64,000 nt of DNA. Source: Alphaproteobacteria bacterium. Its GTDB lineage: Bacteria > Pseudomonadota > Alphaproteobacteria > TMED109. Made by a program: the position numbers and the translations under genes. This document shows, one piece after another, positions 1 through 64,000 of this stretch. Each line of letters opens with the position of its first letter. The first letter of the stretch is position 1. The stretch covers positions 1 through 64,000 of the forward strand of contig JAJEGJ010000020.1 in the NCBI GenBank assembly GCA_022819905.1, written 5' to 3'. The notes below the pieces were generated by a model. That model did not search any database, had not been told where the DNA came from, and saw nothing but the letters and a program-made list of their open reading frames with translations.

Positions 1-32
1 ATTGCGATTGACAGCTTCAGCAGTCCGGTCAT
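1..32 (-). CDS. 5' end of an unidentified protein (partial)
   Basis: Only the first ten codons are inside the window, reading MTGLLKLSIA on the minus strand from an ATG at 30-32. A good Shine-Dalgarno (GGAGG followed by 8-9 bases) lies just upstream, at about 41-46, which supports a real start. It is co-directional with and downstream of pncA (108-bp gap). Too little is present to identify the product. Confidence 0.5.
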   Translation of the reverse strand, partial: MTGLLKLSIA

Positions 33-140
33 GGTCCAATTCCTCCGTGGCATTGTCGTGTGCCCTCGGGCATGCCGCGCAGCCGCGACGGGAGTGAGGT
101 GATCGCGGCGCTCCGCGCACGAGGTGCGCCGGTCGGCCGG

Positions 141-800
141 CTATCCGGAAGGCCGCCCCTTGCCGACCGCTCCACCGCCTCGGACCTCCCGGCTCACAGT
201 CACGGCGACACCGGCATCGCGAAAGGCCTCCCTGGCGGCGTCTACCGTTCCGGGCAGGTCGACCGGTCGGGTCGCGTCCTCGATGACGATTGCCTCGTAC
301 CCGTGGGCGCGCGCGTCCGTCGCCGACCAGCCGACGCAGAAGTCGAAGGCGAGCCCGACGAGAAACACGCGCTGGATATGCAGGGCGCCGAGCAGGCCGC
401 TGAGGCCGGTGGGCGTGCTGCGGTCATTCTCGGTAAAGGCAGAATACGAATCGATGCCGGCGTTCATGCCCTTGCGAATGACCGCGAGCGCGCCATCCGT
501 CTCCAGGTCAGGGTGGAAGGCCGCACCGTCGCCGCCCTGGATGCAGTGGTCCGGCCACAGCGTCTGTTCGCCGTACGGCATGCCGATCGTGTCGTACGGC
601 GATTTGCCGGCATGCATGCTCGCAAACGACGCGTGGTCCGGAGGATGCCAGTCCTGCGTGAGAACGACATTCTGGAACTGCGGCAGCAGGCGATTGATGA
701 CGGGCACGACCTGATCGCCGTCGGCGACCGGCAGGTTGCCGCCCGGACAGAAGTCGTTCTGGACATCGACGACGAGCAGGAGATCGTGCGGCCCCATCAT
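141..800 (-). CDS. pncA: nicotinamidase PncA
   Basis: A 219-aa cytosolic isochorismatase-fold amidohydrolase that converts nicotinamide to nicotinate for NAD salvage. The Asp-Lys-Cys triad is visible as D12 (in VVDVQNDF), K110 and C155 (in FDFCVG), and the metal site as D50, H52 (TQDWHP) and H85 (WPDHC). Length and motif order are normal for PncA. The start ATG shares its A with the thrH stop (TGATG), so translation is probably coupled to thrH. NadD of the same pathway is encoded at 42923-43546. The C-terminal 15 residues are Gly/Arg rich and probably disordered. Confidence 0.93.
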   Translation of the reverse strand: MMGPHDLLLVVDVQNDFCPGGNLPVADGDQVVPVINRLLPQFQNVVLTQDWHPPDHASFASMHAGKSPYDTIGMPYGEQTLWPDHCIQGGDGAAFHPDLETDGALAVIRKGMNAGIDSYSAFTENDRSTPTGLSGLLGALHIQRVFLVGLAFDFCVGWSATDARAHGYEAIVIEDATRPVDLPGTVDAAREAFRDAGVAVTVSREVRGGGAVGKGRPSG

Positions 801-1408
801 CAGGCGCTCATCCGTCCGGCACAGGTCAACTCGAGCAATTCAGAGTACTCCGATAGGGCGACGAGGTCCGAGCGCTCTTCCTGTATCTGCCGGGGGGCCC
901 GGAACAGGACGGCGCGCGTCGCGGCGTCGAGCATCGGAATGTCGTTGTACGAGTCACCCACTGCAACCACTTCGAAACCCAGGGCGGTGAAGCCCTCGAC
1001 GGCGCGTCGCTTGTGGTCGTCGACCCGTTTTCTCCAACCGACCACGCGCAGGTCGGCCGACGTCTCCAGGTGGTGGCAAAACACGGCCGGTCGACCGAGC
1101 GCGGCGAACAGCGGGTCCGAGAGTTCGTAGAACGTGTCCGACAGGATGGTCACCTGGTGGGTCTCGCGGAGGCGATCGAGAAATGCGCGCGCGCCGGGAT
1201 ACGGCTGCAGCGACGCGGCAACCGCGCGAAGCCGCGGCAGGTCGATGGCGTGGTCGGCCATGACCTCGATCCGGTGGCGCATGAGGGCGTCGTAGTCGGC
1301 AACGTCACGCGTGGTCTTTCGCAGCTCCTGGATCCCGGTTTCCGTGGCGACCGCGTGCCAGATCTCCGGCACCAGCACCCCTTCCAAATCCAGGCAGACC
1401 ATTTGCAT
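800..1408 (-). CDS. thrH: bifunctional phosphoserine phosphatase/homoserine phosphotransferase ThrH
   Basis: A 202-aa HAD-superfamily protein that closely follows the ThrH pattern: motif I CLDLEGVLVPEIW near the N-terminus (DxE rather than DxD), motif II in TILSDTFYE, and motif IV GDSYNDIPML. ThrH from Pseudomonas dephosphorylates phosphoserine and can transfer the phosphate to homoserine, joining serine and threonine synthesis. The family's DLEG signature separates it from SerB. It lies 29 bp after etfA and is coupled to pncA, in an apparent etfB-etfA-thrH-pncA transcript. Confidence 0.9.
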   Translation of the reverse strand: MQMVCLDLEGVLVPEIWHAVATETGIQELRKTTRDVADYDALMRHRIEVMADHAIDLPRLRAVAASLQPYPGARAFLDRLRETHQVTILSDTFYELSDPLFAALGRPAVFCHHLETSADLRVVGWRKRVDDHKRRAVEGFTALGFEVVAVGDSYNDIPMLDAATRAVLFRAPRQIQEERSDLVALSEYSELLELTCAGRMSA

Positions 1409-1437
1409 GGGCGGTTTGCGAACGCGTCTGACCGGGA

Positions 1438-2367
1438 TCAGAGTGCGTCGGCGATCTCCGGCACGATCTTGAACAGGTCGCCGACCAGCCCGTAGTCGGC
1501 AACCTGGAAGATGGGGGCTTCCTGGTCCTTGTTGATGGCGACAATCACTTTGCTGTCCTTCATGCCCGCGAGGTGCTGAATGGCCCCGGAAATACCCACG
1601 GCGATGTACAGCTCGGGCGCGACCACCTTGCCGGTTTGGCCGACCTGGAAATCGTTCGGGACGTAGCCGGCGTCCACGGCGGCGCGGCTGGCGCCAACGG
1701 CGGCACCCAGCTTGTCCGCCAGCTGGTCGAGCAGCTGGAAGTTCTCGCCGCTGCCCATACCTCTGCCGCCGGAGATGACGATGCGCGCAGCGGCAAGCTC
1801 CGGTCGGTCAGACTGGCTCAGTTCGCGCTTGACGAACCGCGCGATGTCATGGGCTGCAACCTCGGGCCCGTCGGTGATGGCAGCCGAGCCGCCTGGCGCC
1901 TCGGCCACGGCAAACGCGGTGCCGCGTACCGTGATGACCTTTACGGGGTCGCGGGAGCGCACGGTGGCCAACGCGTTGCCCGCGTAAATCGGCCTGATGA
2001 ACGTGTCCCCGTCCACGATCTCCGTGATGTCGGAGATCTGCTGGACATCCAACATGGCGGCCACGCGGGGCATCAGGTTCTTGCCCCAGGTTCCCGCCGG
2101 CGCAAGCACGTAGCCGTAGTTCCTGGCGGTCTCCGCCACGGCGGGCGCCAGGTTCTCGGCGAGGTTGCCGGCGAGGCCGGGCCCGCCGGCCTTGATGACC
2201 GAGCGGACGCCGACGATTCCGCTGGCGGCTTCGGACGCCTCGTCGCCTTGCTCGTCCAGCACCAGCACGTCGACCTCCGGGTCGATGGCAAGGGCGGCGG
2301 TGATGGTGGCGAGCGTGCCGCGGGGAAGATTGGCGCCGTCGGTTTCGGCAACGACCAGAACAGCCAT
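1438..2367 (-). CDS. etfA: electron transfer flavoprotein alpha subunit
   Basis: A 309-aa ETF alpha subunit. With EtfB it carries electrons from acyl-CoA dehydrogenases (one is encoded at 18541-19764) to ETF:ubiquinone oxidoreductase. The C-terminal FAD-binding half is clear: SGGRGMGSGENF, then GAAVGASRAAVDAG, GQTGKVVAPELYIAVGISGAIQH and the INKDQEAPIFQVADYG signature. Its ATG shares one base with the etfB stop, typical of obligate heterodimer genes. Length matches the family. Confidence 0.96.
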   Translation of the reverse strand: MAVLVVAETDGANLPRGTLATITAALAIDPEVDVLVLDEQGDEASEAASGIVGVRSVIKAGGPGLAGNLAENLAPAVAETARNYGYVLAPAGTWGKNLMPRVAAMLDVQQISDITEIVDGDTFIRPIYAGNALATVRSRDPVKVITVRGTAFAVAEAPGGSAAITDGPEVAAHDIARFVKRELSQSDRPELAAARIVISGGRGMGSGENFQLLDQLADKLGAAVGASRAAVDAGYVPNDFQVGQTGKVVAPELYIAVGISGAIQHLAGMKDSKVIVAINKDQEAPIFQVADYGLVGDLFKIVPEIADAL

Positions 2368-3116
2368 CAGAGGACGCCCTTCTCTTCGCGGAGGATCTGC
2401 ACGAGTTCAGCGGCCGATTCGAGCATCCGGCCCGGCGGACGTGGCGGCGGTTCGGCCACCGTGACCGTTTCCAGGCGCGGTGCGACGTCGACGCTGTAGT
2501 CCGCCGGGGTCTTCGCCTCGATGGGCTTGCTCTTCGCCTTCATGATTCCGGGCAGTGACGGATAGCGAGGCTCGTTCAGCCGGAGATCGGTGGTGACGAT
2601 CGCCGGCGCATTGATCGAGATGGTCTCGAGGCCGCCGTCGATCTCGCGGGTAACGTCGAACACGCCGTCACCGATCACGAGTTCGGACGCGAACGTGCCT
2701 TGCGGCCAGCCGAGGAGCGCTGCCAGCATCTGCCCGGTCTGATTGCTGTCATCGTCGATGGCTTGCTTGCCCAGGATCACGAGCCCCGGTTCCTCGGCCG
2801 CGACGACGCCGGCGAGCAGCTTGGCCACCGCGAGCGGTTCGGGAGGCTGCTCCGTCTGCACGTGGATGCCGCGGTCGCATCCGAAGGCGAGAGCGGTTCG
2901 GATGGTTTCCTGGCTGCGGGCCGGCCCGATCGAGACGGCAACCACCTCGGAGGCCGTACCCGCCTCTTTCAACCGAATCGCTTCTTCGACAGCAATTTCA
3001 TCGAACGGGTTCATGGACATCTTGACGTTGTCGGTCTCGACACCGGAACCATCCGGCAGCACCCGAATGCGGACGTTGTAGTCGATGACACGTTTGACTG
3101 CGACAAGGATTTTCAT
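2367..3116 (-). CDS. etfB: electron transfer flavoprotein beta subunit
   Basis: A 249-aa ETF beta subunit beginning [14 protein letters not shown]. It has the AMP-binding region and the recognition-loop motif near residue 190 ([19 protein letters not shown]), which docks acyl-CoA dehydrogenases. It overlaps etfA by one base. A HIG1-type small membrane gene lies 97 bp upstream on the same strand, an arrangement I know from other alphaproteobacteria, where a cobalamin adenosyltransferase usually precedes it; that gene is absent here. Confidence 0.96.
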
Positions 3117-3213
3117 GAGCGACCGGCTCCGAGGGGACAGTAGCGGTGAGGGAGGGGCGCGCGTCGACTAGCGCGGCCTTCATGCATCCTAAACGAATGC
3201 TCCGGGAATTCGT

Positions 3214-3441
3214 TCAGGACGCGTTCTGCATCAATGCGGCGAACGCAAGGATTAGCAGAACGGCTAGCGCCTGCAACACGACGCGGGCCCGCATCAGGCG
3301 GTTTCCCCAGCGGGCATTGAATTCACCACCGCGAAACATCGAGATGACGCCGACCGCCAGCACGATGACAACCGCGGCGAGGCTGACTCCCAGGATGTAG
3401 GGGAAGATGTCTTGCAGCAGGCTCACGTATGGCTCCGGCAA
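3214..3441 (-). CDS. HIG1-domain-like twin transmembrane protein
   Basis: A 75-aa protein with two hydrophobic segments (about residues 12-34 and 53-71) joined by a short basic loop containing FRGGEFNARWGNRLMRARV. The loop (FRGG...N.LMR.RV.LQ) is the HIG1/hypoxia-induced signature found in small inner-membrane proteins, some of which associate with respiratory complexes. It sits just upstream of etfB, consistent with respiratory electron transfer. The family assignment comes from the motif; the specific role is not known. Confidence 0.75.
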   Translation of the reverse strand: MPEPYVSLLQDIFPYILGVSLAAVVIVLAVGVISMFRGGEFNARWGNRLMRARVVLQALAVLLILAFAALMQNAS

Positions 3442-3515
3442 GGCAGGAAAGCAGGAGGATAGTGGAATGTGGCGTGCCGGAAACTGACGGGCTCCGTCGC
3501 CTTATGCACGGAACA

Positions 3516-3543
3516 TTCCCGATGTCGCGGCCGGCATCGGGAA
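3516..3543. other. inverted repeat in the P450/HIG1 intergenic gap
   Basis: TTCCCGATG (3516-3524) and CATCGGGAA (3535-3543) are perfect 9-bp arms around a 10-base loop. It lies between the P450 stop and the start of the HIG1 gene, both on the minus strand. No T-run follows on either strand, so it is not a classical intrinsic terminator. It could be an operator or a transcript-end hairpin. Confidence 0.35.
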
Positions 3544-3668
3544 CACACCGGCAACCCGGATTTCCCTGCGCGCCCTGCATGAGCGTCACCGAGACGCCAG
3601 AACCCTGATTGCCGACAGGCCTCGAACGGAGGGCCGGGACTCCTGCCGGCAGGGAAGAACCTCGCCGA

Positions 3669-4913
3669 TCAGGTCACGTCGACCCACAGTTCCGAGAGGC
3701 CCCGAAGGACCATCTGGTTTCGACGGACCGGGTCCTGCGCCAGGCGTATCCTCGGAAAGCGCTCGAGCAGGGCCTTGAAGGTGCCCTTTCCCTCCAACAC
3801 CGCCAGTGATGCGCCCAGGCAATAGTGAATGCCCCGTCCGAAGGATATATGACTTTTCTCGGATCTTCCGAGGTCGAGGCGATTGGGGTCGGTGAAGACT
3901 TCGGGGTCCCGGTTGGCCGCCCCCAACAGGGAGATCACGCGGTCACCGGAGCGAATCTTCTTGCCGCCGATGTCGAGGTCCTCGCGGGCGATCCGGCCAT
4001 CGAACTGAACCGGAGGGTCGTACCGGAGCAGCTCCCCGATGGCTCCCGTGAGCATGTCGGGATGCTGACGCAGGCGCTCGAGCTGATCGGGGTGACGCAG
4101 GAGCGCCAGCATCCCGTTTCCGATCAGGTTGCGCGTGGTCTCGTTGCCGGCGACGAGCAGGAGCATCAAGGTGGATAGAAGCTCCTCCCGGGTGAGGCGG
4201 TCCCCGGCTTCCTCGGCGGCCATGAGTCCGCTCAGCAGGTCATCCTGCGGGTTCGCGCGGCGTTTCTCGATCTGTCCTTCGAAGTACTCGAAGAGCTCGC
4301 CGGTCGCCTTGCGGACCTTGTGTACGTCGGGCTCGTCAAGCAGCGGCTCGACCGTCATGGCGATGTCGTCGGACCAACCGCGGAACCGGTCCCGATCTTC
4401 CGGCGGCACGCCGAGCATCTCGGCGATCACGATGACGGGCAGCGGGAACGCCACCGCGTCGATGAGGTCAAAGCGGTCCTGGTTGCCGACGGCGTCAAGG
4501 AGCTCGTTCACCACGGCGTCGATCCGGGGCTCCAGTTTCTCGATGGCCCGCGGCGTAAAGGCCTTGGATACGAGCCCTCGCAAGCGGGTGTGCTTGGGGG
4601 GATCGAAGTCGAGCATGGTCAGATACGACGTGTAGCCGTAGTTCCGGCCTTCCGACGTGAACCGCTTGTGATCCCTGAGGAGCTGATCGACATCCTCGTA
4701 CCGGGTCAGTGCCCAGGCTTTCATCAGTCGCATCCGGTGCACCGGATCCTTGCGACGGAGCTCGTCGTATAGCCCGTACGGTTCGTGTCGCGTGGCGATG
4801 GAGGTCGGATCGTAGGCGACACCGGATTCCAGCCGTTCCCATGCCAGCAGCATCTGTTTGGCCGCCGGGGTAATGAGCCGGTTGGCCAGACGGGATAGGG
4901 AAGCCATAGGCAC
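3669..4913 (-). CDS. cytochrome P450
   Basis: A 414-aa soluble bacterial class I P450 monooxygenase. Hallmarks are the I-helix AGNETT (255-260, oxygen activation), the ExxR pair E294/R297 in GELLR, and the heme-thiolate loop FGRGIHYCLG with Cys365. Length is normal for the CYP107/CYP109-like soluble group. No ferredoxin or ferredoxin reductase is adjacent, so redox partners must be encoded elsewhere. The substrate cannot be read from the sequence. The nearest genes (SDR, esterase, CoA-transferase) are compatible with degradation of a hydrophobic compound, but that is only inference. Confidence 0.93.
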   Translation of the reverse strand: MPMASLSRLANRLITPAAKQMLLAWERLESGVAYDPTSIATRHEPYGLYDELRRKDPVHRMRLMKAWALTRYEDVDQLLRDHKRFTSEGRNYGYTSYLTMLDFDPPKHTRLRGLVSKAFTPRAIEKLEPRIDAVVNELLDAVGNQDRFDLIDAVAFPLPVIVIAEMLGVPPEDRDRFRGWSDDIAMTVEPLLDEPDVHKVRKATGELFEYFEGQIEKRRANPQDDLLSGLMAAEEAGDRLTREELLSTLMLLLVAGNETTRNLIGNGMLALLRHPDQLERLRQHPDMLTGAIGELLRYDPPVQFDGRIAREDLDIGGKKIRSGDRVISLLGAANRDPEVFTDPNRLDLGRSEKSHISFGRGIHYCLGASLAVLEGKGTFKALLERFPRIRLAQDPVRRNQMVLRGLSELWVDVT

Positions 4914-5201
4914 CTCGCTTTGATGCAGCCAAAACGGCTAATGCCGGATCGCAAGATTTAGCGCGCCGGGCTTGTCGACACCGTGCCGAAGCGGCGGACA
5001 ACGTCAAGCCCGCTGTGAGTGGCTAATTTGCCATATTCGGGTGTGACTTAGGGCACCAACGCTGGACGCCACCGACGCAGGCGAATAGGTGGCCGCCGAA
5101 TGTCCGGTGGCTACACGCGGCTTGCGGCTGCATCAGTCTCCCGTGCGTTCTCGATCGTCTCGTTCACTCGAGTGCGGGCGCACCCGAACGGGAGGATCGA
5201 T

Positions 5202-6110
5202 TCAGAGCGACGTGAGTTTCTCTGAAATCTCCCACAGGCGTTTGGCACTGTCCGGATTTCGGGAAGCAGCCGACGACGTGGCAGCGCGCCCTGGAGAGCG
5301 AAACTTGCCGCTCACACCCGGCGTGAAGTACTTGCCGGTAACGCCGGCGAGGTCCGGCGAGGCGGCGAGGTGGATCGAGGTTTCTGCGCCTTTCTCGGGT
5401 GTGATGGCGGCAGTGAATCGAAACACCAGGGTGGCGATGCTCCGCCAGAATGCGGAGTTGTCAGTGGAACCCTGACCGAGATGGGAGCGCACGAATCCCG
5501 GATGGAGCGCGTTGACCGTGGGTCCCTCGTCTCCGAGCTTGCGCGCCAGTTCGTAGGTAAACAGAAGGTTGCAGAGTTTCGAGCGCTTGTATGCGGTCCA
5601 GCCGTTGTAGCGATGAGAGAACTGCAGGTCGTCGAAGTTCAGATCAGTCCCCACATGCGCGTGTGAGGCCACGTTGACAATGCGGGCCCCGGGCGTCGCT
5701 CGGAGTTGGTCCAGCACCAGGTTCGTGAGAAGGAAGTAAGCGAGATGATTGAGCGCAAAGGTCATCTCGATCCCGTCGGCACTAACCAAGCGGCTGGCGA
5801 ACAGCCCTCCCGCATTGTTCACGAGCACGTCAAGACGATCGCCTTGGGTCATGATTGTTCGGGCCAATCGCCGGACTTCGCTCTGGGAGGAAAGATCCGA
5901 CTGGTGGAAGCACACGGCATCATTGCCGGTGTCCGCGCGAATCCCGGCGACGGCGGCATTACCCTTCAAGGGGTTCCGTCCGACGATGGTGACGCGGGCA
6001 CCACAGGCGGCCAGCGCCTTCGCGGTGGCGCGTCCGATGCCGTCGGTTGCGCCGGTTACGATGGCGACCTTGTCCCGCACATCCTGTCCCCAACGCCGAG
6101 AAATTCGCAC
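5202..6110 (-). CDS. SDR family oxidoreductase (retinol dehydrogenase/WWOX-like)
   Basis: A 302-aa short-chain dehydrogenase with the classical set: TGATDGIG near residue 20 (NAD(P) binding), NNAGG near 96, a Ser in NVASHAHVG, and YKRSK (Tyr/Lys pair) followed by NALHPGFVRS. The insert DLNFDDLQF after the Ser strand and the overall length resemble the retinol dehydrogenase/protochlorophyllide reductase-like group. The upstream start is GTG at 6110; another GTG ten codons later (VRDKVAIV) is also plausible. The last 30 residues are polar and likely variable. Confidence 0.88.
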   Translation of the reverse strand: MRISRRWGQDVRDKVAIVTGATDGIGRATAKALAACGARVTIVGRNPLKGNAAVAGIRADTGNDAVCFHQSDLSSQSEVRRLARTIMTQGDRLDVLVNNAGGLFASRLVSADGIEMTFALNHLAYFLLTNLVLDQLRATPGARIVNVASHAHVGTDLNFDDLQFSHRYNGWTAYKRSKLCNLLFTYELARKLGDEGPTVNALHPGFVRSHLGQGSTDNSAFWRSIATLVFRFTAAITPEKGAETSIHLAASPDLAGVTGKYFTPGVSGKFRSPGRAATSSAASRNPDSAKRLWEISEKLTSL

Positions 6111-6447
6111 GGGGCATGATAGTCATGGTGATGGATGACCGATCGACTGCACGGAACAGACGTCTGTGCGGGCAACGGGTGGCGGAGTGTCCCGCACCCC
6201 CAGTGGCCAGCAGCGATTGGTCATGACCGCCTGCACCCGCAGAGCAGCACTGACCGAAGGTGTCCATCGCGCATCGGAACTGAGTGCGACGGAACGAAGT
6301 CCGTCGTCTGCGGCGTTGCTTGGCAAACGCGAGTGTCGGATTCACGACGTTCGCTTGCGTCCCAGATGCAGGCAACCTGCGTAGTCATTGCCTGAAAGTT
6401 GCCTAGCGGGTAGTCACTCTCAATCTGCTCAAATGGGGTGTGTGCCC
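6111..6447. other. divergent intergenic region
   Basis: 337 bp between the SDR gene (minus) and the esterase (plus). It should carry promoters for both. I see no convincing -35/-10 pair, hairpin or RNA gene in it, and open frames here look like noise. Confidence 0.4.
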
Positions 6448-7110
6448 ATGGATGATTCTGCCGACGGCGGTGTTCGACCGCGCCCCTTGTCGGGGCCTCG
6501 CGTGACGCCCCGATCGCACGCGCCTGCCCGTCAACTGGTGGTGTTCCTGCACGGTTGGGGGTCGAGTGGCGACGACCTGATTCAGCTGGCCCCTCTGTTT
6601 GCTGGCGCACTGCCTGACGCCGAGTTCGTGTCACCGCACGCACCGGAGCGATGCGATCAGAACCCGGCCGGCTTTCAATGGTTTACCCTTGGGGGCGCAA
6701 ATCCGGACCGGGCGGCTGCGGCCGCGCGAGCAGTCATCGATCTCAATGCCTTTCTCGAGGCCGAACAACGACGGCTGGGGCTGGCAGAGAACCGGGTGGC
6801 GCTGGTGGGCTTCAGCCAGGGCACGATGATGGCCCTTGAACTGGGACTGCAGCGTTCGTTCGCCGGGATTCTCGGGTATTCAGGCGCTTTGCTGCCGACA
6901 GCGCGAAAGGTAAGCCAGGCCGATGTCTTCCTTGTCCACGGGGCTGCCGACGACGTACTCCCGGTTGAAGGCATGCACGCGGCGGTCGCGGAACTGGCGC
7001 CATTGGGCGTCCGCGTGCGGTACCACGTCCGACCCCGGCTGGGCCACTCGATCGACGAAGAGGGCATCGCACTCGGGGCGGACTTTCTGCGGCGACAGCT
7101 CCTGCAGTAG
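6448..7110 (+). CDS. alpha/beta hydrolase, phospholipase/carboxylesterase family
   Basis: About 220 aa, the compact carboxylesterase fold. The N-terminal oxyanion strand is VVFLHGWGSSGDDL, the nucleophile elbow GFSQG gives S123, the acid is D169 in HGAADDVLP, and the base is H200 in RLGHSID. Such enzymes hydrolyse short acyl esters or lysophospholipids. No signal peptide, so cytosolic. The start is uncertain: ATG at 6448 is chosen, with ATG 6433 and TTG 6388 as in-frame alternatives; none has a strong Shine-Dalgarno and residues before about 25 are not conserved in kind. Confidence 0.88.
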   Translation: MDDSADGGVRPRPLSGPRVTPRSHAPARQLVVFLHGWGSSGDDLIQLAPLFAGALPDAEFVSPHAPERCDQNPAGFQWFTLGGANPDRAAAAARAVIDLNAFLEAEQRRLGLAENRVALVGFSQGTMMALELGLQRSFAGILGYSGALLPTARKVSQADVFLVHGAADDVLPVEGMHAAVAELAPLGVRVRYHVRPRLGHSIDEEGIALGADFLRRQLLQ

Positions 7111-7172
7111 GCGTTCGGTGTTCCTCGGTTTCGTGTGCTAACAATTGCAGCAGGTAGGGCGAGGATCGGACC

Positions 7173-7553
7173 ATGAACGACGAACGTTACCGCCGGGGCG
7201 ACGACAGCCTGCAGGAGATCGCCGGTCTCTGGGAGCGCACTAGTGCGAATGGCCGTGAGTACATCGGCGGGCGCACATCGGACGACGAAGACATCACGAT
7301 TCCGGCCGGATCATTCGTGATGGTGTTCCCGAACGACAGCGAGAATCCCCGTGCGCCGGCGTTTCGGCTGCTGTTTTCCCCGCCGCGCGATGATGGACCG
7401 CGGGCGGCACCACCCACGAAAGGCAGGTTCGACCGCTTCAAGGGTGGCGCCAAACCGCAGGAATCGTATTCGGCTGGTGAGCCGGTCCAGGGGAATCCAA
7501 TGACGCACGCAGCGCCCGGCGACGACATTCAGGACGACGACATCCCGTTTTAG
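7173..7553 (+). CDS. small protein of unknown function with an SSB-like DDDIPF C-terminus
   Basis: A 126-aa protein, ATG start, 62 bp after the esterase. Residues 19-32 (LWERTSANGREYIG) and 45-67 (SFVMVFPN, then APAFRLLF) look like the small beta-barrel type found in DUF736-like proteins; that likeness is from memory. After a Gly/Pro/Arg linker the chain ends DDIQDDDIPF, and its last six residues are identical to the tip of E. coli SSB, which recruits repair and replication proteins. It is not itself a canonical SSB: there is no recognisable full-length SSB OB domain. The function is unknown; a DNA-metabolism role is inferred from the tail. Confidence 0.8.
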   Translation: MNDERYRRGDDSLQEIAGLWERTSANGREYIGGRTSDDEDITIPAGSFVMVFPNDSENPRAPAFRLLFSPPRDDGPRAAPPTKGRFDRFKGGAKPQESYSAGEPVQGNPMTHAAPGDDIQDDDIPF

Positions 7554-7681
7554 AAAACCCCCACGACTGGTGGGTGGCTCATCGACTGCCAGCTGATGGG
7601 GCAAACGGAGGTGTTCGGACACCCCTCGAGTCGAGAGGCATCACTGCCCTCTCCCCAAGATTCCCGCTTGTCGGCGGCAGG

Positions 7682-8350
7682 TCAGCCTTCCACGGCCACG
7701 CCGATGATGAAGAGAACCGAATAGTCCTGCTTGTTGCAGCCATCGATCGGCGGCATCAGGCCTCCTGGAGCCACCGGGAACTCGGTCATTTGCGCCTTGG
7801 CTGGCGAGCACGGGCTGTCGGGGGTCGCTGGCGTGTAGCGTGCCGACCGGCATCGCAGATGCGTCACGTCGTGGATTGTGGCGTTGCCCCGTAGCTCCCA
7901 GCGCTGATCACCGTCCTGGTCCATGGGATGGACCGTCAGCACGGTCGTGACCTCGCGTCCGCCAGTGACAACGTACTGGCCGGGAGGAAGCGGAAATTGC
8001 GGCTTCTCCATGATCAGACCGTTTTCTTCCACCCACCAGTCCGCCTCGTCGAATTTCCACCGGGCCGGCGCGACTCCGCCTGCGGCCTGCAATCGCTCGT
8101 AGTGCTTCAGCCACACCCCTCGCGGGCCCGGGTCCAATCGCCAGACCCCCCACTGTTGCGCGCCACTCCCCGAGTTCGCACCCGGGTCACCCAATGCGGC
8201 GATGAATTGCGGGCGAATCTGCTTGAATCTTGTCTCGTCATCACTGGCTGCCTGAACCGACTGTCCGGCAGTGACCATGATTGCGAGCAGCCCAACGGCC
8301 CAGAGTGCGCAGGGGATCAGGCGTCGTGTGGTGGTTGAGGGCGGCAACAC
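7682..8350 (-). CDS. secreted protein of unknown function
   Basis: A 222-aa protein with an N-terminal signal peptide (basic start, hydrophobic about residues 11-28, likely cleavage after SVQA). The mature part is Trp-rich (WGVWRL, ARWKF, ADWWVEENG) with a beta-rich stretch LPPGQYVVTGGREVTTVLTVH and three cysteines (two close together near residue 170-185, one in DGCNKQ). It is predicted periplasmic or exported. I do not recognise the family. It stands alone, with a 382-bp gap upstream of its start. Confidence 0.72.
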   Translation of the reverse strand: MLPPSTTTRRLIPCALWAVGLLAIMVTAGQSVQAASDDETRFKQIRPQFIAALGDPGANSGSGAQQWGVWRLDPGPRGVWLKHYERLQAAGGVAPARWKFDEADWWVEENGLIMEKPQFPLPPGQYVVTGGREVTTVLTVHPMDQDGDQRWELRGNATIHDVTHLRCRSARYTPATPDSPCSPAKAQMTEFPVAPGGLMPPIDGCNKQDYSVLFIIGVAVEG

Positions 8351-8732
8351 TGGACCTCGCCACGGAAACAGTTATGCGGTCAACGCGGGATCACGGGCCT
8401 GATCTTCGTGGTGATCCGGCCCCATTTCGTGATCCGGTCGCAATGGTAGTGAATGGTCAGTGGCTGCTCCAGCGGGAGTATGGCCGGGCCTCGACAGGAG
8501 GTGCGCAATCTGTCACGCCGTTTCACTACTGCGGTCCGCTCCGTCTTCGCCCGCAGCTGGCTGACCCGGATTCCGCTCTTGCATCGAGGTGCTTTAGGCG
8601 CTCTTCTTCAATGCCCCGACCAAACCCAGGACGTCACTCGGCTTCTCTCTCTTTCGGGTGCCGCCAGGTCTGCACACGTCCATCCTCGGGGATCCCGTCG
8701 TCGTGACGCTACAGCGGGCCGAGACGACCGAG
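8351..8732. other. intergenic region with no recognised gene
   Basis: 382 bp between the 5' end of the secreted protein gene and the 3' end of the CoA-transferase gene, both on the minus strand. It contains the direct repeat GTGATCCGG (about 8411 and 8429). Open frames run through it on both strands but have no family-like features or ribosome-binding site. It presumably holds the promoter for the secreted protein. Confidence 0.35.
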
Positions 8733-9977
8733 CTAGATGCTGCCCCCTGCACGCAGGCGCTGCACTTCTTGAGAGCTCTTCCCCAGGACGTCACGGAGAA
8801 TCGAATCGGTATCGCCGCCCAGCGCCGGCGCGGCTCCCCGGTACCGCACGGGCGTTCGGGACAGCCGGATGGGATTCCCGGGACTCGGGACGGTGCCGCC
8901 GTTTGCGTGTGGGAGCTCGATGCGCATCCCGCGTGCTCTTGTCTGTTCAAGGTTGAGGGCGTCGAGCACGGTATTCACCGGTGCAAACGGAATGTCCGCA
9001 GCCGTGAGGGCGGCGTCCCAGTGGCTGAACGCCTGATCACGCATTTGGTTCTCGATGAGGCCGTCCAGGACCTCCCGGTGCTGCAACCGGTCACGGTTGG
9101 TCGCGAAACGGGAATCTGTGGCCAGGTCGGGAAGTCCGATCGCTGAGGCAAAGCGGGCGAATTGCGCGTTGTTGCCGACGGCAACCACCATGGGGCGATC
9201 TGCGGTCGGGTACAGGCGATAGGGGACCACATGCGGGTGCGCGTTGCCGAGGCGGGGTGGCGACGCGCCCGTGATCAATCCGGAGATCGCCATCATCGAG
9301 AGACCGGCGATCGTGGAATCCAGCAACGCGAGATCGATGTGCTGGCCCTGCCCGCTGCGCTCGCGCTCCAGGATGGCAGCCAGCACCGCCTGGACGGCGT
9401 ACATGCCGGTAAAGAGGTCGCTGACCGCCAGTCCCGTCTTGGTCGGACCACCGCCCGGCCGGTCGTCAGCTTCGCCGGTGAGGCTCATGAGCCCGCCCTC
9501 GGCCTGGATCATGAAGTCGTAGCCGGGCCGCATCCGTGCCGGCCCTGTCTGGCCGAAGCCAGTGATCGAGCAGTAGATCAGGCGCGGGTTGACGGCGGCA
9601 AGCGACTCGTAGTCCAGGCCGAAGCGGGCCAGTCCGCCCACGCGGTAATTCTCGACCAGCACGTCGGACTGGCCAGCCAGTTCCCTGATGATCCGCTGTC
9701 CGTCGGGGTCAGCCAGGTTGACGGTAATGGACCGCTTGCCGCGGTTCGCCGACTGGAAGTAGGCGCTTTCGCCCGGCCCCTCACCGGTCTCCATCTGCAG
9801 GAACGGCGGCCCCCAGTGACGCGTGTCATCGCCGGTGCCGGGCCGTTCGACCTTGATGACCTCTGCGCCGAGATCCCCGAGACACTGGGCGCACCAGGGC
9901 CCGGCGAGAACCCGACTGAGGTCAAGCACTCGTATACCTTCAAGCGTTTCCGGCACAAACTTCTCCTTGCGACACAT
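8733..9977 (-). CDS. CaiB/BaiF family (class III) CoA-transferase
   Basis: About 414 aa from ATG 9977 (MCRKEKF); a TTG nine codons upstream is possible. It has the family opening LEGIRVLDLSRVLAGPWCAQ, the CoA-binding GAEVIKVERPGTGDDTR, the QSANRGKRSITVNL segment and the catalytic Asp in GLAVSDLFTG (D187 counting from this start). Class III enzymes move CoA between carboxylates through an Asp-CoA thioester. The substrate is not readable; formyl-CoA/oxalate, carnitine and succinyl-CoA-dependent members look alike. It is divergent from the HNH gene, with about 100 bp between them. Confidence 0.92.
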   Translation of the reverse strand: MCRKEKFVPETLEGIRVLDLSRVLAGPWCAQCLGDLGAEVIKVERPGTGDDTRHWGPPFLQMETGEGPGESAYFQSANRGKRSITVNLADPDGQRIIRELAGQSDVLVENYRVGGLARFGLDYESLAAVNPRLIYCSITGFGQTGPARMRPGYDFMIQAEGGLMSLTGEADDRPGGGPTKTGLAVSDLFTGMYAVQAVLAAILERERSGQGQHIDLALLDSTIAGLSMMAISGLITGASPPRLGNAHPHVVPYRLYPTADRPMVVAVGNNAQFARFASAIGLPDLATDSRFATNRDRLQHREVLDGLIENQMRDQAFSHWDAALTAADIPFAPVNTVLDALNLEQTRARGMRIELPHANGGTVPSPGNPIRLSRTPVRYRGAAPALGGDTDSILRDVLGKSSQEVQRLRAGGSI

Positions 9978-10084
9978 TTCCGAGCCGCGCGCATGGTGTC
10001 CCAAACTCCGACGCTCTTCTATACACTTGCCGCCGGAACTGCCGGTAACGGATCGGGAAACACGTGGTGGCGCTCGAGCTTCAC

Positions 10085-10630
10085 ATGAATCCGGCGCTGG
10101 TACTTAACGCCGACTATCGGCCGCTCCGGTACTTCCCACTGTCGCTGTTGCCCTGGCAGGACACGGTGCGGGCCGTGTTTCTTGAGCGGGTCAGCATCGT
10201 CGCCGAGTACGATCAGGTGGTCCGGTCGACCACGTCGTCGATGCGGCTTCCCAGCGTGGTGGCGCTCAAGCGATACATCAAGGGCAATCGGACCCCCGCC
10301 TTCACGCGCTTCAACCTGTTTCTTCGAGACCGGTTCACGTGTCAGTACTGCGGGGCCCGTGAACCCGTGTCCGACCTCACGTTCGATCATATCCTGCCGA
10401 AATCCAGGGGAGGGCGGACCTCCTGGGACAACGTGGTCGCCGCTTGCGCTCCCTGCAACTTCGTGAAGGGCAATCATCTTCTCGACGAGATCGGAATGCG
10501 CCTGATCCGGGAGCCCAGGGCGCCGACCGAGCGTGAACTTCATGCGCGCGCGCCGGGCTTTCCCCCCAACTACCTGCACGAGAGTTGGCGGGACTACCTG
10601 TATTGGGATACCGAACTCGAATCCGACTGA
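10085..10630 (+). CDS. HNH endonuclease family protein
   Basis: About 181 aa from ATG 10085 (MNPALVLNADYRPL), preferred over a GTG seven codons earlier because the family begins with this strand. The HNH nuclease core follows: a zinc-type pair CQYC near residue 100, DHILPKSRGG (catalytic His), WDNVVAAC and CNFVKGN. These free-standing HNH proteins are widespread in alphaproteobacteria as chromosomal genes of uncertain role, with no methylase or restriction partner, and none is adjacent here. The C-terminus has the ESWRDYLYWDTEL segment common in the group. Confidence 0.88.
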   Translation: MNPALVLNADYRPLRYFPLSLLPWQDTVRAVFLERVSIVAEYDQVVRSTTSSMRLPSVVALKRYIKGNRTPAFTRFNLFLRDRFTCQYCGAREPVSDLTFDHILPKSRGGRTSWDNVVAACAPCNFVKGNHLLDEIGMRLIREPRAPTERELHARAPGFPPNYLHESWRDYLYWDTELESD

Positions 10631-10878
10631 CCGGGTCCCGTTTCGGCTCCATGAGGCGATGAAACGGCCTTGTGGCGGCGCGGCGGGCCGGGTTTGGGCC
10701 GCGCACTGGAAGTCCACTGTGTTGACCGGCGGGCTGCTCGTTGCTGTGGTCGTGGCGCGCGGACCCGCGCCAGCCGGTGGCCGCACCTGACGATGCACGA
10801 ATGACGGTGTGCCACCGCAAGCAGAATGGAATAACCTGAAGTTGGATCTCGTGCTCTGATCCAAAGGAGGGCCCGGCT

Positions 10879-11745
10879 ATGCCGACCTTGACCGATGAGC
10901 AGCGGCGCCAGTGGGCGGTAGACGGTTACATCCACTTGAAGGGAGCATTGGATCCCCGCGAAGTTGCGCTGTACAGCGAATTGATCGACTCGATCCGGCA
11001 TCAGCCGGGATGGGAGCCCACGCCGGACGTGCCGCGCGGTCATTACGCCTGGGTGGAGCGCAACCCGACCGCGGACGACCCCAACTCGTTCATGGACCGG
11101 CGGGACATCATGGGGTACGCGCAGCCCTTCCTGGACATGGTCGACCGGCCCAACGTGTTCGACCGGATCCTGGAGTTGATGGGGCCCTACATCGTCCTCA
11201 GCATGACGCAGGCCATCGTTCGGGCTCCGACGACAGAGTTCGCCGGCTTCACGCACACGGATGGGGGCGAGGCGCTCCGAAGGATCCGCGTGACCGAAAC
11301 CAGCAAGCCGCTCGCGATGAAGGCCCTGTACCTGCTCACCGATGTCGAGGGAACGGACTGCGGCAACTTCACGGTCTTCCCGGGAAGTCATCTTCGGCAG
11401 ATCCCGTTCGACTGCGACGCCGCGCCCACCCCCCACACGCCGGGAGCTGTCCAGCTGGGCGGCGAGGCCGGCGACTGCTACCTGTTCAGCCACGCGCTGT
11501 GGCATGGGCCGGCGCCGAATCACTCCGGCAAGGGTCGCAAGACACTGCTCTACAACTACGCGCAGATGTTCCTGAAGACGTACGACTTTCCCACCATGAC
11601 CGGCGTCATGGACTCATGTACGCCGCGCCAGCGTCGACTTCTGGGTGATCTCGGGCACGACCCGCGACCGGGCGATTACTTCTACGTCCCGGACGATCAG
11701 GAGGAGGTCATCTACGAACAACCGCGGGCCAGACAGGCGGCCTGA
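10879..11745 (+). CDS. phytanoyl-CoA dioxygenase (PhyH) family protein
   Basis: A 288-aa Fe(II)/2-oxoglutarate dioxygenase. The iron site is H126-T-D128 in the FTHTDGG motif and a distal His in LFSHALWHG (H209 best fits); R220 in GKGRKT is the likely 2-oxoglutarate anchor. FPGSH and GDCYLF are typical PhyH strands. The start is firm: AAAGGAGG lies 8-10 bp upstream of the ATG. PhyH proteins hydroxylate varied lipids and small metabolites and the substrate here is unknown. A second dioxygenase of the superfamily, TauD-type, lies at 25443-26312. Confidence 0.92.
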   Translation: MPTLTDEQRRQWAVDGYIHLKGALDPREVALYSELIDSIRHQPGWEPTPDVPRGHYAWVERNPTADDPNSFMDRRDIMGYAQPFLDMVDRPNVFDRILELMGPYIVLSMTQAIVRAPTTEFAGFTHTDGGEALRRIRVTETSKPLAMKALYLLTDVEGTDCGNFTVFPGSHLRQIPFDCDAAPTPHTPGAVQLGGEAGDCYLFSHALWHGPAPNHSGKGRKTLLYNYAQMFLKTYDFPTMTGVMDSCTPRQRRLLGDLGHDPRPGDYFYVPDDQEEVIYEQPRARQAA

Positions 11746-11808
11746 ACTTCCCGGAACCAGCCCGGCCGCGCGCGGAGTCAGTGAGCGGCGGGCGCGTTCA
11801 GTTCTTGG

Positions 11809-12915
11809 CTAGTCGAGGTCAAGTTGCTCGAGACGTTCGGCAATGGCCTGGCGCATCGGTTCGTCGGGAGGGATTCGCTGCAGCAGCCGGCCGAGCAGGG
11901 CCCGGGCGGTTTCGTTGTCGTCTTGCCGTGCTGCCGCTTCTCCGACGACGTACAGGGCCAGCGCATGGTCCGGGTCAACGTCAAGCACCCGGCGAAACAG
12001 GACGAGGGCCTCTTCCGGGGGCTCGGCCGGATCCTCCGATCCTAGGGTGAGTGCCTCCGCGGCCCCGGCAAGCGCCTCGGGATCCTCGGGTGCGAGCGCG
12101 ACGGCCCGCAGGTAGGCCTCGTGGCTGAGATCGAACTGGTTTAGGACCCGGCGGGACCGTCCGAGCCGTTTCCAGCCTTCCAGGTCATCCGGGTTCTCGG
12201 CCAGTCGTGCAGCCAGCCCGTCCACCATGGCCCGGATCTGGGCATCGTCCGGGAGTTGCGGCGCGGCGTCGGGCAGGGGAGAGGGCAGGTTCGCGCGAGC
12301 GGCGGCCTCCCGGATGCCGCTTTCGACCATCGGCCGGAATTCGGCGTCGGGCGGCAGATCCGTGAGCAGCGAGTTCCACGTTGCGAGCGCTTCCGCCGGC
12401 TGTCCCGCCTGGAGTTCCGCCAGGCCGGCGTAGAAGCGCGCCGGCAGGTGGGCGGGCTCCACCGCGAGCGCCTCGGCGATCAGTGCGGTGGCTTCCGCCG
12501 TGACGGTGCCTTCGTTGGCCATGATCAGCGATTGCGCGGCGTGCGCCAGGGCGTCTGCCTGCTCGTCGCCCCCCAGCGCGGCCGCGCGGCGCCACAGGGT
12601 GGCTGCCTCCGCAGGCCGGCCTGCTTCGTCAAGAGCTTGTGCAAGGTTCATCAGAGGGCCTGGCAAGTCCGGCTGCGACGCAACCTGACGCTCCAGCAGG
12701 GCAATCAGCGTATCTCCGTCGTCCAGCGACCCCTGGGGATCGATGAAACCGGGGCTGCCGACAGCCAGGTAGACGGCCGCCGCTCCGAGCGGGATGGCGA
12801 ACGTGCCGACGCCCGCCAGCCCCCGCAGGCGGTTGTCGGGTCTGGCGCGGAGACCCAGCAGCAGCGCAGCAATGACGGCAACGGAGATGCCGGCAGCGAC
12901 CAGGAGGAACGTCAT
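11809..12915 (-). CDS. ccmI: cytochrome c maturation protein CcmI (CycH)
   Basis: About 368 aa starting at ATG 12915 (MTFLLVAAG), which overlaps the ccmH stop by 4 bp (ATGA); longer upstream reading lacks coding character. Two membrane helices frame the N-terminal part (about 1-22 and 36-56), followed by a periplasmic domain of TPR helices (PGPLMNLAQALDEAGRPAEA; the DPEALAGAAEAL repeat). CcmI chaperones apocytochrome c to the CcmFH heme ligase. It is the last gene of ccmF-G-H-I. Confidence 0.9.
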   Translation of the reverse strand: MTFLLVAAGISVAVIAALLLGLRARPDNRLRGLAGVGTFAIPLGAAAVYLAVGSPGFIDPQGSLDDGDTLIALLERQVASQPDLPGPLMNLAQALDEAGRPAEAATLWRRAAALGGDEQADALAHAAQSLIMANEGTVTAEATALIAEALAVEPAHLPARFYAGLAELQAGQPAEALATWNSLLTDLPPDAEFRPMVESGIREAAARANLPSPLPDAAPQLPDDAQIRAMVDGLAARLAENPDDLEGWKRLGRSRRVLNQFDLSHEAYLRAVALAPEDPEALAGAAEALTLGSEDPAEPPEEALVLFRRVLDVDPDHALALYVVGEAAARQDDNETARALLGRLLQRIPPDEPMRQAIAERLEQLDLD

Positions 12916-13322
12916 GAAGCTCCTGGATCGTCGGGATCGTTGCGGTGACTCCGGGCCCGCCTGATCCGGGTCCGGGCAAGGGCCAGTGCCAGCAGGAGAA
13001 ACGCCAGCGGGCCAAGCCACAGGAACCAGGTGGCCGGCTTGAACGGGGGCTGCAGGAGGATGAAATCCCCGTAGCGCTCGACGAGGAAATCGACGATCGC
13101 CTCGTCGGGATCGCCGGCCTCGACGCGCTCACGGATGAGCGCCCGCATGTCCTTCGCCAGGTCGGCATCGGAATCGAGCAGGGACTGGTTCTGGCAGACC
13201 ACGCACCGGAGTTCGGCAGCCAGCGCCCGCACCCGTTCATCGCTGGATTCGGCCGTTGCGGGAACACTCGCCAGGATTGGGAGCAGGACAACGATTCCGA
13301 TGACCGACGCGGCCCCCGTCAA
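12912..13322 (-). CDS. ccmH: cytochrome c maturation protein CcmH (CycL)
   Basis: 136 aa: signal peptide (to about residue 24), periplasmic domain with the LRCVVCQNQS redox motif (C40, C43) that reduces apocytochrome c cysteines, and a C-terminal membrane helix (about 98-117). There is no ATG or GTG near the 5' end; the start is TTG at 13322, overlapping the ccmG TGA as TTGA. The same device is used by proB in this window. It partners CcmF in heme ligation. Confidence 0.92.
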   Translation of the reverse strand: MTGAASVIGIVVLLPILASVPATAESSDERVRALAAELRCVVCQNQSLLDSDADLAKDMRALIRERVEAGDPDEAIVDFLVERYGDFILLQPPFKPATWFLWLGPLAFLLLALALARTRIRRARSHRNDPDDPGAS

Positions 13323-13873
13323 CTTTCCGGTTCCTGCAGACGGGCAAGGAAGGGAAGGAACACCCGCTCGAGATCGTCCTCGCTCAATGGGCCGGCGTGC
13401 CGGTGACGGATGAACCCCTCCCGGTCCACGAGGAACGTTTCCGGGACGCCGAAGATTCCCAGCTCAATCCCGGTCCGGCCGTCCTGGTCGGCGCCAACTG
13501 CCCGGAAGGGATCGCCTCGTTCGGCGAGAAATGCCCGGGCCAGCTCCGGACGGTCCTTGTAGTTGACCCCGTAGACGGGAATCCCCTGTTGCGACATGGC
13601 GAGTAGCTGCGGGTGCTCGATCTTGCAGGGGCCGCACCATTCCGCCCAGACGTTGAGGATGTACGGGGCTCCGCGCAGCTTCTCGGTATCCAGGGCGGGC
13701 CCGTCGGGATACAGGGAATCGAGTTGTATCGGGGGCATGGGTTGGTCGAGACGGGCGGAAGGCGGTACGTCGGTGCCGTCGTCCAGCGTTGCGAGCCGCC
13801 CGGCAAAGACGGCTGCGAGCGCAATCACCGCGATCGCCGGCAACGCGTACAGATAGATTCGACGAAAGGTCAT
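13319..13873 (-). CDS. ccmG: thiol:disulfide interchange protein CcmG (DsbE)
   Basis: 184 aa from ATG 13873, a start placed by the ATGA overlap with ccmF. An N-terminal signal anchor (about 5-25) tethers a periplasmic thioredoxin fold with active site WAEWCGPC (C80, C83) and the cis-Pro loop FGVPETFLVDREG. It keeps apocytochrome c and CcmH reduced for heme attachment. Length and motif spacing are standard. Confidence 0.94.
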   Translation of the reverse strand: MTFRRIYLYALPAIAVIALAAVFAGRLATLDDGTDVPPSARLDQPMPPIQLDSLYPDGPALDTEKLRGAPYILNVWAEWCGPCKIEHPQLLAMSQQGIPVYGVNYKDRPELARAFLAERGDPFRAVGADQDGRTGIELGIFGVPETFLVDREGFIRHRHAGPLSEDDLERVFLPFLARLQEPES

Positions 13874-15843
13874 GCTGGTTGCACCGACGCGGGCTGGGCA
13901 CCGGCCGCGTACATCCGGGGACGGGTCCGCTCGGCGATGGACACTGCCCCGCCGAGGACGCTGAGAAAAGCGCCCCCCCAGATCCACCAGATAAGGGGAT
14001 TGAAGGTCAGGCGCGTTCCCCAGCCGCCATCCGCAACAGGATCACCCAGTACCACGTAGATGTCGCCGACGAAGGTTTCCAGGATGGCTGCCTCGGTGGT
14101 GGCCGTGCCGCTGGCCAAGTAGGCGCGCCGTTCCGGCAATAGTGTCGTGGCACTGCCGCCCGGGCCAGTGACGAGAAACCGGCCCTGGAGTGCGGTGTAG
14201 TTGGGTCCGTCGACGTCTTCCACGCCCGCGAACTCGATCGTGTGACCCGCCAGGGACAGCGCTTCCCCGGGATGCATGACCTGCTCGACATCGACCCGGG
14301 CGGTGCTGGACGCGGTGACGCCGACCACCAGTACGGCGACGCCCAGATGGGCCAGCGTCATGCCGTGGGCGGAGGCCGGCAGATTCCGCACGCGCCGCAA
14401 CAGGCGTCGGGGGCTGCGCGCCGGACGCAGACGCGCCAGCCACTGGCGCACCGTTCCCGCTGCGAGAAATGCCGCGAGACCGTACCCGGCCAGCGCCATG
14501 GGGACGGGGTCTCGTTGCAGCACGCCGGTCAGCACCGCTGCGCCGACGGCGCAGACCGCGGCAAACCGCATCCGGTGCAACACGCCCGGGAGATCGGCTC
14601 GCTTCCAGGGGATGGCAGGCCCCATCGCGGCGAGCACGATGGCCGGAATTGCGATTGGCAGAAAGACGGCGTTGTAATACGGCGGGCCCACGCTGACCGG
14701 TGGACTGCCGGCGACCTCCATGAAGATCGGATACAGCGTCCCGAGGAGTACGGTTGCCGCGGCTGCACCGAAGAACACGTTGTTCAGCAGGAGGGCTCCC
14801 TCCCGACTCACGGGCTCGAACAGGCCTTCGGCCCGGATGCGCGGGGCACGGACGGCAAACAACGCAAACGCGCCACCGGTAACCGCCGCAAGGAAGGCAA
14901 GGATGAAGAGGCCGCGGGCGGGGTCGCTCGCGAACGTGTGCACGGATGTAATGGCGCCGGAGCGGACAAGGAACGTGCCCAGCAGGGACAGGGAGAAGCC
15001 GGTGATGCAAAGAAGCAGCGTCCAGGCCTTCAGCGTGTCCCGCTTTTCCGCGACCCTGAGCGAGTGCAGGAGTGCGGTGGCGATCAGCCACGGAATGAAT
15101 GAGGCGTTTTCCACCGGATCCCAGAACCACCAGCCGCCCCAGCCGAGCTCGTAGTAGGCCCACCAGCTTCCCAGCGCGATGCCGGCAGTCAGGAAACACC
15201 AGGCGAGGAGCACCCAGGGGCGGGCGAGCTTCGCCCACGTGGAGTCGATCTCCTTGCCTAGCAGGCCGGCAATGGCAAACGAGAACGCAACGGACAGGCC
15301 GACGTAACCCATGTAGAGGCAGGGCGGGTGGAATGCCAGGCCGGGGTCCTGGAGAATCGGATTGAGACCCATGCCTTCGGCGGGAATCGGGATCAGGCGA
15401 GCAAACGGGTTGGAGGTGAAGATTGAGAACGCCAGGAACCCGGCGGCGATGAGACCCTGTATGGCGAGGGCCCGCGCACGGAGCGCCGGCGGGACCTGGC
15501 GACCGAACACGGCCAGTGCGGCGCCGTAGATCGCGAGAATCAGCACCCACAGGACCAGGGAGCCCTCGTGGTTTCCCCACACCCCACTGATCTTGTAGAT
15601 CAGGGGCTTGAGCGTATGTGAGTTCTGCCAGACGTTAAGGAGCGAGAAGTCCGACGTGACGTAGCCGTGCCCGAGCATCACGATCGCAATCGTGACCAGT
15701 CCGCAGAGCACTACCGACGAGATGTCGCTCACGGCCATCAGATTCGCGTCGCCGCGGGCGGCGCCAATCAGCGGCACGGTGCCCTGGAACAAGGCGACCC
15801 CGAACGCAAGAATGAGGGCGAACAGCCCTATTTCGCCGGTCAT
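13870..15843 (-). CDS. ccmF: heme lyase CcmF
   Basis: 657 aa from ATG 15843 (MTGEIGLF), a polytopic inner-membrane protein with about 15 helices. The tryptophan-rich WWD heme-handling motif is present as GWGGWWFWDPVENASF, with further conserved segments MGYVGLSVAF and GLNPILQDPG before it. With CcmH it attaches heme to CXXCH cysteines in the periplasm. In many alphaproteobacteria ccmE immediately precedes ccmF; here ccmE is at 29802-30257 and ccmF follows a 628-bp divergent gap. Confidence 0.95.
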   Translation of the reverse strand: MTGEIGLFALILAFGVALFQGTVPLIGAARGDANLMAVSDISSVVLCGLVTIAIVMLGHGYVTSDFSLLNVWQNSHTLKPLIYKISGVWGNHEGSLVLWVLILAIYGAALAVFGRQVPPALRARALAIQGLIAAGFLAFSIFTSNPFARLIPIPAEGMGLNPILQDPGLAFHPPCLYMGYVGLSVAFSFAIAGLLGKEIDSTWAKLARPWVLLAWCFLTAGIALGSWWAYYELGWGGWWFWDPVENASFIPWLIATALLHSLRVAEKRDTLKAWTLLLCITGFSLSLLGTFLVRSGAITSVHTFASDPARGLFILAFLAAVTGGAFALFAVRAPRIRAEGLFEPVSREGALLLNNVFFGAAAATVLLGTLYPIFMEVAGSPPVSVGPPYYNAVFLPIAIPAIVLAAMGPAIPWKRADLPGVLHRMRFAAVCAVGAAVLTGVLQRDPVPMALAGYGLAAFLAAGTVRQWLARLRPARSPRRLLRRVRNLPASAHGMTLAHLGVAVLVVGVTASSTARVDVEQVMHPGEALSLAGHTIEFAGVEDVDGPNYTALQGRFLVTGPGGSATTLLPERRAYLASGTATTEAAILETFVGDIYVVLGDPVADGGWGTRLTFNPLIWWIWGGAFLSVLGGAVSIAERTRPRMYAAGAQPASVQPA

Positions 15844-16471
15844 TGCCTTCGTGTTCCGGGATGTAGCTGGCCATCGCGGCGAACGGCCGGGATCCCCGGA
15901 CACCAACCGGTGGCCTGCGGGGACGTCTGCCCCCTGACGCGCGCGGGCCGGGCTTCAGTGCTGCCTGTCGATCCCGTCATGAGGAAAACCTGCGGGTTGG
16001 TGCCGGACGGTCTGCGCGGTTCCGAAGCGAACGGGCGCACTCGAAAGCGGGATTCGGACAGCATACGTTGATCGATCGTCGTACCTTAGCCCGCGCCGAT
16101 CGTGATGCACAGGATGCCAGTGCGAGATAGTGCATCCCAGTCCGGTTGTCGGCTGCCGGCGCAATGTCTGCGGCACCGTTCTTCTGTCGGCGCGGCAGCC
16201 GACGCGCCACGTTCCGGGACGGGCCGTGAATCGGGCCCGGTAGTTCCTGCACCGACTCGTGCCGATGCAGGCGAACCGGCCAGTTCTGTTCAGTGGATGG
16301 GAGGGAGCCAGGTGGCGTGCGCTGCTTGTGAGGATGGCGGGGCGCGCGAGACTGAGATCGTTTCGGTCGCATTCTCTGGTCGGTTCGTGTAGACGGCGGA
16401 AGCTGTGCCGGGACGCCCCGACGTGTGCACGCCCCCCGGCGGAACCCGCAACCACCGACTGGAGCCCCAAC
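15844..16471. other. divergent intergenic region
   Basis: 628 bp between ccmF (minus) and the EamA permease (plus), expected to hold both promoters. I found no convincing promoter pair, hairpin or RNA gene. In-frame extension of the permease gene upstream to 16259 is open but Arg/Ser-rich and unlike its family. The TGATCGATCG palindrome-like run near 16069 is short and unremarkable. Confidence 0.4.
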
Positions 16472-17455
16472 TTGCCTGGTCCAGCGCGCTCCGCGTCATC
16501 GTCTGCCCGCCAAGTGCAAATCGGGGTCGCCTGCATTTTTGGCGGTGTCGTGGCGCTGACCCTCCAGGATGCGGTGATCAAGTGGCTGAGCTCCGATTTC
16601 GCGCTCCACGAAGTCACGTTCGCGCGCTCGCTGGTCGCCATCGTCATCACGCTGGCAATCGTCCGCCTGGAAGGCGGGATGCGCTTGCTCAGGACGCGCC
16701 GTCCGGGACTGCACATCGTCAGGTGCCTCCTGTTCATCTGGACCAACATGTGCTTCTTCATGGGTGTCGCGAGCATGCCCCTGGCCGAGGCCACGGCAGT
16801 GTTCTTCGTGGCGCCGTTGTTCATCACGGTGTTTTCCGTCGTGCTGCTGAAGGACCGTGTGGGACCTCGGCGCTGGGCCGCGGTTCTGGTCGGGATGGTG
16901 GGCATGGTGATCATGCTGCGGCCCGGCCGGGAAACGCTGGAGCTCGCCGCGCTGTTTCCCGTGGGGGCCGCGGTCGGTTACGCGCTGCTGCAGATCGTCA
17001 CGCGACGGCTCGGGACGACCGACCGGGCCTCATCGATGGCACTCTACGTGCACCTGGCTTTCGCCGTCGCGAGCCTGGGTGTCGGTCTGGTGATCGGCGA
17101 CGGCCGCTTCGCCAGCTCCGACCACCCGAGCCTCCAGTTCCTGCTGCGGGCCTGGAGTTGGCCGGACGGGATGGAGTTGGCACTGCTGTTCGCCTGCGGT
17201 GTGCTGATCGGGGCCGGAACGTACTTCCTGTCGCAGGCCTACAGGGTGGCCCAGCCCGCCGTCGTGGCGCCCTTCGAATACTCGGCGCTGCCGCTGTCGT
17301 TGCTGTGGGGGTTGCTGGTTTGGGGCGACTGGCCTGACGCCACGGCGGCGATCGGGATGGCATTGATCGCGGGGAGCGGGCTCTACGTCTTCTACCGTGA
17401 GACCCTGACCGCCCCGCCCGCGGTGGTCCGGCGGCTGTTCAAACGGGGCCGCTAG
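16472..17455 (+). CDS. EamA/DMT family permease
   Basis: About 327 aa, ten predicted membrane helices in two EamA repeats (first repeat from VQIGVACIFGG to VVLLKD, second from AAVGYALLQIV to YVFYRE). RhaT/YdcZ-type transporters of this group export small metabolites or take up amino compounds; the substrate is not readable. The start is uncertain: TTG 16472 has GGAG 7 bp upstream and is chosen, GTG 16514 begins right at the first helix, and a longer frame to 16259 is open. The gene is alone on its strand. Confidence 0.88.
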   Translation: MPGPARSASSSARQVQIGVACIFGGVVALTLQDAVIKWLSSDFALHEVTFARSLVAIVITLAIVRLEGGMRLLRTRRPGLHIVRCLLFIWTNMCFFMGVASMPLAEATAVFFVAPLFITVFSVVLLKDRVGPRRWAAVLVGMVGMVIMLRPGRETLELAALFPVGAAVGYALLQIVTRRLGTTDRASSMALYVHLAFAVASLGVGLVIGDGRFASSDHPSLQFLLRAWSWPDGMELALLFACGVLIGAGTYFLSQAYRVAQPAVVAPFEYSALPLSLLWGLLVWGDWPDATAAIGMALIAGSGLYVFYRETLTAPPAVVRRLFKRGR

Positions 17456-17640
17456 CAGGACGGATTACGTCGGCGCCTCAGGAGATCGGCCGCCCCATGG
17501 GGAGCCATGGGGCCGCCGGGCGCGGTGCCTTGCTCGTTCCAAGTGGCAGGAAATGCCTGCAGGGCACGTGCCGTACAATCAGGTCGACGCCGGCACCCGC
17601 GTTTCGGACGCGGCCAACCGGAATCGCGTGGAGGATGTGT

Positions 17641-18537
17641 ATGCGGATCGCATTCGTCGGGCTTGGCAACATGGGCGAGCCGATGGCCGCCAATCTGGTT
17701 TCGGCAGGCCATGAGGTGCATGGATACGACGTCGCCGTTGCGGCGATGGAGCGTGCGGTGGCGCGGGGCGTGAAGGCTGCGCCGTCGCCGGCCGGAGCGT
17801 GCAGTGAGGCGCAGGCCGTCGTCACCATGCTGCCGGCCGGACAGGATGTCGAAGACGTCTACATGGGTAGTGATGGAATATTTGCTGCGCTGTCCCGGGA
17901 AACACTGCTGATCGATGCCTCCACGATCGACGTTGCGACTGCCCGTCGGCTCGCGGCCCAGGCCGAGGAGAGTGCCCACGCCATGCTTGACGCCCCGGTG
18001 TCCGGTGGTGTGATCGGGGCCGAGAATGCCACGCTGACGTTCATGGTCGGGGGGAGTTCCCAGGCTTTCGAATCCGCGCAACCCCTGTTCGAGGCCATGG
18101 GACAGAAGTCGGTCCTCGCGGGCGGTCCCGGCGCCGGGCAAGCGGCGAAGGCGTGCAACAACATGTTGCTCGGCATCTCCATGATCGGCCTGTCTGAGGC
18201 GTTCACGCTGGGTGAACGCCTGGGAATCAAGCCGGAAACCCTCTTCGCGATCACTTCGGCCGCGTCAGGGTGCAGCTGGGCGATGCTGCATCACCTGCCG
18301 ATCCCGGGGATCGTGGAGACATCCGCCGCCAACCGGGAGTTTCGACCGGGATTTGCGGCCGCCATGATGCTGAAGGATCTCAGCCTGGCGCAGGAGGCGG
18401 CGACGGGAACGGGCACCGCGACGCCGCTCGGGGCTCTCGCTCAGGCCCTCTACGAGGAATTCGTGGCGGGCGGCGGCGGCGAACTCGACTACGCCGCCGT
18501 GATCCGCCTCATCCAGGAGCGAGCGCCTCCGGCATGA
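17641..18537 (+). CDS. mmsB: 3-hydroxyisobutyrate dehydrogenase
   Basis: 298 aa; start ATG 17641 with GGAGG 6 bp upstream. The N-terminal Rossmann motif GLGNMGEPMAANL, the substrate loop DAPVSGG and catalytic Lys in GQAAKACNNM mark the beta-hydroxyacid dehydrogenase family, and the 3-hydroxyisobutyrate dehydrogenase length and C-terminal KDLSLAQ helix fit the valine-catabolism enzyme that oxidises 3-hydroxyisobutyrate to methylmalonate semialdehyde. Other family members (tartronate semialdehyde reductase) are less likely. It converges on the acyl-CoA dehydrogenase with 3 bp between stops. Confidence 0.9.
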   Translation: MRIAFVGLGNMGEPMAANLVSAGHEVHGYDVAVAAMERAVARGVKAAPSPAGACSEAQAVVTMLPAGQDVEDVYMGSDGIFAALSRETLLIDASTIDVATARRLAAQAEESAHAMLDAPVSGGVIGAENATLTFMVGGSSQAFESAQPLFEAMGQKSVLAGGPGAGQAAKACNNMLLGISMIGLSEAFTLGERLGIKPETLFAITSAASGCSWAMLHHLPIPGIVETSAANREFRPGFAAAMMLKDLSLAQEAATGTGTATPLGALAQALYEEFVAGGGGELDYAAVIRLIQERAPPA

Positions 18538-18540
18538 CGC

Positions 18541-19764
18541 CTAGTGACTGAAGGCCTGGATTCCGGTCTGCGTGCGGCCCAGCACCAACGCGTGGATGTC
18601 GTGGGTGCCTTTGTAGGTATTGACGGCTTCCAGGTTCACGACGTGCCGGATGACCTGATACTCGTCGACAATCCCGTTTCCGCCATGGATGTCGCGGGCC
18701 TGCCGGGCAATGTCCAGCGCCTTGCCGGCATTGTTGCGCTTGATTAGCGAGAGCATTTCCGGCGTAAACCGCCCGGCTTCCTTCAGCCGCCCCACCCGCA
18801 GCGCCGCCTGCAGGCCGATGGCGATCTCGCTCTGCATGTCCGCCAGCTTCTTCTGGACGAGCTGGTACGACCCGATCGGCCGCCCGAACTGCTTGCGCTC
18901 GAGCGCGTAGGTTCTCGCGGCATGCCAGCACGATTCCGCGGCGCCGAGGCATCCCCAGGCGATGCCGTAGCGGGCGCTGTTCAGGGACGAGAACGGCCCC
19001 TTCAGGCCCTTCGCGTGGGGCAGGCGGTTCCCGTCCGGCACGAACACGTCGTCCATCTGCACCATCCCGGTGCTGGAGGTCCGGAACGCGACCTTGCCTT
19101 CGATCTTCGGCGTGGCCAGGTCACCTCTGGCGTCACGTTCGAAGACGAATCCCCCGATCACGTTGTCATCGTCCTTGGCCCAGATCAGGAACAGGTCCGC
19201 GATCGGGGCGTTCGTGATCCAGTTCTTGGCCCCGGAGAGAAGCCAGCCGCCATCGACCTTCCGGGCCCGGGTCAGCATGCTTCCGGGGTCGGATCCATGA
19301 TCCGGCTCCGTCAGCCCGAAACATGCGATCAGCTCGGCTGTCCGCAACTTGGGCAGGTACTTGCGTTTGAGTTCATCCGACCCGAAACGGTGAATCGCCG
19401 GCATGACCAGGCTTGACTGCACGCTGAGCGTTGAGCGGTACCCGGAGTCGACGCGCTCGATCTCGCGGGCAATCAGTCCATACGTCACCCAGCCGACGCC
19501 GGCGCAGCCGTAACCTTCGAGCGTCGCGCCCAAGAGCCCGAGGCGAGCGTATTCCTGGTAAATCTCGCGGTCGAACGTCTCGTTGCGAAAGCTGTCCTGC
19601 ACCCGTGCCATCAGCTTGTCCTGGGCGTACTCGCGCACCGAGTCGCGCATCATCCGTTCTTCCGGCGTGAGCTGATCGTCCAGCAGCAGGGGATCGGCCC
19701 AATCGAACGCGGGCTTGGGGGCGGACGGAACGGTCACCGAAGCGACTGTAGCGGTGGCGGTCAT
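18541..19764 (-). CDS. glutaryl-CoA dehydrogenase-like acyl-CoA dehydrogenase
   Basis: 407 aa, throughout like glutaryl-CoA dehydrogenase (GcdH): [14 protein letters not shown] opening, [16 protein letters not shown] flavin-binding loop, [32 protein letters not shown] and the C-terminal LGR.QTGIQAF signature. GcdH oxidises and decarboxylates glutaryl-CoA to crotonyl-CoA in lysine/tryptophan breakdown and passes electrons to ETF. The catalytic Glu of NTYEGTHDIH (Glu370 in human mature GCDH) is Lys here (K385, codon AAA at 18610-18612), so normal alpha-proton abstraction should fail unless another residue substitutes. Confidence 0.88.
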
Positions 19765-19778
19765 GGATCAAGGGTCTC

Positions 19779-20381
19779 CTAGAAGTGAATCGAGTCCGCG
19801 ATCGCGAAGAGCTGGCGGTAGCGACGGGGATTTTGTGCGCGGGCGACGACCACGTACCAGGTCGAACCGGCCTGCTGCAGGCGGACGAGCAGATGGCTGC
19901 TCGTTCCGCCCAGCCAAAATGCGCAGTCAACCTCGACCGTCAATCCCGAATCATTGTACGACTCGGTGGGGCCTTCGCAAAAGTGGTGAGGGCGTTCGGC
20001 AACGAGCTCCAGCGTCGCGTGCACGGATTCGGGCGTGGGGTCGATGTCGTTGATCCGGGCGCCGGCATACGGGTTGTCGGGATCGAACAGGAGGAGGGCT
20101 GCTTCGGCGATCGTACCGGTCTCGGCGGAAACGCGGTCAAGTACCCATTGGTGCGGGTCCGAGACCGAGTTCTCGAGCATCGCCACATCGAGGCGGGTGA
20201 AGGCGTGAAACGGGCCCGGGTTGCGAGGCTCGATTCGGTAGAGACCAAGCTCTCCGGAGTCCATGTCCAGGATAAGCGATCGCTGGGCCAGGTCGCTGGG
20301 CAGGTCGGACATGTCGGCGTCGCCGGCAATCGGGGTCAGCGCTACCGCGGCGGCCGCGAGAAACCAGCGGAAGCTAGTCAT
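19779..20381 (-). CDS. secreted protein of unknown function
   Basis: A 200-aa protein with a short signal peptide (MTSFRWFLAAAAVALTPIAG, cleavage near residue 20). The mature part looks like a compact alpha/beta domain with two cysteines (HHFCEGPTES and VEVDCAFWLGG, about 28 residues apart), which could form a disulfide. No lipobox, so predicted periplasmic. It begins 8 bp inside the end of the dihydroorotase gene, suggesting co-expression. I do not recognise the family. Confidence 0.7.
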   Translation of the reverse strand: MTSFRWFLAAAAVALTPIAGDADMSDLPSDLAQRSLILDMDSGELGLYRIEPRNPGPFHAFTRLDVAMLENSVSDPHQWVLDRVSAETGTIAEAALLLFDPDNPYAGARINDIDPTPESVHATLELVAERPHHFCEGPTESYNDSGLTVEVDCAFWLGGTSSHLLVRLQQAGSTWYVVVARAQNPRRYRQLFAIADSIHF

Positions 20382-21708
20382 CCGTGTCGGTTTCGAAGGT
20401 CACTGGCTGGCCCATGGGAGATCCCAGCACTTCATCCTCACGCATCGCCACGCGCCCCCGGATCATCGTGATGATCGGCCAGCCGCGGACGGTCTTTCCG
20501 TCGAACGGTGTCCAGCCCGCGGGCGAGGCGATCCAGTCGTTGCGGATCGTGCGCGTGGCCTCGAGGTCGACGATGGTGAGGTCAGCGTGGTAGCCGACGG
20601 CCAGCGCGCCCTTCTTGCTCGCCCCGTAGATGCGAGCCGGCATCCAGGAAGCCAGTTCGGCGAGTCGCTCGAGGGTCAGCCGCCCGTGATGCACGTGGTC
20701 CAGCATGACCGGTAGCAGCGTCTGGGTTCCCGGCATGCCCGACGGACTCTGGGGGTAGGGCAGGGCCTTTTCCTCGAGCGTGTGAGGGGCGTGGTCGGAG
20801 CCGATCACATCGATTGCACCGCCGCGAATTCCTTGCTCCCATAGCGCATCTTGGTGGGCCTGATCCCGGACGGGCGGATTCATCTGGGCTCGGGCGCCGA
20901 GTTCCCGGTAGCACTGCGGGGCTGTCAGGGTCAGGTGGTTGGGTGTGGTTTCTGCCGTCGCGATGTCCTTGGCAGCGGCCAGTAGCGGGAGTTCGTCCGC
21001 TGTCGAGATATGCAGGACGTGGATGGGCCTGCCAGCAGCCCGCGCCAGTCCCAGAATTCGGTCAGTTGCTCTGAGGGCAGAGATTGGATCCCGGACTTCG
21101 GGGTGTATCTCGACGCTTGCGCCGTCCTTGATGAGCGCCTTTCGCTCATTCAGGCGATCTTGGTCTTCGGCGTGAATGGCGCACCGGCGTGTCCCTGATG
21201 CCATGACGCGGGCAAGCGACTCGTCATCCGGTACCAACAGGGTTCCGGTCGAACTACCCATGAAGATCTTTATGCCGGTACACCCCGGCAGGCGTTCGAG
21301 TTCGGCAAGTTCGTCGATGTTTTCGGGGCTGGCCCCGATGAAAAAGGCATGATCGACCCAAGCCCGTCCGCGAGCGCGCCGAAACTTGTCGTCGAGCGCT
21401 TCCGCGGTGGTCGTCGACGGCGAGGTGTTCGGCATCTCGAATACGCTGCAGACGCCACCGAGCAGGGCTGCCCGGGTGCCCGATTCGAGATTTTCCTTCT
21501 GTTCGTGCCCGGGTTCCCGGAAATGAACCTGGCTATCGATGACGCCCGGCAGCACCGTGAGGCCCGTAATGTCGAGCTTGTGTCCGCCACGAGCCTCTCG
21601 CCCGATGGCGGCGATCGTCCCATCGCGAATGGCGAGGTCAGCGCGGTGAATGCCGTCCCGGGTGACGAGCGTCCCCCCGGTAAGGACCATCTCGGGCGCG
21701 CCTGGCAT
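20374..21708 (-). CDS. dihydroorotase-like amidohydrolase (type I)
   Basis: 444 aa, cytosolic TIM-barrel amidohydrolase of the type I dihydroorotase/PyrC group, which cyclises carbamoyl-aspartate in pyrimidine synthesis. Visible features: the bridging Lys in GIKIFMGSSTG (K147), His ligands in CAIHAED and HVLHIST, and catalytic Asp in IGSDHAPHT. The first metal motif, normally DxHxH, reads DSQVHFREPG, so the first His is Gln60. A Gln-bearing subgroup annotated as dihydroorotase exists in other alphaproteobacteria (memory, not searched). Start ATG 21708 or ATG 21690. Confidence 0.82.
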   Translation of the reverse strand: MPGAPEMVLTGGTLVTRDGIHRADLAIRDGTIAAIGREARGGHKLDITGLTVLPGVIDSQVHFREPGHEQKENLESGTRAALLGGVCSVFEMPNTSPSTTTAEALDDKFRRARGRAWVDHAFFIGASPENIDELAELERLPGCTGIKIFMGSSTGTLLVPDDESLARVMASGTRRCAIHAEDQDRLNERKALIKDGASVEIHPEVRDPISALRATDRILGLARAAGRPIHVLHISTADELPLLAAAKDIATAETTPNHLTLTAPQCYRELGARAQMNPPVRDQAHQDALWEQGIRGGAIDVIGSDHAPHTLEEKALPYPQSPSGMPGTQTLLPVMLDHVHHGRLTLERLAELASWMPARIYGASKKGALAVGYHADLTIVDLEATRTIRNDWIASPAGWTPFDGKTVRGWPIITMIRGRVAMREDEVLGSPMGQPVTFETDTDD

Positions 21709-21714
21709 GACCGG

Positions 21715-23298
21715 CTAGTCGGTCGCGGCCGGAGGGGGTCGAAGGAACGCCGGAACGTGCTCCGAATCCCTGAAGGACTTCGATCCCCGTGAAGTTCGTG
21801 CGGCAGCGGGGCGCTTGTCTGGACCCGTGTTCAGGTTCGACGCGGTTTGGCTGCGGCGATAGCCCTTCCGCGACGGAGCCCTCTTGACCGGTTCAGCGTC
21901 GGCGTCCTGATGTCGACGCCGAGCTTTCCCGACAGTCTCGCTCCAGCTGGGTATCCGTTTCGGAGCAGCGGCGATGCCGTTGCGGTGCTGCCGGACGGGC
22001 GGGGTTCTGTGGCGAGGGGCGGCGGGAGTGAGGATGTGCGCGAGCGGATGGCTGGAGCCGTCCGGGGCAGGCGGCTGATCCGAAGAAGCGTCCTTCTCAA
22101 TGCGCCTCGCCCTCCTGGGCTTGGCCTCAGCAGTCGGCGAAATGACGGGTGCGGCACCCTCGTCGGCGCGCTGCACGCGGATCTTCAGGTTGATCAGCTT
22201 CTCGATGGCCTCGAGGTGCTCACGTTCCGCAGACGCTGCGAGGGTGATGGACGTTCCGGGAGTACCGGCACGCCCGGTGCGACCGATATGGTGCACGTAG
22301 TCCTCCGGCTGCGTCGGCACGTCGTAGTTGAGCACGTGGCTGATCCCGCGTACGTCCAGTCCGCGCCCCGCCACGTCGGTGGCAACCAGAACGCGGATCT
22401 CGCCTCCCCGAAACGCCTCCATGGTCTTCAGGCGGACCGGCTGGGCCATGTCTCCGTGCAGGGGTTCGACCTGGACGCGATCACGTCGCAGCGTCCGTAC
22501 CAACTCGTCGACTGTCCGTTTGCGGTTGCAGAACACGAGTGCCGACTCGATGGCCGGATTGCCCAATAGCGTTCGCAGGATTCGGTCCTTGTCGCCGGCG
22601 CGGCAATGGATGACGGACTGGTCCACCAATTCCGTGGTCGCGGCCGGGGGGGCCACGGAGACTCGCGCCGGCCGCTGCAGGAAACGCTTGGCGATCCGTC
22701 CGATCTCCGGCGGCATGGTCGCGGACAGCATCATGGTCTGGCGACGTACCGGCAGCTTGGCGACGATGCTCTCGATGTCGGGAATGAACCCCATGTCGAG
22801 CATCCGGTCCGCCTCGTCGATCACCAGAATCTCCACACCGATCAGCAGCAATGCGCCACGGTCGAACAAGTCCAGCAGGCGGCCCGGCGTGGCGATCATG
22901 ACGTCGACCGGTTGCGCCGCCCGGCGGATCTGGGGGCCGATGTTGACGCCGCCGATGAAGAGCTCGGACGACAGATTTACATGCGCGGAAAACAGGTTCA
23001 CCTGTTCCTGAACCTGGAGCGCCAGCTCCCGGACGGGTTCGAGAATCAACGCGCGGGGCATCCGCGCCCGGGCCCGCCCGCCGGCGAGCCGATCAATCAT
23101 CGGGAGCGTGAACGCGGCAGTTTTTCCCGTCCCCGTCTGCGCGGTAGCCAGGATGTCGCGTCGTTCGATTGCCAACGGGATTGCCGCTTGCTGGACTGGC
23201 GTCGGCGTCGTGAACCGGGCATCCCGAATCGCCCGCTGGACCGGCTCCGACAGCCGGAATTGATCGAACGAGGTGATCGTGCTCGGGCGGCTACTCAA
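21715..23298 (-). CDS. DEAD-box RNA helicase, RhlE-like
   Basis: 527 aa. Helicase motifs in order: Q motif TPTPVQQAAIP, I AQTGTGKT (about 53-60), Ia EPVRELA (88-93; normally PTRELA, Thr replaced by Val89), Ib TPGR, II DEAD in VIDEADRML, III SAT, IV VFCNRK, V VATDVAGRGLDV and VI HHIGRTGRAG. The C-terminal 150 residues are basic, Pro/Arg-rich and disordered, as in RhlE-type helicases that remodel ribosomal and mRNA structures. It overlaps parE by 4 bp (ATGA), so the two are co-transcribed. RhlE is the best subfamily guess. Confidence 0.9.
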   Translation of the reverse strand: MSSRPSTITSFDQFRLSEPVQRAIRDARFTTPTPVQQAAIPLAIERRDILATAQTGTGKTAAFTLPMIDRLAGGRARARMPRALILEPVRELALQVQEQVNLFSAHVNLSSELFIGGVNIGPQIRRAAQPVDVMIATPGRLLDLFDRGALLLIGVEILVIDEADRMLDMGFIPDIESIVAKLPVRRQTMMLSATMPPEIGRIAKRFLQRPARVSVAPPAATTELVDQSVIHCRAGDKDRILRTLLGNPAIESALVFCNRKRTVDELVRTLRRDRVQVEPLHGDMAQPVRLKTMEAFRGGEIRVLVATDVAGRGLDVRGISHVLNYDVPTQPEDYVHHIGRTGRAGTPGTSITLAASAEREHLEAIEKLINLKIRVQRADEGAAPVISPTAEAKPRRARRIEKDASSDQPPAPDGSSHPLAHILTPAAPRHRTPPVRQHRNGIAAAPKRIPSWSETVGKARRRHQDADAEPVKRAPSRKGYRRSQTASNLNTGPDKRPAAARTSRGSKSFRDSEHVPAFLRPPPAATD

Positions 23299-25232
23299 AG
23301 GTCGAGGCCCACGGCTTCCGGAGCCCGGGCGCGGATAAAGGCGAGTCGCTTTTCCGGGTTTCGTCCCATGACTTCTTTGACCAGGACGCCAGCGGTTTCC
23401 TGCTGGTCCCTGGGAAGATCTACTCGTATCAGCGTGCGCATTTCCGGATCCATGGTGGTGCTGCGCAGCTGGGCCGCGGGCATTTCACCAAGGCCTTTGA
23501 ATCTGCTGATGTCGACTTTCTTCGACCCATCAAAAACATCCCTGAGCAATTCATCTCGGTGGTCATCGTCACGTGCATACCGCGTATTGCCTGCCTGCGC
23601 GATTCGGTAAAGCGGCGGCTGGGCCAGATACAGGCGACCGTCTTCTACAAGCGGGCGCATCTCGGAGAAAAAGAACGTGAGAAGAAGGGAGGCGATATGA
23701 GCGCCGTCCACGTCCGCATCGGTCATGATGATAACGCGCTCGTAGCGGAGTTGTCCAAGTTCGCAGGTATCGCCCGTTCCGCATCCCACGGCCTGGACGA
23801 GATTGTTGAGTTCCTGGTTGTTGCGGAGTTTGTCGGCGCTGGCGCTCGCGACATTGAGGATCTTGCCCCGCAACGCCAGTACCGCCTGCGTCTCCCGCGA
23901 GCGGGCCTGCTTGGCGGAACCGCCGGCCGAATCGCCCTCCACGATGAAGATCTCGGTGCCTTCGGCAGACGTGCGGGTGCAGTCGGCCAGCTTCCCGGGG
24001 AGACGCAGACGTCGTGCCGGGGTCGCGCGCGGCGTTTGCTTGTCCAGCTTTCGTCGCAACCGCTCTTCCAGCCGTTGGACACAGTGCTCCAGGAGTGCGT
24101 TCGAGGTCTTCGGGTCATTTGCGAGCCAGTGCTCGAAGGCGTTCCTGACGGCACTTTCGACGTGCTGGCGTGTCGCAGTGGTGGTCAGTTTCTCCTTGGT
24201 CTGCCCCTGAAACTGGGGGGCGCTGACGAACACGGAAAGAGCCATTCGGGAGGCACCGCAGACGTCCTCAGCCGTGATGTCGCCGGCACGTTTGTGCTTG
24301 ACCAGATCGCCGTACGAGCGGGTGCCGCGCGTGAGCGCCGCGCGCAGCCCCGCTTCGTGGGTGCCGCCCAGAGGGGTTGGAATCGTGTTGCACCAGCTCT
24401 GCAGCGCCCCGTCGCCGCGCTCGGGCCAGACGGCCGCCCACTCGATGCGCCCGCCCCCGGGCAGTTCCGTGCTGCCGGCAAAGGGTTCGGCGGTGATGGT
24501 CGGTACGTCGCGGATGCTTTCCTCGACGAAGTCGCGCAGTCCGCCAGGAAAGTGGAGCATCGTCGACGCCGGAACGTCAGTTTCGGCGTCGATCAGAAGC
24601 GGGTCGCAGCGCCACATGATCGTGATCGTCGACACCAGCCTCGCCTTGTCGCGGGCCATGGCGAAGAGCAGGGCGGGCCTTAACGCTGTTCCCTCTTCGA
24701 AGATCTCCCCGTCCGGAGCGAAACGGACCTTTGTGCCCGTGCGGCGGCCCGCTTTTCCCACCGCTTCCAGCGGCCCCATGGGAATCCCGCGGCGGTAGGA
24801 CTGACTCCAGCGGGCGTCATCGCGGGCGACCTCGACGGTCAGTTCCGAGGACAGGGCGTTGACAACCGAGAGTCCCACCCCGTGAAGCCCCCCGGACGTC
24901 CGGTACGCCGTTTCACCGAACTTGCCGCCGGCGTGCAGGAGCGTGCTTGCAACTTCAACCCCAGACATCTCCGGCATTTCCGGGTGGGGTTCCACCGGAA
25001 TGCCCCGCCCGTCGTCGCTGATTGTCAGGATGTTGCCGGTCTCAAGCGCGACACTGATCTGGCTTGCGTGGCCGGCGAGCGCTTCGTCGATTGCATTGTC
25101 GAGGATCTCGGCGGCGAGATGATGCATGGCGGTCTCGCCGGTGCCGCCGACGTACATCCCTGGATTCTTCCGGACGGCCTCCAATCCCTTGAGTATTTCG
25201 ATGTTGGAGGCGGTGTAGCCGGAATTCTTCAC
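23295..25232 (-). CDS. parE: DNA topoisomerase IV subunit B (ParE)
   Basis: About 645 aa, type IIA topoisomerase ATPase subunit that with ParC decatenates chromosomes. GHKL ATPase: EILDNAIDEALAG, DDGRGIPV, TLLHAGGKF and GGLHGVGLSVVNALS. Toprim: VEGDSAGGSAKQ, then DADVDGAHI, ending RFKGLGEMP. The EGDSAGGSA form with the short C-terminus, lacking the gyrase insert, favours ParE over GyrB. The start is uncertain: GTG 25232 puts eight residues before the ATPase strand and is chosen; TTG 25271 is 13 codons further upstream. No ParC is adjacent. Confidence 0.93.
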   Translation of the reverse strand: MKNSGYTASNIEILKGLEAVRKNPGMYVGGTGETAMHHLAAEILDNAIDEALAGHASQISVALETGNILTISDDGRGIPVEPHPEMPEMSGVEVASTLLHAGGKFGETAYRTSGGLHGVGLSVVNALSSELTVEVARDDARWSQSYRRGIPMGPLEAVGKAGRRTGTKVRFAPDGEIFEEGTALRPALLFAMARDKARLVSTITIMWRCDPLLIDAETDVPASTMLHFPGGLRDFVEESIRDVPTITAEPFAGSTELPGGGRIEWAAVWPERGDGALQSWCNTIPTPLGGTHEAGLRAALTRGTRSYGDLVKHKRAGDITAEDVCGASRMALSVFVSAPQFQGQTKEKLTTTATRQHVESAVRNAFEHWLANDPKTSNALLEHCVQRLEERLRRKLDKQTPRATPARRLRLPGKLADCTRTSAEGTEIFIVEGDSAGGSAKQARSRETQAVLALRGKILNVASASADKLRNNQELNNLVQAVGCGTGDTCELGQLRYERVIIMTDADVDGAHIASLLLTFFFSEMRPLVEDGRLYLAQPPLYRIAQAGNTRYARDDDHRDELLRDVFDGSKKVDISRFKGLGEMPAAQLRSTTMDPEMRTLIRVDLPRDQQETAGVLVKEVMGRNPEKRLAFIRARAPEAVGLDL

Positions 25233-25442
25233 TGAGCGGGTTTCCGCTGCGTTGTCGAGTGGGCGGAGCAAAGCGGCTCTGCCGGCGCGTCCGTGAGCCG
25301 TCCGGGAGTGGACTGGAGCGGCCTTGTGTGTCCGCGGCGGGTCAGGCCTGCCAGAGGTGCTGAGGTGTAACGAGAGTCGGCGCGCAAACGTCTCACTAGC
25401 CGGAAACGCCCCCTGGTGTCACGGGTAGATCTGCAGTCGCGC

Positions 25443-26312
25443 TCATGCTTCTTCCAGCGTCGAGACGCCGCGCACGCGCGTTTGACGCATGTACCGGCGA
25501 TAGCGGTCGGCGTCGTATCCGGTGCCGCGGTGCAGCAGCGTTCGATTATCCCAGATAACGAGCTGGCCGGGTCGCCAATGGTGGGTGTACACGTGTTCCT
25601 GTCCGACCGCACGGTCCAGCAGGTCATCCAGCAGGCGACGGCTGCCCTGCTGGTCCCAGCCTTCGACGACCTTGGCGTGGGATCCGACGTAGTAGTTCTT
25701 GGCGCCGGTTCGCGGATTGGTCCGCACCAGCTTCTGCCTGACAGGCGGCAGGGATTGCGCGTGGGACGGAGTCACCGCGTCTGCGCTGACCTTGCTTCGG
25801 GAGAACACGTAATCGTGAATGACGATGAGCGGGTCGATCTCGCTCTTGAGCGCGTCCGGAAGGCGTTCGTAGGCAGCCCGGGAACTTACGAACTGGGTCT
25901 GGCCTCCCTGCTCGGGAACCTCGTACACGCACATGATGGAGACGTAGGAAGGAACTGGGCGAAACGATGAATCCGTGTGCCACATGTTGTTGCCGGTGGA
26001 AAAGACGACTCGCTTGTGGCGGTTTCCCAATTGACTTCCGTCTTCCTGGACATTGCCGATCGTCCCGAAGAAGTTGATCACTCCCTGCTGGCCCAAGATC
26101 ACGTGGTTTTCTTCCGGTTCTCCAAGGCTGCAAGTCAGCGCGAGCTGACGGGCATCGTCAAATGACTGGTCCGGAAAGCAAAGAAACGAATAGCGGTCAA
26201 TGAGGCCGTGAACTTCGTCAACGCGTTCCCTGGACAACGGAACGTGCAAGTCCCATCCGGAAACTTCCGCACCGAATTCAGGGTGCAGTGGTTCCACACT
26301 GAAGGTGCTCAT
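25443..26312 (-). CDS. TauD/TfdA-family Fe(II)/2-oxoglutarate dioxygenase
   Basis: 289 aa. The iron facial triad is H112-T-D114 in the MWHTDSSF motif and H261 in LLHRGTGY; the Arg cluster after it (YRRYMRQTRV) supplies the 2-oxoglutarate anchor. The N-terminal FGAEVSGWDL segment is typical of the family, which includes TauD and TfdA. TfdA-like enzymes cleave 2,4-D-type ethers and TauD taurine; neither ABC transporter nor co-gene is adjacent, so the substrate is not assigned. The ATG is at 26312. Confidence 0.9.
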   Translation of the reverse strand: MSTFSVEPLHPEFGAEVSGWDLHVPLSRERVDEVHGLIDRYSFLCFPDQSFDDARQLALTCSLGEPEENHVILGQQGVINFFGTIGNVQEDGSQLGNRHKRVVFSTGNNMWHTDSSFRPVPSYVSIMCVYEVPEQGGQTQFVSSRAAYERLPDALKSEIDPLIVIHDYVFSRSKVSADAVTPSHAQSLPPVRQKLVRTNPRTGAKNYYVGSHAKVVEGWDQQGSRRLLDDLLDRAVGQEHVYTHHWRPGQLVIWDNRTLLHRGTGYDADRYRRYMRQTRVRGVSTLEEA

Positions 26313-26744
26313 AATTCCTCTTGCCGCAGCGCCGGGGCATCAGCAACTGCTATCACGTCCCGCCACGGCAAATATACCAGACTCCTTGGTAAGGCGGTGC
26401 GGGTTTCGCCGGGGACTGACCGACCAGACCGCGAATGATTTATTGAGATATGTTGTGATGTAGATCTGACAAGCAATTGAATTGTATGAAGGTATGCGCA
26501 ATTGTTGAAACCGGCGCGTGGAGGAGAGACACGGGGCGGGCGAGGCCATCGCCGTACTCCAAAAGACCCCGGAAGTGACGGTCAGCGAATGATCGTCGAG
26601 GCGGCGCCCGGTGAATGATCGGCCTTGCTGTTCCATGAATCCGAAAATGCCCACTTGATATCCTCGGAGGATCGGCGATGGGCGTTCTGACTGGCGATCA
26701 GTCGTCTGGACGACTTCACGGGTCCATCGAAGCGGAGACCGGAT
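26313..26744. other. AT-rich divergent intergenic region
   Basis: 432 bp between the dioxygenase (minus) and the outer-membrane barrel (plus). The stretch about 26430-26520 is markedly AT-rich for this genome and carries CAATTG twice and TTGAGA; it is the likely promoter region for one or both genes. A long 5' leader of about 250 bases would precede the barrel gene. I see no hairpin-plus-T-run and no RNA gene. Confidence 0.4.
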
Positions 26745-27740
26745 GTGTTGACTTTGCAAAGCAAGCGGTCGGCTGCGGCTTCGTCGGCGAGTGCATGCCG
26801 CCCAATGCGTTGGACCCGATACGCGGCGCGTGTGGCCGCCGGTGTCGGTGCCGGTGTCCTGGTGTCGGCGCTGACGCCGGCGACTTCGGCGGCCGCAGCA
26901 GACATGAACCGTGGGTTGTACGTTGGTGTTGACGTAGGCGTTTCCGCGGCGACAACGCTCGAGTCCACACGGACCAATTTCGGCATTCCGACCAACTGCG
27001 ACCAGTGGCTGGAGCCGGTCGTCATCGAGGGGCTTCGGCTGCCGCTTCCCGCGGATCAGTGCCAACCGCGAGAACTGCCTTCGAGCGCCAACGAGTTTGA
27101 GCTGGGCAGCGGCGTACTAGCCGGCATCAACTTCGGGTATTCGGGTGTCGGGCCGTTCCGCGTGGAGATCGAGTACTTCCGCCATCGTCGAGGCGGGGAC
27201 AAGGTCAATCTCGTGGTCCCGGGGGACCCCAAGCAGAGGGAGTTCTCTGTCCGCGAAGAGGAAATTGGGGAGTTTCGCTCTGACAACATCTTTGCCAACC
27301 TCTACTACGATTTCGCGGCTGTCGGCGGCATGCCACTCACTCCGTTTGTCGGCGTTGGCGTGGGGACTTCGCGGATAGAGATCGACTACTCGGCCACGTC
27401 GATCCGGCGCGGCGAAGCGGCACTGCTGGCGCTCGATCCGCCTCGACACCCGGATGCGGCCAACAAGGTGTCACATGCCAGCACCAATGCATCCGACCGT
27501 TTGTGGGGGTTTCAGCTGGTGGTCGGGGCGGAATACGCCTTGCAGACGGGGCGTCTGGTCACCGGGAAGCTGCGATACGGGCAGGCCATGGACGATTTCC
27601 TTGACGGCGGCAACGCATGGCGGAGCTTGCGCGGGCATGAATCCACGGTCGCGCCGGGCGGCGCACCTGTACATTACAGCGTGTCGTTTCCGGGTCCGAG
27701 TTTCTGGGCGATCTCAATCGGCTTCAAGGTCGAATGGTGA
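26745..27740 (+). CDS. outer membrane beta-barrel protein
   Basis: 331 aa from GTG 26745, with GGAG 8 bp upstream. A signal region (about 27-49, ending SAAAA) leads into LYVGVDVGVSAATTLE. Alternating aromatic/hydrophobic strands follow (LAGINFGYSG, FRVEIEYFRH, NIFANLYYDF, PFVGVGVGTSRIEIDYS, LVVGAEYALQTGRLVTGKLRYG) and the chain ends FWAISIGFKVEW, with the aromatic terminal residue that guides BAM insertion. It resembles OmpW/OmpA-type or Omp25-like porin barrels; specificity is not readable. Confidence 0.82.
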   Translation: MLTLQSKRSAAASSASACRPMRWTRYAARVAAGVGAGVLVSALTPATSAAAADMNRGLYVGVDVGVSAATTLESTRTNFGIPTNCDQWLEPVVIEGLRLPLPADQCQPRELPSSANEFELGSGVLAGINFGYSGVGPFRVEIEYFRHRRGGDKVNLVVPGDPKQREFSVREEEIGEFRSDNIFANLYYDFAAVGGMPLTPFVGVGVGTSRIEIDYSATSIRRGEAALLALDPPRHPDAANKVSHASTNASDRLWGFQLVVGAEYALQTGRLVTGKLRYGQAMDDFLDGGNAWRSLRGHESTVAPGGAPVHYSVSFPGPSFWAISIGFKVEW

Positions 27741-27890
27741 TGCCGGGGTCACGTCACGTCAGTCGATCATTCCGGAACTGGTGTCGGCGGATGGCCATTG
27801 CAGCATGACCTCAACGGCCGGATTTGCCAGATCGTGTAGCTTGTTGCCTGGAGCAATCGCAGAGGGTCCGGCAACTTGGAGGGTCAAGCC

Positions 27891-28349
27891 ATGAAGCGCC
27901 TACACATATCGGTTGGAGTCAAGGATTTGCAGCGTTCGGTCGAGTTCTACACCACGCTGTTCGATGCGGAACCCACGGTCACTAGGCCTGGTTACGCAAA
28001 ATGGCTGCTGGAAGACCCGAGCGTGAACTTTGTGCTGGATGCGCATGGGTGCCGACAAGGTGTGGATCACCTGGGCATCCAAGTCGACAACGAAGACGAA
28101 CTGGACGGGATTACGACGCGTCTGGCACAGGCGGAGGCCCCTTTGCTGGAGCAAGAGGCAGCGGAGTGCTGCTTCAGCAAATCCGACAAGTCGTGGTCGC
28201 AGGACCCCGAAGGCGTGCGGTGGGAAACGTTTCGTACGCACGGGCAGATCGGCTGGTACGGCGCGGATACGGCTCCGTCGGAGATGCCGCCGGACACGGT
28301 GCCGGAAAGCTGCTGCGCCGTGCCATCCGCCGCCGCCACTTCCGAATAG
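27891..28349 (+). CDS. ArsI/CadI-like VOC-family protein
   Basis: 152 aa from ATG 27891 (GGAGGG 8 bp upstream). Glyoxalase-fold protein matching the ArsI/CadI group: metal-binding H5 (KRLHISVGV), H60 (GVDHLGIQ) and E112 (WETF), and a vicinal cysteine pair C93-C94 (AECCF) equivalent to the As(III)-binding thiols of ArsI C-As lyase. The tail adds a second vicinal pair (ESCCAVP, 141-142). ArsI cleaves the C-As bond of trivalent organoarsenicals. No arsR, arsC or arsenite pump is adjacent, so the substrate is inferred only from the motif. Confidence 0.84.
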   Translation: MKRLHISVGVKDLQRSVEFYTTLFDAEPTVTRPGYAKWLLEDPSVNFVLDAHGCRQGVDHLGIQVDNEDELDGITTRLAQAEAPLLEQEAAECCFSKSDKSWSQDPEGVRWETFRTHGQIGWYGADTAPSEMPPDTVPESCCAVPSAAATSE

Positions 28350-28485
28350 CTTGAAAAGAAAAGGAGTTTCGGCCGCGAAACCACGAAGTCCGGGTGAGCA
28401 TATCAGGGACCACCCCCGCAGAATTCAGGCCGGCACGTCTTCCATCGGGACATTCTGAGCGTCGCTCCGGAAGAGGCGAACGGCC

Positions 28486-29433
28486 GTGAAGGAGGGCGAT
28501 GTGGCGCATCAGGGTTTGGAAGGCCTGCCGTTCTTCGGTGAGGCCGCGGTTGCCCGTGTTCTGGACTGGGCGCCCCTCATGGACGAAATCGAAAGCGCCA
28601 TGGGTGCGTTGTCCTCCGGACTGGTGGCGCAACCATTGCGACAAATGACGGCGGTTCCCGGGCGTGATGCGTTTTTTGCCGCCATGGCCGCAGCCGGGGA
28701 CGCGATCGGCGTGAAGGTGGTGACCTTCTTCCACGGCAACGCGGGCACGGAGATCCCCACGCACCAGGCGGTCATCCTCTTGTTCGACGCGGACAACGGG
28801 GCTCCGGTCGCAGCCCTGGATGGGCGACTGATAACCGAGATGCGAACGGCGGCCGCGTCGGCGGCGGCGGCCCGCAAACTGTCGGTCGCGAAACCGGCGG
28901 TGGTGACCATCATGGGCAGTGGTGTCCAGGCCCGTGCCCATGCTGAAGCGCTGGCTGTCGTGCGGCCTTGCGACGAGCTCCGGCTCTGGGCTCGCAGCGA
29001 GGCATCCGGACGCGCTGCTGCCGAGGCTGTCGGGGCCGTCTTCGTGGGCGATGCGGAGGAGGCGGTGCGGGGAGCCGACATCGTCGCTTGCACCACGTCA
29101 GCCAAGGAGCCGATCCTGTTGGGGGACTGGCTGAAGCCAGGTGCCTTCGTCGCCGCCGTCGGCTGGAACACCCCTGATGGCCGTGAGCTCGACGATTCGG
29201 CGATGCGCCACTCCGTGATTGTGGAATCCCGTGAAGCTGCCCGGGATCAGTCCGGGAATGTCCGGGGTTCCGGCTGTGAGATCTTCGCCGAAATCGGCGA
29301 GGTGTATCTCGGTGAGCGGACGGTGCCGATCGGACGGACGGTCATCTACGATTCCGTAGGGGTAGCCGTCTTGGATGTAGCTGCAGCGAAGCTTGCCTAC
29401 GAGCTGTTGCAGGGCGACGGGTCATTGCACTGA
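28486..29433 (+). CDS. ornithine cyclodeaminase/mu-crystallin family protein
   Basis: 315 aa from GTG 28486. The fold is shown by LITEMRTAAASAAAA (substrate Arg), the Rossmann motif MGSGVQARAHAEAL, ADIVACTTS, GWNTPDGRELD and the C-terminal YDSVGVAVLDVAAA with the conserved Asp. Members convert ornithine to proline, or reduce cyclic imines (pyrroline-2-carboxylate reductase, alanine dehydrogenase). The active-site Lys is in GVKVVTF. No operon partner points to a particular substrate; it is the last gene before a 368-bp gap. Confidence 0.87.
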   Translation: MKEGDVAHQGLEGLPFFGEAAVARVLDWAPLMDEIESAMGALSSGLVAQPLRQMTAVPGRDAFFAAMAAAGDAIGVKVVTFFHGNAGTEIPTHQAVILLFDADNGAPVAALDGRLITEMRTAAASAAAARKLSVAKPAVVTIMGSGVQARAHAEALAVVRPCDELRLWARSEASGRAAAEAVGAVFVGDAEEAVRGADIVACTTSAKEPILLGDWLKPGAFVAAVGWNTPDGRELDDSAMRHSVIVESREAARDQSGNVRGSGCEIFAEIGEVYLGERTVPIGRTVIYDSVGVAVLDVAAAKLAYELLQGDGSLH

Positions 29434-29801
29434 GGCAGGGGGGCGTCCGGCTCAGCCCATCGGGTGCATCCACTGTACGATTGATGTCGTTGCTCGAGAG
29501 GTCGCCATATCTGCCTGCCTGTTCGATAAAGTTGATAAAGATGCTTTTAGCGGTTGATTGTAAGCAAGATAGTTCGAAGGCACGTATCAGTTCCAACCGA
29601 CGTGACACGCCATGTAGGCACGAACGAATGGACACGAGAGCTTCCGACCCGTTTCGCCTTGGAACCCCCCGACCTCGGAAATTCGAGCCTTGACGGTCGG
29701 CTGGCACAGCTTCGGTTCGAAGCATTGCCGTAGCTTGGCGGATCAATGATTCAGGCGCGCGGGATGGGAGGAGGGAAATCCGGCCTGGCCCCGTCGGATG
29801 C
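29434..29801. other. intergenic region, locally AT-rich, no recognised gene
   Basis: 368 bp between the cyclodeaminase stop and the ccmE stop (convergent). A stretch around 29520-29580 is AT-rich relative to the window. I looked for a terminator hairpin with a T-run and for a tRNA; a GGTTCGAAGC near 29713 is not backed by a T-stem. It may contain the transcript ends of both flanking operons. Confidence 0.35.
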
Positions 29802-30257
29802 TCAGTAGCTCTTCTCGCCGTCTTCGCCTACGAACATCCCCTGCTCCCGGAGTGCGTCGGCGACTTCCTTGGGCATGTAGTTCTCGTCATGCCGGGCCAG
29901 CACCTCGGTCGCGGCGAAGGTTCCGTCCGGCAGAAAGCTGCCTTCGGCGACGACGCCCTGCTCGTCACGGAACAGGTCCGGCAGGATCCCGTCGAACGTG
30001 ACCGTGACCTCATTGGCGCCGTCGGTCACGACGAACCAGACCTTCAGGCTGTCGTCCGAATGCTGCACGCTTTCGGCCTTCACCAGGCCGCCGAGCCGGA
30101 TGGCCTCCCCGGGCCGGAACTGGCGTTCGGCGGCCTGAGTCGGGCTGTAGAAGAACACGAGCGTGTCATCGAGTGCCTGGAACACGAGGGTCGCCGCGAC
30201 TCCCAGAACCACTCCAGCGGAAAGGAGGCCGATGAGACGCTGACGCTTGCGGGTCAC
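29802..30257 (-). CDS. ccmE: heme chaperone CcmE
   Basis: 151 aa. N-terminal signal anchor (about 8-28) and a periplasmic OB-fold with the heme-binding His123 in LARHDENYMPKEV (Y127 is the axial ligand). It accepts heme from CcmC and gives it to CcmF. The start codon is GTG at 30257, which overlaps the ccmD stop as GTGA. Last gene of the ccmABCDE block. Confidence 0.95.
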   Translation of the reverse strand: MTRKRQRLIGLLSAGVVLGVAATLVFQALDDTLVFFYSPTQAAERQFRPGEAIRLGGLVKAESVQHSDDSLKVWFVVTDGANEVTVTFDGILPDLFRDEQGVVAEGSFLPDGTFAATEVLARHDENYMPKEVADALREQGMFVGEDGEKSY

Positions 30258-30433
30258 CGGGCGCGCCTTCGGGGTGAGGCCTGCTCGGCCTCGTCGAGAC
30301 TCGACCGCATCGATCGGCGTGCCCGCAGGCTCGCCACGACCAGGAGTCCCAGGATCAGGGCGGTAATCGCGTACGCGGACCAGACGTAACCGGCGTAGCC
30401 GCCCATCGCCAGGAACGCGCCCAAGTCAGGCAT
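30254..30433 (-). CDS. ccmD: heme exporter protein CcmD
   Basis: A 59-aa protein that is easily missed: ATG 30433, stop 30254. It reads MPDLGAFLAMGGYAGYVWSAY, then a single hydrophobic helix (ITALILGLLVVASL, about 23-36) and a basic cytoplasmic tail ending SPRRRAR. The GGYAGYVWSAY entry into the helix is the CcmD signature. It stabilises CcmC-CcmE and helps release holo-CcmE. It overlaps ccmC by 8 bp and ccmE by 4 bp (GTGA). Confidence 0.9.
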   Translation of the reverse strand: MPDLGAFLAMGGYAGYVWSAYAITALILGLLVVASLRARRSMRSSLDEAEQASPRRRAR

Positions 30434-31175
30434 CGCCGGGCTGGGACACGGCCAACGCAGCCCGCCGCAGCGCCATCACACGACGTCGGGCGAGTTCAGT
30501 CTGCATCCGGATGATGACCAGGTAAGCGAACAGCAGCGTGAATCCTCCGGCCATCAGCATCAGTGGCAACAGCATCGCCGGGTCGATCGAAGGTCCGCCG
30601 AAGCGCAGAATGCTGGCCGGCTGATGAAGGGTGTTCCACCAATCCACGGAAAACTTGATGACCGGCAGGTTCACGGCACCGATCAGCGCCAGCACCGTGG
30701 CCGCCCGTTCGCCGGTTTCCTGTTCGTCGAACGCGTGCAGCAGCGCGATGTAGCCCAGATACAGGAACAACAGGACGACCACCGAGGTCAGCCGTGCATC
30801 CCAAACCCACCAGGTACCCCACATGGGATGGCCCCATATGGAACCCGTGGCGATGGCAATCACCGTGAAGCACGCGCCGATCGGCGCGATGCAGCGAGCC
30901 GCTACCAGCGCAAGGGGGTGCCGCCAGACCAGGGCAATGGCGCTCGCGACGGCCAGCCCGGCATAACCGGCGAGTGCATTCCAGGCGGCGGGCACATGCA
31001 CGTACATGATCCGCGCGGCATCGCCCTGCTGATAGTCGGGCGGGGAACCGACCAGTCCAAACCAGAGCCCGAGGCCCCCGCAAACCGCCGCCCCGGCAGC
31101 AATCCAGGGCAGGAGCGGCGAGGCGATCCGGAGAAAGCGGGCCGGGTTGGCCAGTCGGTGCAAGGCCTTGGCCAT
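30426..31175 (-). CDS. ccmC: heme exporter protein CcmC
   Basis: 249 aa from ATG 31175 (MAKALHRL); longer reading to 31319 lacks coding character. Six-helix inner-membrane heme-handling protein with the WWD motif HPMWGTWWVWDARLTS and conserved His loops (MYVHVPAAW, NTLHQPASI). It loads heme on CcmE. It lies 40 bp after ccmB. Confidence 0.93.
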   Translation of the reverse strand: MAKALHRLANPARFLRIASPLLPWIAAGAAVCGGLGLWFGLVGSPPDYQQGDAARIMYVHVPAAWNALAGYAGLAVASAIALVWRHPLALVAARCIAPIGACFTVIAIATGSIWGHPMWGTWWVWDARLTSVVVLLFLYLGYIALLHAFDEQETGERAATVLALIGAVNLPVIKFSVDWWNTLHQPASILRFGGPSIDPAMLLPLMLMAGGFTLLFAYLVIIRMQTELARRRVMALRRAALAVSQPGDA

Positions 31176-31215
31176 CAAGTCGGTCCCGATAACAGCATGC
31201 GACGGCGGGAGGGCT

Positions 31216-31881
31216 CTAGCTGCGTACTGCCCGCAGGGCGGCGTTGCCTGCATACGGCGCAAGAGCCAGCGCGGCAAGCGTGAAGGCTCCCAGCACGGAG
31301 AAGTACGCGCTGGAGTCACGTCCCATGAGGGTTTCGCTCACGGCAGCGGTTCCGAAAATTAGCACGGGAATGGTTTGGGGCAGTACGATCAGCGCAGCAA
31401 GGATTCCGCCACGCCTGAGCGGCGCGGTCAGCGCCGCCCCCACCGTACCGATGAGCGACAGTGCCGGGGTCCCGATCAGAAGGGCACCGGCAAGCGGCAG
31501 GACGCCACGCAGTTCCATGCCGAGCGCGATGGCTGCCACGGGCGCCAGAACCACGAAGGGCAGACCGGTTACGAGCCAGTGGGCGAAGCCTTTTGCCAGC
31601 ACCAGTACATGGGCGCTGGGGGCATGCAGCAGGAGGAGGTCCAGCGAGCCATCCAGCTGATCCGGCGCAAAGACGCGCTCCAGCGACAACATGGAGGCGA
31701 GCAGAGCAATGGCCCAGGCGGCGCCAGGGGCGATGCGGCTCAGAATGTCGGGGTCGGGGCCAATGCTGAGCGGCAGCATGGCGATCGCGATTCCGAAGAA
31801 CATCCATACCCCGATGAGGTCGACGACTCCGCGCATGTAGAGCTTCAGGTCTCGTTCCACGACGGCACGAACGAACGTCAT
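31216..31881 (-). CDS. ccmB: heme exporter ABC permease CcmB
   Basis: 221 aa, six predicted helices, beginning MTFVRAVVERDLKLYMRG. The conserved P/G-rich loops (LGMELRGVLPLAGALLIGTPALSLIG, and LIVLPQTIPVLIFG) fit CcmB, the membrane half of the CcmAB ABC transporter that drives holo-CcmE release. It overlaps ccmA by 4 bp (ATGA). Confidence 0.92.
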   Translation of the reverse strand: MTFVRAVVERDLKLYMRGVVDLIGVWMFFGIAIAMLPLSIGPDPDILSRIAPGAAWAIALLASMLSLERVFAPDQLDGSLDLLLLHAPSAHVLVLAKGFAHWLVTGLPFVVLAPVAAIALGMELRGVLPLAGALLIGTPALSLIGTVGAALTAPLRRGGILAALIVLPQTIPVLIFGTAAVSETLMGRDSSAYFSVLGAFTLAALALAPYAGNAALRAVRS

Positions 31882-32495
31882 TGGCCGGTCAGCTCAAACC
31901 GTTGGGCGTCCGTCATCTCGATATCGGTCGGAGATGTCACGACAGCGCACCCGCCCGCGGAACGGTGGCGTGCGAGTTCTTGCTGAAGCACGGATTCGCC
32001 ACCGGAGTCCAGATTGGCGGCCGGTTCGTCCAGGAGCCAAAGACGCGAGTCCACGATCAGGAGTTGCGACAGTGCAAGACGGCGCAGTTGTCCGGCAGAG
32101 AGCCAGCCCGCCGGCATGTCCATGAAGCGATCGAGTCCGACGCGTTGCAGAATCGGTTCCACCGCCGGTTCTGCGTGTGCCAGCCGCGCCCAGAACCGCA
32201 GATTCTCCCGCACCGTCAAACGAATCTTTACCGAGTTGGCGTGGCCGAGGTACCCCACGGAACGCGCGAAGGCACCGCGTTCGGGCGTACGGTAGTTCCC
32301 GTCCTCGGCATCCAGCAGACCGGCCAGGATGCGGAGCAACGAAGACTTGCCGGAGCCGTTCGGGCCCGTCACCAGCAGGGCGCTCCCGCCTGGAACCACG
32401 AACGAGACGCCGGAGAAGAGTGCCCTCTCGCCACGTACGCAGGACAGGTTGGTGACCACCAGGGCGTCGGATGACGCCCCGGCTGGATCAGTCAT
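31878..32495 (-). CDS. ccmA: heme exporter ATP-binding protein CcmA
   Basis: 205 aa from ATG 32495 (MTDPAGAS), placed by an 8-bp overlap with the PaaK-like gene; a longer upstream frame to 32678 is open but not coding-like. ABC ATPase with Walker A GPNGSGKSS, signature LSAGQLRR and Walker B LLDEPAANLD. Cytoplasmic motor for CcmB; ATP use releases heme-loaded CcmE. Confidence 0.92.
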   Translation of the reverse strand: MTDPAGASSDALVVTNLSCVRGERALFSGVSFVVPGGSALLVTGPNGSGKSSLLRILAGLLDAEDGNYRTPERGAFARSVGYLGHANSVKIRLTVRENLRFWARLAHAEPAVEPILQRVGLDRFMDMPAGWLSAGQLRRLALSQLLIVDSRLWLLDEPAANLDSGGESVLQQELARHRSAGGCAVVTSPTDIEMTDAQRFELTGQ

Positions 32496-33738
32496 GCGCG
32501 CGGATGTCTTCGATGTGTCGACCATCGTCCGGAAGGGCGTCCTCGGGCACGACCTTGATCTGGGCCCGGACGCGAAGCACGGCCCGCGCGGTTTCCAATA
32601 TCTGGTCCGTCGGGGCCGACTGCCCGGCGCGTGGCGAAACCTGAAGGACAGCGGTGTCCCGATCGTCCTCCCGGCCAATCATCAGACGCAGGCGCCCGAC
32701 TTCGGGATGGCGCCTTGCGATTTCCTGCACCTGCCCCGGATGCACGAACATGCCCCGGACCTTGGTCGTCTGGTCGGCGCGCCCCAGCCAGCCGGCAATG
32801 CGGGGCGCGGTGCGACCGCACGGGCTTGGGCTGTCGAGAAACTTCGAGAGATCGCCCGTCCCGAAACGAATCATCGGATAGTCGGGGTTGAGCAAGGTGA
32901 CCACCACCTCTCCGATTTCTCCGTGGGGAACCGGCTTGGTGCCGCCGGGCTCGACGAGTTCAACGATCACGTCTTCGTCGAGCACCAATCCGGCGCCCGG
33001 TGTCGTTTCGTACGCGATCTGACCGACGTCGGCGGTGCCGTAGCCCTGGAGCACGCGGATACCGCGGGCGTCGAACTGCTCCCTAAGGCTGGCCGTCAGC
33101 GCCTCGCCGCCAACGATCCCGCTTTCGATCGACGAGAGATCGAGGCCACGGCTGTCCCCCTCCTTCAGCAGAATGCCCAGGAAGGACGGGGTTCCCGCGT
33201 ACCGGTTCGGCCGGAGCGACGCGATGGTCTCGACCTGCAGGTCGGTGTTGCCGATGCCTGCGGGGAACACGGCGCAGCCGATGGCGTGCGCACCTTGCTC
33301 CATCATGAAGCCGGCCGGCGTGAAGTGGTAGGAGAACGTGTTGTAGACGAGATCTCCCGGCCGGAAACCGGCGGCGTGCATCACACGGGCCATCCGCCAG
33401 AAATCCCCCGTATGGCCGGGCTCGTAGATCGGCCCGGGCGAGGCGAAGACGTGTCGAAAGGTGCCGGCCGCTCGCGTGGCGAGGTTGCCGAACGGCGGCG
33501 CCCCTTCCTGCAGCGGGGGGAGGTCGGACTTGCGCAGCACGGGCAGGGACGCAAGTGCCTCGCGATCGTTCACGCTGTCAGGGTCGATCCCCGCCAGACG
33601 CTCGGACCAGGCCGGGGCGCCGGCAATCGCCTTGCGGAGGACTGCCTGCAGGGCCTCAAACTGCGCACGCTCGCGGACGTCGGGAGGACGCGTCTCGAGG
33701 TCGTCGTAGTACGGGTCGCTTGTCGTGGATGGCGTCAT
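32488..33738 (-). CDS. phenylacetate-CoA ligase (PaaK)-like AMP-forming ligase
   Basis: 416 aa adenylate-forming enzyme of the PaaK group. The N-terminal RAQFEALQAVLRKAIAGAPAWS block and the hinge segment GRADQTTKVRGMFVHPGQV (about 325-343) match PaaK-type ligases. The usual SSGTTG phosphate loop is replaced by RHVFASPGP, a known PaaK-branch variation. It would activate an aryl or fatty acid to CoA thioester. No paa pathway genes are adjacent. It is sandwiched between a hydroxyacid reductase and ccmA in one run. Confidence 0.85.
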   Translation of the reverse strand: MTPSTTSDPYYDDLETRPPDVRERAQFEALQAVLRKAIAGAPAWSERLAGIDPDSVNDREALASLPVLRKSDLPPLQEGAPPFGNLATRAAGTFRHVFASPGPIYEPGHTGDFWRMARVMHAAGFRPGDLVYNTFSYHFTPAGFMMEQGAHAIGCAVFPAGIGNTDLQVETIASLRPNRYAGTPSFLGILLKEGDSRGLDLSSIESGIVGGEALTASLREQFDARGIRVLQGYGTADVGQIAYETTPGAGLVLDEDVIVELVEPGGTKPVPHGEIGEVVVTLLNPDYPMIRFGTGDLSKFLDSPSPCGRTAPRIAGWLGRADQTTKVRGMFVHPGQVQEIARRHPEVGRLRLMIGREDDRDTAVLQVSPRAGQSAPTDQILETARAVLRVRAQIKVVPEDALPDDGRHIEDIRAHD

Positions 33739-33755
33739 GCTGCGTCTTTCCGAGG

Positions 33756-34703
33756 TTAGTAGCCGCGCTCCGGCGAAATGCCGTGCAACGGTGGCTGTCC
33801 GGCCCGGATCCGCTGGAGATTATCGGCCAGCAGCCGGGCGGCGTAGGGGGTCGCGAAGTTCACCCCTGCCGCGTGCGGCGTGACGATGACGCCCGGATGC
33901 TGCCAAAGCGGGCTGTCGGCGGGCAGGGGTTCTTCCTCGAACACGTCCAGGAAGCAGGAGCCCAGGTGTCCGGAAGCGAGGCAGGCCTGGAGATCACGTT
34001 CCACCACGGCGCTGCCGCGGCCGAGGTTGATGACGTGGGCGCCTGCAGGAAGTTGACGCAGGCGGTCGGCGTTGAGCAATCCGTGTGTTTCGTCGGTCGC
34101 CGGCAGGGTCGACAGCAGAATGCGGGTGTCCGCCAGGAACGGCGCAAGCCCGTCGATTCCGGCGAATCCGGTCACGCCTTCGATGTCCAGCCGTCCGGAG
34201 CGTGACCAGGCCCGGAGCGGGAACTGGAGCGATTGCAATCGTCTGAGGATGGCGCCGCCGATCTCGCCGGTCCCCATGACACCTACCGGTGTTGTCGCCG
34301 TATCGGCGTAGGGCGGAACGCCCCAGGCGCGTTGCCTCTGGTTGTGCAGGTGGTGGGGCAGGCTGCGGTGGCAGGCAAGTACCGCGAGCAGGGCGTACTC
34401 CACCATCTGTTCCGTCAGTGTCGGATCGACGGTGCGGGCCAGCAGGACCGAGGCGGGAGGGGGGTGCGCGAGCAGATGATCCACCCCGGTGCCGATCGTC
34501 TGGACAAACTGGAGGTTTGGCAGGTCGGCCCACATGTTGGCCGGTGCATGCCACACGAATGCGGCCTCGATGCCGGCAGGATCGTCGATCTCATCGGGCC
34601 ACGCCTGCAGCTGCACGGGCGGGGTGAGGGTGCGGCAGAGGTCCCGCCAGGGTTCCACCGGGTCGTCAATGCTGAAATAGGCGACGCGGATCGGATCGGT
34701 CAT
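33756..34703 (-). CDS. D-2-hydroxyacid dehydrogenase, GhrA-like
   Basis: 315 aa. NAD(P)-binding motif VMGTGEIGGAIL (about 140-151), catalytic Arg in NLGRGSAVVE, Glu in DVFEEEPLP and His in TPHAAG. The short form and the GhrA-like opening (glyoxylate/hydroxypyruvate reductase A) suggest reduction of glyoxylate or hydroxypyruvate, but other 2-keto acids are possible. Its ATG overlaps the yejF stop by 4 bp. Seventeen bp separate it from the PaaK-like gene. Confidence 0.88.
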   Translation of the reverse strand: MTDPIRVAYFSIDDPVEPWRDLCRTLTPPVQLQAWPDEIDDPAGIEAAFVWHAPANMWADLPNLQFVQTIGTGVDHLLAHPPPASVLLARTVDPTLTEQMVEYALLAVLACHRSLPHHLHNQRQRAWGVPPYADTATTPVGVMGTGEIGGAILRRLQSLQFPLRAWSRSGRLDIEGVTGFAGIDGLAPFLADTRILLSTLPATDETHGLLNADRLRQLPAGAHVINLGRGSAVVERDLQACLASGHLGSCFLDVFEEEPLPADSPLWQHPGVIVTPHAAGVNFATPYAARLLADNLQRIRAGQPPLHGISPERGY

Positions 34704-36313
34704 GTGGCGGTGTCCTCGGCGGGTGCAAGCTGTGCCGCGCGCAGCAGCTGTCGCGTGTACTGCGTGGTGGGGTGGCGAAACACGTGTTCGGCAGGCCCCC
34801 GCTCGACCGCGAGCCCCGCGCGCATGACGAGGAGTTCGTCCGCCATCGCACGCATCACCCGCAGATCGTGACTGATGAAGAGATACGCGAGGCGGTGGCG
34901 TGCCTGAAGCGCGTTGAGGAGGCTCACGATCTGGGCCTGGACCGAAAGATCGAGCGCCGAGGTGGGCTCGTCCAGCACCAGCACCCGTGGCGTGAGGGCG
35001 AGCGCCCGCGCGATCGAGATGCGCTGGCGCTGTCCGCCGGAGAATTCGTGCGGATACCGGTCCATCACGTCGGCGGGCAGGCCGACTTCGGCCAATGCCG
35101 AGGCGACCCGTTCGCGTGCCTCGTCGGCCGTCTCCACGATTCGGTTGAGGAACAATCCCTCGGCCACGATGCCGAACACCGAGAGGCGCGGCGAGAGGGA
35201 GCCGTACGGGTCCTGGAACACGAACTGCATGCGCGAGCGAAGGGGCCGTAGCTCAGCCCATCCGAGGTCATCGATCGCTCTCCCATCGAATCGGATCGAG
35301 CCTTCGCTGGAAATCAGACGGAGGACAGCCTGGCCGAGCGTCGTCTTGCCGCAACCGGATTCGCCGACCACCCCCAGGGTGCGGCCTGGCGTCAGCGACA
35401 GGTCGATCCCGTCGACGGCTTTCACGTGCCCGACGGTGCGGCGCAGGAGGCCTTTGCGGATGGGGTAGTGGACCCGCAGTTCGCGCACTTCCAGCAGCGG
35501 CTCGGAAGCGGTGCTGTCTGCTGCCGGCGTGGGCCGGACACCCGGTTGGTTGGCCAGCAGGCTTTGCGTGTAGGCGTGCTGCGGCCGGTGGAAGATCTCG
35601 TCGGTTGTTCCTGTTTCAACGATGCGTCCGGCCTGCATCACGGCGGTGCGGCGGGCGACGGACCGGACGATCGTGAGATCATGGGTGATCAGCAGGAGCC
35701 CCATGCCGGTCTCGCGCTGCAATTCCGCGATGAGCGCGAGAATCTCTTCCTGCACGGTCACGTCGAGGGCGCTCGTCGGTTCGTCGGCGATCAGGAATTT
35801 CGGCCGGTTGGCCAGCGCGCAGGCAATCATGACGCGCTGGCGCTGCCCGCCGGAGAGCTGGTGCGGGTAGGCGTCCAGGCGGGCGTCGGCCTGCCCGAGA
35901 CCGACCCGCTCAAGGAGGCCCCGAGCTTGCTCCCGGGCCGCTTCGCGCGATAGCCGCTGGTGCAGCATGAGGGGTTCCGATACCTGCCGCACGATCGTGT
36001 GGAGCGGATTGAGCGAGGTCATCGGTTCCTGGAAGATCATCGAGATGTCATTGCCGCGGATGCTGCGCAGCGTCTCTTCCGGGGCGCCCAGCAGTTCCGC
36101 ATCCTCCAGGCGGATCGATCCGCGCGGATGGCTGGCGCGCGGGTACGGCAGGAGCCCGAGAACCGACAGGGCCGTGACGGACTTCCCGGAACCGGATTCG
36201 CCGACGAGTGCCAGCGTTTCGCCCGGGGCCAGCGACAGGCTCACGTCGTGGACCGCGTCCACCGGTCCGTCTTCGGTCGTGAACCGGACGGCAAGATCCT
36301 GGATACGGAGCAT
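34700..36313 (-). CDS. yejF: dipeptide/oligopeptide ABC transporter ATP-binding protein YejF
   Basis: 537 aa with two fused ABC domains, as in YejF: Walker A GESGSGKS (first) and GESGCGKT (second), signatures LSGGQRQR and FSGGQRQR, Walker B ADEPTSAL and LDEPTSAL. It energises uptake through the YejB/YejE permeases of peptides, or microcin C-like peptides, bound by YejA. Nineteen bp after yejE. Confidence 0.93.
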   Translation of the reverse strand: MLRIQDLAVRFTTEDGPVDAVHDVSLSLAPGETLALVGESGSGKSVTALSVLGLLPYPRASHPRGSIRLEDAELLGAPEETLRSIRGNDISMIFQEPMTSLNPLHTIVRQVSEPLMLHQRLSREAAREQARGLLERVGLGQADARLDAYPHQLSGGQRQRVMIACALANRPKFLIADEPTSALDVTVQEEILALIAELQRETGMGLLLITHDLTIVRSVARRTAVMQAGRIVETGTTDEIFHRPQHAYTQSLLANQPGVRPTPAADSTASEPLLEVRELRVHYPIRKGLLRRTVGHVKAVDGIDLSLTPGRTLGVVGESGCGKTTLGQAVLRLISSEGSIRFDGRAIDDLGWAELRPLRSRMQFVFQDPYGSLSPRLSVFGIVAEGLFLNRIVETADEARERVASALAEVGLPADVMDRYPHEFSGGQRQRISIARALALTPRVLVLDEPTSALDLSVQAQIVSLLNALQARHRLAYLFISHDLRVMRAMADELLVMRAGLAVERGPAEHVFRHPTTQYTRQLLRAAQLAPAEDTAT

Positions 36314-36332
36314 CAGCCCGCCGTTCCCGGCA

Positions 36333-37391
36333 TCACCGGAACACCTTCCTCGGGTCGAAGGCGTCGCGCACCGCCTCGCCGATGAAGACCAGCAGCGACA
36401 GCAGCACCGCCAGAGCGAGAAATCCGGTGAAACCGAGCCACGGCGCCTGGAGATTGTTCTTGCCCTGGTTCAGGAGTTCCCCGATCGATGGCGACCCCGG
36501 CGGCAGACCGAACCCGAGGAAATCCAGCGACGTCAGGATGGTCACGGAACCCGCCAGCGTGAACGGCAGGAATGTCAGCGTGGACACCATCGCGTTGGGC
36601 AGTACGTGCCGGGTCATGATGCGGGCGTTGCTCATCCCGAGTGCCCTCGCCGCCTTCACGTACTCGAAGTTGCGGGCGCGCAGGACCTCCGCGCGGACGA
36701 CGCCGACCAATCCCATCCAGCTGAAGAGAAGCAGCAGGAAGAGGAGCAGCCAGAAGGTGGGCGTGACGATGCTGGCCAGGATGATCAGGAGGTACAGCAC
36801 CGGGAGGCCGCTCCAGATCTCGATCAGTCGCTGGCCAAGCAGGTCGGTGAGACCGCCAAAATACCCCTGCACCAGACCGGCCGCGATCCCGATGGAAGAT
36901 GACAGGGCCGTAAGGACAACGCCGAACAGAATGGAAATGCGCAGGCCGTAGATCAGGCGTGCGAGCACGTCACGGGCCTGATCGTCGGTGCCGAGCCAGT
37001 TGTCCGTAGATGGCGGTGACGGGGCGGGCTGCCCGAGGTCCAGGGCAACCGTCCGGTAGCTGAACGGGATGAGCGGCCAGATCGTCCAGCCGTCCGTGCG
37101 AATGAGATCGCGCACGTACGGGTCGCGGTAATCCGCCGTGGTGGCGAAATCGCCGCCGAACGCGGTCTCCGGGTAGTCCTTCAGGACCGGGATGTAGTAA
37201 TCGCCCTGGAAGTGCACCAGCAGGGGTCGATCGTTGGCGATGAATTCGGCCGGGAGCGTGGCCAGCAGCAGCACGGCCATGATCCAGGTGGAGACGTAGC
37301 CGCGGCGATTCCGCCGGAAGTTGGCCCAGCGGCGGCCGGCCAGCCCGCGCCCCGAACCGGGCGCTGAACCGATGACGGCCGCTTCAGACAT
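36333..37391 (-). CDS. yejE: peptide ABC transporter permease YejE
   Basis: 352 aa. N-terminal helix then a periplasmic loop (FQGDYYIPVLKDYPETAFGG) that is a YejE trademark, followed by five helices with the EAA-type loop near the C-terminus (RALGMSNARIMTRHVLPNA). It forms the channel with YejB. It overlaps yejB by 8 bp. Confidence 0.93.
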   Translation of the reverse strand: MSEAAVIGSAPGSGRGLAGRRWANFRRNRRGYVSTWIMAVLLLATLPAEFIANDRPLLVHFQGDYYIPVLKDYPETAFGGDFATTADYRDPYVRDLIRTDGWTIWPLIPFSYRTVALDLGQPAPSPPSTDNWLGTDDQARDVLARLIYGLRISILFGVVLTALSSSIGIAAGLVQGYFGGLTDLLGQRLIEIWSGLPVLYLLIILASIVTPTFWLLLFLLLLFSWMGLVGVVRAEVLRARNFEYVKAARALGMSNARIMTRHVLPNAMVSTLTFLPFTLAGSVTILTSLDFLGFGLPPGSPSIGELLNQGKNNLQAPWLGFTGFLALAVLLSLLVFIGEAVRDAFDPRKVFR

Positions 37392-38481
37392 TGCGGTGCT
37401 CGAAGTCGATCCGCGGATCGACCACCGTCATCGTGAAGTCGCCGATGATGTTCATGATGAGGCCGAGCAGCGTGAAGAAGTACAGGGTCGCGAACATCAC
37501 CGGGTAGTCGCGATTGATCGCCGCCTCAAATCCCAGCAGGCCAAGGCCGTCCAGCGAGAAGATCACCTCGGTCAGCAGCGCTCCGGTAAACAGGATTCCG
37601 ATGAAGGCGGCGGGAAAGCCGGCGATCACGATCAGCATTGCGTTCCTGAAAACGTGGCCGTAGAGCACGCGTCGCTGGTGGAGCCCCTTGGCGCGGGCGG
37701 TGAGGACGTACTGCTGGTTGATCTGGTCGAGAAAGGAATTCTTGGTGAGCATGACGAGGCCGGCGAAGCCGCCGATGACCATCGACAGAACCGGCAGGAC
37801 CATGTGCCACAGGTAGTCGACGATCCGCCCGCTCCATCCCAGTTCCCGCCAGTCGGGGGAGGTAATTCCCTGGAGCGGAAACCAGTCGAAGTACCGACCG
37901 CCAGCGAACAGGATGATCAGCAGGATGGCAAACAGGAAACCGGGAATCGCGTTGCCGACCACCACGACCCCGCTGGTCCAGACATCGAACGGGGAACCGT
38001 CCCGGACCGCCTTTGCCACGCCGAGCGGGATGGAGATGAGGTAGACAAGGAGCGTGGTCCAGAGACCCAGTGAAATCGATACGGGCAGCTTGTCGAGCAC
38101 CAGGTCGACAACCCGACGGTCGCTGAAGAAGCTCTCGCCGAAGTCGAAGACCAGATACCGTCCCATCATGTCGAAGAACCGCACGTGCGCCGGCTTGTCG
38201 AAGCCGTACATGCGTTCGATCCGTGCGATCAGTTCCGGGTCGAGTCCCTGCGCGCCACGGTAGGGGGTCGCCGTGTCGCGGCTCGCCGCCGTGGGATCCA
38301 GCTGTTCGCGGCCGCCCCCGGCGAACCGTTCCGTGGCGTCCCCTCCGATGCCCTGAATCTGGGCGATCATGCTCTCGACCGGGCCGCCCGGCGCGAACTG
38401 AATGATCACGAAGTTGACCACCATGATCCCGAACAGCGTTGGGACCATGAGCACCAAACGCCGAATGAGGTAGGTGATCAT
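37384..38481 (-). CDS. yejB: peptide ABC transporter permease YejB
   Basis: 365 aa. MITYLIRRLVLMVPTLFGI opens the first helix and a long periplasmic loop (about 30-130) precedes five further helices, as in YejB. The EAA loop is AKGLHQRRVLYGHVFRNA. Forms the membrane pair with YejE. Six bp follow the yejA stop. Confidence 0.93.
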   Translation of the reverse strand: MITYLIRRLVLMVPTLFGIMVVNFVIIQFAPGGPVESMIAQIQGIGGDATERFAGGGREQLDPTAASRDTATPYRGAQGLDPELIARIERMYGFDKPAHVRFFDMMGRYLVFDFGESFFSDRRVVDLVLDKLPVSISLGLWTTLLVYLISIPLGVAKAVRDGSPFDVWTSGVVVVGNAIPGFLFAILLIILFAGGRYFDWFPLQGITSPDWRELGWSGRIVDYLWHMVLPVLSMVIGGFAGLVMLTKNSFLDQINQQYVLTARAKGLHQRRVLYGHVFRNAMLIVIAGFPAAFIGILFTGALLTEVIFSLDGLGLLGFEAAINRDYPVMFATLYFFTLLGLIMNIIGDFTMTVVDPRIDFEHRNV

Positions 38482-38487
38482 CGGCGG

Positions 38488-40320
38488 CTAGTCAGCGGGC
38501 ATGCCGTCTCGTGACGCGCGGCCGGGGTCGTACCACCAGGTGGAGGGAAAACCCAGGCCGTAGCGGGGCGTGATTTCGGGGATCCCGAAGCGGTCCCAGT
38601 ACACCAGCCGGAACTTCGAGATGTGCCAGTGGGGGACCACGTAGTGGCTGTGCAGCAGGACCCGGTCCATCGCCCGGGTCGCCGCAATCTGGGCGTCACG
38701 GTCCGGCGCCCGGATGATGGCTTCCACGAGCTGGTCGACGATCGGATCGGCGATGCCCGGGTAGTTGCCGCTCCCGGGCGTGTTGGCCGCGGCCGACGTC
38801 CAGAAATCCCGCTGCTCATTGCCGGGCGAGAACGACTGGCCCCTCGCCATCACCATCATGTCGTAGTCGAATTCCCGCAGCCGATTCTCGTACTGGGCCC
38901 GGTCGACGATTCGGATGGAAGCGCGAATGCCCAGGCGCTCGAGGTTGTTAACGAACGGCGAGGTGATGCGTTCGAACGCCGGCGAGCCCAGGAGTATCTC
39001 GAACTCGACAGGCTCGCCGTCGGGATCAACAAGGGTCTGTCCTTCCACCCGGTATCCGGCCTCGTTCAGCAATTTCTGCGCGATCCGGAGATTCGCGCGG
39101 TTGTTGCCCGATCCATCCGTCGAGGGTGCGTGATAGGCAGGCCCGAACACCTCGGCCGGCAGTGCGGCGCGATGGGGCTCCAGGAGGGCGGTCTCGGCGG
39201 CGGAAGGCGTGCCGCGTGACGCCAGTTCGGAATTCGAGAAGTAGCTCTCCGTCCGGTCGTACTGTCCGTAGAAGAGCGTCTGGTTCGTCCACTCGAAATC
39301 GAAAGCGAAGGCGAGGGCCCGTCGAATCGTCGGATTCTGAAACACCTTTCGCCGAACGTTGAACACGTAGCCCTGCATGCCGGTCGGCAGCTCGTGGTCG
39401 ACGGTACGCCGGATCAGCAGGCCTTCCCTGACCGCGTCGGTGTCGTAGGCGGTCGCCCATTCCTTGGCGATGTTCTCGGCCCGGAAATCGTACTCGCCCG
39501 CCTTCAGGGCCTCGATCATGACGTTGGCGTCTCGATAGTAGTCGTACCGGATGCGATCGAAATTGTGACGACCCACGTTCACCGGCAATTCCTTCCCCCA
39601 ATAATCCGGAACGCGCTCGTACGCGATCGACCGTCCCGGGTCGACCGCGGCAAACCGGTACGGCCCGCTCCCCAGCGGGGGGTCGAGCGTGGTCGCGGTG
39701 AAGTCGCGTTCCTCCCAGTAGTGTCTCGGGAGGACATCGAATTCGCCGACGATCAGGGCGAGTTCCCGATTGACCCCGGGAGAGAACGTAAACCTTACCT
39801 GTCGCGGGCCGGTGGCTTCGACATTGGTCACATCCTCGTAGTACTTGGCGTAGAACGGATGCCCGTCGGTCATCAGGGTGTTGAACGTCCACACGACGTC
39901 GGCCGGCGTGATCGGCACGCCGTCGTGCCAGCGGGCCTCTTCCCGCAGCGTGTATTCGACCCAGGCGTTGTCCGGTCCGACCGTGATGGATTCGGCCAGC
40001 AAACCGTACTGGGTGAACGGCTCATCCTCGGTTCCGTAGGTGAGGCTGTCGTAGATCAGCGCGGCGCCGGCGCCGGTGATTCCCTTCAGGGTGAAGGGAT
40101 TGAGCGTGTCGAATGTCCGATCTGCCGACAGTCGGACGGTTCCTCCCTTGGGGGCGTCCGGGTTGGCGTACTCGAAATGCGTGAATGCGGCGTCGTACTT
40201 GGGTTCACCGAAGAGGGACAGCGCGTGCGTGGTGACGGCGTCGTCGGCCCGGGCGGCGAACGGCCCGAGCAGCAGGCAGGTCAGTGCGCCGAGGCACAGG
40301 CGGGGCAGGGTGGAGCGCAT
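38488..40320 (-). CDS. yejA: peptide ABC transporter substrate-binding protein YejA
   Basis: 610 aa, with a signal peptide (MRSTLPRLCLGALTCLLLGP, then AARA) and a type 5 binding fold (SBP_bac_5). YejA features include the GGTVRLSADRTFDTLNPFT opening and the EARWHDGVPITPADVVWTF segment. Periplasmic binder of peptides. Second gene of the long co-directional run, 12 bp after cycM. Confidence 0.92.
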   Translation of the reverse strand: MRSTLPRLCLGALTCLLLGPFAARADDAVTTHALSLFGEPKYDAAFTHFEYANPDAPKGGTVRLSADRTFDTLNPFTLKGITGAGAALIYDSLTYGTEDEPFTQYGLLAESITVGPDNAWVEYTLREEARWHDGVPITPADVVWTFNTLMTDGHPFYAKYYEDVTNVEATGPRQVRFTFSPGVNRELALIVGEFDVLPRHYWEERDFTATTLDPPLGSGPYRFAAVDPGRSIAYERVPDYWGKELPVNVGRHNFDRIRYDYYRDANVMIEALKAGEYDFRAENIAKEWATAYDTDAVREGLLIRRTVDHELPTGMQGYVFNVRRKVFQNPTIRRALAFAFDFEWTNQTLFYGQYDRTESYFSNSELASRGTPSAAETALLEPHRAALPAEVFGPAYHAPSTDGSGNNRANLRIAQKLLNEAGYRVEGQTLVDPDGEPVEFEILLGSPAFERITSPFVNNLERLGIRASIRIVDRAQYENRLREFDYDMMVMARGQSFSPGNEQRDFWTSAAANTPGSGNYPGIADPIVDQLVEAIIRAPDRDAQIAATRAMDRVLLHSHYVVPHWHISKFRLVYWDRFGIPEITPRYGLGFPSTWWYDPGRASRDGMPAD

Positions 40321-40332
40321 GGAAGGGGATCA

Positions 40333-40878
40333 TCAAGGGGTCGGGAGCGGGGCCGGCGTGTCGGCTTGGAGCCGTAGCCACGCGATGATAGCGGCGCGCG
40401 CGTCGGGATCCCGGACACCGGCAAAGGCCATGCTGGTGCCGGGTACGTACGCCCGGGGGCCGGCGAGGAACGCGTCCAGGTCATCGTAGCTCCACGTGCC
40501 GTCCCGGGCGGCCATGGCCTGGGAGTACAAGAAGCCCTCGCTTGCGGCCATCGACCGGTTGACCAGGCCGTACAGGTTGGGCCCGACCCGGTGGGGCTCC
40601 CCGGAGGCGAAGGTGTGGCAGGCCGAGCACTTCCTGGCCTCGCGTTCGCCCTTGGCGGGATCGGCAGCTGCCAGCCGGGCGGCGATCGGGACAATTTGCG
40701 GGGTCGCCGGCGCATCGGCGGATGGGGCCGGGCCATCTTCCGATGCGGGCACGGCGAGAAGAAGCTCGGGCACGTGTGGCTCCGGATAGACAAGATTGCT
40801 GATGGTGACGGCGACCCCGGCGGTGAGACACGCAGCAAGCAACGCCCCGGCAATCTTGTTGAGTTCAAATAGAGACAC
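40333..40878 (-). CDS. cycM: membrane-anchored cytochrome c552 (CycM-like)
   Basis: 181 aa with an uncleaved N-terminal helix (about 8-30) and a class I cytochrome c domain: heme motif CSACH (C84, C87, H88), HRVGPNLYGLVNR and the Met ligand in YVPGTSMAFAG. In alphaproteobacteria such anchored cytochromes carry electrons from bc1 to cytochrome aa3. It is the first gene of the run that ends with ccmABCDE, so substrate and maturation factors may be co-expressed. Confidence 0.9.
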   Translation of the reverse strand: MSLFELNKIAGALLAACLTAGVAVTISNLVYPEPHVPELLLAVPASEDGPAPSADAPATPQIVPIAARLAAADPAKGEREARKCSACHTFASGEPHRVGPNLYGLVNRSMAASEGFLYSQAMAARDGTWSYDDLDAFLAGPRAYVPGTSMAFAGVRDPDARAAIIAWLRLQADTPAPLPTP

Positions 40879-40988
40879 GAAGGTCCTCCGAAGCGGAAGA
40901 TACGGGCAAAGAGGCGGTCCTCAGGTCATCGGCTGCACCCATGGCCGCGACTCGCAGGCTGACGGCTGCGCAGAGCCGCGTGCCGGAA

Positions 40989-42542
40989 TTAGCCGGAGGT
41001 GACCCGCAGGTCAACCAGCGGGGTGCCGCGCATCGGGGGCGGCATGTCGACCCCGAGCAAACGCAGCGCGGTGGGCGCGAGGTCGGCCAGGGTGCCGTCC
41101 GCCAGCCTCGGGCCCGGCCCGGCGCCGTCGTGCAGCAGCACCGGCACGGGATTGGTGGTGTGGGACGTCTGCGGTGACGACGGCGTGCCCATTTGCTCGG
41201 CATTCCCGTGGTCTGCCGTCAGCAGGAGTCTGCCGGCGGCGCCAGCTAGCGCCGTCGCGACGCGCCCAAGCTGCTCGTCCACCGCTTCGACCGCGGCGAC
41301 GGCCGCCGCGAGGTCGCCCGTGTGCCCCACCATGTCGGCATTCGCGTAGTTCACCAATGCGATGTCGAAGCGGCGTTCTTCGATTGCCCGGACCAGTTGC
41401 GTCGTGACCTGGGCGGCAGACATCTCGGGTTTCGCGTCGTAGGTGGCCACCTTCGGCGAGTCGATGAGGATCCGCGCTTCGCGCTCGAACGGCTCTTCCC
41501 GTCCGCCGTTGAGGAAGTACGTGACATGCGCGTACTTCTCCGTCTCGGCGATGCGGAGCTGGCGCAGACCGGCCCGCGCGACGGTTTCGCCCAGTGTGTC
41601 TTCGGGGGTCATGGCCGGAAACAGCGGTTGGGCAAGCCGTTCCAGATGACTGGAGCACGGCGTCAGGGTGGCGCACGAGGCATACCGGAAATGCTCAACC
41701 GGGAAGGCGTCAAACCCGGGGTCGATCAGGGCGGCCATGAGTTGCCGGACCCGGTCAGCGCGGAAATTCGCCAGCAGCAGCGAATCGCCGTCCCGCATGC
41801 CGCCGTACCCCTCGATGACCACCGGTTCGACAAATTCATCACCGATCTGTCCGTTCGCGGCCGCGTCAAGCGCGGCCTCAGCTGCGGGATGGGGGTGCCC
41901 GATCCCGCGGGCAATGGCCTGCCAGGCACGTTCTGTCCGGTCCCAGCGATGGTCCCGGTCCATCGCCCAGTAGCGGCCGGCCACGGTGGCGATCGCGGTC
42001 CTGGGGACTTCCCGAACCGACTGTCGGAATGCCCGGAGATGTTCAGGAGCACTGTGGGGCGGCACGTCCCGGCCGTCGAGAAATGCATGCAGGCGGACGG
42101 GCACGCCGCGGCTCGCGACGATCTCGCACAGGGCGGCGATATGGGCCTGATGAGAGTGGACTCCGCCTGGGGAGAGCAGACCCAGAACGTGGCATGCGCC
42201 TTCTGACCGGAGCGTCGCGTCCACCAGGCCGGTGAGCAGTGGATGGCTGGCCAGCGTCCCGTCCGCGAGCGCCGAATCGATCCTTGGCAGATCCTGCTGG
42301 ATCGTCCGACCGGCGCCGATCGACATATGGCCGACTTCCGAGTTCCCCATCTGCCCCGAGGGGAGGCCGACCGCCGGTCCGGAAGCGTGGAGCAGCCCGT
42401 TTCGACCCTGCGCAGTCAGCCGGTCGAGCACGGCGGTGCGGGCTTGTCGGATGGCATTGCCCTCCAGAGCGGTTCGATGCCCCCACCCATCCAGAATGCA
42501 GAGAACCAGCGGGGCCGGCCTCTGGCCCGCATCAGGAAACAA
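40989..42542 (-). CDS. gpmI: 2,3-bisphosphoglycerate-independent phosphoglycerate mutase
   Basis: 517 aa Mn-dependent enzyme interconverting 3- and 2-phosphoglycerate. Metal site and nucleophile: the N-terminal ILDGWG and GNSEVGHMSIGAGR (phosphoserine), then LLTADHGNAEQM and VNYANADMVGHTG. Length is standard. It lies 3 bp after rsfS; the rlmH gene often found between them is absent. It ends the rplU-to-gpmI co-directional run. Confidence 0.95.
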   Translation of the reverse strand: MFPDAGQRPAPLVLCILDGWGHRTALEGNAIRQARTAVLDRLTAQGRNGLLHASGPAVGLPSGQMGNSEVGHMSIGAGRTIQQDLPRIDSALADGTLASHPLLTGLVDATLRSEGACHVLGLLSPGGVHSHQAHIAALCEIVASRGVPVRLHAFLDGRDVPPHSAPEHLRAFRQSVREVPRTAIATVAGRYWAMDRDHRWDRTERAWQAIARGIGHPHPAAEAALDAAANGQIGDEFVEPVVIEGYGGMRDGDSLLLANFRADRVRQLMAALIDPGFDAFPVEHFRYASCATLTPCSSHLERLAQPLFPAMTPEDTLGETVARAGLRQLRIAETEKYAHVTYFLNGGREEPFEREARILIDSPKVATYDAKPEMSAAQVTTQLVRAIEERRFDIALVNYANADMVGHTGDLAAAVAAVEAVDEQLGRVATALAGAAGRLLLTADHGNAEQMGTPSSPQTSHTTNPVPVLLHDGAGPGPRLADGTLADLAPTALRLLGVDMPPPMRGTPLVDLRVTSG

Positions 42543-42545
42543 GGA

Positions 42546-42926
42546 TCAGGCGCCGGTTCCGGTGTCGGCGGGTAGCGCGCTCCACATTTTCTCCAGGTTG
42601 TAAAAGAGTCTCGTTTCCTCACGGAAAAGGTGGACGATCACGTCGCCCACGTCGACCAGTACCCAGTCAGCCTGGCGCTCGCCTTCGATTGCCAGGCGGG
42701 GTGCCCCGGAGTGTTTCAGGGCCAGTGACAGCCGTTCGGCAAGGGCCCCAACATGACGGGTGGAACGACCACTTGCAATGATCATGCAATCGGCGATGGA
42801 CGACTTGCCGGTCAGGTCGATGCTCACGATGTCTTCGGCCGAACCGTCCCGAAGCGTCTCGGTGATGAGGTCTTGCAGCTCCACGCTGCCCGGATGCGAA
42901 GCGGGTGTGGGTGCCGGTTGATTCAT
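42546..42926 (-). CDS. rsfS: ribosome silencing factor RsfS
   Basis: 126 aa from ATG 42926 (MNQPAP), fixed by the 4-bp ATGA overlap with nadD; a longer open frame is not coding-like. The DUF143 domain runs from LQDLITETL with DLTGKSSIADCMIIASGRSTRHVGALAERL, then GERQADWVLVDVGDVIVHLF and YNLEKMW. RsfS binds ribosomal protein L14 and blocks subunit joining in starvation. Confidence 0.93.
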   Translation of the reverse strand: MNQPAPTPASHPGSVELQDLITETLRDGSAEDIVSIDLTGKSSIADCMIIASGRSTRHVGALAERLSLALKHSGAPRLAIEGERQADWVLVDVGDVIVHLFREETRLFYNLEKMWSALPADTGTGA

Positions 42927-43546
42927 GGATGATCGGGCGGCACGGAAGGTCGGCGTCGCGCCCGGAGCGCCGTGCCGGAGGCGGGATGCCTCCGTCCCTC
43001 CAGATATGTCCATGCGGGGGGGCGTCGCGAGGCCAGCGTAACGCTCAACGCGGACCGCACCCGAGCCATTCGATATCGTCTGAACGCCATGCTCGTCAAA
43101 GCAGGACGAGCATATGGCGGGCGCGCAAGCACTGCAATGCCCGTCGTCCGAAAGATGCGGCGCCAGTGCTCCCAAAGATGAATCGAAGCAGGAAGATCCC
43201 CGCCCATGAGCCATACCAGGCGGGCGCCCGGAAGGCGCCTGCGCAACCGGGCCAGCGTGGCATGGGTGCGGATGGTACCCAGCCGGTCTTCGAGATCGCT
43301 GACGAGAATCCGCGGGTGGTCAGCGACTTCTTGGGCGGCCTTCACGCGTTCGGCGAAGGGCCGCATGCCTTCAGGGCTCTTGTGCGGGTTCTGCGGGGAA
43401 ATCAGCCACCACACCTCGTCGAGCGCCAATCGGGCAAGGGCCTGCGTGCTGATCCAGCGATGGCCGGCGTGCGCCGGGTTGAAGGAACCGCCGAGGAGCC
43501 CGATGCGTTGGCCACGCCTGCGGGCGAGTGAGGCGCTCCTGTTCAG
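42923..43546 (-). CDS. nadD: nicotinate-nucleotide adenylyltransferase NadD (non-ATG start)
   Basis: About 207 aa if begun at CTG 43546. The nucleotidyltransferase signature [14 protein letters not shown] starts about 17 codons in, followed by [12 protein letters not shown] and [15 protein letters not shown]; the C-terminal [14 protein letters not shown] matches NadD. The first in-frame ATG (43429) lies after the signature and would delete the catalytic HxGH. There is no in-frame ATG, GTG or TTG between the proA stop and the motif. CTG 43546 overlaps the proA stop as CTGA, so it is the best candidate. NadD joins NaMN and ATP in NAD synthesis. Confidence 0.82.
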
Positions 43547-44841
43547 GGACGCACCCCGCCTTGCCCTCGGACCACGTACTTGAAGGTGGTGAGCTGTTCC
43601 AATCCCACCGGGCCACGGGCATGGAGCCGGCCCGTCGAGATGCCGATTTCGGCCCCCATGCCGAACTCACCGCCGTCGGCGAACTGAGTCGAGGCGTTGT
43701 GAAGGACAATTGCGCTGTCCACTTCCTCCAGGAAGCGCTCGGCCGCTCCCTGGTCTGAGGTGACGATCGCGTCGGTATGGTCGGACCCGTGGCGGTGGAT
43801 GTGCTCGATCGCCGCCTCGAGATCGTCGACCACGCGGACCGAGACGATGGCGTCGAGATACTCGGTATCCCAGTCGCTAGCGACGGCTGGCACGATGCGG
43901 GAATCCAACTGCTGGACTTCCGTGTCCCCGCGTACTTCGCAGCCACTGTCCAGCAGCCGGCCGACGACCTGCGCGAGCGTTGCACCGGAAGCGTCGCGGT
44001 GGCATAGCACCGTTTCGGTCGCGCCGCACACCGATGTGCGCCGCATCTTGCCGTTGTGAACGATGTCCGCAGCCATCACAGGGTCTGCCGCGCGATCAAC
44101 GTAGGTGTGGCACAGACCTTCCAGGTGGGCGAGGACGGGCACGCGGCTCTCGCGCTGCACCCGTTCGATCAACGAAGGCCCGCCCCGAGGCACCACCACG
44201 TCGATCCATTGCGATTCGGTAATGAGAAGACCGGCTGCCGCCCGATCTGTCGTCGGCACCATCTGGACGGCCGTCGGGTCGATACCGCCGTTGCGCAGGC
44301 CCACGCCAAGCGCCTCCACAAGCGCGCTGCTGGAATGGAAGCTCTCCGATCCACCCCGCAGGATGACGGCGTTCCCCGACTTCAAGCAGAGTGCTCCCGC
44401 GTCAGCGGTCACGTTCGGACGCGACTCATAGATGATGCCGATCACGCCGAGCGGCACGCGCACGCGCGCAATATCCAGTCCGTTCGCCTCGTTGAACCAG
44501 CGGGCCGACTCGCTTCCCACCGGATCCGGAAGAGCTGCCACTTGCTCGAGGCTGGCCGCGATCCCTTCGACCCGGTCGTCGTCGAGGCGGAGCCGGTCGA
44601 GCAAGGCGTCCGTGAGCCCGGATGCTTCTTCAACATCTTGGGCGTTCGCTGCGAGGATGTGCTCGCGACGTTGCCGGATGGCGCCCGCGGCTGCCCTCAG
44701 GGCATCGTTCTTGGCCTCGGTTGAGGTGCGGGCCAGGGCCCCGGCAGCAGCACGGGCCGCTGCGGCCAGCTCGGCCATCATCGTGCGCACGGCGTCCTCC
44801 CCGACGGGCGCTGCGTGAACCTGTGCAGCCTTTCGATTCAT
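43543..44841 (-). CDS. proA: glutamate-5-semialdehyde dehydrogenase ProA
   Basis: 432 aa ALDH-fold enzyme reducing glutamyl-5-phosphate in proline synthesis. [25 protein letters not shown] and [12 protein letters not shown] (catalytic Cys) are visible, followed by the [18 protein letters not shown] signature. It lies 2 bp after proB. The stop TGA is shared with the nadD CTG. Confidence 0.95.
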
Positions 44842-44843
44842 GC

Positions 44844-47149
<2,306 letters not shown>

Positions 47150-47260
47150 CTAGCACTACTGACTGGGAGGCTGGGGCCGCAATCGTGCGTTGCGACTCCG
47201 GGTTCGAGGATGGTCCGGCGTGGTACGGCAGCGCCAACCGCAGTGTCGCGCGAGTGCTCC

Positions 47261-47521
47261 TCAGGCGCTGCCGGCGTCGACCGAGACGTACGAACGACCG
47301 CCGCTCTTTGTGCGGAACACGACCTGTCCGTCGGACAGGGCGAACAGCGTGTGGTCCTTGCCGATGCCGACACCGGCACCAGGGTGGAACCTGGTTCCGC
47401 GCTGGCGAACGATGATGTTCCCGGCACGGACGCGTTCGCCACCGTACTTCTTCACTCCGAGCCTGCGTCCGGCAGAATCACGGCCGTTGCGTGAGGATCC
47501 GCCTGCTTTCTTGTGGGCCAT
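47261..47521 (-). CDS. rpmA: 50S ribosomal protein L27
   Basis: 86 aa L27: [22 protein letters not shown], the universal N-terminal tail that reaches the peptidyl-transferase centre, and [15 protein letters not shown]. No N-terminal extension of the type cleaved in some Firmicutes. Twelve bp after rplU. The downstream 267 bp to obg contain no gene that I can support. Confidence 0.97.
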
Positions 47522-47533
47522 GCTGCGCGCTCC

Positions 47534-47959
47534 CTACTCTGAACCATCGACGGACGCGTCGTTGGCCGCGGGTGCGGCGTCCTCGGACGCTGGTGCAGTG
47601 GCGGCGGAATCGCCTTCCGGCTTGGCCGTTTCCCCGTGATTTTGCACATTTACGTTGATATCGGTGATGCGGACTACGGTCAAGCGCTGCCGATGTCCAT
47701 TGCGCTTGCGGTGGTGCTTGCGGCGCTTCTTCTTGAACACGATCACCCGCGGTGAGCGCATCTGCTCCGCCACGGTTCCGGTAACACTGGCGTTTTCCAG
47801 CAGCGGTGTACCAACGATCGAGCGTTCGCCGTCTGACACCATCAGAACTTCATCGAACGTGACCGTCGCTCCGGCATCGTCTACGAGGCGGTCCACGGTG
47901 ACCACGTCCCCCGGGGCAACTCTGTACTGTTTTCCGCCTGTACGAATGACCGCGTGCAT
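47534..47959 (-). CDS. rplU: 50S ribosomal protein L21
   Basis: 141 aa from ATG 47959 ([14 protein letters not shown]); longer reading upstream is not coding-like. The family core ends with [16 protein letters not shown]. After it comes an acidic, Ala/Glu/Asp-rich tail of about 40 residues ([20 protein letters not shown]), as often seen in alphaproteobacterial L21. A candidate promoter lies about 85-115 bp upstream. Confidence 0.96.
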
Positions 47960-48043
47960 GGCCAGCAATCCAAACCATCGAGACTGAAAGGAGCAATCAG
48001 CGAAATCACCCTGAGCCGTAGCCGGCGATTCACTGGACGGAAC

Positions 48044-48073
48044 ACAGTATCCACCATTTGTTCTGGACGTCAA
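48044..48073 (-). promoter_or_regulatory. candidate promoter of the rplU operon
   Basis: On the minus strand TTGACG (48068-48073) and TACTGT (48044-48049) are spaced 18 bp, a good sigma-70 type match. Transcription would start near 48037, giving a leader of about 78 bases before rplU. The start of a long operon at this point fits its location. Confidence 0.55.
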
Positions 48074-48212
48074 ACCAGCGCTCAGGGCGGCGTCTGCACC
48101 GGTCGGCAGAAGGCCGGCCCAGGCTCTGCGTGACCTCTCTCACAGCCGGCCTCGCGCGCGAACCTCTGAATGGCGAAGGCGTCGCCGAATCAGCTTGGCT
48201 AAATCGGCCGCT

Positions 48213-48620
48213 TCATTCGCGGACCCAAGAGGGGGGCTGGATGGTGCAGGCTGTTCGCGCATGCAGGGTGGTGACGCCGAACCGGGCCCGTGCACGCAGC
48301 ACGACCCAGAGCTTGCCTTCCGGCGGGCGCAGGATCGCTTCTCCGGTGCCGAGCACCTGCTGTTCTTCCGAATACAGCACGCAACGCACCAGGCCGGGAT
48401 TGCTGGCGGCATCGGGAATTCGCACCACGACTTCCACGATGTTGGTGCATGCAAGCTTTCCGTTGTGCTCAAATTGGTTGCAAAGCGGCGGAGTCACCTC
48501 CACCGGTTCCACCGGCCACGTCTCCGCAGCGCCTGCCTCGGGAGCCAGGCCGGCGAACATAACCGCCAGAACCCCGCCGATGCCCCGCAGGCGGGTTCGC
48601 GGATGGATCAGATTGGCCAT
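48213..48620 (-). CDS. secreted protein of unknown function
   Basis: About 135 aa from ATG 48620 (MANLIHP; ATG 48635 possible). A signal peptide runs through GIGGVLAVMFAGLAPEAGA (likely cleavage after AGA). The mature part has four cysteines in a short domain (PPLCNQFEHNGKLACTN, VRCVLYS, TACTIQP), probably disulfide-bonded and periplasmic. Not recognised; it is divergent from the SDR gene, with 91 bp between the starts. Confidence 0.65.
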   Translation of the reverse strand: MANLIHPRTRLRGIGGVLAVMFAGLAPEAGAAETWPVEPVEVTPPLCNQFEHNGKLACTNIVEVVVRIPDAASNPGLVRCVLYSEEQQVLGTGEAILRPPEGKLWVVLRARARFGVTTLHARTACTIQPPSWVRE

Positions 48621-48711
48621 TGTCCCGTGGAGCATAAACCGTTGCGGGTGAGGGGGTTTCACGGGCACCCTTGCCAGGCGGTTTTGCACTCTGTGGCCCG
48701 GAGACAGACTG

Positions 48712-49452
48712 ATGATTCGAGCTGATGCCCGGGAAGTGATCCTGGTGGTAGGTGCCGGCGACGCCACCGGCGGAACGGTGGCGACCCGTTTTGCGCGCGG
48801 CGGCTACACCGCCGTCGTGACCCGGCGGAAGCTGGACCGGCTGACCGGTCTGGTAGAGCGGATGCGCGCGGAGGATCTGGCCGTTCATCCGTTCGCGCTC
48901 GACCCTCGCGTCGAGGACCAGGTGGTCACGTTGTTCGCAGATGTCGAGCGCGACATCGGACCGCTCGCGGTGGTGGTGTTCAACATCGGGCCCAACGTCC
49001 AGTCCCCGATCGTCGAGACAACCGGCCGCGTCTATCGAAAGATCTGGGAACTGGCCGCGTACGCAGGGTTTCTGACCGGCCGCGAAGCCGCGCGCCACAT
49101 GGTGCCTCGCCGGTCGGGCAGCATTTTCTTCACTGGAGCGACCGCTTCGCTGCGCGGGGGCAGCGGCTTCGCGGCATTTGCCGGGGCCAAATTCGCGTTG
49201 CGGGCGCTGGCGCAATCCATGGCGCGGGAACTCGGTCCGCAGGGAATCCACGTGGCGCATTCGGTAATCGATGGGCCCATCGACACGGCATTCATTCGCG
49301 AGCACCGCCAGGACCTGCTCGAGACCCGTCCATTGAAGCCCAATGTGCTGGACCCGAAGGACATTGCAGAGGCCTACTGGTCAGTGCATAAGCAGCCCCG
49401 GAGCGCATGGAGTTTCGAGTTCGACCTGCGACCATGGGCCGAGCCTTGGTAG
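48712..49452 (+). CDS. SDR-superfamily protein lacking the catalytic Tyr (SDR_c10-like)
   Basis: 246 aa. The cofactor motif is VVGAGDATGG, an incomplete version of TGxxxGxG, and the NNAG motif is FNIGPN. The active-site YxxxK is F156-AGA-K160 in GFAAFAGAKFALRALA, so the catalytic Tyr is Phe. These are the stated traits of the SDR_c10 subgroup (cd05373, from memory), whose reaction is unclear. The following hydratase and dehalogenase genes lie 58 and 7 bp apart on the same strand. Confidence 0.85.
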   Translation: MIRADAREVILVVGAGDATGGTVATRFARGGYTAVVTRRKLDRLTGLVERMRAEDLAVHPFALDPRVEDQVVTLFADVERDIGPLAVVVFNIGPNVQSPIVETTGRVYRKIWELAAYAGFLTGREAARHMVPRRSGSIFFTGATASLRGGSGFAAFAGAKFALRALAQSMARELGPQGIHVAHSVIDGPIDTAFIREHRQDLLETRPLKPNVLDPKDIAEAYWSVHKQPRSAWSFEFDLRPWAEPW

Positions 49453-49510
49453 GTTGGTGCGCATCCACCCCGCTGTCGCTTCATGTCCATTCACAAGAGG
49501 AATCAGGAAT

Positions 49511-50308
49511 ATGGGAGCCCGTAAAGTCTTGTATGAGAGAGAGGGTGCGGTTGGCCGCATCCTGCTGAACCGGCCTGACGAGGCAAACGCCCTGGATCTC
49601 GATACCACGAAGGAGTTGTACGACGCGGCCGTGGCGGCGGCGGGCGACCCGCAGGTCAGGGTGGTGCTGCTGGAGGCCCGGGGCCCCATGTTCTGCGCTG
49701 GCGGTGACCTCAAGCACTTCGTCAGTTTCCATGAACAGCGCTCGGAACTGGGCACGGAGATTCTCCGGATGACCACCTATCTCCACGGCGCCATTTCCCA
49801 CTTCAACCGCATGGCAGCGCCGGTCGTCTGCAAGATTCAGGGAACCGCCGCGGGCGGCGGACTGTCGCTGGCGATGAGCTGCGACCTGGTGTTCGCAGCC
49901 CGCTCGGTGAAGTTCTCCTTGGCCTACACCGCTGCCGGACTGTCTCCTGACGGGAGCTCGACGTACTTCCTGCCTCGGCTCGTGGGGCTTCGACGGGCGC
50001 GCGAGCTCATGTTGACGAATCGTCGCTTTACGGCCGACGAGGCCCTGGCGATGGACATGATCGACCGAGTCTGCGACGACGACCAGCTCGATGCAGAGGT
50101 GGCTCGGCAGGTCGAGCACCTGGCGGCCGGTCCCACCGAGGCGTACGGAGCAGTCAAGCGTCTGTTGCTGGCTTCGGCCGGCGGAACACTGGAGAGCCAG
50201 ATGGACGCGGAATCGCGCGAGATTTCCCGGGCGGTCCAGAGCCCTGACGGCATCGAGGGCGTCGCGGCATTTGCCGAGAAGCGGGCGCCCGCGTTTGTCG
50301 GAGGCTGA
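49511..50308 (+). CDS. enoyl-CoA hydratase/isomerase family protein
   Basis: 265 aa from ATG 49511. Crotonase-fold signatures: GRILLNRPDEANALD, the oxyanion-hole strand FCAGGDLKHF, and the second oxyanion Gly in QGTAAGGGLSLAMSCD. It lacks the paired Glu at the usual positions as far as I can align by eye (second-Glu region reads SPDGSSTYFLP, with Asp), so it may be an isomerase or another crotonase activity. It lies in a three-gene plus-strand set with an SDR and a haloalkane dehalogenase. Confidence 0.87.
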   Translation: MGARKVLYEREGAVGRILLNRPDEANALDLDTTKELYDAAVAAAGDPQVRVVLLEARGPMFCAGGDLKHFVSFHEQRSELGTEILRMTTYLHGAISHFNRMAAPVVCKIQGTAAGGGLSLAMSCDLVFAARSVKFSLAYTAAGLSPDGSSTYFLPRLVGLRRARELMLTNRRFTADEALAMDMIDRVCDDDQLDAEVARQVEHLAAGPTEAYGAVKRLLLASAGGTLESQMDAESREISRAVQSPDGIEGVAAFAEKRAPAFVGG

Positions 50309-50315
50309 CGGGTCC

Positions 50316-51209
50316 ATGGCTGCTGTGAACGAGATTGCCAGCAAGGAACTGCCCAAGAAGCGCATCAAGGTTGCAGGTCTGGAACTGGCGTACGTCGACG
50401 AAGGGAGCGGTGATCCGGTCCTGTTCCTGCACGGGAACCCCACGTCTGCCTATCTTTGGAGAAACATCATCCCGCACCTGTCAGATCGGGCGCGGTGCCT
50501 CGCGCCAGACCTGGTCGGGATGGGGGCTTCCGATCCACTGCCGGAGACCGGACCCGGCACCTACCGGTTTCGCGACCACCGCAAGTACGTGGACGGTTTC
50601 ATCGAGGCCTTGGGTATCGGTGATCGCCTCACGCTCGTGGTGCATGACTGGGGCTCGGCACTCGGCTTCCACTGGGCGGCCCGGCATCCCGGAGCCGTTC
50701 GCGGCATCGCCTACATGGAGGCGATCGTCCGTACCGTGGACTGGGACGAGTGGCCCGAAGCTTCGCGGGGAATCTTCCAGGGTTTCCGCTCACCGAAGGG
50801 GGAGGAGCTCATTCTGGACCGGAACATGTTTGTCGAGCGTGTGCTGCCCGGTTCTGTGCTGCGAAAGATGTCTGACGCGGAAATGGAGGTTTACCGCCGT
50901 CCCTTCGTGCAGCCAGGCGAGTCACGCCGTCCGACGCTCACCTGGCCGCGCGAGATTCCGGTCGGCGGGACACCCGCCGATGTCTGCACAATCGTCGAGG
51001 AGTACGCGGGCTGGCTGCCGGAAACGGATTTCCCGAAGCTCTTCGTGAACGCGGAACCCGGCGCCATTCTGGTGGGGCCCCAACGCGAATTCTGCCGGAC
51101 ATGGAGGAACCAGACGGAAGTGACGGTCAAGGGCAGCCATTTCATCCAGGAGGATTCTCCCCATGAGATCGGCCATGCGCTTCAGGACTGGTTTGACACG
51201 CTCCCGTAG
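50316..51209 (+). CDS. dhaA: haloalkane dehalogenase (HLD-II type)
   Basis: 297 aa alpha/beta hydrolase, start ATG 50316 with GGAGG about 12 bp upstream. The full HLD-II catalytic pentad is visible: halide-binding N41 (LFLHGNPTS) and W112, nucleophile D111 (VVHDWGSALG), acid E135 (AYMEAIVRT) and base H275 (KGSHFIQEDSP). Numbering and flanks closely follow DhaA and LinB. Such enzymes hydrolyse carbon-halogen bonds to alcohols. No halo-alcohol dehydrogenase or halide-related regulator is adjacent. Cytosolic, no signal peptide. Confidence 0.92.
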   Translation: MAAVNEIASKELPKKRIKVAGLELAYVDEGSGDPVLFLHGNPTSAYLWRNIIPHLSDRARCLAPDLVGMGASDPLPETGPGTYRFRDHRKYVDGFIEALGIGDRLTLVVHDWGSALGFHWAARHPGAVRGIAYMEAIVRTVDWDEWPEASRGIFQGFRSPKGEELILDRNMFVERVLPGSVLRKMSDAEMEVYRRPFVQPGESRRPTLTWPREIPVGGTPADVCTIVEEYAGWLPETDFPKLFVNAEPGAILVGPQREFCRTWRNQTEVTVKGSHFIQEDSPHEIGHALQDWFDTLP

Positions 51210-51591
51210 GCCGCCGGGAATTCGGCAGCCGTGCGGCGCCGGGCCAAACGGCGGGCATCGTCACTTGGCCGGGGCCTTGCTGGGGGCGGTTCTCATGACC
51301 GCCCCGGGTTTGGCGACTGCGGTCGAAACAGCTGCCCACGGGGCACACCTTGCCTGGTGTGCGGGCGTGTCCGAAGTCGCGTCGGAGGCCGGCGACTCAG
51401 CGGCTGCGATGACGCTGATGTCCGAGTTGCGCACGCGGATCGGCGAACTGCAGCTCGATGCGAGCCTTGTGGATCCCGAGATCGAAAAGGGCAGGCGGGC
51501 GGCGCGTGCTTACACCGCCGCCGGCGACGAATCGCGCCTGCGCGATGCACTCGCCGGCTGTCGAACCTCGTTGGCTACCGGCGCCCACTAG
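51163..51591 (+). CDS. small exported protein of unknown function
   Basis: 142 aa overlapping the dehalogenase 3' end by 47 bp in another frame. A hydrophobic segment (about 35-50, LAGALLGAVLMTAPGLATA) could be a signal peptide, preceded by a long basic N-terminus; the true start may lie further in. The mature part (AHLAWCAGVSEVAS, later LAGCRTSL) looks helical with one cysteine pair. No family recognised. Coding is plausible but not certain. Confidence 0.45.
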   Translation: MRSAMRFRTGLTRSRRPPGIRQPCGAGPNGGHRHLAGALLGAVLMTAPGLATAVETAAHGAHLAWCAGVSEVASEAGDSAAAMTLMSELRTRIGELQLDASLVDPEIEKGRRAARAYTAAGDESRLRDALAGCRTSLATGAH

Positions 51592-51648
51592 GCGACCGTT
51601 TGGACCCGGCGACGGCCGTCTGCGGTCGTCGCTGTCCGACGGCGCCAG

Positions 51649-52260
51649 TCAGAACGTTATCCCTCGGCAGGCGGCGTAGTTGCCGGTCCATCCATTGCCT
51701 TCCACCTTGAGATCGCCGTGGGTAACCCGCCGGAAGATCGAGTGACAGCGGCCGCATGTGCGGCTCAGCTCACAAACGGAGCGCTGTGCTGCCGGGCCGT
51801 CATCACTGGACAGGGCCTCGACCAGCGAGACGGAGGCGTTGATCGTGTCGTCAAAGTACCGCTGAAACACTCCCGGCAGTACCCAGATGACCGGTTCTGC
51901 CCGAGTCGCCCCGTGCCATCCGCGGTTGGTGTTGGACGGCCAGAGAGTCCGCACATGATCCAGGAGGTCGGCAATGTCGCGGGCATCGGTGGAAGGCTCG
52001 GTCCCGTGGACCAACGCGTAGACCTCCGTGGGCGACATCTGTTCCGGCTGAACGATGATCTGTTCCCCGGTTGCACTGACGTCCGCCCGCGATTCCGTGA
52101 TCAGTGCGGACAGCCGATCGAGGCGTTGCCACATCGCCGCCATGCTCTCGCGGCGAAGATCGATGGTTTCGCTTCCAGACGCGGCGGTTTGGGCGGTCGC
52201 AGTTTCTGGGACCGTTGCGGCAAGTACCAGCGCGAGCGCGAAGAGACATAGGTAACGCAT
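51649..52260 (-). CDS. class II-like c-type cytochrome
   Basis: 203 aa from ATG 52260. Signal peptide MRYLCLFALALVLAATVPET (cleavage near ATA, about residue 23). One heme motif CGRCH (C169, C172, H173) lies near the C-terminus, with SIFRR after it, as in the cytochrome c' group; there is an unusual 30-residue tail after the motif with one more cysteine (C198). Predicted periplasmic and a client of the Ccm system encoded at 11809-15843 and 29802-32495. Confidence 0.8.
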   Translation of the reverse strand: MRYLCLFALALVLAATVPETATAQTAASGSETIDLRRESMAAMWQRLDRLSALITESRADVSATGEQIIVQPEQMSPTEVYALVHGTEPSTDARDIADLLDHVRTLWPSNTNRGWHGATRAEPVIWVLPGVFQRYFDDTINASVSLVEALSSDDGPAAQRSVCELSRTCGRCHSIFRRVTHGDLKVEGNGWTGNYAACRGITF

Positions 52261-52347
52261 CGAATGGTTCCCTGAACAGATTTGCCACAAGCTCGTCGGC
52301 TTCTGGCCGGACTCAAGTTGGGAAGATGTGCCGATCAGGAGGTCGAG

Positions 52348-53118
52348 TCAACGCGGCGCTCGGCGTCCCGGGCCGGAGCCCCCGGTCGCGACAGAGGTGA
52401 ACACGCTTTGGTCGGGCGGTCCGGGCGCGAATTTCCAGGCGGGGCGGGCGCCGGGATCAGCCGGAATCGCGAGCATGGTGCTGGAAACCGTCCCGAACCC
52501 CCGGTGATCAACGGGGATCACCATGCCCGCATCGGGCGCGCCGCCGGGCACCGGAGTCTGCCCAAGCAACTGGGCCCATTCCTGCCAAAGATCCCTGTCC
52601 GGATCCGGCGCGGCAGCGCGCTCGAACAACGGTTGGTAGGTGCCGATCCGCGCGTGCGACATTGCGTTCAATTCACCGTTGGCGAGCAGTGAGAGACCGG
52701 TTGGAAACTGATGTTGGGTCAGGGTGCCTTGGGCTCGGATCCAAATGGCGGTCTTCCGGTCTGCGATCACGAGGTTGAACGGTTTCCATTGCCCTGCGTC
52801 CAGTTGCATGACGGCCGCCGCCGCGTCGATCGCCGAAGCATGATCAAGCGCCAGCAAGGGCAGGTCGCCGCGGGTTCGAAACCCAGGTGTGAGCGGGTCC
52901 GGGACGGGGCGATTGAGGAGCATCGCCATGACGTTGGCGTCGTTCACCGCGAACCAGGTCCCGTTCCTCTCCAGGTCGACGCCGCCGAATACGGCAGGCC
53001 GGGCCGGCCAGTGGCGGGCCGGAGGCTTCCAAGCCCGCGAGACGAGTTCATCGCGATTGGCCCCGATGATCACGGGCCAGCGATGATCAGGGCGTAAGAG
53101 CAGGGCGAGCGTGCACAT
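52348..53118 (-). CDS. NRDE-family (TANGO2-like) protein
   Basis: 256 aa from ATG 53118, beginning MCTLALLLRPDHRWPVIIGANRDE. Cys2 is at the position of an N-terminal nucleophile, as in the NRDE/TANGO2 family, and NRDE is the family's namesake motif. FNLVIADRKTAIW and the C-terminal FGTVSSTMLAI match. In eukaryotes TANGO2 is linked to heme and lipid handling; bacterial roles are not settled. It overlaps the 5' part of the cupin region by a few bp on the other strand if the longer cupin start is used. Confidence 0.87.
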   Translation of the reverse strand: MCTLALLLRPDHRWPVIIGANRDELVSRAWKPPARHWPARPAVFGGVDLERNGTWFAVNDANVMAMLLNRPVPDPLTPGFRTRGDLPLLALDHASAIDAAAAVMQLDAGQWKPFNLVIADRKTAIWIRAQGTLTQHQFPTGLSLLANGELNAMSHARIGTYQPLFERAAAPDPDRDLWQEWAQLLGQTPVPGGAPDAGMVIPVDHRGFGTVSSTMLAIPADPGARPAWKFAPGPPDQSVFTSVATGGSGPGRRAPR

Positions 53119-53311
53119 CGTGGCCACACCTGGACGGGATCCCCCGGAATCGTACCCAATGAGGTCCCGAGGATCACGCGACCGGCCGGGTGACGCCGGA
53201 TCGGGGAACCGTCGCGGACAATCTCGCCGTGAGGCCGGGAAACCTGCGCCTGTCTTTCTGGGCAACCGCGCGAGCGGCCGTTACACTTCGGGCATCTTGG
53301 AGGAGATGCCG

Positions 53312-53731
53312 ATGTCTAACGTCCGACAAGTCCAGAAGCTGGCGCACGCTACCCCGGAAACTGCTCCGAGCGTGCAGGGCCGGCGCGATTTCTTCACCTA
53401 CCAGGACTTGGGGGTGACGGAAGCCAGCCTCGGGAAGCTGCGGGCCCAGACCATGACAGCGATCCGTGGCATGACGGAGCCAACTGGCTGGCACTATCAC
53501 GATTGTGAAGGTCAGTTCATCTACGCGTTGAAGGGATGGGTGGAGCTGGAGTTTGAAACGGGAGATACGATCCGGCTCGAGGAAGGTGAATCACTGTTCA
53601 TCCCAGGCGGGATGCGACACAACGAGATCGGCACATCGGATGACCTGAAGATCTTGGAGCTGTCGATTCCGGCGAAGATGGAGACGGTTGCCTGCGATCC
53701 ACCTGCGACAGGGGCTTCGCCCGGGCGGTAG
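53312..53731 (+). CDS. cupin-domain protein
   Basis: About 139 aa from ATG 53312 (GGAGG 8 bp upstream; ATG 53306 is too close). Conserved cupin motif 1 is GWHYHDCEGQFIYALKG with a metal-type His pair (HYH) and Glu, and motif 2 is PGGMRHNEIG with a third His. It is likely a small metal-binding beta-barrel, cytosolic. The substrate is unknown; no operon partner is evident. Confidence 0.84.
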   Translation: MSNVRQVQKLAHATPETAPSVQGRRDFFTYQDLGVTEASLGKLRAQTMTAIRGMTEPTGWHYHDCEGQFIYALKGWVELEFETGDTIRLEEGESLFIPGGMRHNEIGTSDDLKILELSIPAKMETVACDPPATGASPGR

Positions 53732-54022
53732 CAGCGCAGCCCTGTCGCAGCGAACCGGAAGCGGCCATCTCAGGAGCACCGTGCTTCCGGCACGGTGCCG
53801 GCTTTGCAGCGTCGCCATCGCCGTGCTTGAGCGACGTCCGCGGTGCGATGACATCGTGGGCATTGCGCCGTACAGTCGACCCTGTGGAGTGGCCCATCCG
53901 CGAGTTCATCGGGGTGTCAGGCAGAAAGGAATCGACTTTGCATTACAGGATGTTGTTACGAGTACTTCTGAAACGACAGGTTCACCGATTACACCTCAGA
54001 ATCCGGGTGGGAGGGGGAGATC

Positions 54023-54343
54023 ATGACCACGTTCGATGATCGCAAGGACGAAGCCGAGAAGAAGTACGTGCACGACCAGCAACTGCAGTTTCGGGCGGTC
54101 GCGCGGCGAAACAAGCTGCTGGGAATGTGGGCTGCGGAGATCATGGGGCGCCCTGAAGCGGAGCGGGCGAGCTATGCGCAGGAGGTGGTAGAGGCCGATT
54201 TCGATGAGCCTGGCGACGCTGACGTGGTTCGGAAGCTGCAGGCCGATTTTGAGGCTGCCGGCATGGGCAAGAGCGAGAGTGAAATTCGCGCCGAGATGGA
54301 CCGCCTGCTGGATCAGGCGAAATCCGAGATCATGTCGGAATGA
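54023..54343 (+). CDS. DUF1476 protein (F1-ATPase zeta-type inhibitor subunit)
   Basis: 106 aa, ATG 54023 with GGGAG 7 bp upstream. MTTFDDRKDEAEKKYVHDQQLQFRAVARRNKLLGMWAAE is the alphaproteobacterial zeta-subunit pattern, a helical protein that binds F1-ATPase and blocks reverse rotation (characterised in Paracoccus). Its 3' end overlaps purB by 14 bp on the opposite strand (convergent). Confidence 0.87.
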   Translation: MTTFDDRKDEAEKKYVHDQQLQFRAVARRNKLLGMWAAEIMGRPEAERASYAQEVVEADFDEPGDADVVRKLQADFEAAGMGKSESEIRAEMDRLLDQAKSEIMSE

Positions 54344-55640
54344 CGGTGGCCCCGAACACGCGTTCGAACACGATGTCGACATTGCGCACGTGCCGGGCAT
54401 CGTCAAAGGCCGCGGCCAAGGCTTCCGGCGCGAGATAGGCGGTCACGTCAGGGTCGCCGCTGAGCAGATCCCGGAAACTTCCTTCCTTGCTCCAGGCCCG
54501 CATCGCATTGCGCTGAACGATGCGGTAAGCGACCTCCCGCGTGGCTCCCGCTTCGGCAAGCGCGAGCAGGACCGCCTGGCTTGCATGCAGGCCGCCAAGC
54601 TGGCCGAGATTTGCTCGCATGTTTTCGGGATACAGCACCAAGTCGCTGATCACATTGGTTAAGCGGGCCAGGGCGAAATCAAGCGTGATCGTGGCGTCAG
54701 GGGCGATCATGCGCTCGACTGAGGAATGCGAGATATCGCGCTCGTGCCACAAGGCTACGTTCTCCAGGGCCGGAAATGCCATGGAGCGGACGAGGCGGGC
54801 CAATCCGGTCAGGTTTTCCGAAAGCACGGGGTTTCGCTTGTGCGGCATTGCCGAGCTCCCTTTCTGCCGCTCGGAAAACGCCTCCTCCACTTCCCGCACC
54901 TCGGTTCGCTGCAAATGCCGGATCTCAGTCGCAACCCGCTCAACCGAACTCGCGATGACGGCAAGCGTTGCGAAGTACATGGCATGTCGGTCGCGCGGCA
55001 CGACTTGTGTCGAAACGGGTTCGGGTACGAGCCCCAGCTGACTGGCGACATGTGCCTCGACTTCCGGGGAGATTGAGGCATAAGTTCCGACGGCACCGGA
55101 CATTTTGCATGTCGCGACAGCTTCCCGGGCCGAGCGCAGGCGGTCCCGGTTCCGATCGAATTCCGCGTAGGCCTGCGCGAACTTGAGGCCCATGGTGGTC
55201 GGCTCGGCGTGGATACCGTGTGAGCGGCCAATGCAGACCATGTCCTTGGCCTCGTGCGCCCGAGCGCGAAGGGCGATCAGGAGTTCGTCCAGGTCTTTCA
55301 GCAGAAAATCGGCCGCCCGGGTCAGCTGCACGGCAAGGCACGTATCGAGAACGTCCGACGATGTCATGCCGTGATGCACGAAGCGCGATTCTTCTCCGAC
55401 CTGCTCGGCCAAGCTGGTCAGGAAGGCGACGACGTCATGGCGAACCTCCCGCTCGATGGCGTCGATGCGCGAGATATCGACGCGCCCACGCTGCCGCAAC
55501 TTCTCGGCCACGCCGCGGGGGATGGTGCCCAGCTGTTCCTGCTTTTCGCAGGCTAGGGCCTCGATCTCGAGCCAGATCGAAAACTTTGTTTCCGGCTCCC
55601 AGAGGCGGGCCATCTCGGCGCGGGCGTAGCGGGGAATCAT
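54330..55640 (-). CDS. purB: adenylosuccinate lyase
   Basis: 436 aa fumarase/aspartase-fold lyase of purine synthesis (SAICAR and adenylosuccinate steps). IPRYARAEMARLWEPETKFSIWLEIEALACE opens it; HHGMTSSDVLDT and SSAMPHKRNPVLSENLTG (the family signature) are clear. Start ATG 55640. Length is in the typical bacterial range. It converges on the zeta-type subunit gene. Confidence 0.95.
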   Translation of the reverse strand: MIPRYARAEMARLWEPETKFSIWLEIEALACEKQEQLGTIPRGVAEKLRQRGRVDISRIDAIEREVRHDVVAFLTSLAEQVGEESRFVHHGMTSSDVLDTCLAVQLTRAADFLLKDLDELLIALRARAHEAKDMVCIGRSHGIHAEPTTMGLKFAQAYAEFDRNRDRLRSAREAVATCKMSGAVGTYASISPEVEAHVASQLGLVPEPVSTQVVPRDRHAMYFATLAVIASSVERVATEIRHLQRTEVREVEEAFSERQKGSSAMPHKRNPVLSENLTGLARLVRSMAFPALENVALWHERDISHSSVERMIAPDATITLDFALARLTNVISDLVLYPENMRANLGQLGGLHASQAVLLALAEAGATREVAYRIVQRNAMRAWSKEGSFRDLLSGDPDVTAYLAPEALAAAFDDARHVRNVDIVFERVFGATVIPT

Positions 55641-55842
55641 CGCAAAGCGTCTCGAAGAATGAAGGTTGCTGCACTCGCGAGCGTGGGATCGGCCTCGCAG
55701 GCGCCGACGGTGTGGCCGAACTTACACACGCGGATTACCGGAAGCGTGGCTCGCGCGAACGCCAGTCTAACGGGACCAGGTCGGGTGAATGGTATGGACG
55801 GGAGTCGAGATACACGTTTCTTGTTGGCAGCGCGCGACACTC

Positions 55843-57414
55843 CTATGCCGCCGCTACGCCGCTGACCGGTGAATACGGATGTACGGCGCCGAAACACTCC
55901 CCGTCGACCGTGATCGCCACGCCGGAAGGATTGGCGTACATGGAAGGAAACGTGGTCGGACTCCAGGCAGTCGATGGGGCAACGGTATTGATCGCGGCAG
56001 CCACGGCGGTGTCGAGGCGTCCATCATGAACCAGTGTGTCGATGTCGCTCGCGTCGAGTCTTGGATGGGCAAGCGCGGTTTCCAGGTCCATACCGAAGTC
56101 GTTCGTAAAGGATGCGAGCTGAAACACTGCCGGCATGATCTTGCGGCCGCCTGAAGCACCGTATCCAAACCATGGCGCGCCATTTCGCGTCGCCACCACG
56201 GGACACATGTTGGACAACGGACGCTTGCCGGGGGCCAGCGAATTGGGCCTGCCCGGCCGCGGGTCGAACCAGTTGATGCCGTTGTTCATCAGGATTCCGC
56301 TGCTCGGCAGCACCATTCGTGAGCCGAACGGAGACAGCAGTGTCGACGTCAGCATGACGAGGTTGCCATCGGCGTCGGCTGCGGAGATATGGGTTGTGCA
56401 GCTCTGGGTGCCGTCATCACCGGCATGCCCCATGCTTTCGAGCCTTGCCCGATAGGCATCGACCAGCGCTTTGGCGTAGGCACAATAGGTGTCGGCGTCC
56501 GGCTCGCGCGAATCAAAGCCCGGAAGCCGCGACAGGGCCTGCACGAACGTCGGCCCGGCGGTCAGACCTCGGGGTAGATGGTAGACCGCTTCCCCGCGTG
56601 CGAGCTGGAGCGGCTCCGTGAGTCGGGCCGAATACGCCGCAAGGTCTGCCTCCGAAAGGTAGCCGCCCGCTGCCTGCACGTCGGTTGCCACCGACCGGGC
56701 CAGCGTTCCTTCATAGAGGCTCCGTGGGCCCTCGTCGGCCAGCACCCGCAACGATTGCGCCAATGCCTGCATCGAAAGAAACGACGTCGTCGTCTCCGGG
56801 AGCATCGACGGCGGCAATCCGCCCGGCAGCCAGACGGCTCCGGAAGCAGGGTACCGGGCCAGCAAACCGGCCTCCGCAGCAACCTGAAGGGTGGTCCACC
56901 ACGTCACGCGGTGCCCCCGGTCCGCGAGTTCGATGGCGGGGTGGACGAGATCAGACCACGGCCTGCGCCCGAATGTCGCAGCCGCCAATCCGTAGCCCGC
57001 GACGGCGCCCGGGACTGCTATCGATTTGGGGCCGTGAATGTTGGCGTCGTTCTTCACCTCCGGCCATCCGAACATCTCGGCCCCGTGGGAGCCGGTCAGC
57101 GGGTAGTCGGCAGGGTCGAGCTGACCGGGGGCGACCATGCCGAAGTCGATGACCTTCACGGCGTGCTCTGAAGCGATGTAGGCAACCATGAAGCCGCCGC
57201 CACCCAACCCGCTCATCCACGGCTCAGTGACGGACAGAGCGAGCGCGGTGGCGATGGCCGCATCCACGGCGTTTCCGCCGCTTTCGAACATGTCCGCGCC
57301 GATCCCCGCCGCTTCGGCTTCCTGTGCGACCACGACTCCCTTGCGGCCGCGCCTGGCGGGCTTGGTGATGGTCCAGTTCTCAAACGGGGCTGGCGACCGC
57401 GCGGTGGCGTTCAT
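55843..57414 (-). CDS. gamma-glutamyltransferase family protein
   Basis: 523 aa. The nucleophilic Thr is in SCTTHISAADADGN, and GRPNSLAPGKRPLSNMCP with the GGRKIMPAVFQ segment are family marks. EPWMSGLGGGGFMVAY is the standard N-terminal motif. The N-terminus has no signal peptide, so this is a cytosolic member rather than the classical periplasmic GGT; such proteins can hydrolyse other gamma-glutamyl or cephalosporin-like amides. The proenzyme self-cleaves before the Thr. Confidence 0.88.
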   Translation of the reverse strand: MNATARSPAPFENWTITKPARRGRKGVVVAQEAEAAGIGADMFESGGNAVDAAIATALALSVTEPWMSGLGGGGFMVAYIASEHAVKVIDFGMVAPGQLDPADYPLTGSHGAEMFGWPEVKNDANIHGPKSIAVPGAVAGYGLAAATFGRRPWSDLVHPAIELADRGHRVTWWTTLQVAAEAGLLARYPASGAVWLPGGLPPSMLPETTTSFLSMQALAQSLRVLADEGPRSLYEGTLARSVATDVQAAGGYLSEADLAAYSARLTEPLQLARGEAVYHLPRGLTAGPTFVQALSRLPGFDSREPDADTYCAYAKALVDAYRARLESMGHAGDDGTQSCTTHISAADADGNLVMLTSTLLSPFGSRMVLPSSGILMNNGINWFDPRPGRPNSLAPGKRPLSNMCPVVATRNGAPWFGYGASGGRKIMPAVFQLASFTNDFGMDLETALAHPRLDASDIDTLVHDGRLDTAVAAAINTVAPSTAWSPTTFPSMYANPSGVAITVDGECFGAVHPYSPVSGVAAA

Positions 57415-57575
57415 CAGAACTTCCTCTCAAGCTGAAGCTGGGACTCGGGCCGGCCGGGTTTCGGAACCGTTGGGAGTCCGCGACGAACGCTTCGTGGCGT
57501 CGATTCACCGCGGACAGACATGGGTACGAACGCGCGCGACCCGGAAGTCCGGAGAGACGGCCGTCGCCCCGCTGA

Positions 57576-59288
57576 TCATGTCCCGATGGCCGCACTCTGC
57601 TCCTGGATGTGGTGATTCAGGATATGGTCATTTTCAGAGTAATCGACAGGGCAATCAATCAAATGTACTCCCGGGCTGGACAAGCATGTCGAGAGCAGGG
57701 AGGCGAGTTCCTCGGTGCTCGCGACGCGATGTCCGGCGGCTCCGTAACTCTCCGCATAAACGCGAAAATCAGGATTTCCGTACTCGAGGCCCCAGTCCGA
57801 GAAGCCCATGTTCGCTTGTTTCCAGCGGATCATCCCGTAGGCACCGTCATTGAGGATCAGACAGGTCAGGTCCATTTTCAGGCGAACCGCGGTCTCGATT
57901 TCCTGCGAGTTCATCATGAACCCTCCATCGCCGCAGATGGCCAACACCTTGCGGTCGGGATGGACGAGGCGGGCGGCCATGGCCGACGGTAGTCCTGCAC
58001 CCATGGTCGCAAGGGCATTGTCGAGGAGCACGGTGTTCGGGCCGCGGGCGCGGTAGTTGCGGGCGAACCAGATCTTGTACACCCCGTTGTCGAGACACAC
58101 GATCCCGTCATCGGGCATGACGCTTCGGACGTCTCGCACCAGGCGCTGCGGATAGATTGGAAACCTGCTGTCGTCCTCGCCCTCGGCCATGCTGGCATCG
58201 TGGTGAGCCTTGATGGCACCCATGCGATCGAAATCCCAGGATGTTTCTTCAAGTTCCAGCAGCCGGCTGATTCGCCAGATGGAATTGGCGATGTCACCCA
58301 CGACTTCGATTTGCGGGAAATAGACAGGGTCCACCTCGGCGGACCGGAAGTTCACGTGGATGACGGCGGTGCCTCGGGCCACGCGAACCGGGTCGACATC
58401 CGACTGGTGCGGCCGTTCCTCGGGCCCCTCACCGCGGTGCATGAAGAACGGAGGTTTCTCGATCACGTCGTGGCCGACGTTGATCACCACGTCGGCGCTC
58501 TCGATCGCGCGATGCACGAAGTCGCCTGCCGACAGCGCCGCACATCCCATGAACAGAGGGTGAGCTTCGTCGATGACCCCCTTTCCGAGCTGCGTTGTGG
58601 CAAAGGGAATGCGAAACCGTTCGACCATCTCGGTCAACATGCGGCTGGTCAGCTTCCGGTTCCCTCCGGCACCGATCACAATGATCGGAGATTTGGCGTT
58701 GGCGATCCGCTCCACGGCCGCCCGCACCGCCTTCTCTTCCGCGATCGGGCGACGCACGTAGGAGGCGGCGACCGGACGCTCCAGCGTGGGTTCGCCGGCG
58801 ACATCCTCGGGCAGCTCGAGATGGACGGCGCCGGGCTTTTCCTCCTCGGCCTGTCGCAGAGCTTCACGGACACGGGTGGGAATGTTGTCGGCGGAAACGA
58901 TTTGATGTGCGTACTTCGTGATCGGCTTCATCATCTCGACCACGTCGAGGATCTGGAACTGGCCTTGCTTCGAGCGCTTCACCGGTTTCTGGCCGGTGAT
59001 CATCATCATGGGCATGCCGCCGAGGGTCGCGTACGCGGCGGCAGTGGTGAAATTCGTTGCCCCCGGCCCCAACGTTGAGAGACAGATCCCGGCCTTGCCG
59101 GTAAAGCGGCCATAGGTGGCCGCCATGAAGCCGGCCGCCTGTTCATGGCGAGTCAGCACCAGTTTGATCTTGCTGGATCGGGTCAAGGAGTCCAGGAAGT
59201 CCAGATTCTCTTCACCCGGGATTCCGAAGATCGTGTCGACACCTTCGGCCTCCAACGCGCTGACCAGCAGATCCGATGCCTTGCCCAT
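57576..59288 (-). CDS. acetolactate synthase-like thiamine diphosphate enzyme
   Basis: 570 aa. Catalytic Glu49 in LTRHEQAAGFMA, PGATNF, the Rossmann centre KSPIIVIGAGGNRKL, and the ThDP motif CGDGGFMMNSQEIETAVRLKMDLTCLILND. The layout matches acetolactate synthase large subunits; no regulatory ilvN is adjacent, so it may be a catabolic-type or a different 2-keto acid-condensing enzyme. An operator-like palindrome lies 11 bp upstream of its ATG, between Shine-Dalgarno and promoter. Confidence 0.87.
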   Translation of the reverse strand: MGKASDLLVSALEAEGVDTIFGIPGEENLDFLDSLTRSSKIKLVLTRHEQAAGFMAATYGRFTGKAGICLSTLGPGATNFTTAAAYATLGGMPMMMITGQKPVKRSKQGQFQILDVVEMMKPITKYAHQIVSADNIPTRVREALRQAEEEKPGAVHLELPEDVAGEPTLERPVAASYVRRPIAEEKAVRAAVERIANAKSPIIVIGAGGNRKLTSRMLTEMVERFRIPFATTQLGKGVIDEAHPLFMGCAALSAGDFVHRAIESADVVINVGHDVIEKPPFFMHRGEGPEERPHQSDVDPVRVARGTAVIHVNFRSAEVDPVYFPQIEVVGDIANSIWRISRLLELEETSWDFDRMGAIKAHHDASMAEGEDDSRFPIYPQRLVRDVRSVMPDDGIVCLDNGVYKIWFARNYRARGPNTVLLDNALATMGAGLPSAMAARLVHPDRKVLAICGDGGFMMNSQEIETAVRLKMDLTCLILNDGAYGMIRWKQANMGFSDWGLEYGNPDFRVYAESYGAAGHRVASTEELASLLSTCLSSPGVHLIDCPVDYSENDHILNHHIQEQSAAIGT

Positions 59289-59690
59289 GATGATTCTCCT
59301 GTACCGGTTGGTACATGGTTCTAGCGGTGAGACGGGCGGGAGCCTAGTTTCCGAAACAGCCGTCGGTTGCCCGAGACGGGGCCGTGTCGCGAAACACTGC
59401 AGACTCGTTGGCTGCGGCTGGTGTGACCGCTATCGCCGCGGGGAGCTTCTCGCGGTCCCCGGGCTGACGACGTAGGCCGGTGCGCTTGCCGCCGAAGGCG
59501 ACCGAGCGGACCGGAGAGTCTCTGCCGCCTACGGTGTCGTCGACCGGCGGGCCTAGCGGCGCCTTCGCGGCCCCGGTCCGCGGAACCGACGGCTTGATCC
59601 GCCGGCCGCGGGGCCGCAGTTTGAAATCTGCCTGAGGACGTTCTCTCGGGCGCCAGCTACCTACGCGCCGACCGGCGTACCGGGGAACAC
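59289..59690. other. GC-rich divergent intergenic region
   Basis: 402 bp between the acetolactate synthase-like gene (minus) and pdxH (plus). It holds the palindrome above and, at 59567-59617, an inverted repeat GCGGCCCC...GGGGCCGC with nested short repeats, followed by AGTTTGAAATC. It could form a stable hairpin in RNA, but no T-run follows. No RNA gene was recognised. Confidence 0.4.
59300..59315. promoter_or_regulatory. palindromic candidate operator at the acetolactate synthase-like gene
   Basis: TGTACC and GGTACA form perfect 6-bp arms around GGTT (59300-59315). The last base of the left arm touches the ribosome-binding site AGGAG (59296-59300) of the gene starting at 59288. Short symmetric sites of this kind are common for TetR-type repressors. 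No regulator gene is adjacent in the window. Confidence 0.4.
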
Positions 59691-60302
59691 ATGGAAGATA
59701 GACCGATTACACCATTGCCAGTGGTCGAAGACCCGATCGAGCTGCTGCAATCCTGGCGTGCCGACGCCGAAAGAGAAGAGACACAGGGCCCGTCGGCCGC
59801 ATGCCTCGCGACCGTGGGAGAGAACGGCGCGCCGGCAGCGCGAATGGTGCTGGTCAAGGCAATCGACGCAAGTGGCCTGGTGTTCTACACGAACACCGAA
59901 AGCCGGAAAGGCAAGGAGCTCAAGGGAAACCCGAACGCCGCGCTGGTCATCCACTGGCCGGTGCTGGGCCGGCAGGTAAGGGTCGAAGGCGCGGCGGTGC
60001 CTGTGAGCGATGAAGAAGCTGATCGCTATTTTGCGTCCCGACCTCGCGGGAGTCAGATCAGCGCGTGGGCAAGTGCGCAATCGAGCGTGCTGGCAGGCGG
60101 GCTGGAAGAATTGAGCCGACAGTTCGAGGAGACCGCGGAGCAATTCTCAGGCAGGCCCGTGGACCGTCCCTCCCACTGGACGGGGTATCGAATCGCGGTG
60201 GCTCGGATTGAGTTTTGGCGCCATCGTGACGATCGCCTGCACGAACGCCTGCGGTACGTGCGAGCCGGGGAGGGGTGGCGGCACGAGCGGCTGGCCCCCT
60301 AG
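59691..60302 (+). CDS. pdxH: pyridoxamine 5'-phosphate oxidase
   Basis: 203 aa FMN-dependent enzyme making PLP. It has the ATVGENGAPAARMVLVKAID and FYTNTESRKGKELKGNP segments, the EGAAVPVSDEEADRYFASRPRGSQISAWAS motif and C-terminal EFWRHRDDRLHERLRY. Length and motifs are standard. It is monocistronic here, divergent from the acetolactate synthase-like gene. Confidence 0.95.
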   Translation: MEDRPITPLPVVEDPIELLQSWRADAEREETQGPSAACLATVGENGAPAARMVLVKAIDASGLVFYTNTESRKGKELKGNPNAALVIHWPVLGRQVRVEGAAVPVSDEEADRYFASRPRGSQISAWASAQSSVLAGGLEELSRQFEETAEQFSGRPVDRPSHWTGYRIAVARIEFWRHRDDRLHERLRYVRAGEGWRHERLAP

Positions 60303-60487
60303 GCAGGGACGGCTGCAATCGGGTGGGCAAGGAGCGGGCTCAGTTACGGGAGTGGCGGGAAGAGGCTGGAGCGCCGCGTCGCGCACGTGCGCCGCGGGAT
60401 CCGTTCCGTTGCGTCAGGACGGTTCCTGGACCGTAGACAGGTCGCACATCCGGTCGGAGCAGGAGGGGGGCACTGGGGAGTGCACAT

Positions 60488-61168
60488 TCATTGGCGGTTC
60501 CCGGCTGCAAGCGGTGGTGGTCGCCTGCCTTCGGTCCGGGCCCGCTCGAGCCAATCCAGGCCCTCGTCGTAGCAGCCCTTGAGCAGCTCGGACCGATCGG
60601 CTCCGGTTCCCCCGTACTTTGGGATGAACAGCTTGAATTGCTCGATGTAGCGGCGTGCGGCGTCCAGGACTTCCTCGCCCCGGACGGTGTGGGAGAGCTC
60701 ATGGGCACTCCAGCAGTCCACGAGAAGCTCGTCGCCCGACTGCAAAGCGATATGCCCATACTCGTGCAGGAAGAAGAACTTTGACGCGCTCGGGTAGCGT
60801 CGTTCGATGGCCACGACGCGTTGCAGGCAGTAGTAGATCCGGCCTTGGGCTTCGGCGATTGCGATCCCGCCGCCAGTCCGGGCGCAGTTGGGGATCAGGT
60901 GAGCTTCAGGGACGGCGATGCGCCCACCCGAATCTCCGTCGTCCGCCAGTGCTTCTCCCGGGCCGCGTGCCAGTACTGCAGCGAGCGCCAGGAGGATCAC
61001 CGCCGCCAGCCTCAGGCTGCGCTCCGCGAGGGCGTCGACGCCGAGGCGCGAACTTCGTGCACGAGTCCGTGCGAACGCGGCATCCCACTGGCCTGCAAGC
61101 GCCATTCGCGTTTTCCGGGGACCAGCAAGGGATAATCCTGACCGCCTGGCTGGTCGTGAGGGGTTCAT
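60488..61168 (-). CDS. exported HExxH metallopeptidase-like protein
   Basis: About 226 aa from ATG 61168 (ATG 61105 possible). A hydrophobic segment (about 51-70, SLRLAAVILLALAAVLARGP) makes a signal peptide or anchor. The zinc motif is H135-E136-YG-H139 in FFLHEYGHI, followed by GDELLVDCWSAHELSH, which recalls the ELQADC segment of neutral zinc peptidases such as YpfJ. Two cysteines near 95-114 may pair. The activity is not proven and no family is named with certainty. Confidence 0.72.
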   Translation of the reverse strand: MNPSRPARRSGLSLAGPRKTRMALAGQWDAAFARTRARSSRLGVDALAERSLRLAAVILLALAAVLARGPGEALADDGDSGGRIAVPEAHLIPNCARTGGGIAIAEAQGRIYYCLQRVVAIERRYPSASKFFFLHEYGHIALQSGDELLVDCWSAHELSHTVRGEEVLDAARRYIEQFKLFIPKYGGTGADRSELLKGCYDEGLDWLERARTEGRRPPPLAAGNRQ

Positions 61169-61274
61169 GCGATGTACCGTCCGGCATCTCCTGCCCGACG
61201 CAATTGTTCCCTGTGCCCCCGCGCCATCCCTGCGGTACTTGGTCTTGTCATCCGGCTGACCGGCTGAGGATCGG

Positions 61275-61730
61275 TCATGCCGGGTAATGGACGGCGATCC
61301 CTTCCACGATGCAGGCGGGCCGCTCTGCCCCGTCGATTTCCACAGTGGATCGATTCTCCACCTTGACTCCGCCCTTGAAGTCTTCCACACGCAGGATTTC
61401 CAAGCGGCTCCGAATCTTGTCACCCGGTCGAACCGGCGTGAGAAACCGCAGGCGGTTGGCGCCGTAGTTGATGGTGCGGGCGATTCCCTCGACCTTGAGG
61501 ATCTCTGACGTGAAGTAACTGATCAGCGATAGCGTCAGGAACCCATGCGCAATCGTCGTCCCGAATGGACCCGATTCCGCCCGTTCGGTATCGACGTGGA
61601 TCCATTGGTAGTCAGCAGTTGCTTCGGCAAATCGGTCGATGCGGTCCTGGTCCATTTCCAGCCATTGGCTGGTTCCGATCTCTTTCCCTGCAAAGCGGGG
61701 TAAATCTGCAAGCGCAATAACAGTCGGCAT
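61275..61730 (-). CDS. MaoC-family (R)-specific enoyl-CoA hydratase-like protein
   Basis: 151 aa hotdog-fold protein. The hydratase motif is ATADYQWIHVD with Asp and His, then GPFGTTIAHGFLTLSLIS and the FLTPVRPGDKIRSRLEI strand, matching the PhaJ/NodN-like MaoC group that hydrates (R)-enoyl-CoA. Cytosolic. It could supply PHA or lipid intermediates; the gene stands near an exported protein, with 107 bp between them. Confidence 0.88.
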   Translation of the reverse strand: MPTVIALADLPRFAGKEIGTSQWLEMDQDRIDRFAEATADYQWIHVDTERAESGPFGTTIAHGFLTLSLISYFTSEILKVEGIARTINYGANRLRFLTPVRPGDKIRSRLEILRVEDFKGGVKVENRSTVEIDGAERPACIVEGIAVHYPA

Positions 61731-62080
61731 CGTGGCTTTGCTCCGAAGCTTGATTGGCGGTGACGCGAGGTGGGTTGATCTGACTTCGTGTCGCGGTCAC
61801 AGGCGAACCCCGGTCACGCGGACTTGGGCCACCTCCCGTCGTTCGCGAATCCTAGCAGCACACTTGTCATGGCGGCGGGCCGTGTCCGATACGGCGTGCG
61901 AAGGTTAGGGTGGCCTGGGTGCCGATGATGTCGACCGCCCTTGCCGACCCGATCCGATTACCCAAGCAGGCGAAATGGCATGGCAGGTGCAGGTTTCAGG
62001 CTCTTCCTTCCGCCCTGAAACCAGAGGCGCGCCTTTCACTCTCAAGCGGGTATAGTGCTGCTGTTGCAGGAGCTTGGCGC
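61731..62080. other. divergent intergenic region
   Basis: 350 bp between the MaoC-like gene (minus) and msrB (plus). It holds a 9-bp inverted repeat (61992-62022, listed separately) and a TATAGT at 62051-62056 that resembles a -10 box for msrB, though no matching -35 element is seen at 16-18 bp. No RNA gene found. Confidence 0.4.
61992..62022. repeat. perfect inverted repeat upstream of msrB
   Basis: GGTTTCAGG (61992-62000) and CCTGAAACC (62014-62022) are perfect 9-bp arms around a 13-base loop, about 30 bp before a TATAGT. There is no T-run for a terminator, so an operator or RNA hairpin is more likely. Confidence 0.4.
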
Positions 62081-62512
62081 ATGGACCACGACTGGAAGGA
62101 CGTAGCCGATCGGGATGCGTACTGGCACGAGCGGTTGTCGCCCGAGGCGTACGCCATTACCCGCATGGCCGCGACCGAGCGTGCATTCAGCGGGCGTTAT
62201 TGCGATGAGAAACGCCCGGGCACGTATGTTTGCGTTTGCTGCGGAACGTCGTTGTTCGCCTCAGATGCGAAGTTTGACTCCGGGACGGGATGGCCGAGCT
62301 TCACGGGACCTCTTGCCGAGACTTGTGTGACGGAACGTACGGACACGAGCTTCGGAATGATCCGAACCGAAGTGCTGTGCCAGGCATGCGATGCGCACCT
62401 CGGCCACGTCTTTCCCGATGGCCCTCCGCCTACCGGACAGCGTTATTGCCTGAATTCCGCCGCACTGGTACTGCACCCCTCAGACGGAACGCCGCCTGAT
62501 CAGCCGAGCTGA
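62081..62512 (+). CDS. msrB: peptide-methionine (R)-S-oxide reductase MsrB
   Basis: 143 aa from ATG 62081, with AGGAG 9 bp upstream. Zinc cysteines are C51/C54 (YVCVCCG) and C100/C103 (LCQACDAHLGHVF); the catalytic Cys is C123 in RYCLNSAAL, and SGTGWPSF is the substrate loop. It repairs methionine-R-sulfoxide in proteins, cytosolic. The loop Thr in place of a Cys implies no classical resolving Cys at that site. Confidence 0.94.
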   Translation: MDHDWKDVADRDAYWHERLSPEAYAITRMAATERAFSGRYCDEKRPGTYVCVCCGTSLFASDAKFDSGTGWPSFTGPLAETCVTERTDTSFGMIRTEVLCQACDAHLGHVFPDGPPPTGQRYCLNSAALVLHPSDGTPPDQPS

Positions 62513-62536
62513 TTCAGCAGGCCTGCCCCCAAAGAG

Positions 62537-63526
62537 TTGCCGTTGGCGTTGAGTGACACGCGGGTTCGCGTGGGTGTCGTGGGAACCGGCCGCTGGGGCC
62601 GGAACCTGGCGCGGAACTTTCACGGGATCGGGTGCCTGGCGGGGTTGTGCGATTCGGCCTCGGAAGCACTTCGTACAGCTGCGCTCGGGTGTCCGTCGGT
62701 GCCCGGCCATGGCGATGCGAAAGAGCTCATCAATTCCGGGGATGTCGATGCAGTTGCCATCGCGACACCGGCCGGCACCCATCACGACATCGCCGCATCG
62801 GCTCTGGCTGCGGGCCTGCACGTGTTCGTCGAAAAACCGATGACCACCGACCTTGCCGCTGCGAAGGCGCTGGTGGCCGATGCGAGCTGTTCAGGATTGC
62901 AGCTGGTGACAGGACACTTGCTGCATTACCACCCGGCATTTCAGTCGTTGCTGTCGCTGGTGCGCAGCAACCGCCTCGGGGCGCTGCACAGCATCGTGAC
63001 CAGCAGACTCGTCCCGGGGCCAGCGGTCCCGCGGGAACATGTCCTGTGGGAGTTCGCTCCACATGATGTTGCGATGATCCTCGCATGTGCCGGCGCGCTG
63101 CCGTCATCGGTTCGCTGCTCCGGCCCCGATCCCTATTCGGGTGGCTCGGCCGCCGCGGAATGCTCAATCGAGCTTTGCTTCAGGACCGGTCTCAGGACTC
63201 GGACAACCGTTTCCTGGCGCAGCGATTCGAAGGTGCAGCGCTTCGAGGTGCAAGGCGAAACCGGTTCGGCGGTATTTGACGACGTGGCGCCCGCGGAAAC
63301 GAAGTTGAGGCTGACAGCTGCCGGTCAGCCCCCGCGTGCGATACGCTTTCCCTCGCAGGAGCCCCTGGCTGCCGAATGCATCGCTTTCGTGGAAGCTGTC
63401 AAGACCGGTGTGGCCCCACTGAGCGGAGCATCCGAAGGACTACGTGTGATGACCGTCCTGGATGCCTGTTTCCGCTCGCTTAACGAGGAACGGACGGTGC
63501 TGCTGCAGACACCGGAAAACGGATGA
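62537..63526 (+). CDS. Gfo/Idh/MocA-family oxidoreductase
   Basis: 329 aa from TTG 62537 (TTG 62543 or 62549 also fit). Rossmann motif GVVGTGRWGRNL, ATPAGTHHDIA and the EKPM motif (catalytic Lys) at about residue 100, then GHLLHYHPAF. The stop overlaps the aminotransferase start by 4 bp (ATGATGG region). The combination is like WbpB with WbpE, which make 3-amino sugar nucleotides, but the exact product is not set. Confidence 0.88.
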   Translation: MPLALSDTRVRVGVVGTGRWGRNLARNFHGIGCLAGLCDSASEALRTAALGCPSVPGHGDAKELINSGDVDAVAIATPAGTHHDIAASALAAGLHVFVEKPMTTDLAAAKALVADASCSGLQLVTGHLLHYHPAFQSLLSLVRSNRLGALHSIVTSRLVPGPAVPREHVLWEFAPHDVAMILACAGALPSSVRCSGPDPYSGGSAAAECSIELCFRTGLRTRTTVSWRSDSKVQRFEVQGETGSAVFDDVAPAETKLRLTAAGQPPRAIRFPSQEPLAAECIAFVEAVKTGVAPLSGASEGLRVMTVLDACFRSLNEERTVLLQTPENG

Positions 63527-64000
63527 TGGGCCGGTCTTCGCCACAGCCCCCTGTAAGTCTACTTGACCCCGTAGGGCAGTACCAACGACTGCAGCCGGTG
63601 ATCGACGCGCGGATCGCGACGGTCCTGGGGCACGGCCGTTTCGTCAACGGGCCCGAGGTTGCGGAACTTGAAACCGCGCTCGCCGCCCAGTCAGGCGCAA
63701 AGCATGTCGTTGCAGTTGCCAATGGCACGGACGCGTTGAACATCGCGTTGCGCACGGAACAAATCGGTCCTGGTGATGCGGTATTCGTCCCGGCGTTCAG
63801 TTTCGTGGCGACTGGCGGTGCCGTTGCGCTGAACGGCGCGACCCCGATCTTTGTCGACATTGATCCTCGGACATTCGTGATGGATCCGGCGGTACTGGCC
63901 GACACGATCCGCCACGTGCGCTCGGCAGGGGATCTCGCCCCTCGCGCCGTGATGCCGGTTGACCTCTTCGGGCTGCCGGCTGACTACGGGCGCCTGGAAC
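63523..64000 (+). CDS. DegT/DnrJ/EryC1/StrS aminotransferase (partial, runs off the window)
   Basis: ATG at 63523 (ATGATGG, 4-bp overlap with the preceding stop); about 159 codons lie in the window without a stop. VSLLDPVGQYQRLQPVIDAR, GHGRFVNGPEVAELE, AVANGTDALNIAL (PLP-phosphate binding) and VDIDPRTFVMDP mark the sugar aminotransferase family, with WbpE as the closest that I recall. The active-site Lys lies beyond the edge. It is probably the start of a surface-polysaccharide gene cluster. Confidence 0.9.
   Translation, partial: MMGRSSPQPPVSLLDPVGQYQRLQPVIDARIATVLGHGRFVNGPEVAELETALAAQSGAKHVVAVANGTDALNIALRTEQIGPGDAVFVPAFSFVATGGAVALNGATPIFVDIDPRTFVMDPAVLADTIRHVRSAGDLAPRAVMPVDLFGLPADYGRLE

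What the first reader, a model, noticed from the sequence alone, without database searches (positions are those of the whole stretch)
7173..7553. A small non-SSB protein ends in the exact SSB interaction tip DDDIPF
The 126-aa protein has a beta-rich N-terminal part, a Gly/Pro linker and the terminal DDIQDDDIPF. The last six residues equal those of E. coli SSB, the peptide that binds RecO, PriA, RecQ, ExoI and polymerase chi. A tip at the exact C-terminus is unlikely by chance in a linker-plus-domain layout. It suggests an unnoticed chromosomal ssDNA- or RNA-associated hub protein. Domain likeness to DUF736 is from memory.
Basis: partly seen in the sequence, partly recalled or inferred. Interest (0 to 1): 0.6.

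Follow-up and report, generated by a model that had tools for sequence, protein, structure and literature searches.

The report
Chromosomal non-SSB protein with SSB tip
A small conserved chromosomal protein, found so far in only one genus of uncultured alphaproteobacteria, ends in exactly the six amino acids with which the main single-stranded-DNA-binding protein recruits repair and replication enzymes, and is probably a distant, tip-bearing relative of a mobile-element family of unknown function (DUF736); what it does has not been tested.

Summary
Window 7173-7553 (+) encodes 126 aa ending DDIQDDDIPF, the only exact DDIPF-stop in the genome. All 7 genomes of the genus carry the gene at the same chromosomal spot under strong purifying selection: pN/pS is 0.03 in the domain, 0.28 in the linker and 0 in the tip (46 synonymous, no non-synonymous differences). 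The tip motif is real: in 190 alphaproteobacterial genomes DDDIPF-stop occurs 61 times against 0 for the reversed control; 56 of the 61 are SSBs or cut-off SSB-like tails.

The protein is not an SSB (no PF00436 match). Its domain most resembles the second half of DUF736, but only weakly. DUF736 in turn is clearly related, tips removed, to a widespread phage family of about 90 aa (labelled 'single strand DNA binding protein' in PHROGs, acidic-[I/V/L]PF tips, often beside YqaJ/ERF genes). One DUF736 protein in a corticovirus-like prophage ends DLDDDIPF.

Best reading: a domesticated, DUF736-like protein that docks on SSB-client enzymes. DNA binding is inferred and uncertain, because the core is acidic. 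SSB in this genus ends DEEVPF, whereas four sister-genus genomes end DDDIPF/EDDIPF. New variant of a known kind.

The parts
7173..7553 (+). 126-aa tip-bearing protein (P0001), whole CDS with stop
   Evidence: orthologs in all 7 genus genomes; overall pN/pS 0.12
7161..7164 (+). GAGG, Shine-Dalgarno-like, 8 bases before the ATG
   Evidence: sequence
7209..7397 (+). residues 13-75: conserved domain (LQEIAGLWERTSANGREYIGGR...SFVMVFPNDSENPRAPAFRLLFSPPRDDG), DUF736-like
   Evidence: pN/pS 0.03
7398..7520 (+). residues 76-116: variable Gly/Pro/Ser/Ala-rich linker
   Evidence: pN/pS 0.28; composition
7419..7460 (+). residues 83-96 KGRFDRFKGGAKPQ: near-invariant basic/aromatic stretch inside the linker
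   Evidence: alignment A1
7521..7550 (+). residues 117-126 DDIQDDDIPF: SSB-Ct-type tip, invariant in 7 genomes, only synonymous differences
6385..7110 (+). upstream same-strand Abhydrolase_2 (phospholipase/carboxylesterase) ORF, start uncertain, 62 bp before the tip protein; possible operon partner
   Evidence: pair conserved in the genus; hydrolase present but no tip protein beside it in 28 other alphaproteobacteria

Best explanation
P0001 is a chromosomally fixed, genus-specific protein built like an SSB without being one: a small DUF736-like beta domain, a flexible linker with a basic/aromatic patch, and a genuine SSB-Ct peptide (DDDIPF). The tip most likely docks into the SSB-Ct pocket of client enzymes such as RecO, and the domain and basic patch place it at, or near, ssDNA or a partner. 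It would thereby act as an accessory recruiter of repair and replication proteins. Shown here: the tip, its conservation, synteny and selection, absence of SSB homology, and the presence of RecO in all 7 genomes. Inferred: docking, DNA contact and the recruiting role. The DUF736 link is suggestive only.
For: The tip is exact and selected: 0 non-synonymous against 46 synonymous differences, 61 against 0 for the reversed control across genomes, nearly all in SSBs. Orthologs with synteny occur in all 7 genus genomes. The domain is under strong constraint (0.03) with a loose linker (0.28), the constraint pattern expected of an SSB-like layout. The domain resembles DUF736: only Pfam hit, E 0.26; only plasmid hit is a DUF736 protein; hhalign score reached by 2 of 800 shuffles; reversed and SSB controls negative. 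DUF736 itself is related to a phage family labelled ssDNA-binding (tips removed, hhalign E 5e-7, 0 of 150 shuffles), whose members end in acidic-[ILV]PF tips and often lie beside YqaJ/ERF genes. A DUF736 protein with tip DLDDDIPF sits in a PM2-like prophage. DUF736 genes are present on all ICEMlSym-like conjugative elements surveyed in Mesorhizobium (PMC8627217). RecO is present in all 7 genomes.
Against: The core domain is acidic (9 K+R, 15 D+E). The neighbourhood is metabolic (SDR, CoA-transferase, PhyH, hydrolase), not repair. The DUF736 link is below Pfam's cut-off, and the AlphaFold model is poor. No orthologs are known outside the genus. The 'ssDNA-binding' label of the phage family may itself come from its tip. 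Alignment of P0001 with the phage family covers only the W-TS-G-Y hairpin.
Confidence: 0.5

Rival explanations
1. Decoy or regulator: P0001 does not bind DNA. It displays a free SSB tip that occupies the SSB-Ct pocket of client enzymes and so limits or re-times their recruitment by SSB.
For: Acidic core; non-repair neighbourhood; exact canonical tip while the genus SSB ends DEEVPF.
Against: The basic/aromatic stretch KGRFDRFKGGAKPQ in the linker is near-invariant; related phage proteins sit in recombination cassettes.
Confidence: 0.25
2. The tip does not act as an SSB-Ct; the C-terminus serves another partner (for example the adjacent hydrolase, or a degradation or localisation signal) and resembles SSB by convergence.
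For: Tightly linked conserved hydrolase gene 62 bp upstream; no repair genes nearby.
Against: DDDIPF at a C-terminus is almost confined to SSBs in this class and absent in the control; the tip is invariant while the linker drifts.
Confidence: 0.2
3. Remnant of a prophage or plasmid SSB-like gene without present function.
For: Nearest families are phage or plasmid borne.
Against: pN/pS 0.03 in the domain and 0 in the tip; same locus in 7 genomes with no phage genes beside it.
Confidence: 0.04

Closest known systems
Bacterial SSB (PF00436) and its SSB-Ct tip
   Same: Exact C-terminal DDDIPF after a flexible linker; tip invariant.
   Different: No SSB domain detected; separate from the genome's own SSBs, whose main copy ends DEEVPF.
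DUF736 (PF05284), mobile-element protein of unknown function
   Same: W-[KR]-TS-xx-G-REY hairpin and following strands in the order of the DUF736 C-terminal half; only Pfam hit of the isolated domain; a DUF736 protein with DLDDDIPF exists (L061).
   Different: Below Pfam cut-off (11.6 against 22.1 bits); lacks the first half of DUF736; chromosomal, single copy; of the DUF736 proteins fetched only L061 has a tip.
Phage small 'single strand DNA binding protein' families phrog_18154 / phrog_7364
   Same: Small proteins with a W-hairpin motif, linker and acidic-[ILV]PF tip.
   Different: The order of the two motif halves appears reversed relative to P0001; P0001 itself does not hit these PHROGs; phage borne, often beside YqaJ/ERF genes.

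Membership tests
SSB (PF00436) | SSB OB-fold domain by profile | tested here: not met
   no Pfam hit at E<=10; own-genome PF00436 search finds three other loci, not this one
SSB (PF00436) | Acidic C-terminal tip ending [ILV]PF | tested here: met
SSB (PF00436) | ssDNA binding and tetramer or dimer assembly | not testable with these tools
   needs purified protein
DUF736 (PF05284) | Pfam gathering score 22.1 bits | tested here: not met
   11.6 bits, E 0.26, only Pfam family listed
DUF736 (PF05284) | Remote homology by profile-profile comparison | tested here: inconclusive
   hhalign E 0.0016, 2 of 800 shuffles reach the score; reversed and SSB controls negative
DUF736 (PF05284) | Full two-part domain (about 99 positions) | tested here: not met
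   only the second half aligns
Phage small tip proteins (phrog_18154/7364) | PHROG profile match | tested here: not met
   only a weak SSB-tail hit (phrog_44, E 0.044) for the whole protein, none for the domain
Phage small tip proteins (phrog_18154/7364) | C-terminal acidic-[ILV]PF tip | tested here: met

The most novel reading that the evidence does not exclude
In this genus the canonical SSB-Ct has been partly handed over: SSB drifted to DEEVPF while a separate DUF736-like protein carries the ancestral DDDIPF, so that part of the SSB interactome (for example RecO or PriA) is recruited through a second, non-SSB tip carrier, giving a two-hub system in a bacterial chromosome.
Probability: 0.12. 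Interest if true: 0.75.

Novelty: new variant of a known kind. Interest (0 to 1): 0.48.

Why it matters
The SSB tip is usually thought of as belonging to SSB. A vertically inherited, selected, non-SSB chromosomal carrier would be a second docking hub, or a built-in competitor, for genome-maintenance enzymes. The same analysis also gives the widespread mobile-element family DUF736 a testable function: it is clearly related to a phage family labelled ssDNA-binding, and at least one DUF736 protein carries the SSB tip itself.

Tried and rejected
Single-protein and A1-profile searches of 97 and 385 genomes found no orthologs outside the genus; weak hits (E 0.003-1) were short and partial. PDB, PHROGs and NCBIfam searches gave nothing for the domain. 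A degenerate W-hairpin DNA pattern in viral contigs was first mis-framed; the corrected scan returned only unrelated proteins. AlphaFold of P0001 is too poor to use (pLDDT 52.7) and its fold search found nothing significant. The AlphaFold model of the phage family (pLDDT 64.5, four strands) matches phage proteins, among them one named DUF736 and one named single stranded DNA-binding, and no solved structure at E<=0.001. The minus-strand ORF 7187-7528 was set aside because the + frame explains the substitution pattern. The Campylobacter phage hit (E 10) was not pursued. The first 150-shuffle test (0 of 150) was too small; the larger run gave 2 of 800, which is the figure used.

Full report
The observation. 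The ORF at 7173-7553 (+) encodes 126 residues ending DDIQDDDIPF, preceded by a GAGG 8 bases before the ATG. The DDIPF-stop pattern is unique in the genome. By composition the exact tip is expected at about 6e-5 per proteome.

Is the tip a real SSB-type motif? In 190 Alphaproteobacteria genomes DDDIPF-stop occurs 61 times and the reversed control 0 times. Of the 58 newly extracted ORFs, 54 match SSB and 2 are SSB-like tails at contig ends; two are other proteins (L253, L278). The remaining three of the 61 are two copies of this gene and one DUF736 protein. So the motif is nearly SSB-specific in this class, and non-SSB carriers are rare.

Distribution and selection. All 7 genomes of the genus have it at 87-98% identity with the tip invariant, in the same gene order as far as the contigs reach: EtfB-like gene, P450-like gene, SDR, hydrolase, P0001, an unknown gene, CoA-transferase (the EtfB-like and P450-like names are from sequence recognition, not tested). 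No match was found in 21 genomes of other genera of the family, nor elsewhere in the class. Record titles are Alphaproteobacteria/Rhodospirillales MAGs. Over 21 pairs pN/pS is 0.21 (residues 1-12), 0.03 (13-75), 0.28 (76-116) and 0 (117-126: 46 synonymous, 0 non-synonymous). This is a working protein with two frozen parts joined by a drifting linker. Within the linker KGRFDRFKGGAKPQ stays near-invariant.

What the domain is. It is not an SSB domain. As an isolated stretch its only Pfam hit is DUF736, at E 0.26. Its only plasmid-collection hit is a DUF736 protein, at E 9, 84% coverage. hhalign against 12 DUF736 proteins aligns 55 columns in the DUF736 second half, with the W-TS-G-REY hairpin in register; the score is reached by 2 of 800 column shuffles, and reversed DUF736 and SSB alignments give nothing. 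I regard homology as likely but unproven. The second half of the P0001 domain (NDSENPRAPAFRLL) also resembles the first part of DUF736 (SENAPDFRV), so a rearranged order is possible.

The wider group. Viral contigs carry many DDDIPF-stop proteins besides SSB. One set of 11 (alignment A3, about 90 aa) hits phrog_18154 (10 of 11) and phrog_7364 (9 of 11), both named single strand DNA binding protein, and DUF736 weakly (3 of 11, best 0.0064). With tips cut off, A3 and DUF736 match at hhalign E 5e-7, score 40 against a shuffle maximum of 16. Members are annotated as ssDNA-binding in Vibrio and Acinetobacter phages. In a sample of 80 close homologs nearly all ends seen are acidic-[ILV]PF or close variants. 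YqaJ exonuclease is found in 40 and ERF in 19 of 91 loci, many of which are short; in L332 the tip gene overlaps the YqaJ gene. An AlphaFold model of this family (four strands, pLDDT 64.5) finds phage proteins, among them ones named DUF736 and single stranded DNA-binding protein, but no solved structure.

DUF736 itself. L061 is a DUF736 member (E 1.2e-8) ending DLDDDIPF, in a stretch with PM2-type coat protein P2 and a HerA-like ATPase. DUF736 genes sit beside traG/traD/traC/traA on a Pararhizobium plasmid, and are present on all ICEMlSym-like elements surveyed in Mesorhizobium (PMC8627217). Together these suggest, by inference, that the DUF736 group works on ssDNA.

SSB in this genus. The main SSB ends DEEVPF in all 7 genomes, while four genomes from other genera of the family, without P0001, end DDDIPF or EDDIPF. 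This is one evolutionary change in one clade, so it is a correlation with no statistical weight, but it is directly testable.

Mechanism. Tip docking onto SSB-Ct clients is the most likely function (RecO is present in all 7 genomes). Whether the rest binds DNA is open: the core is acidic, the linker patch basic. A decoy role is the main rival.

Verdict. Observation confirmed; interpretation partly supported; new variant of a known kind.

Noticed in passing
L048, L311-L316 (SSB loci of the genus): The main SSB of all 7 genus genomes ends DEEVPF, while four genomes of other genera in the family end DDDIPF/EDDIPF.
   Followed up: partly
L049, L050, L317-L324: Most genomes of the genus carry extra SSB paralogs without any acidic tip, several ending in DWA or GWA.
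   Followed up: no
L410:5899-6384 and 9038-10984: DUF736 protein with C-terminal DLDDDIPF in a corticovirus (PM2)-like prophage with P2 coat protein and a HerA-like ATPase.
   Followed up: partly
L332:1781-4255 and similar viral loci: Phage tip proteins of the phrog_18154 type lie next to, and can overlap, YqaJ exonuclease, with ERF annealase upstream; relatives in phages phiVC8, VP2 and SH-Ab 15497 are annotated as ssDNA-binding.
   Followed up: partly
L253 and L278: Two further non-SSB alphaproteobacterial open frames (227 and 172 aa) end exactly in DDDIPF; unrelated to each other and to P0001 by eye.
   Followed up: no
window 7682-8350 (-): Conserved 222-aa protein with an apparent signal peptide (by eye) and no Pfam match, next to P0001 on the opposite strand in the genus.
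   Followed up: no
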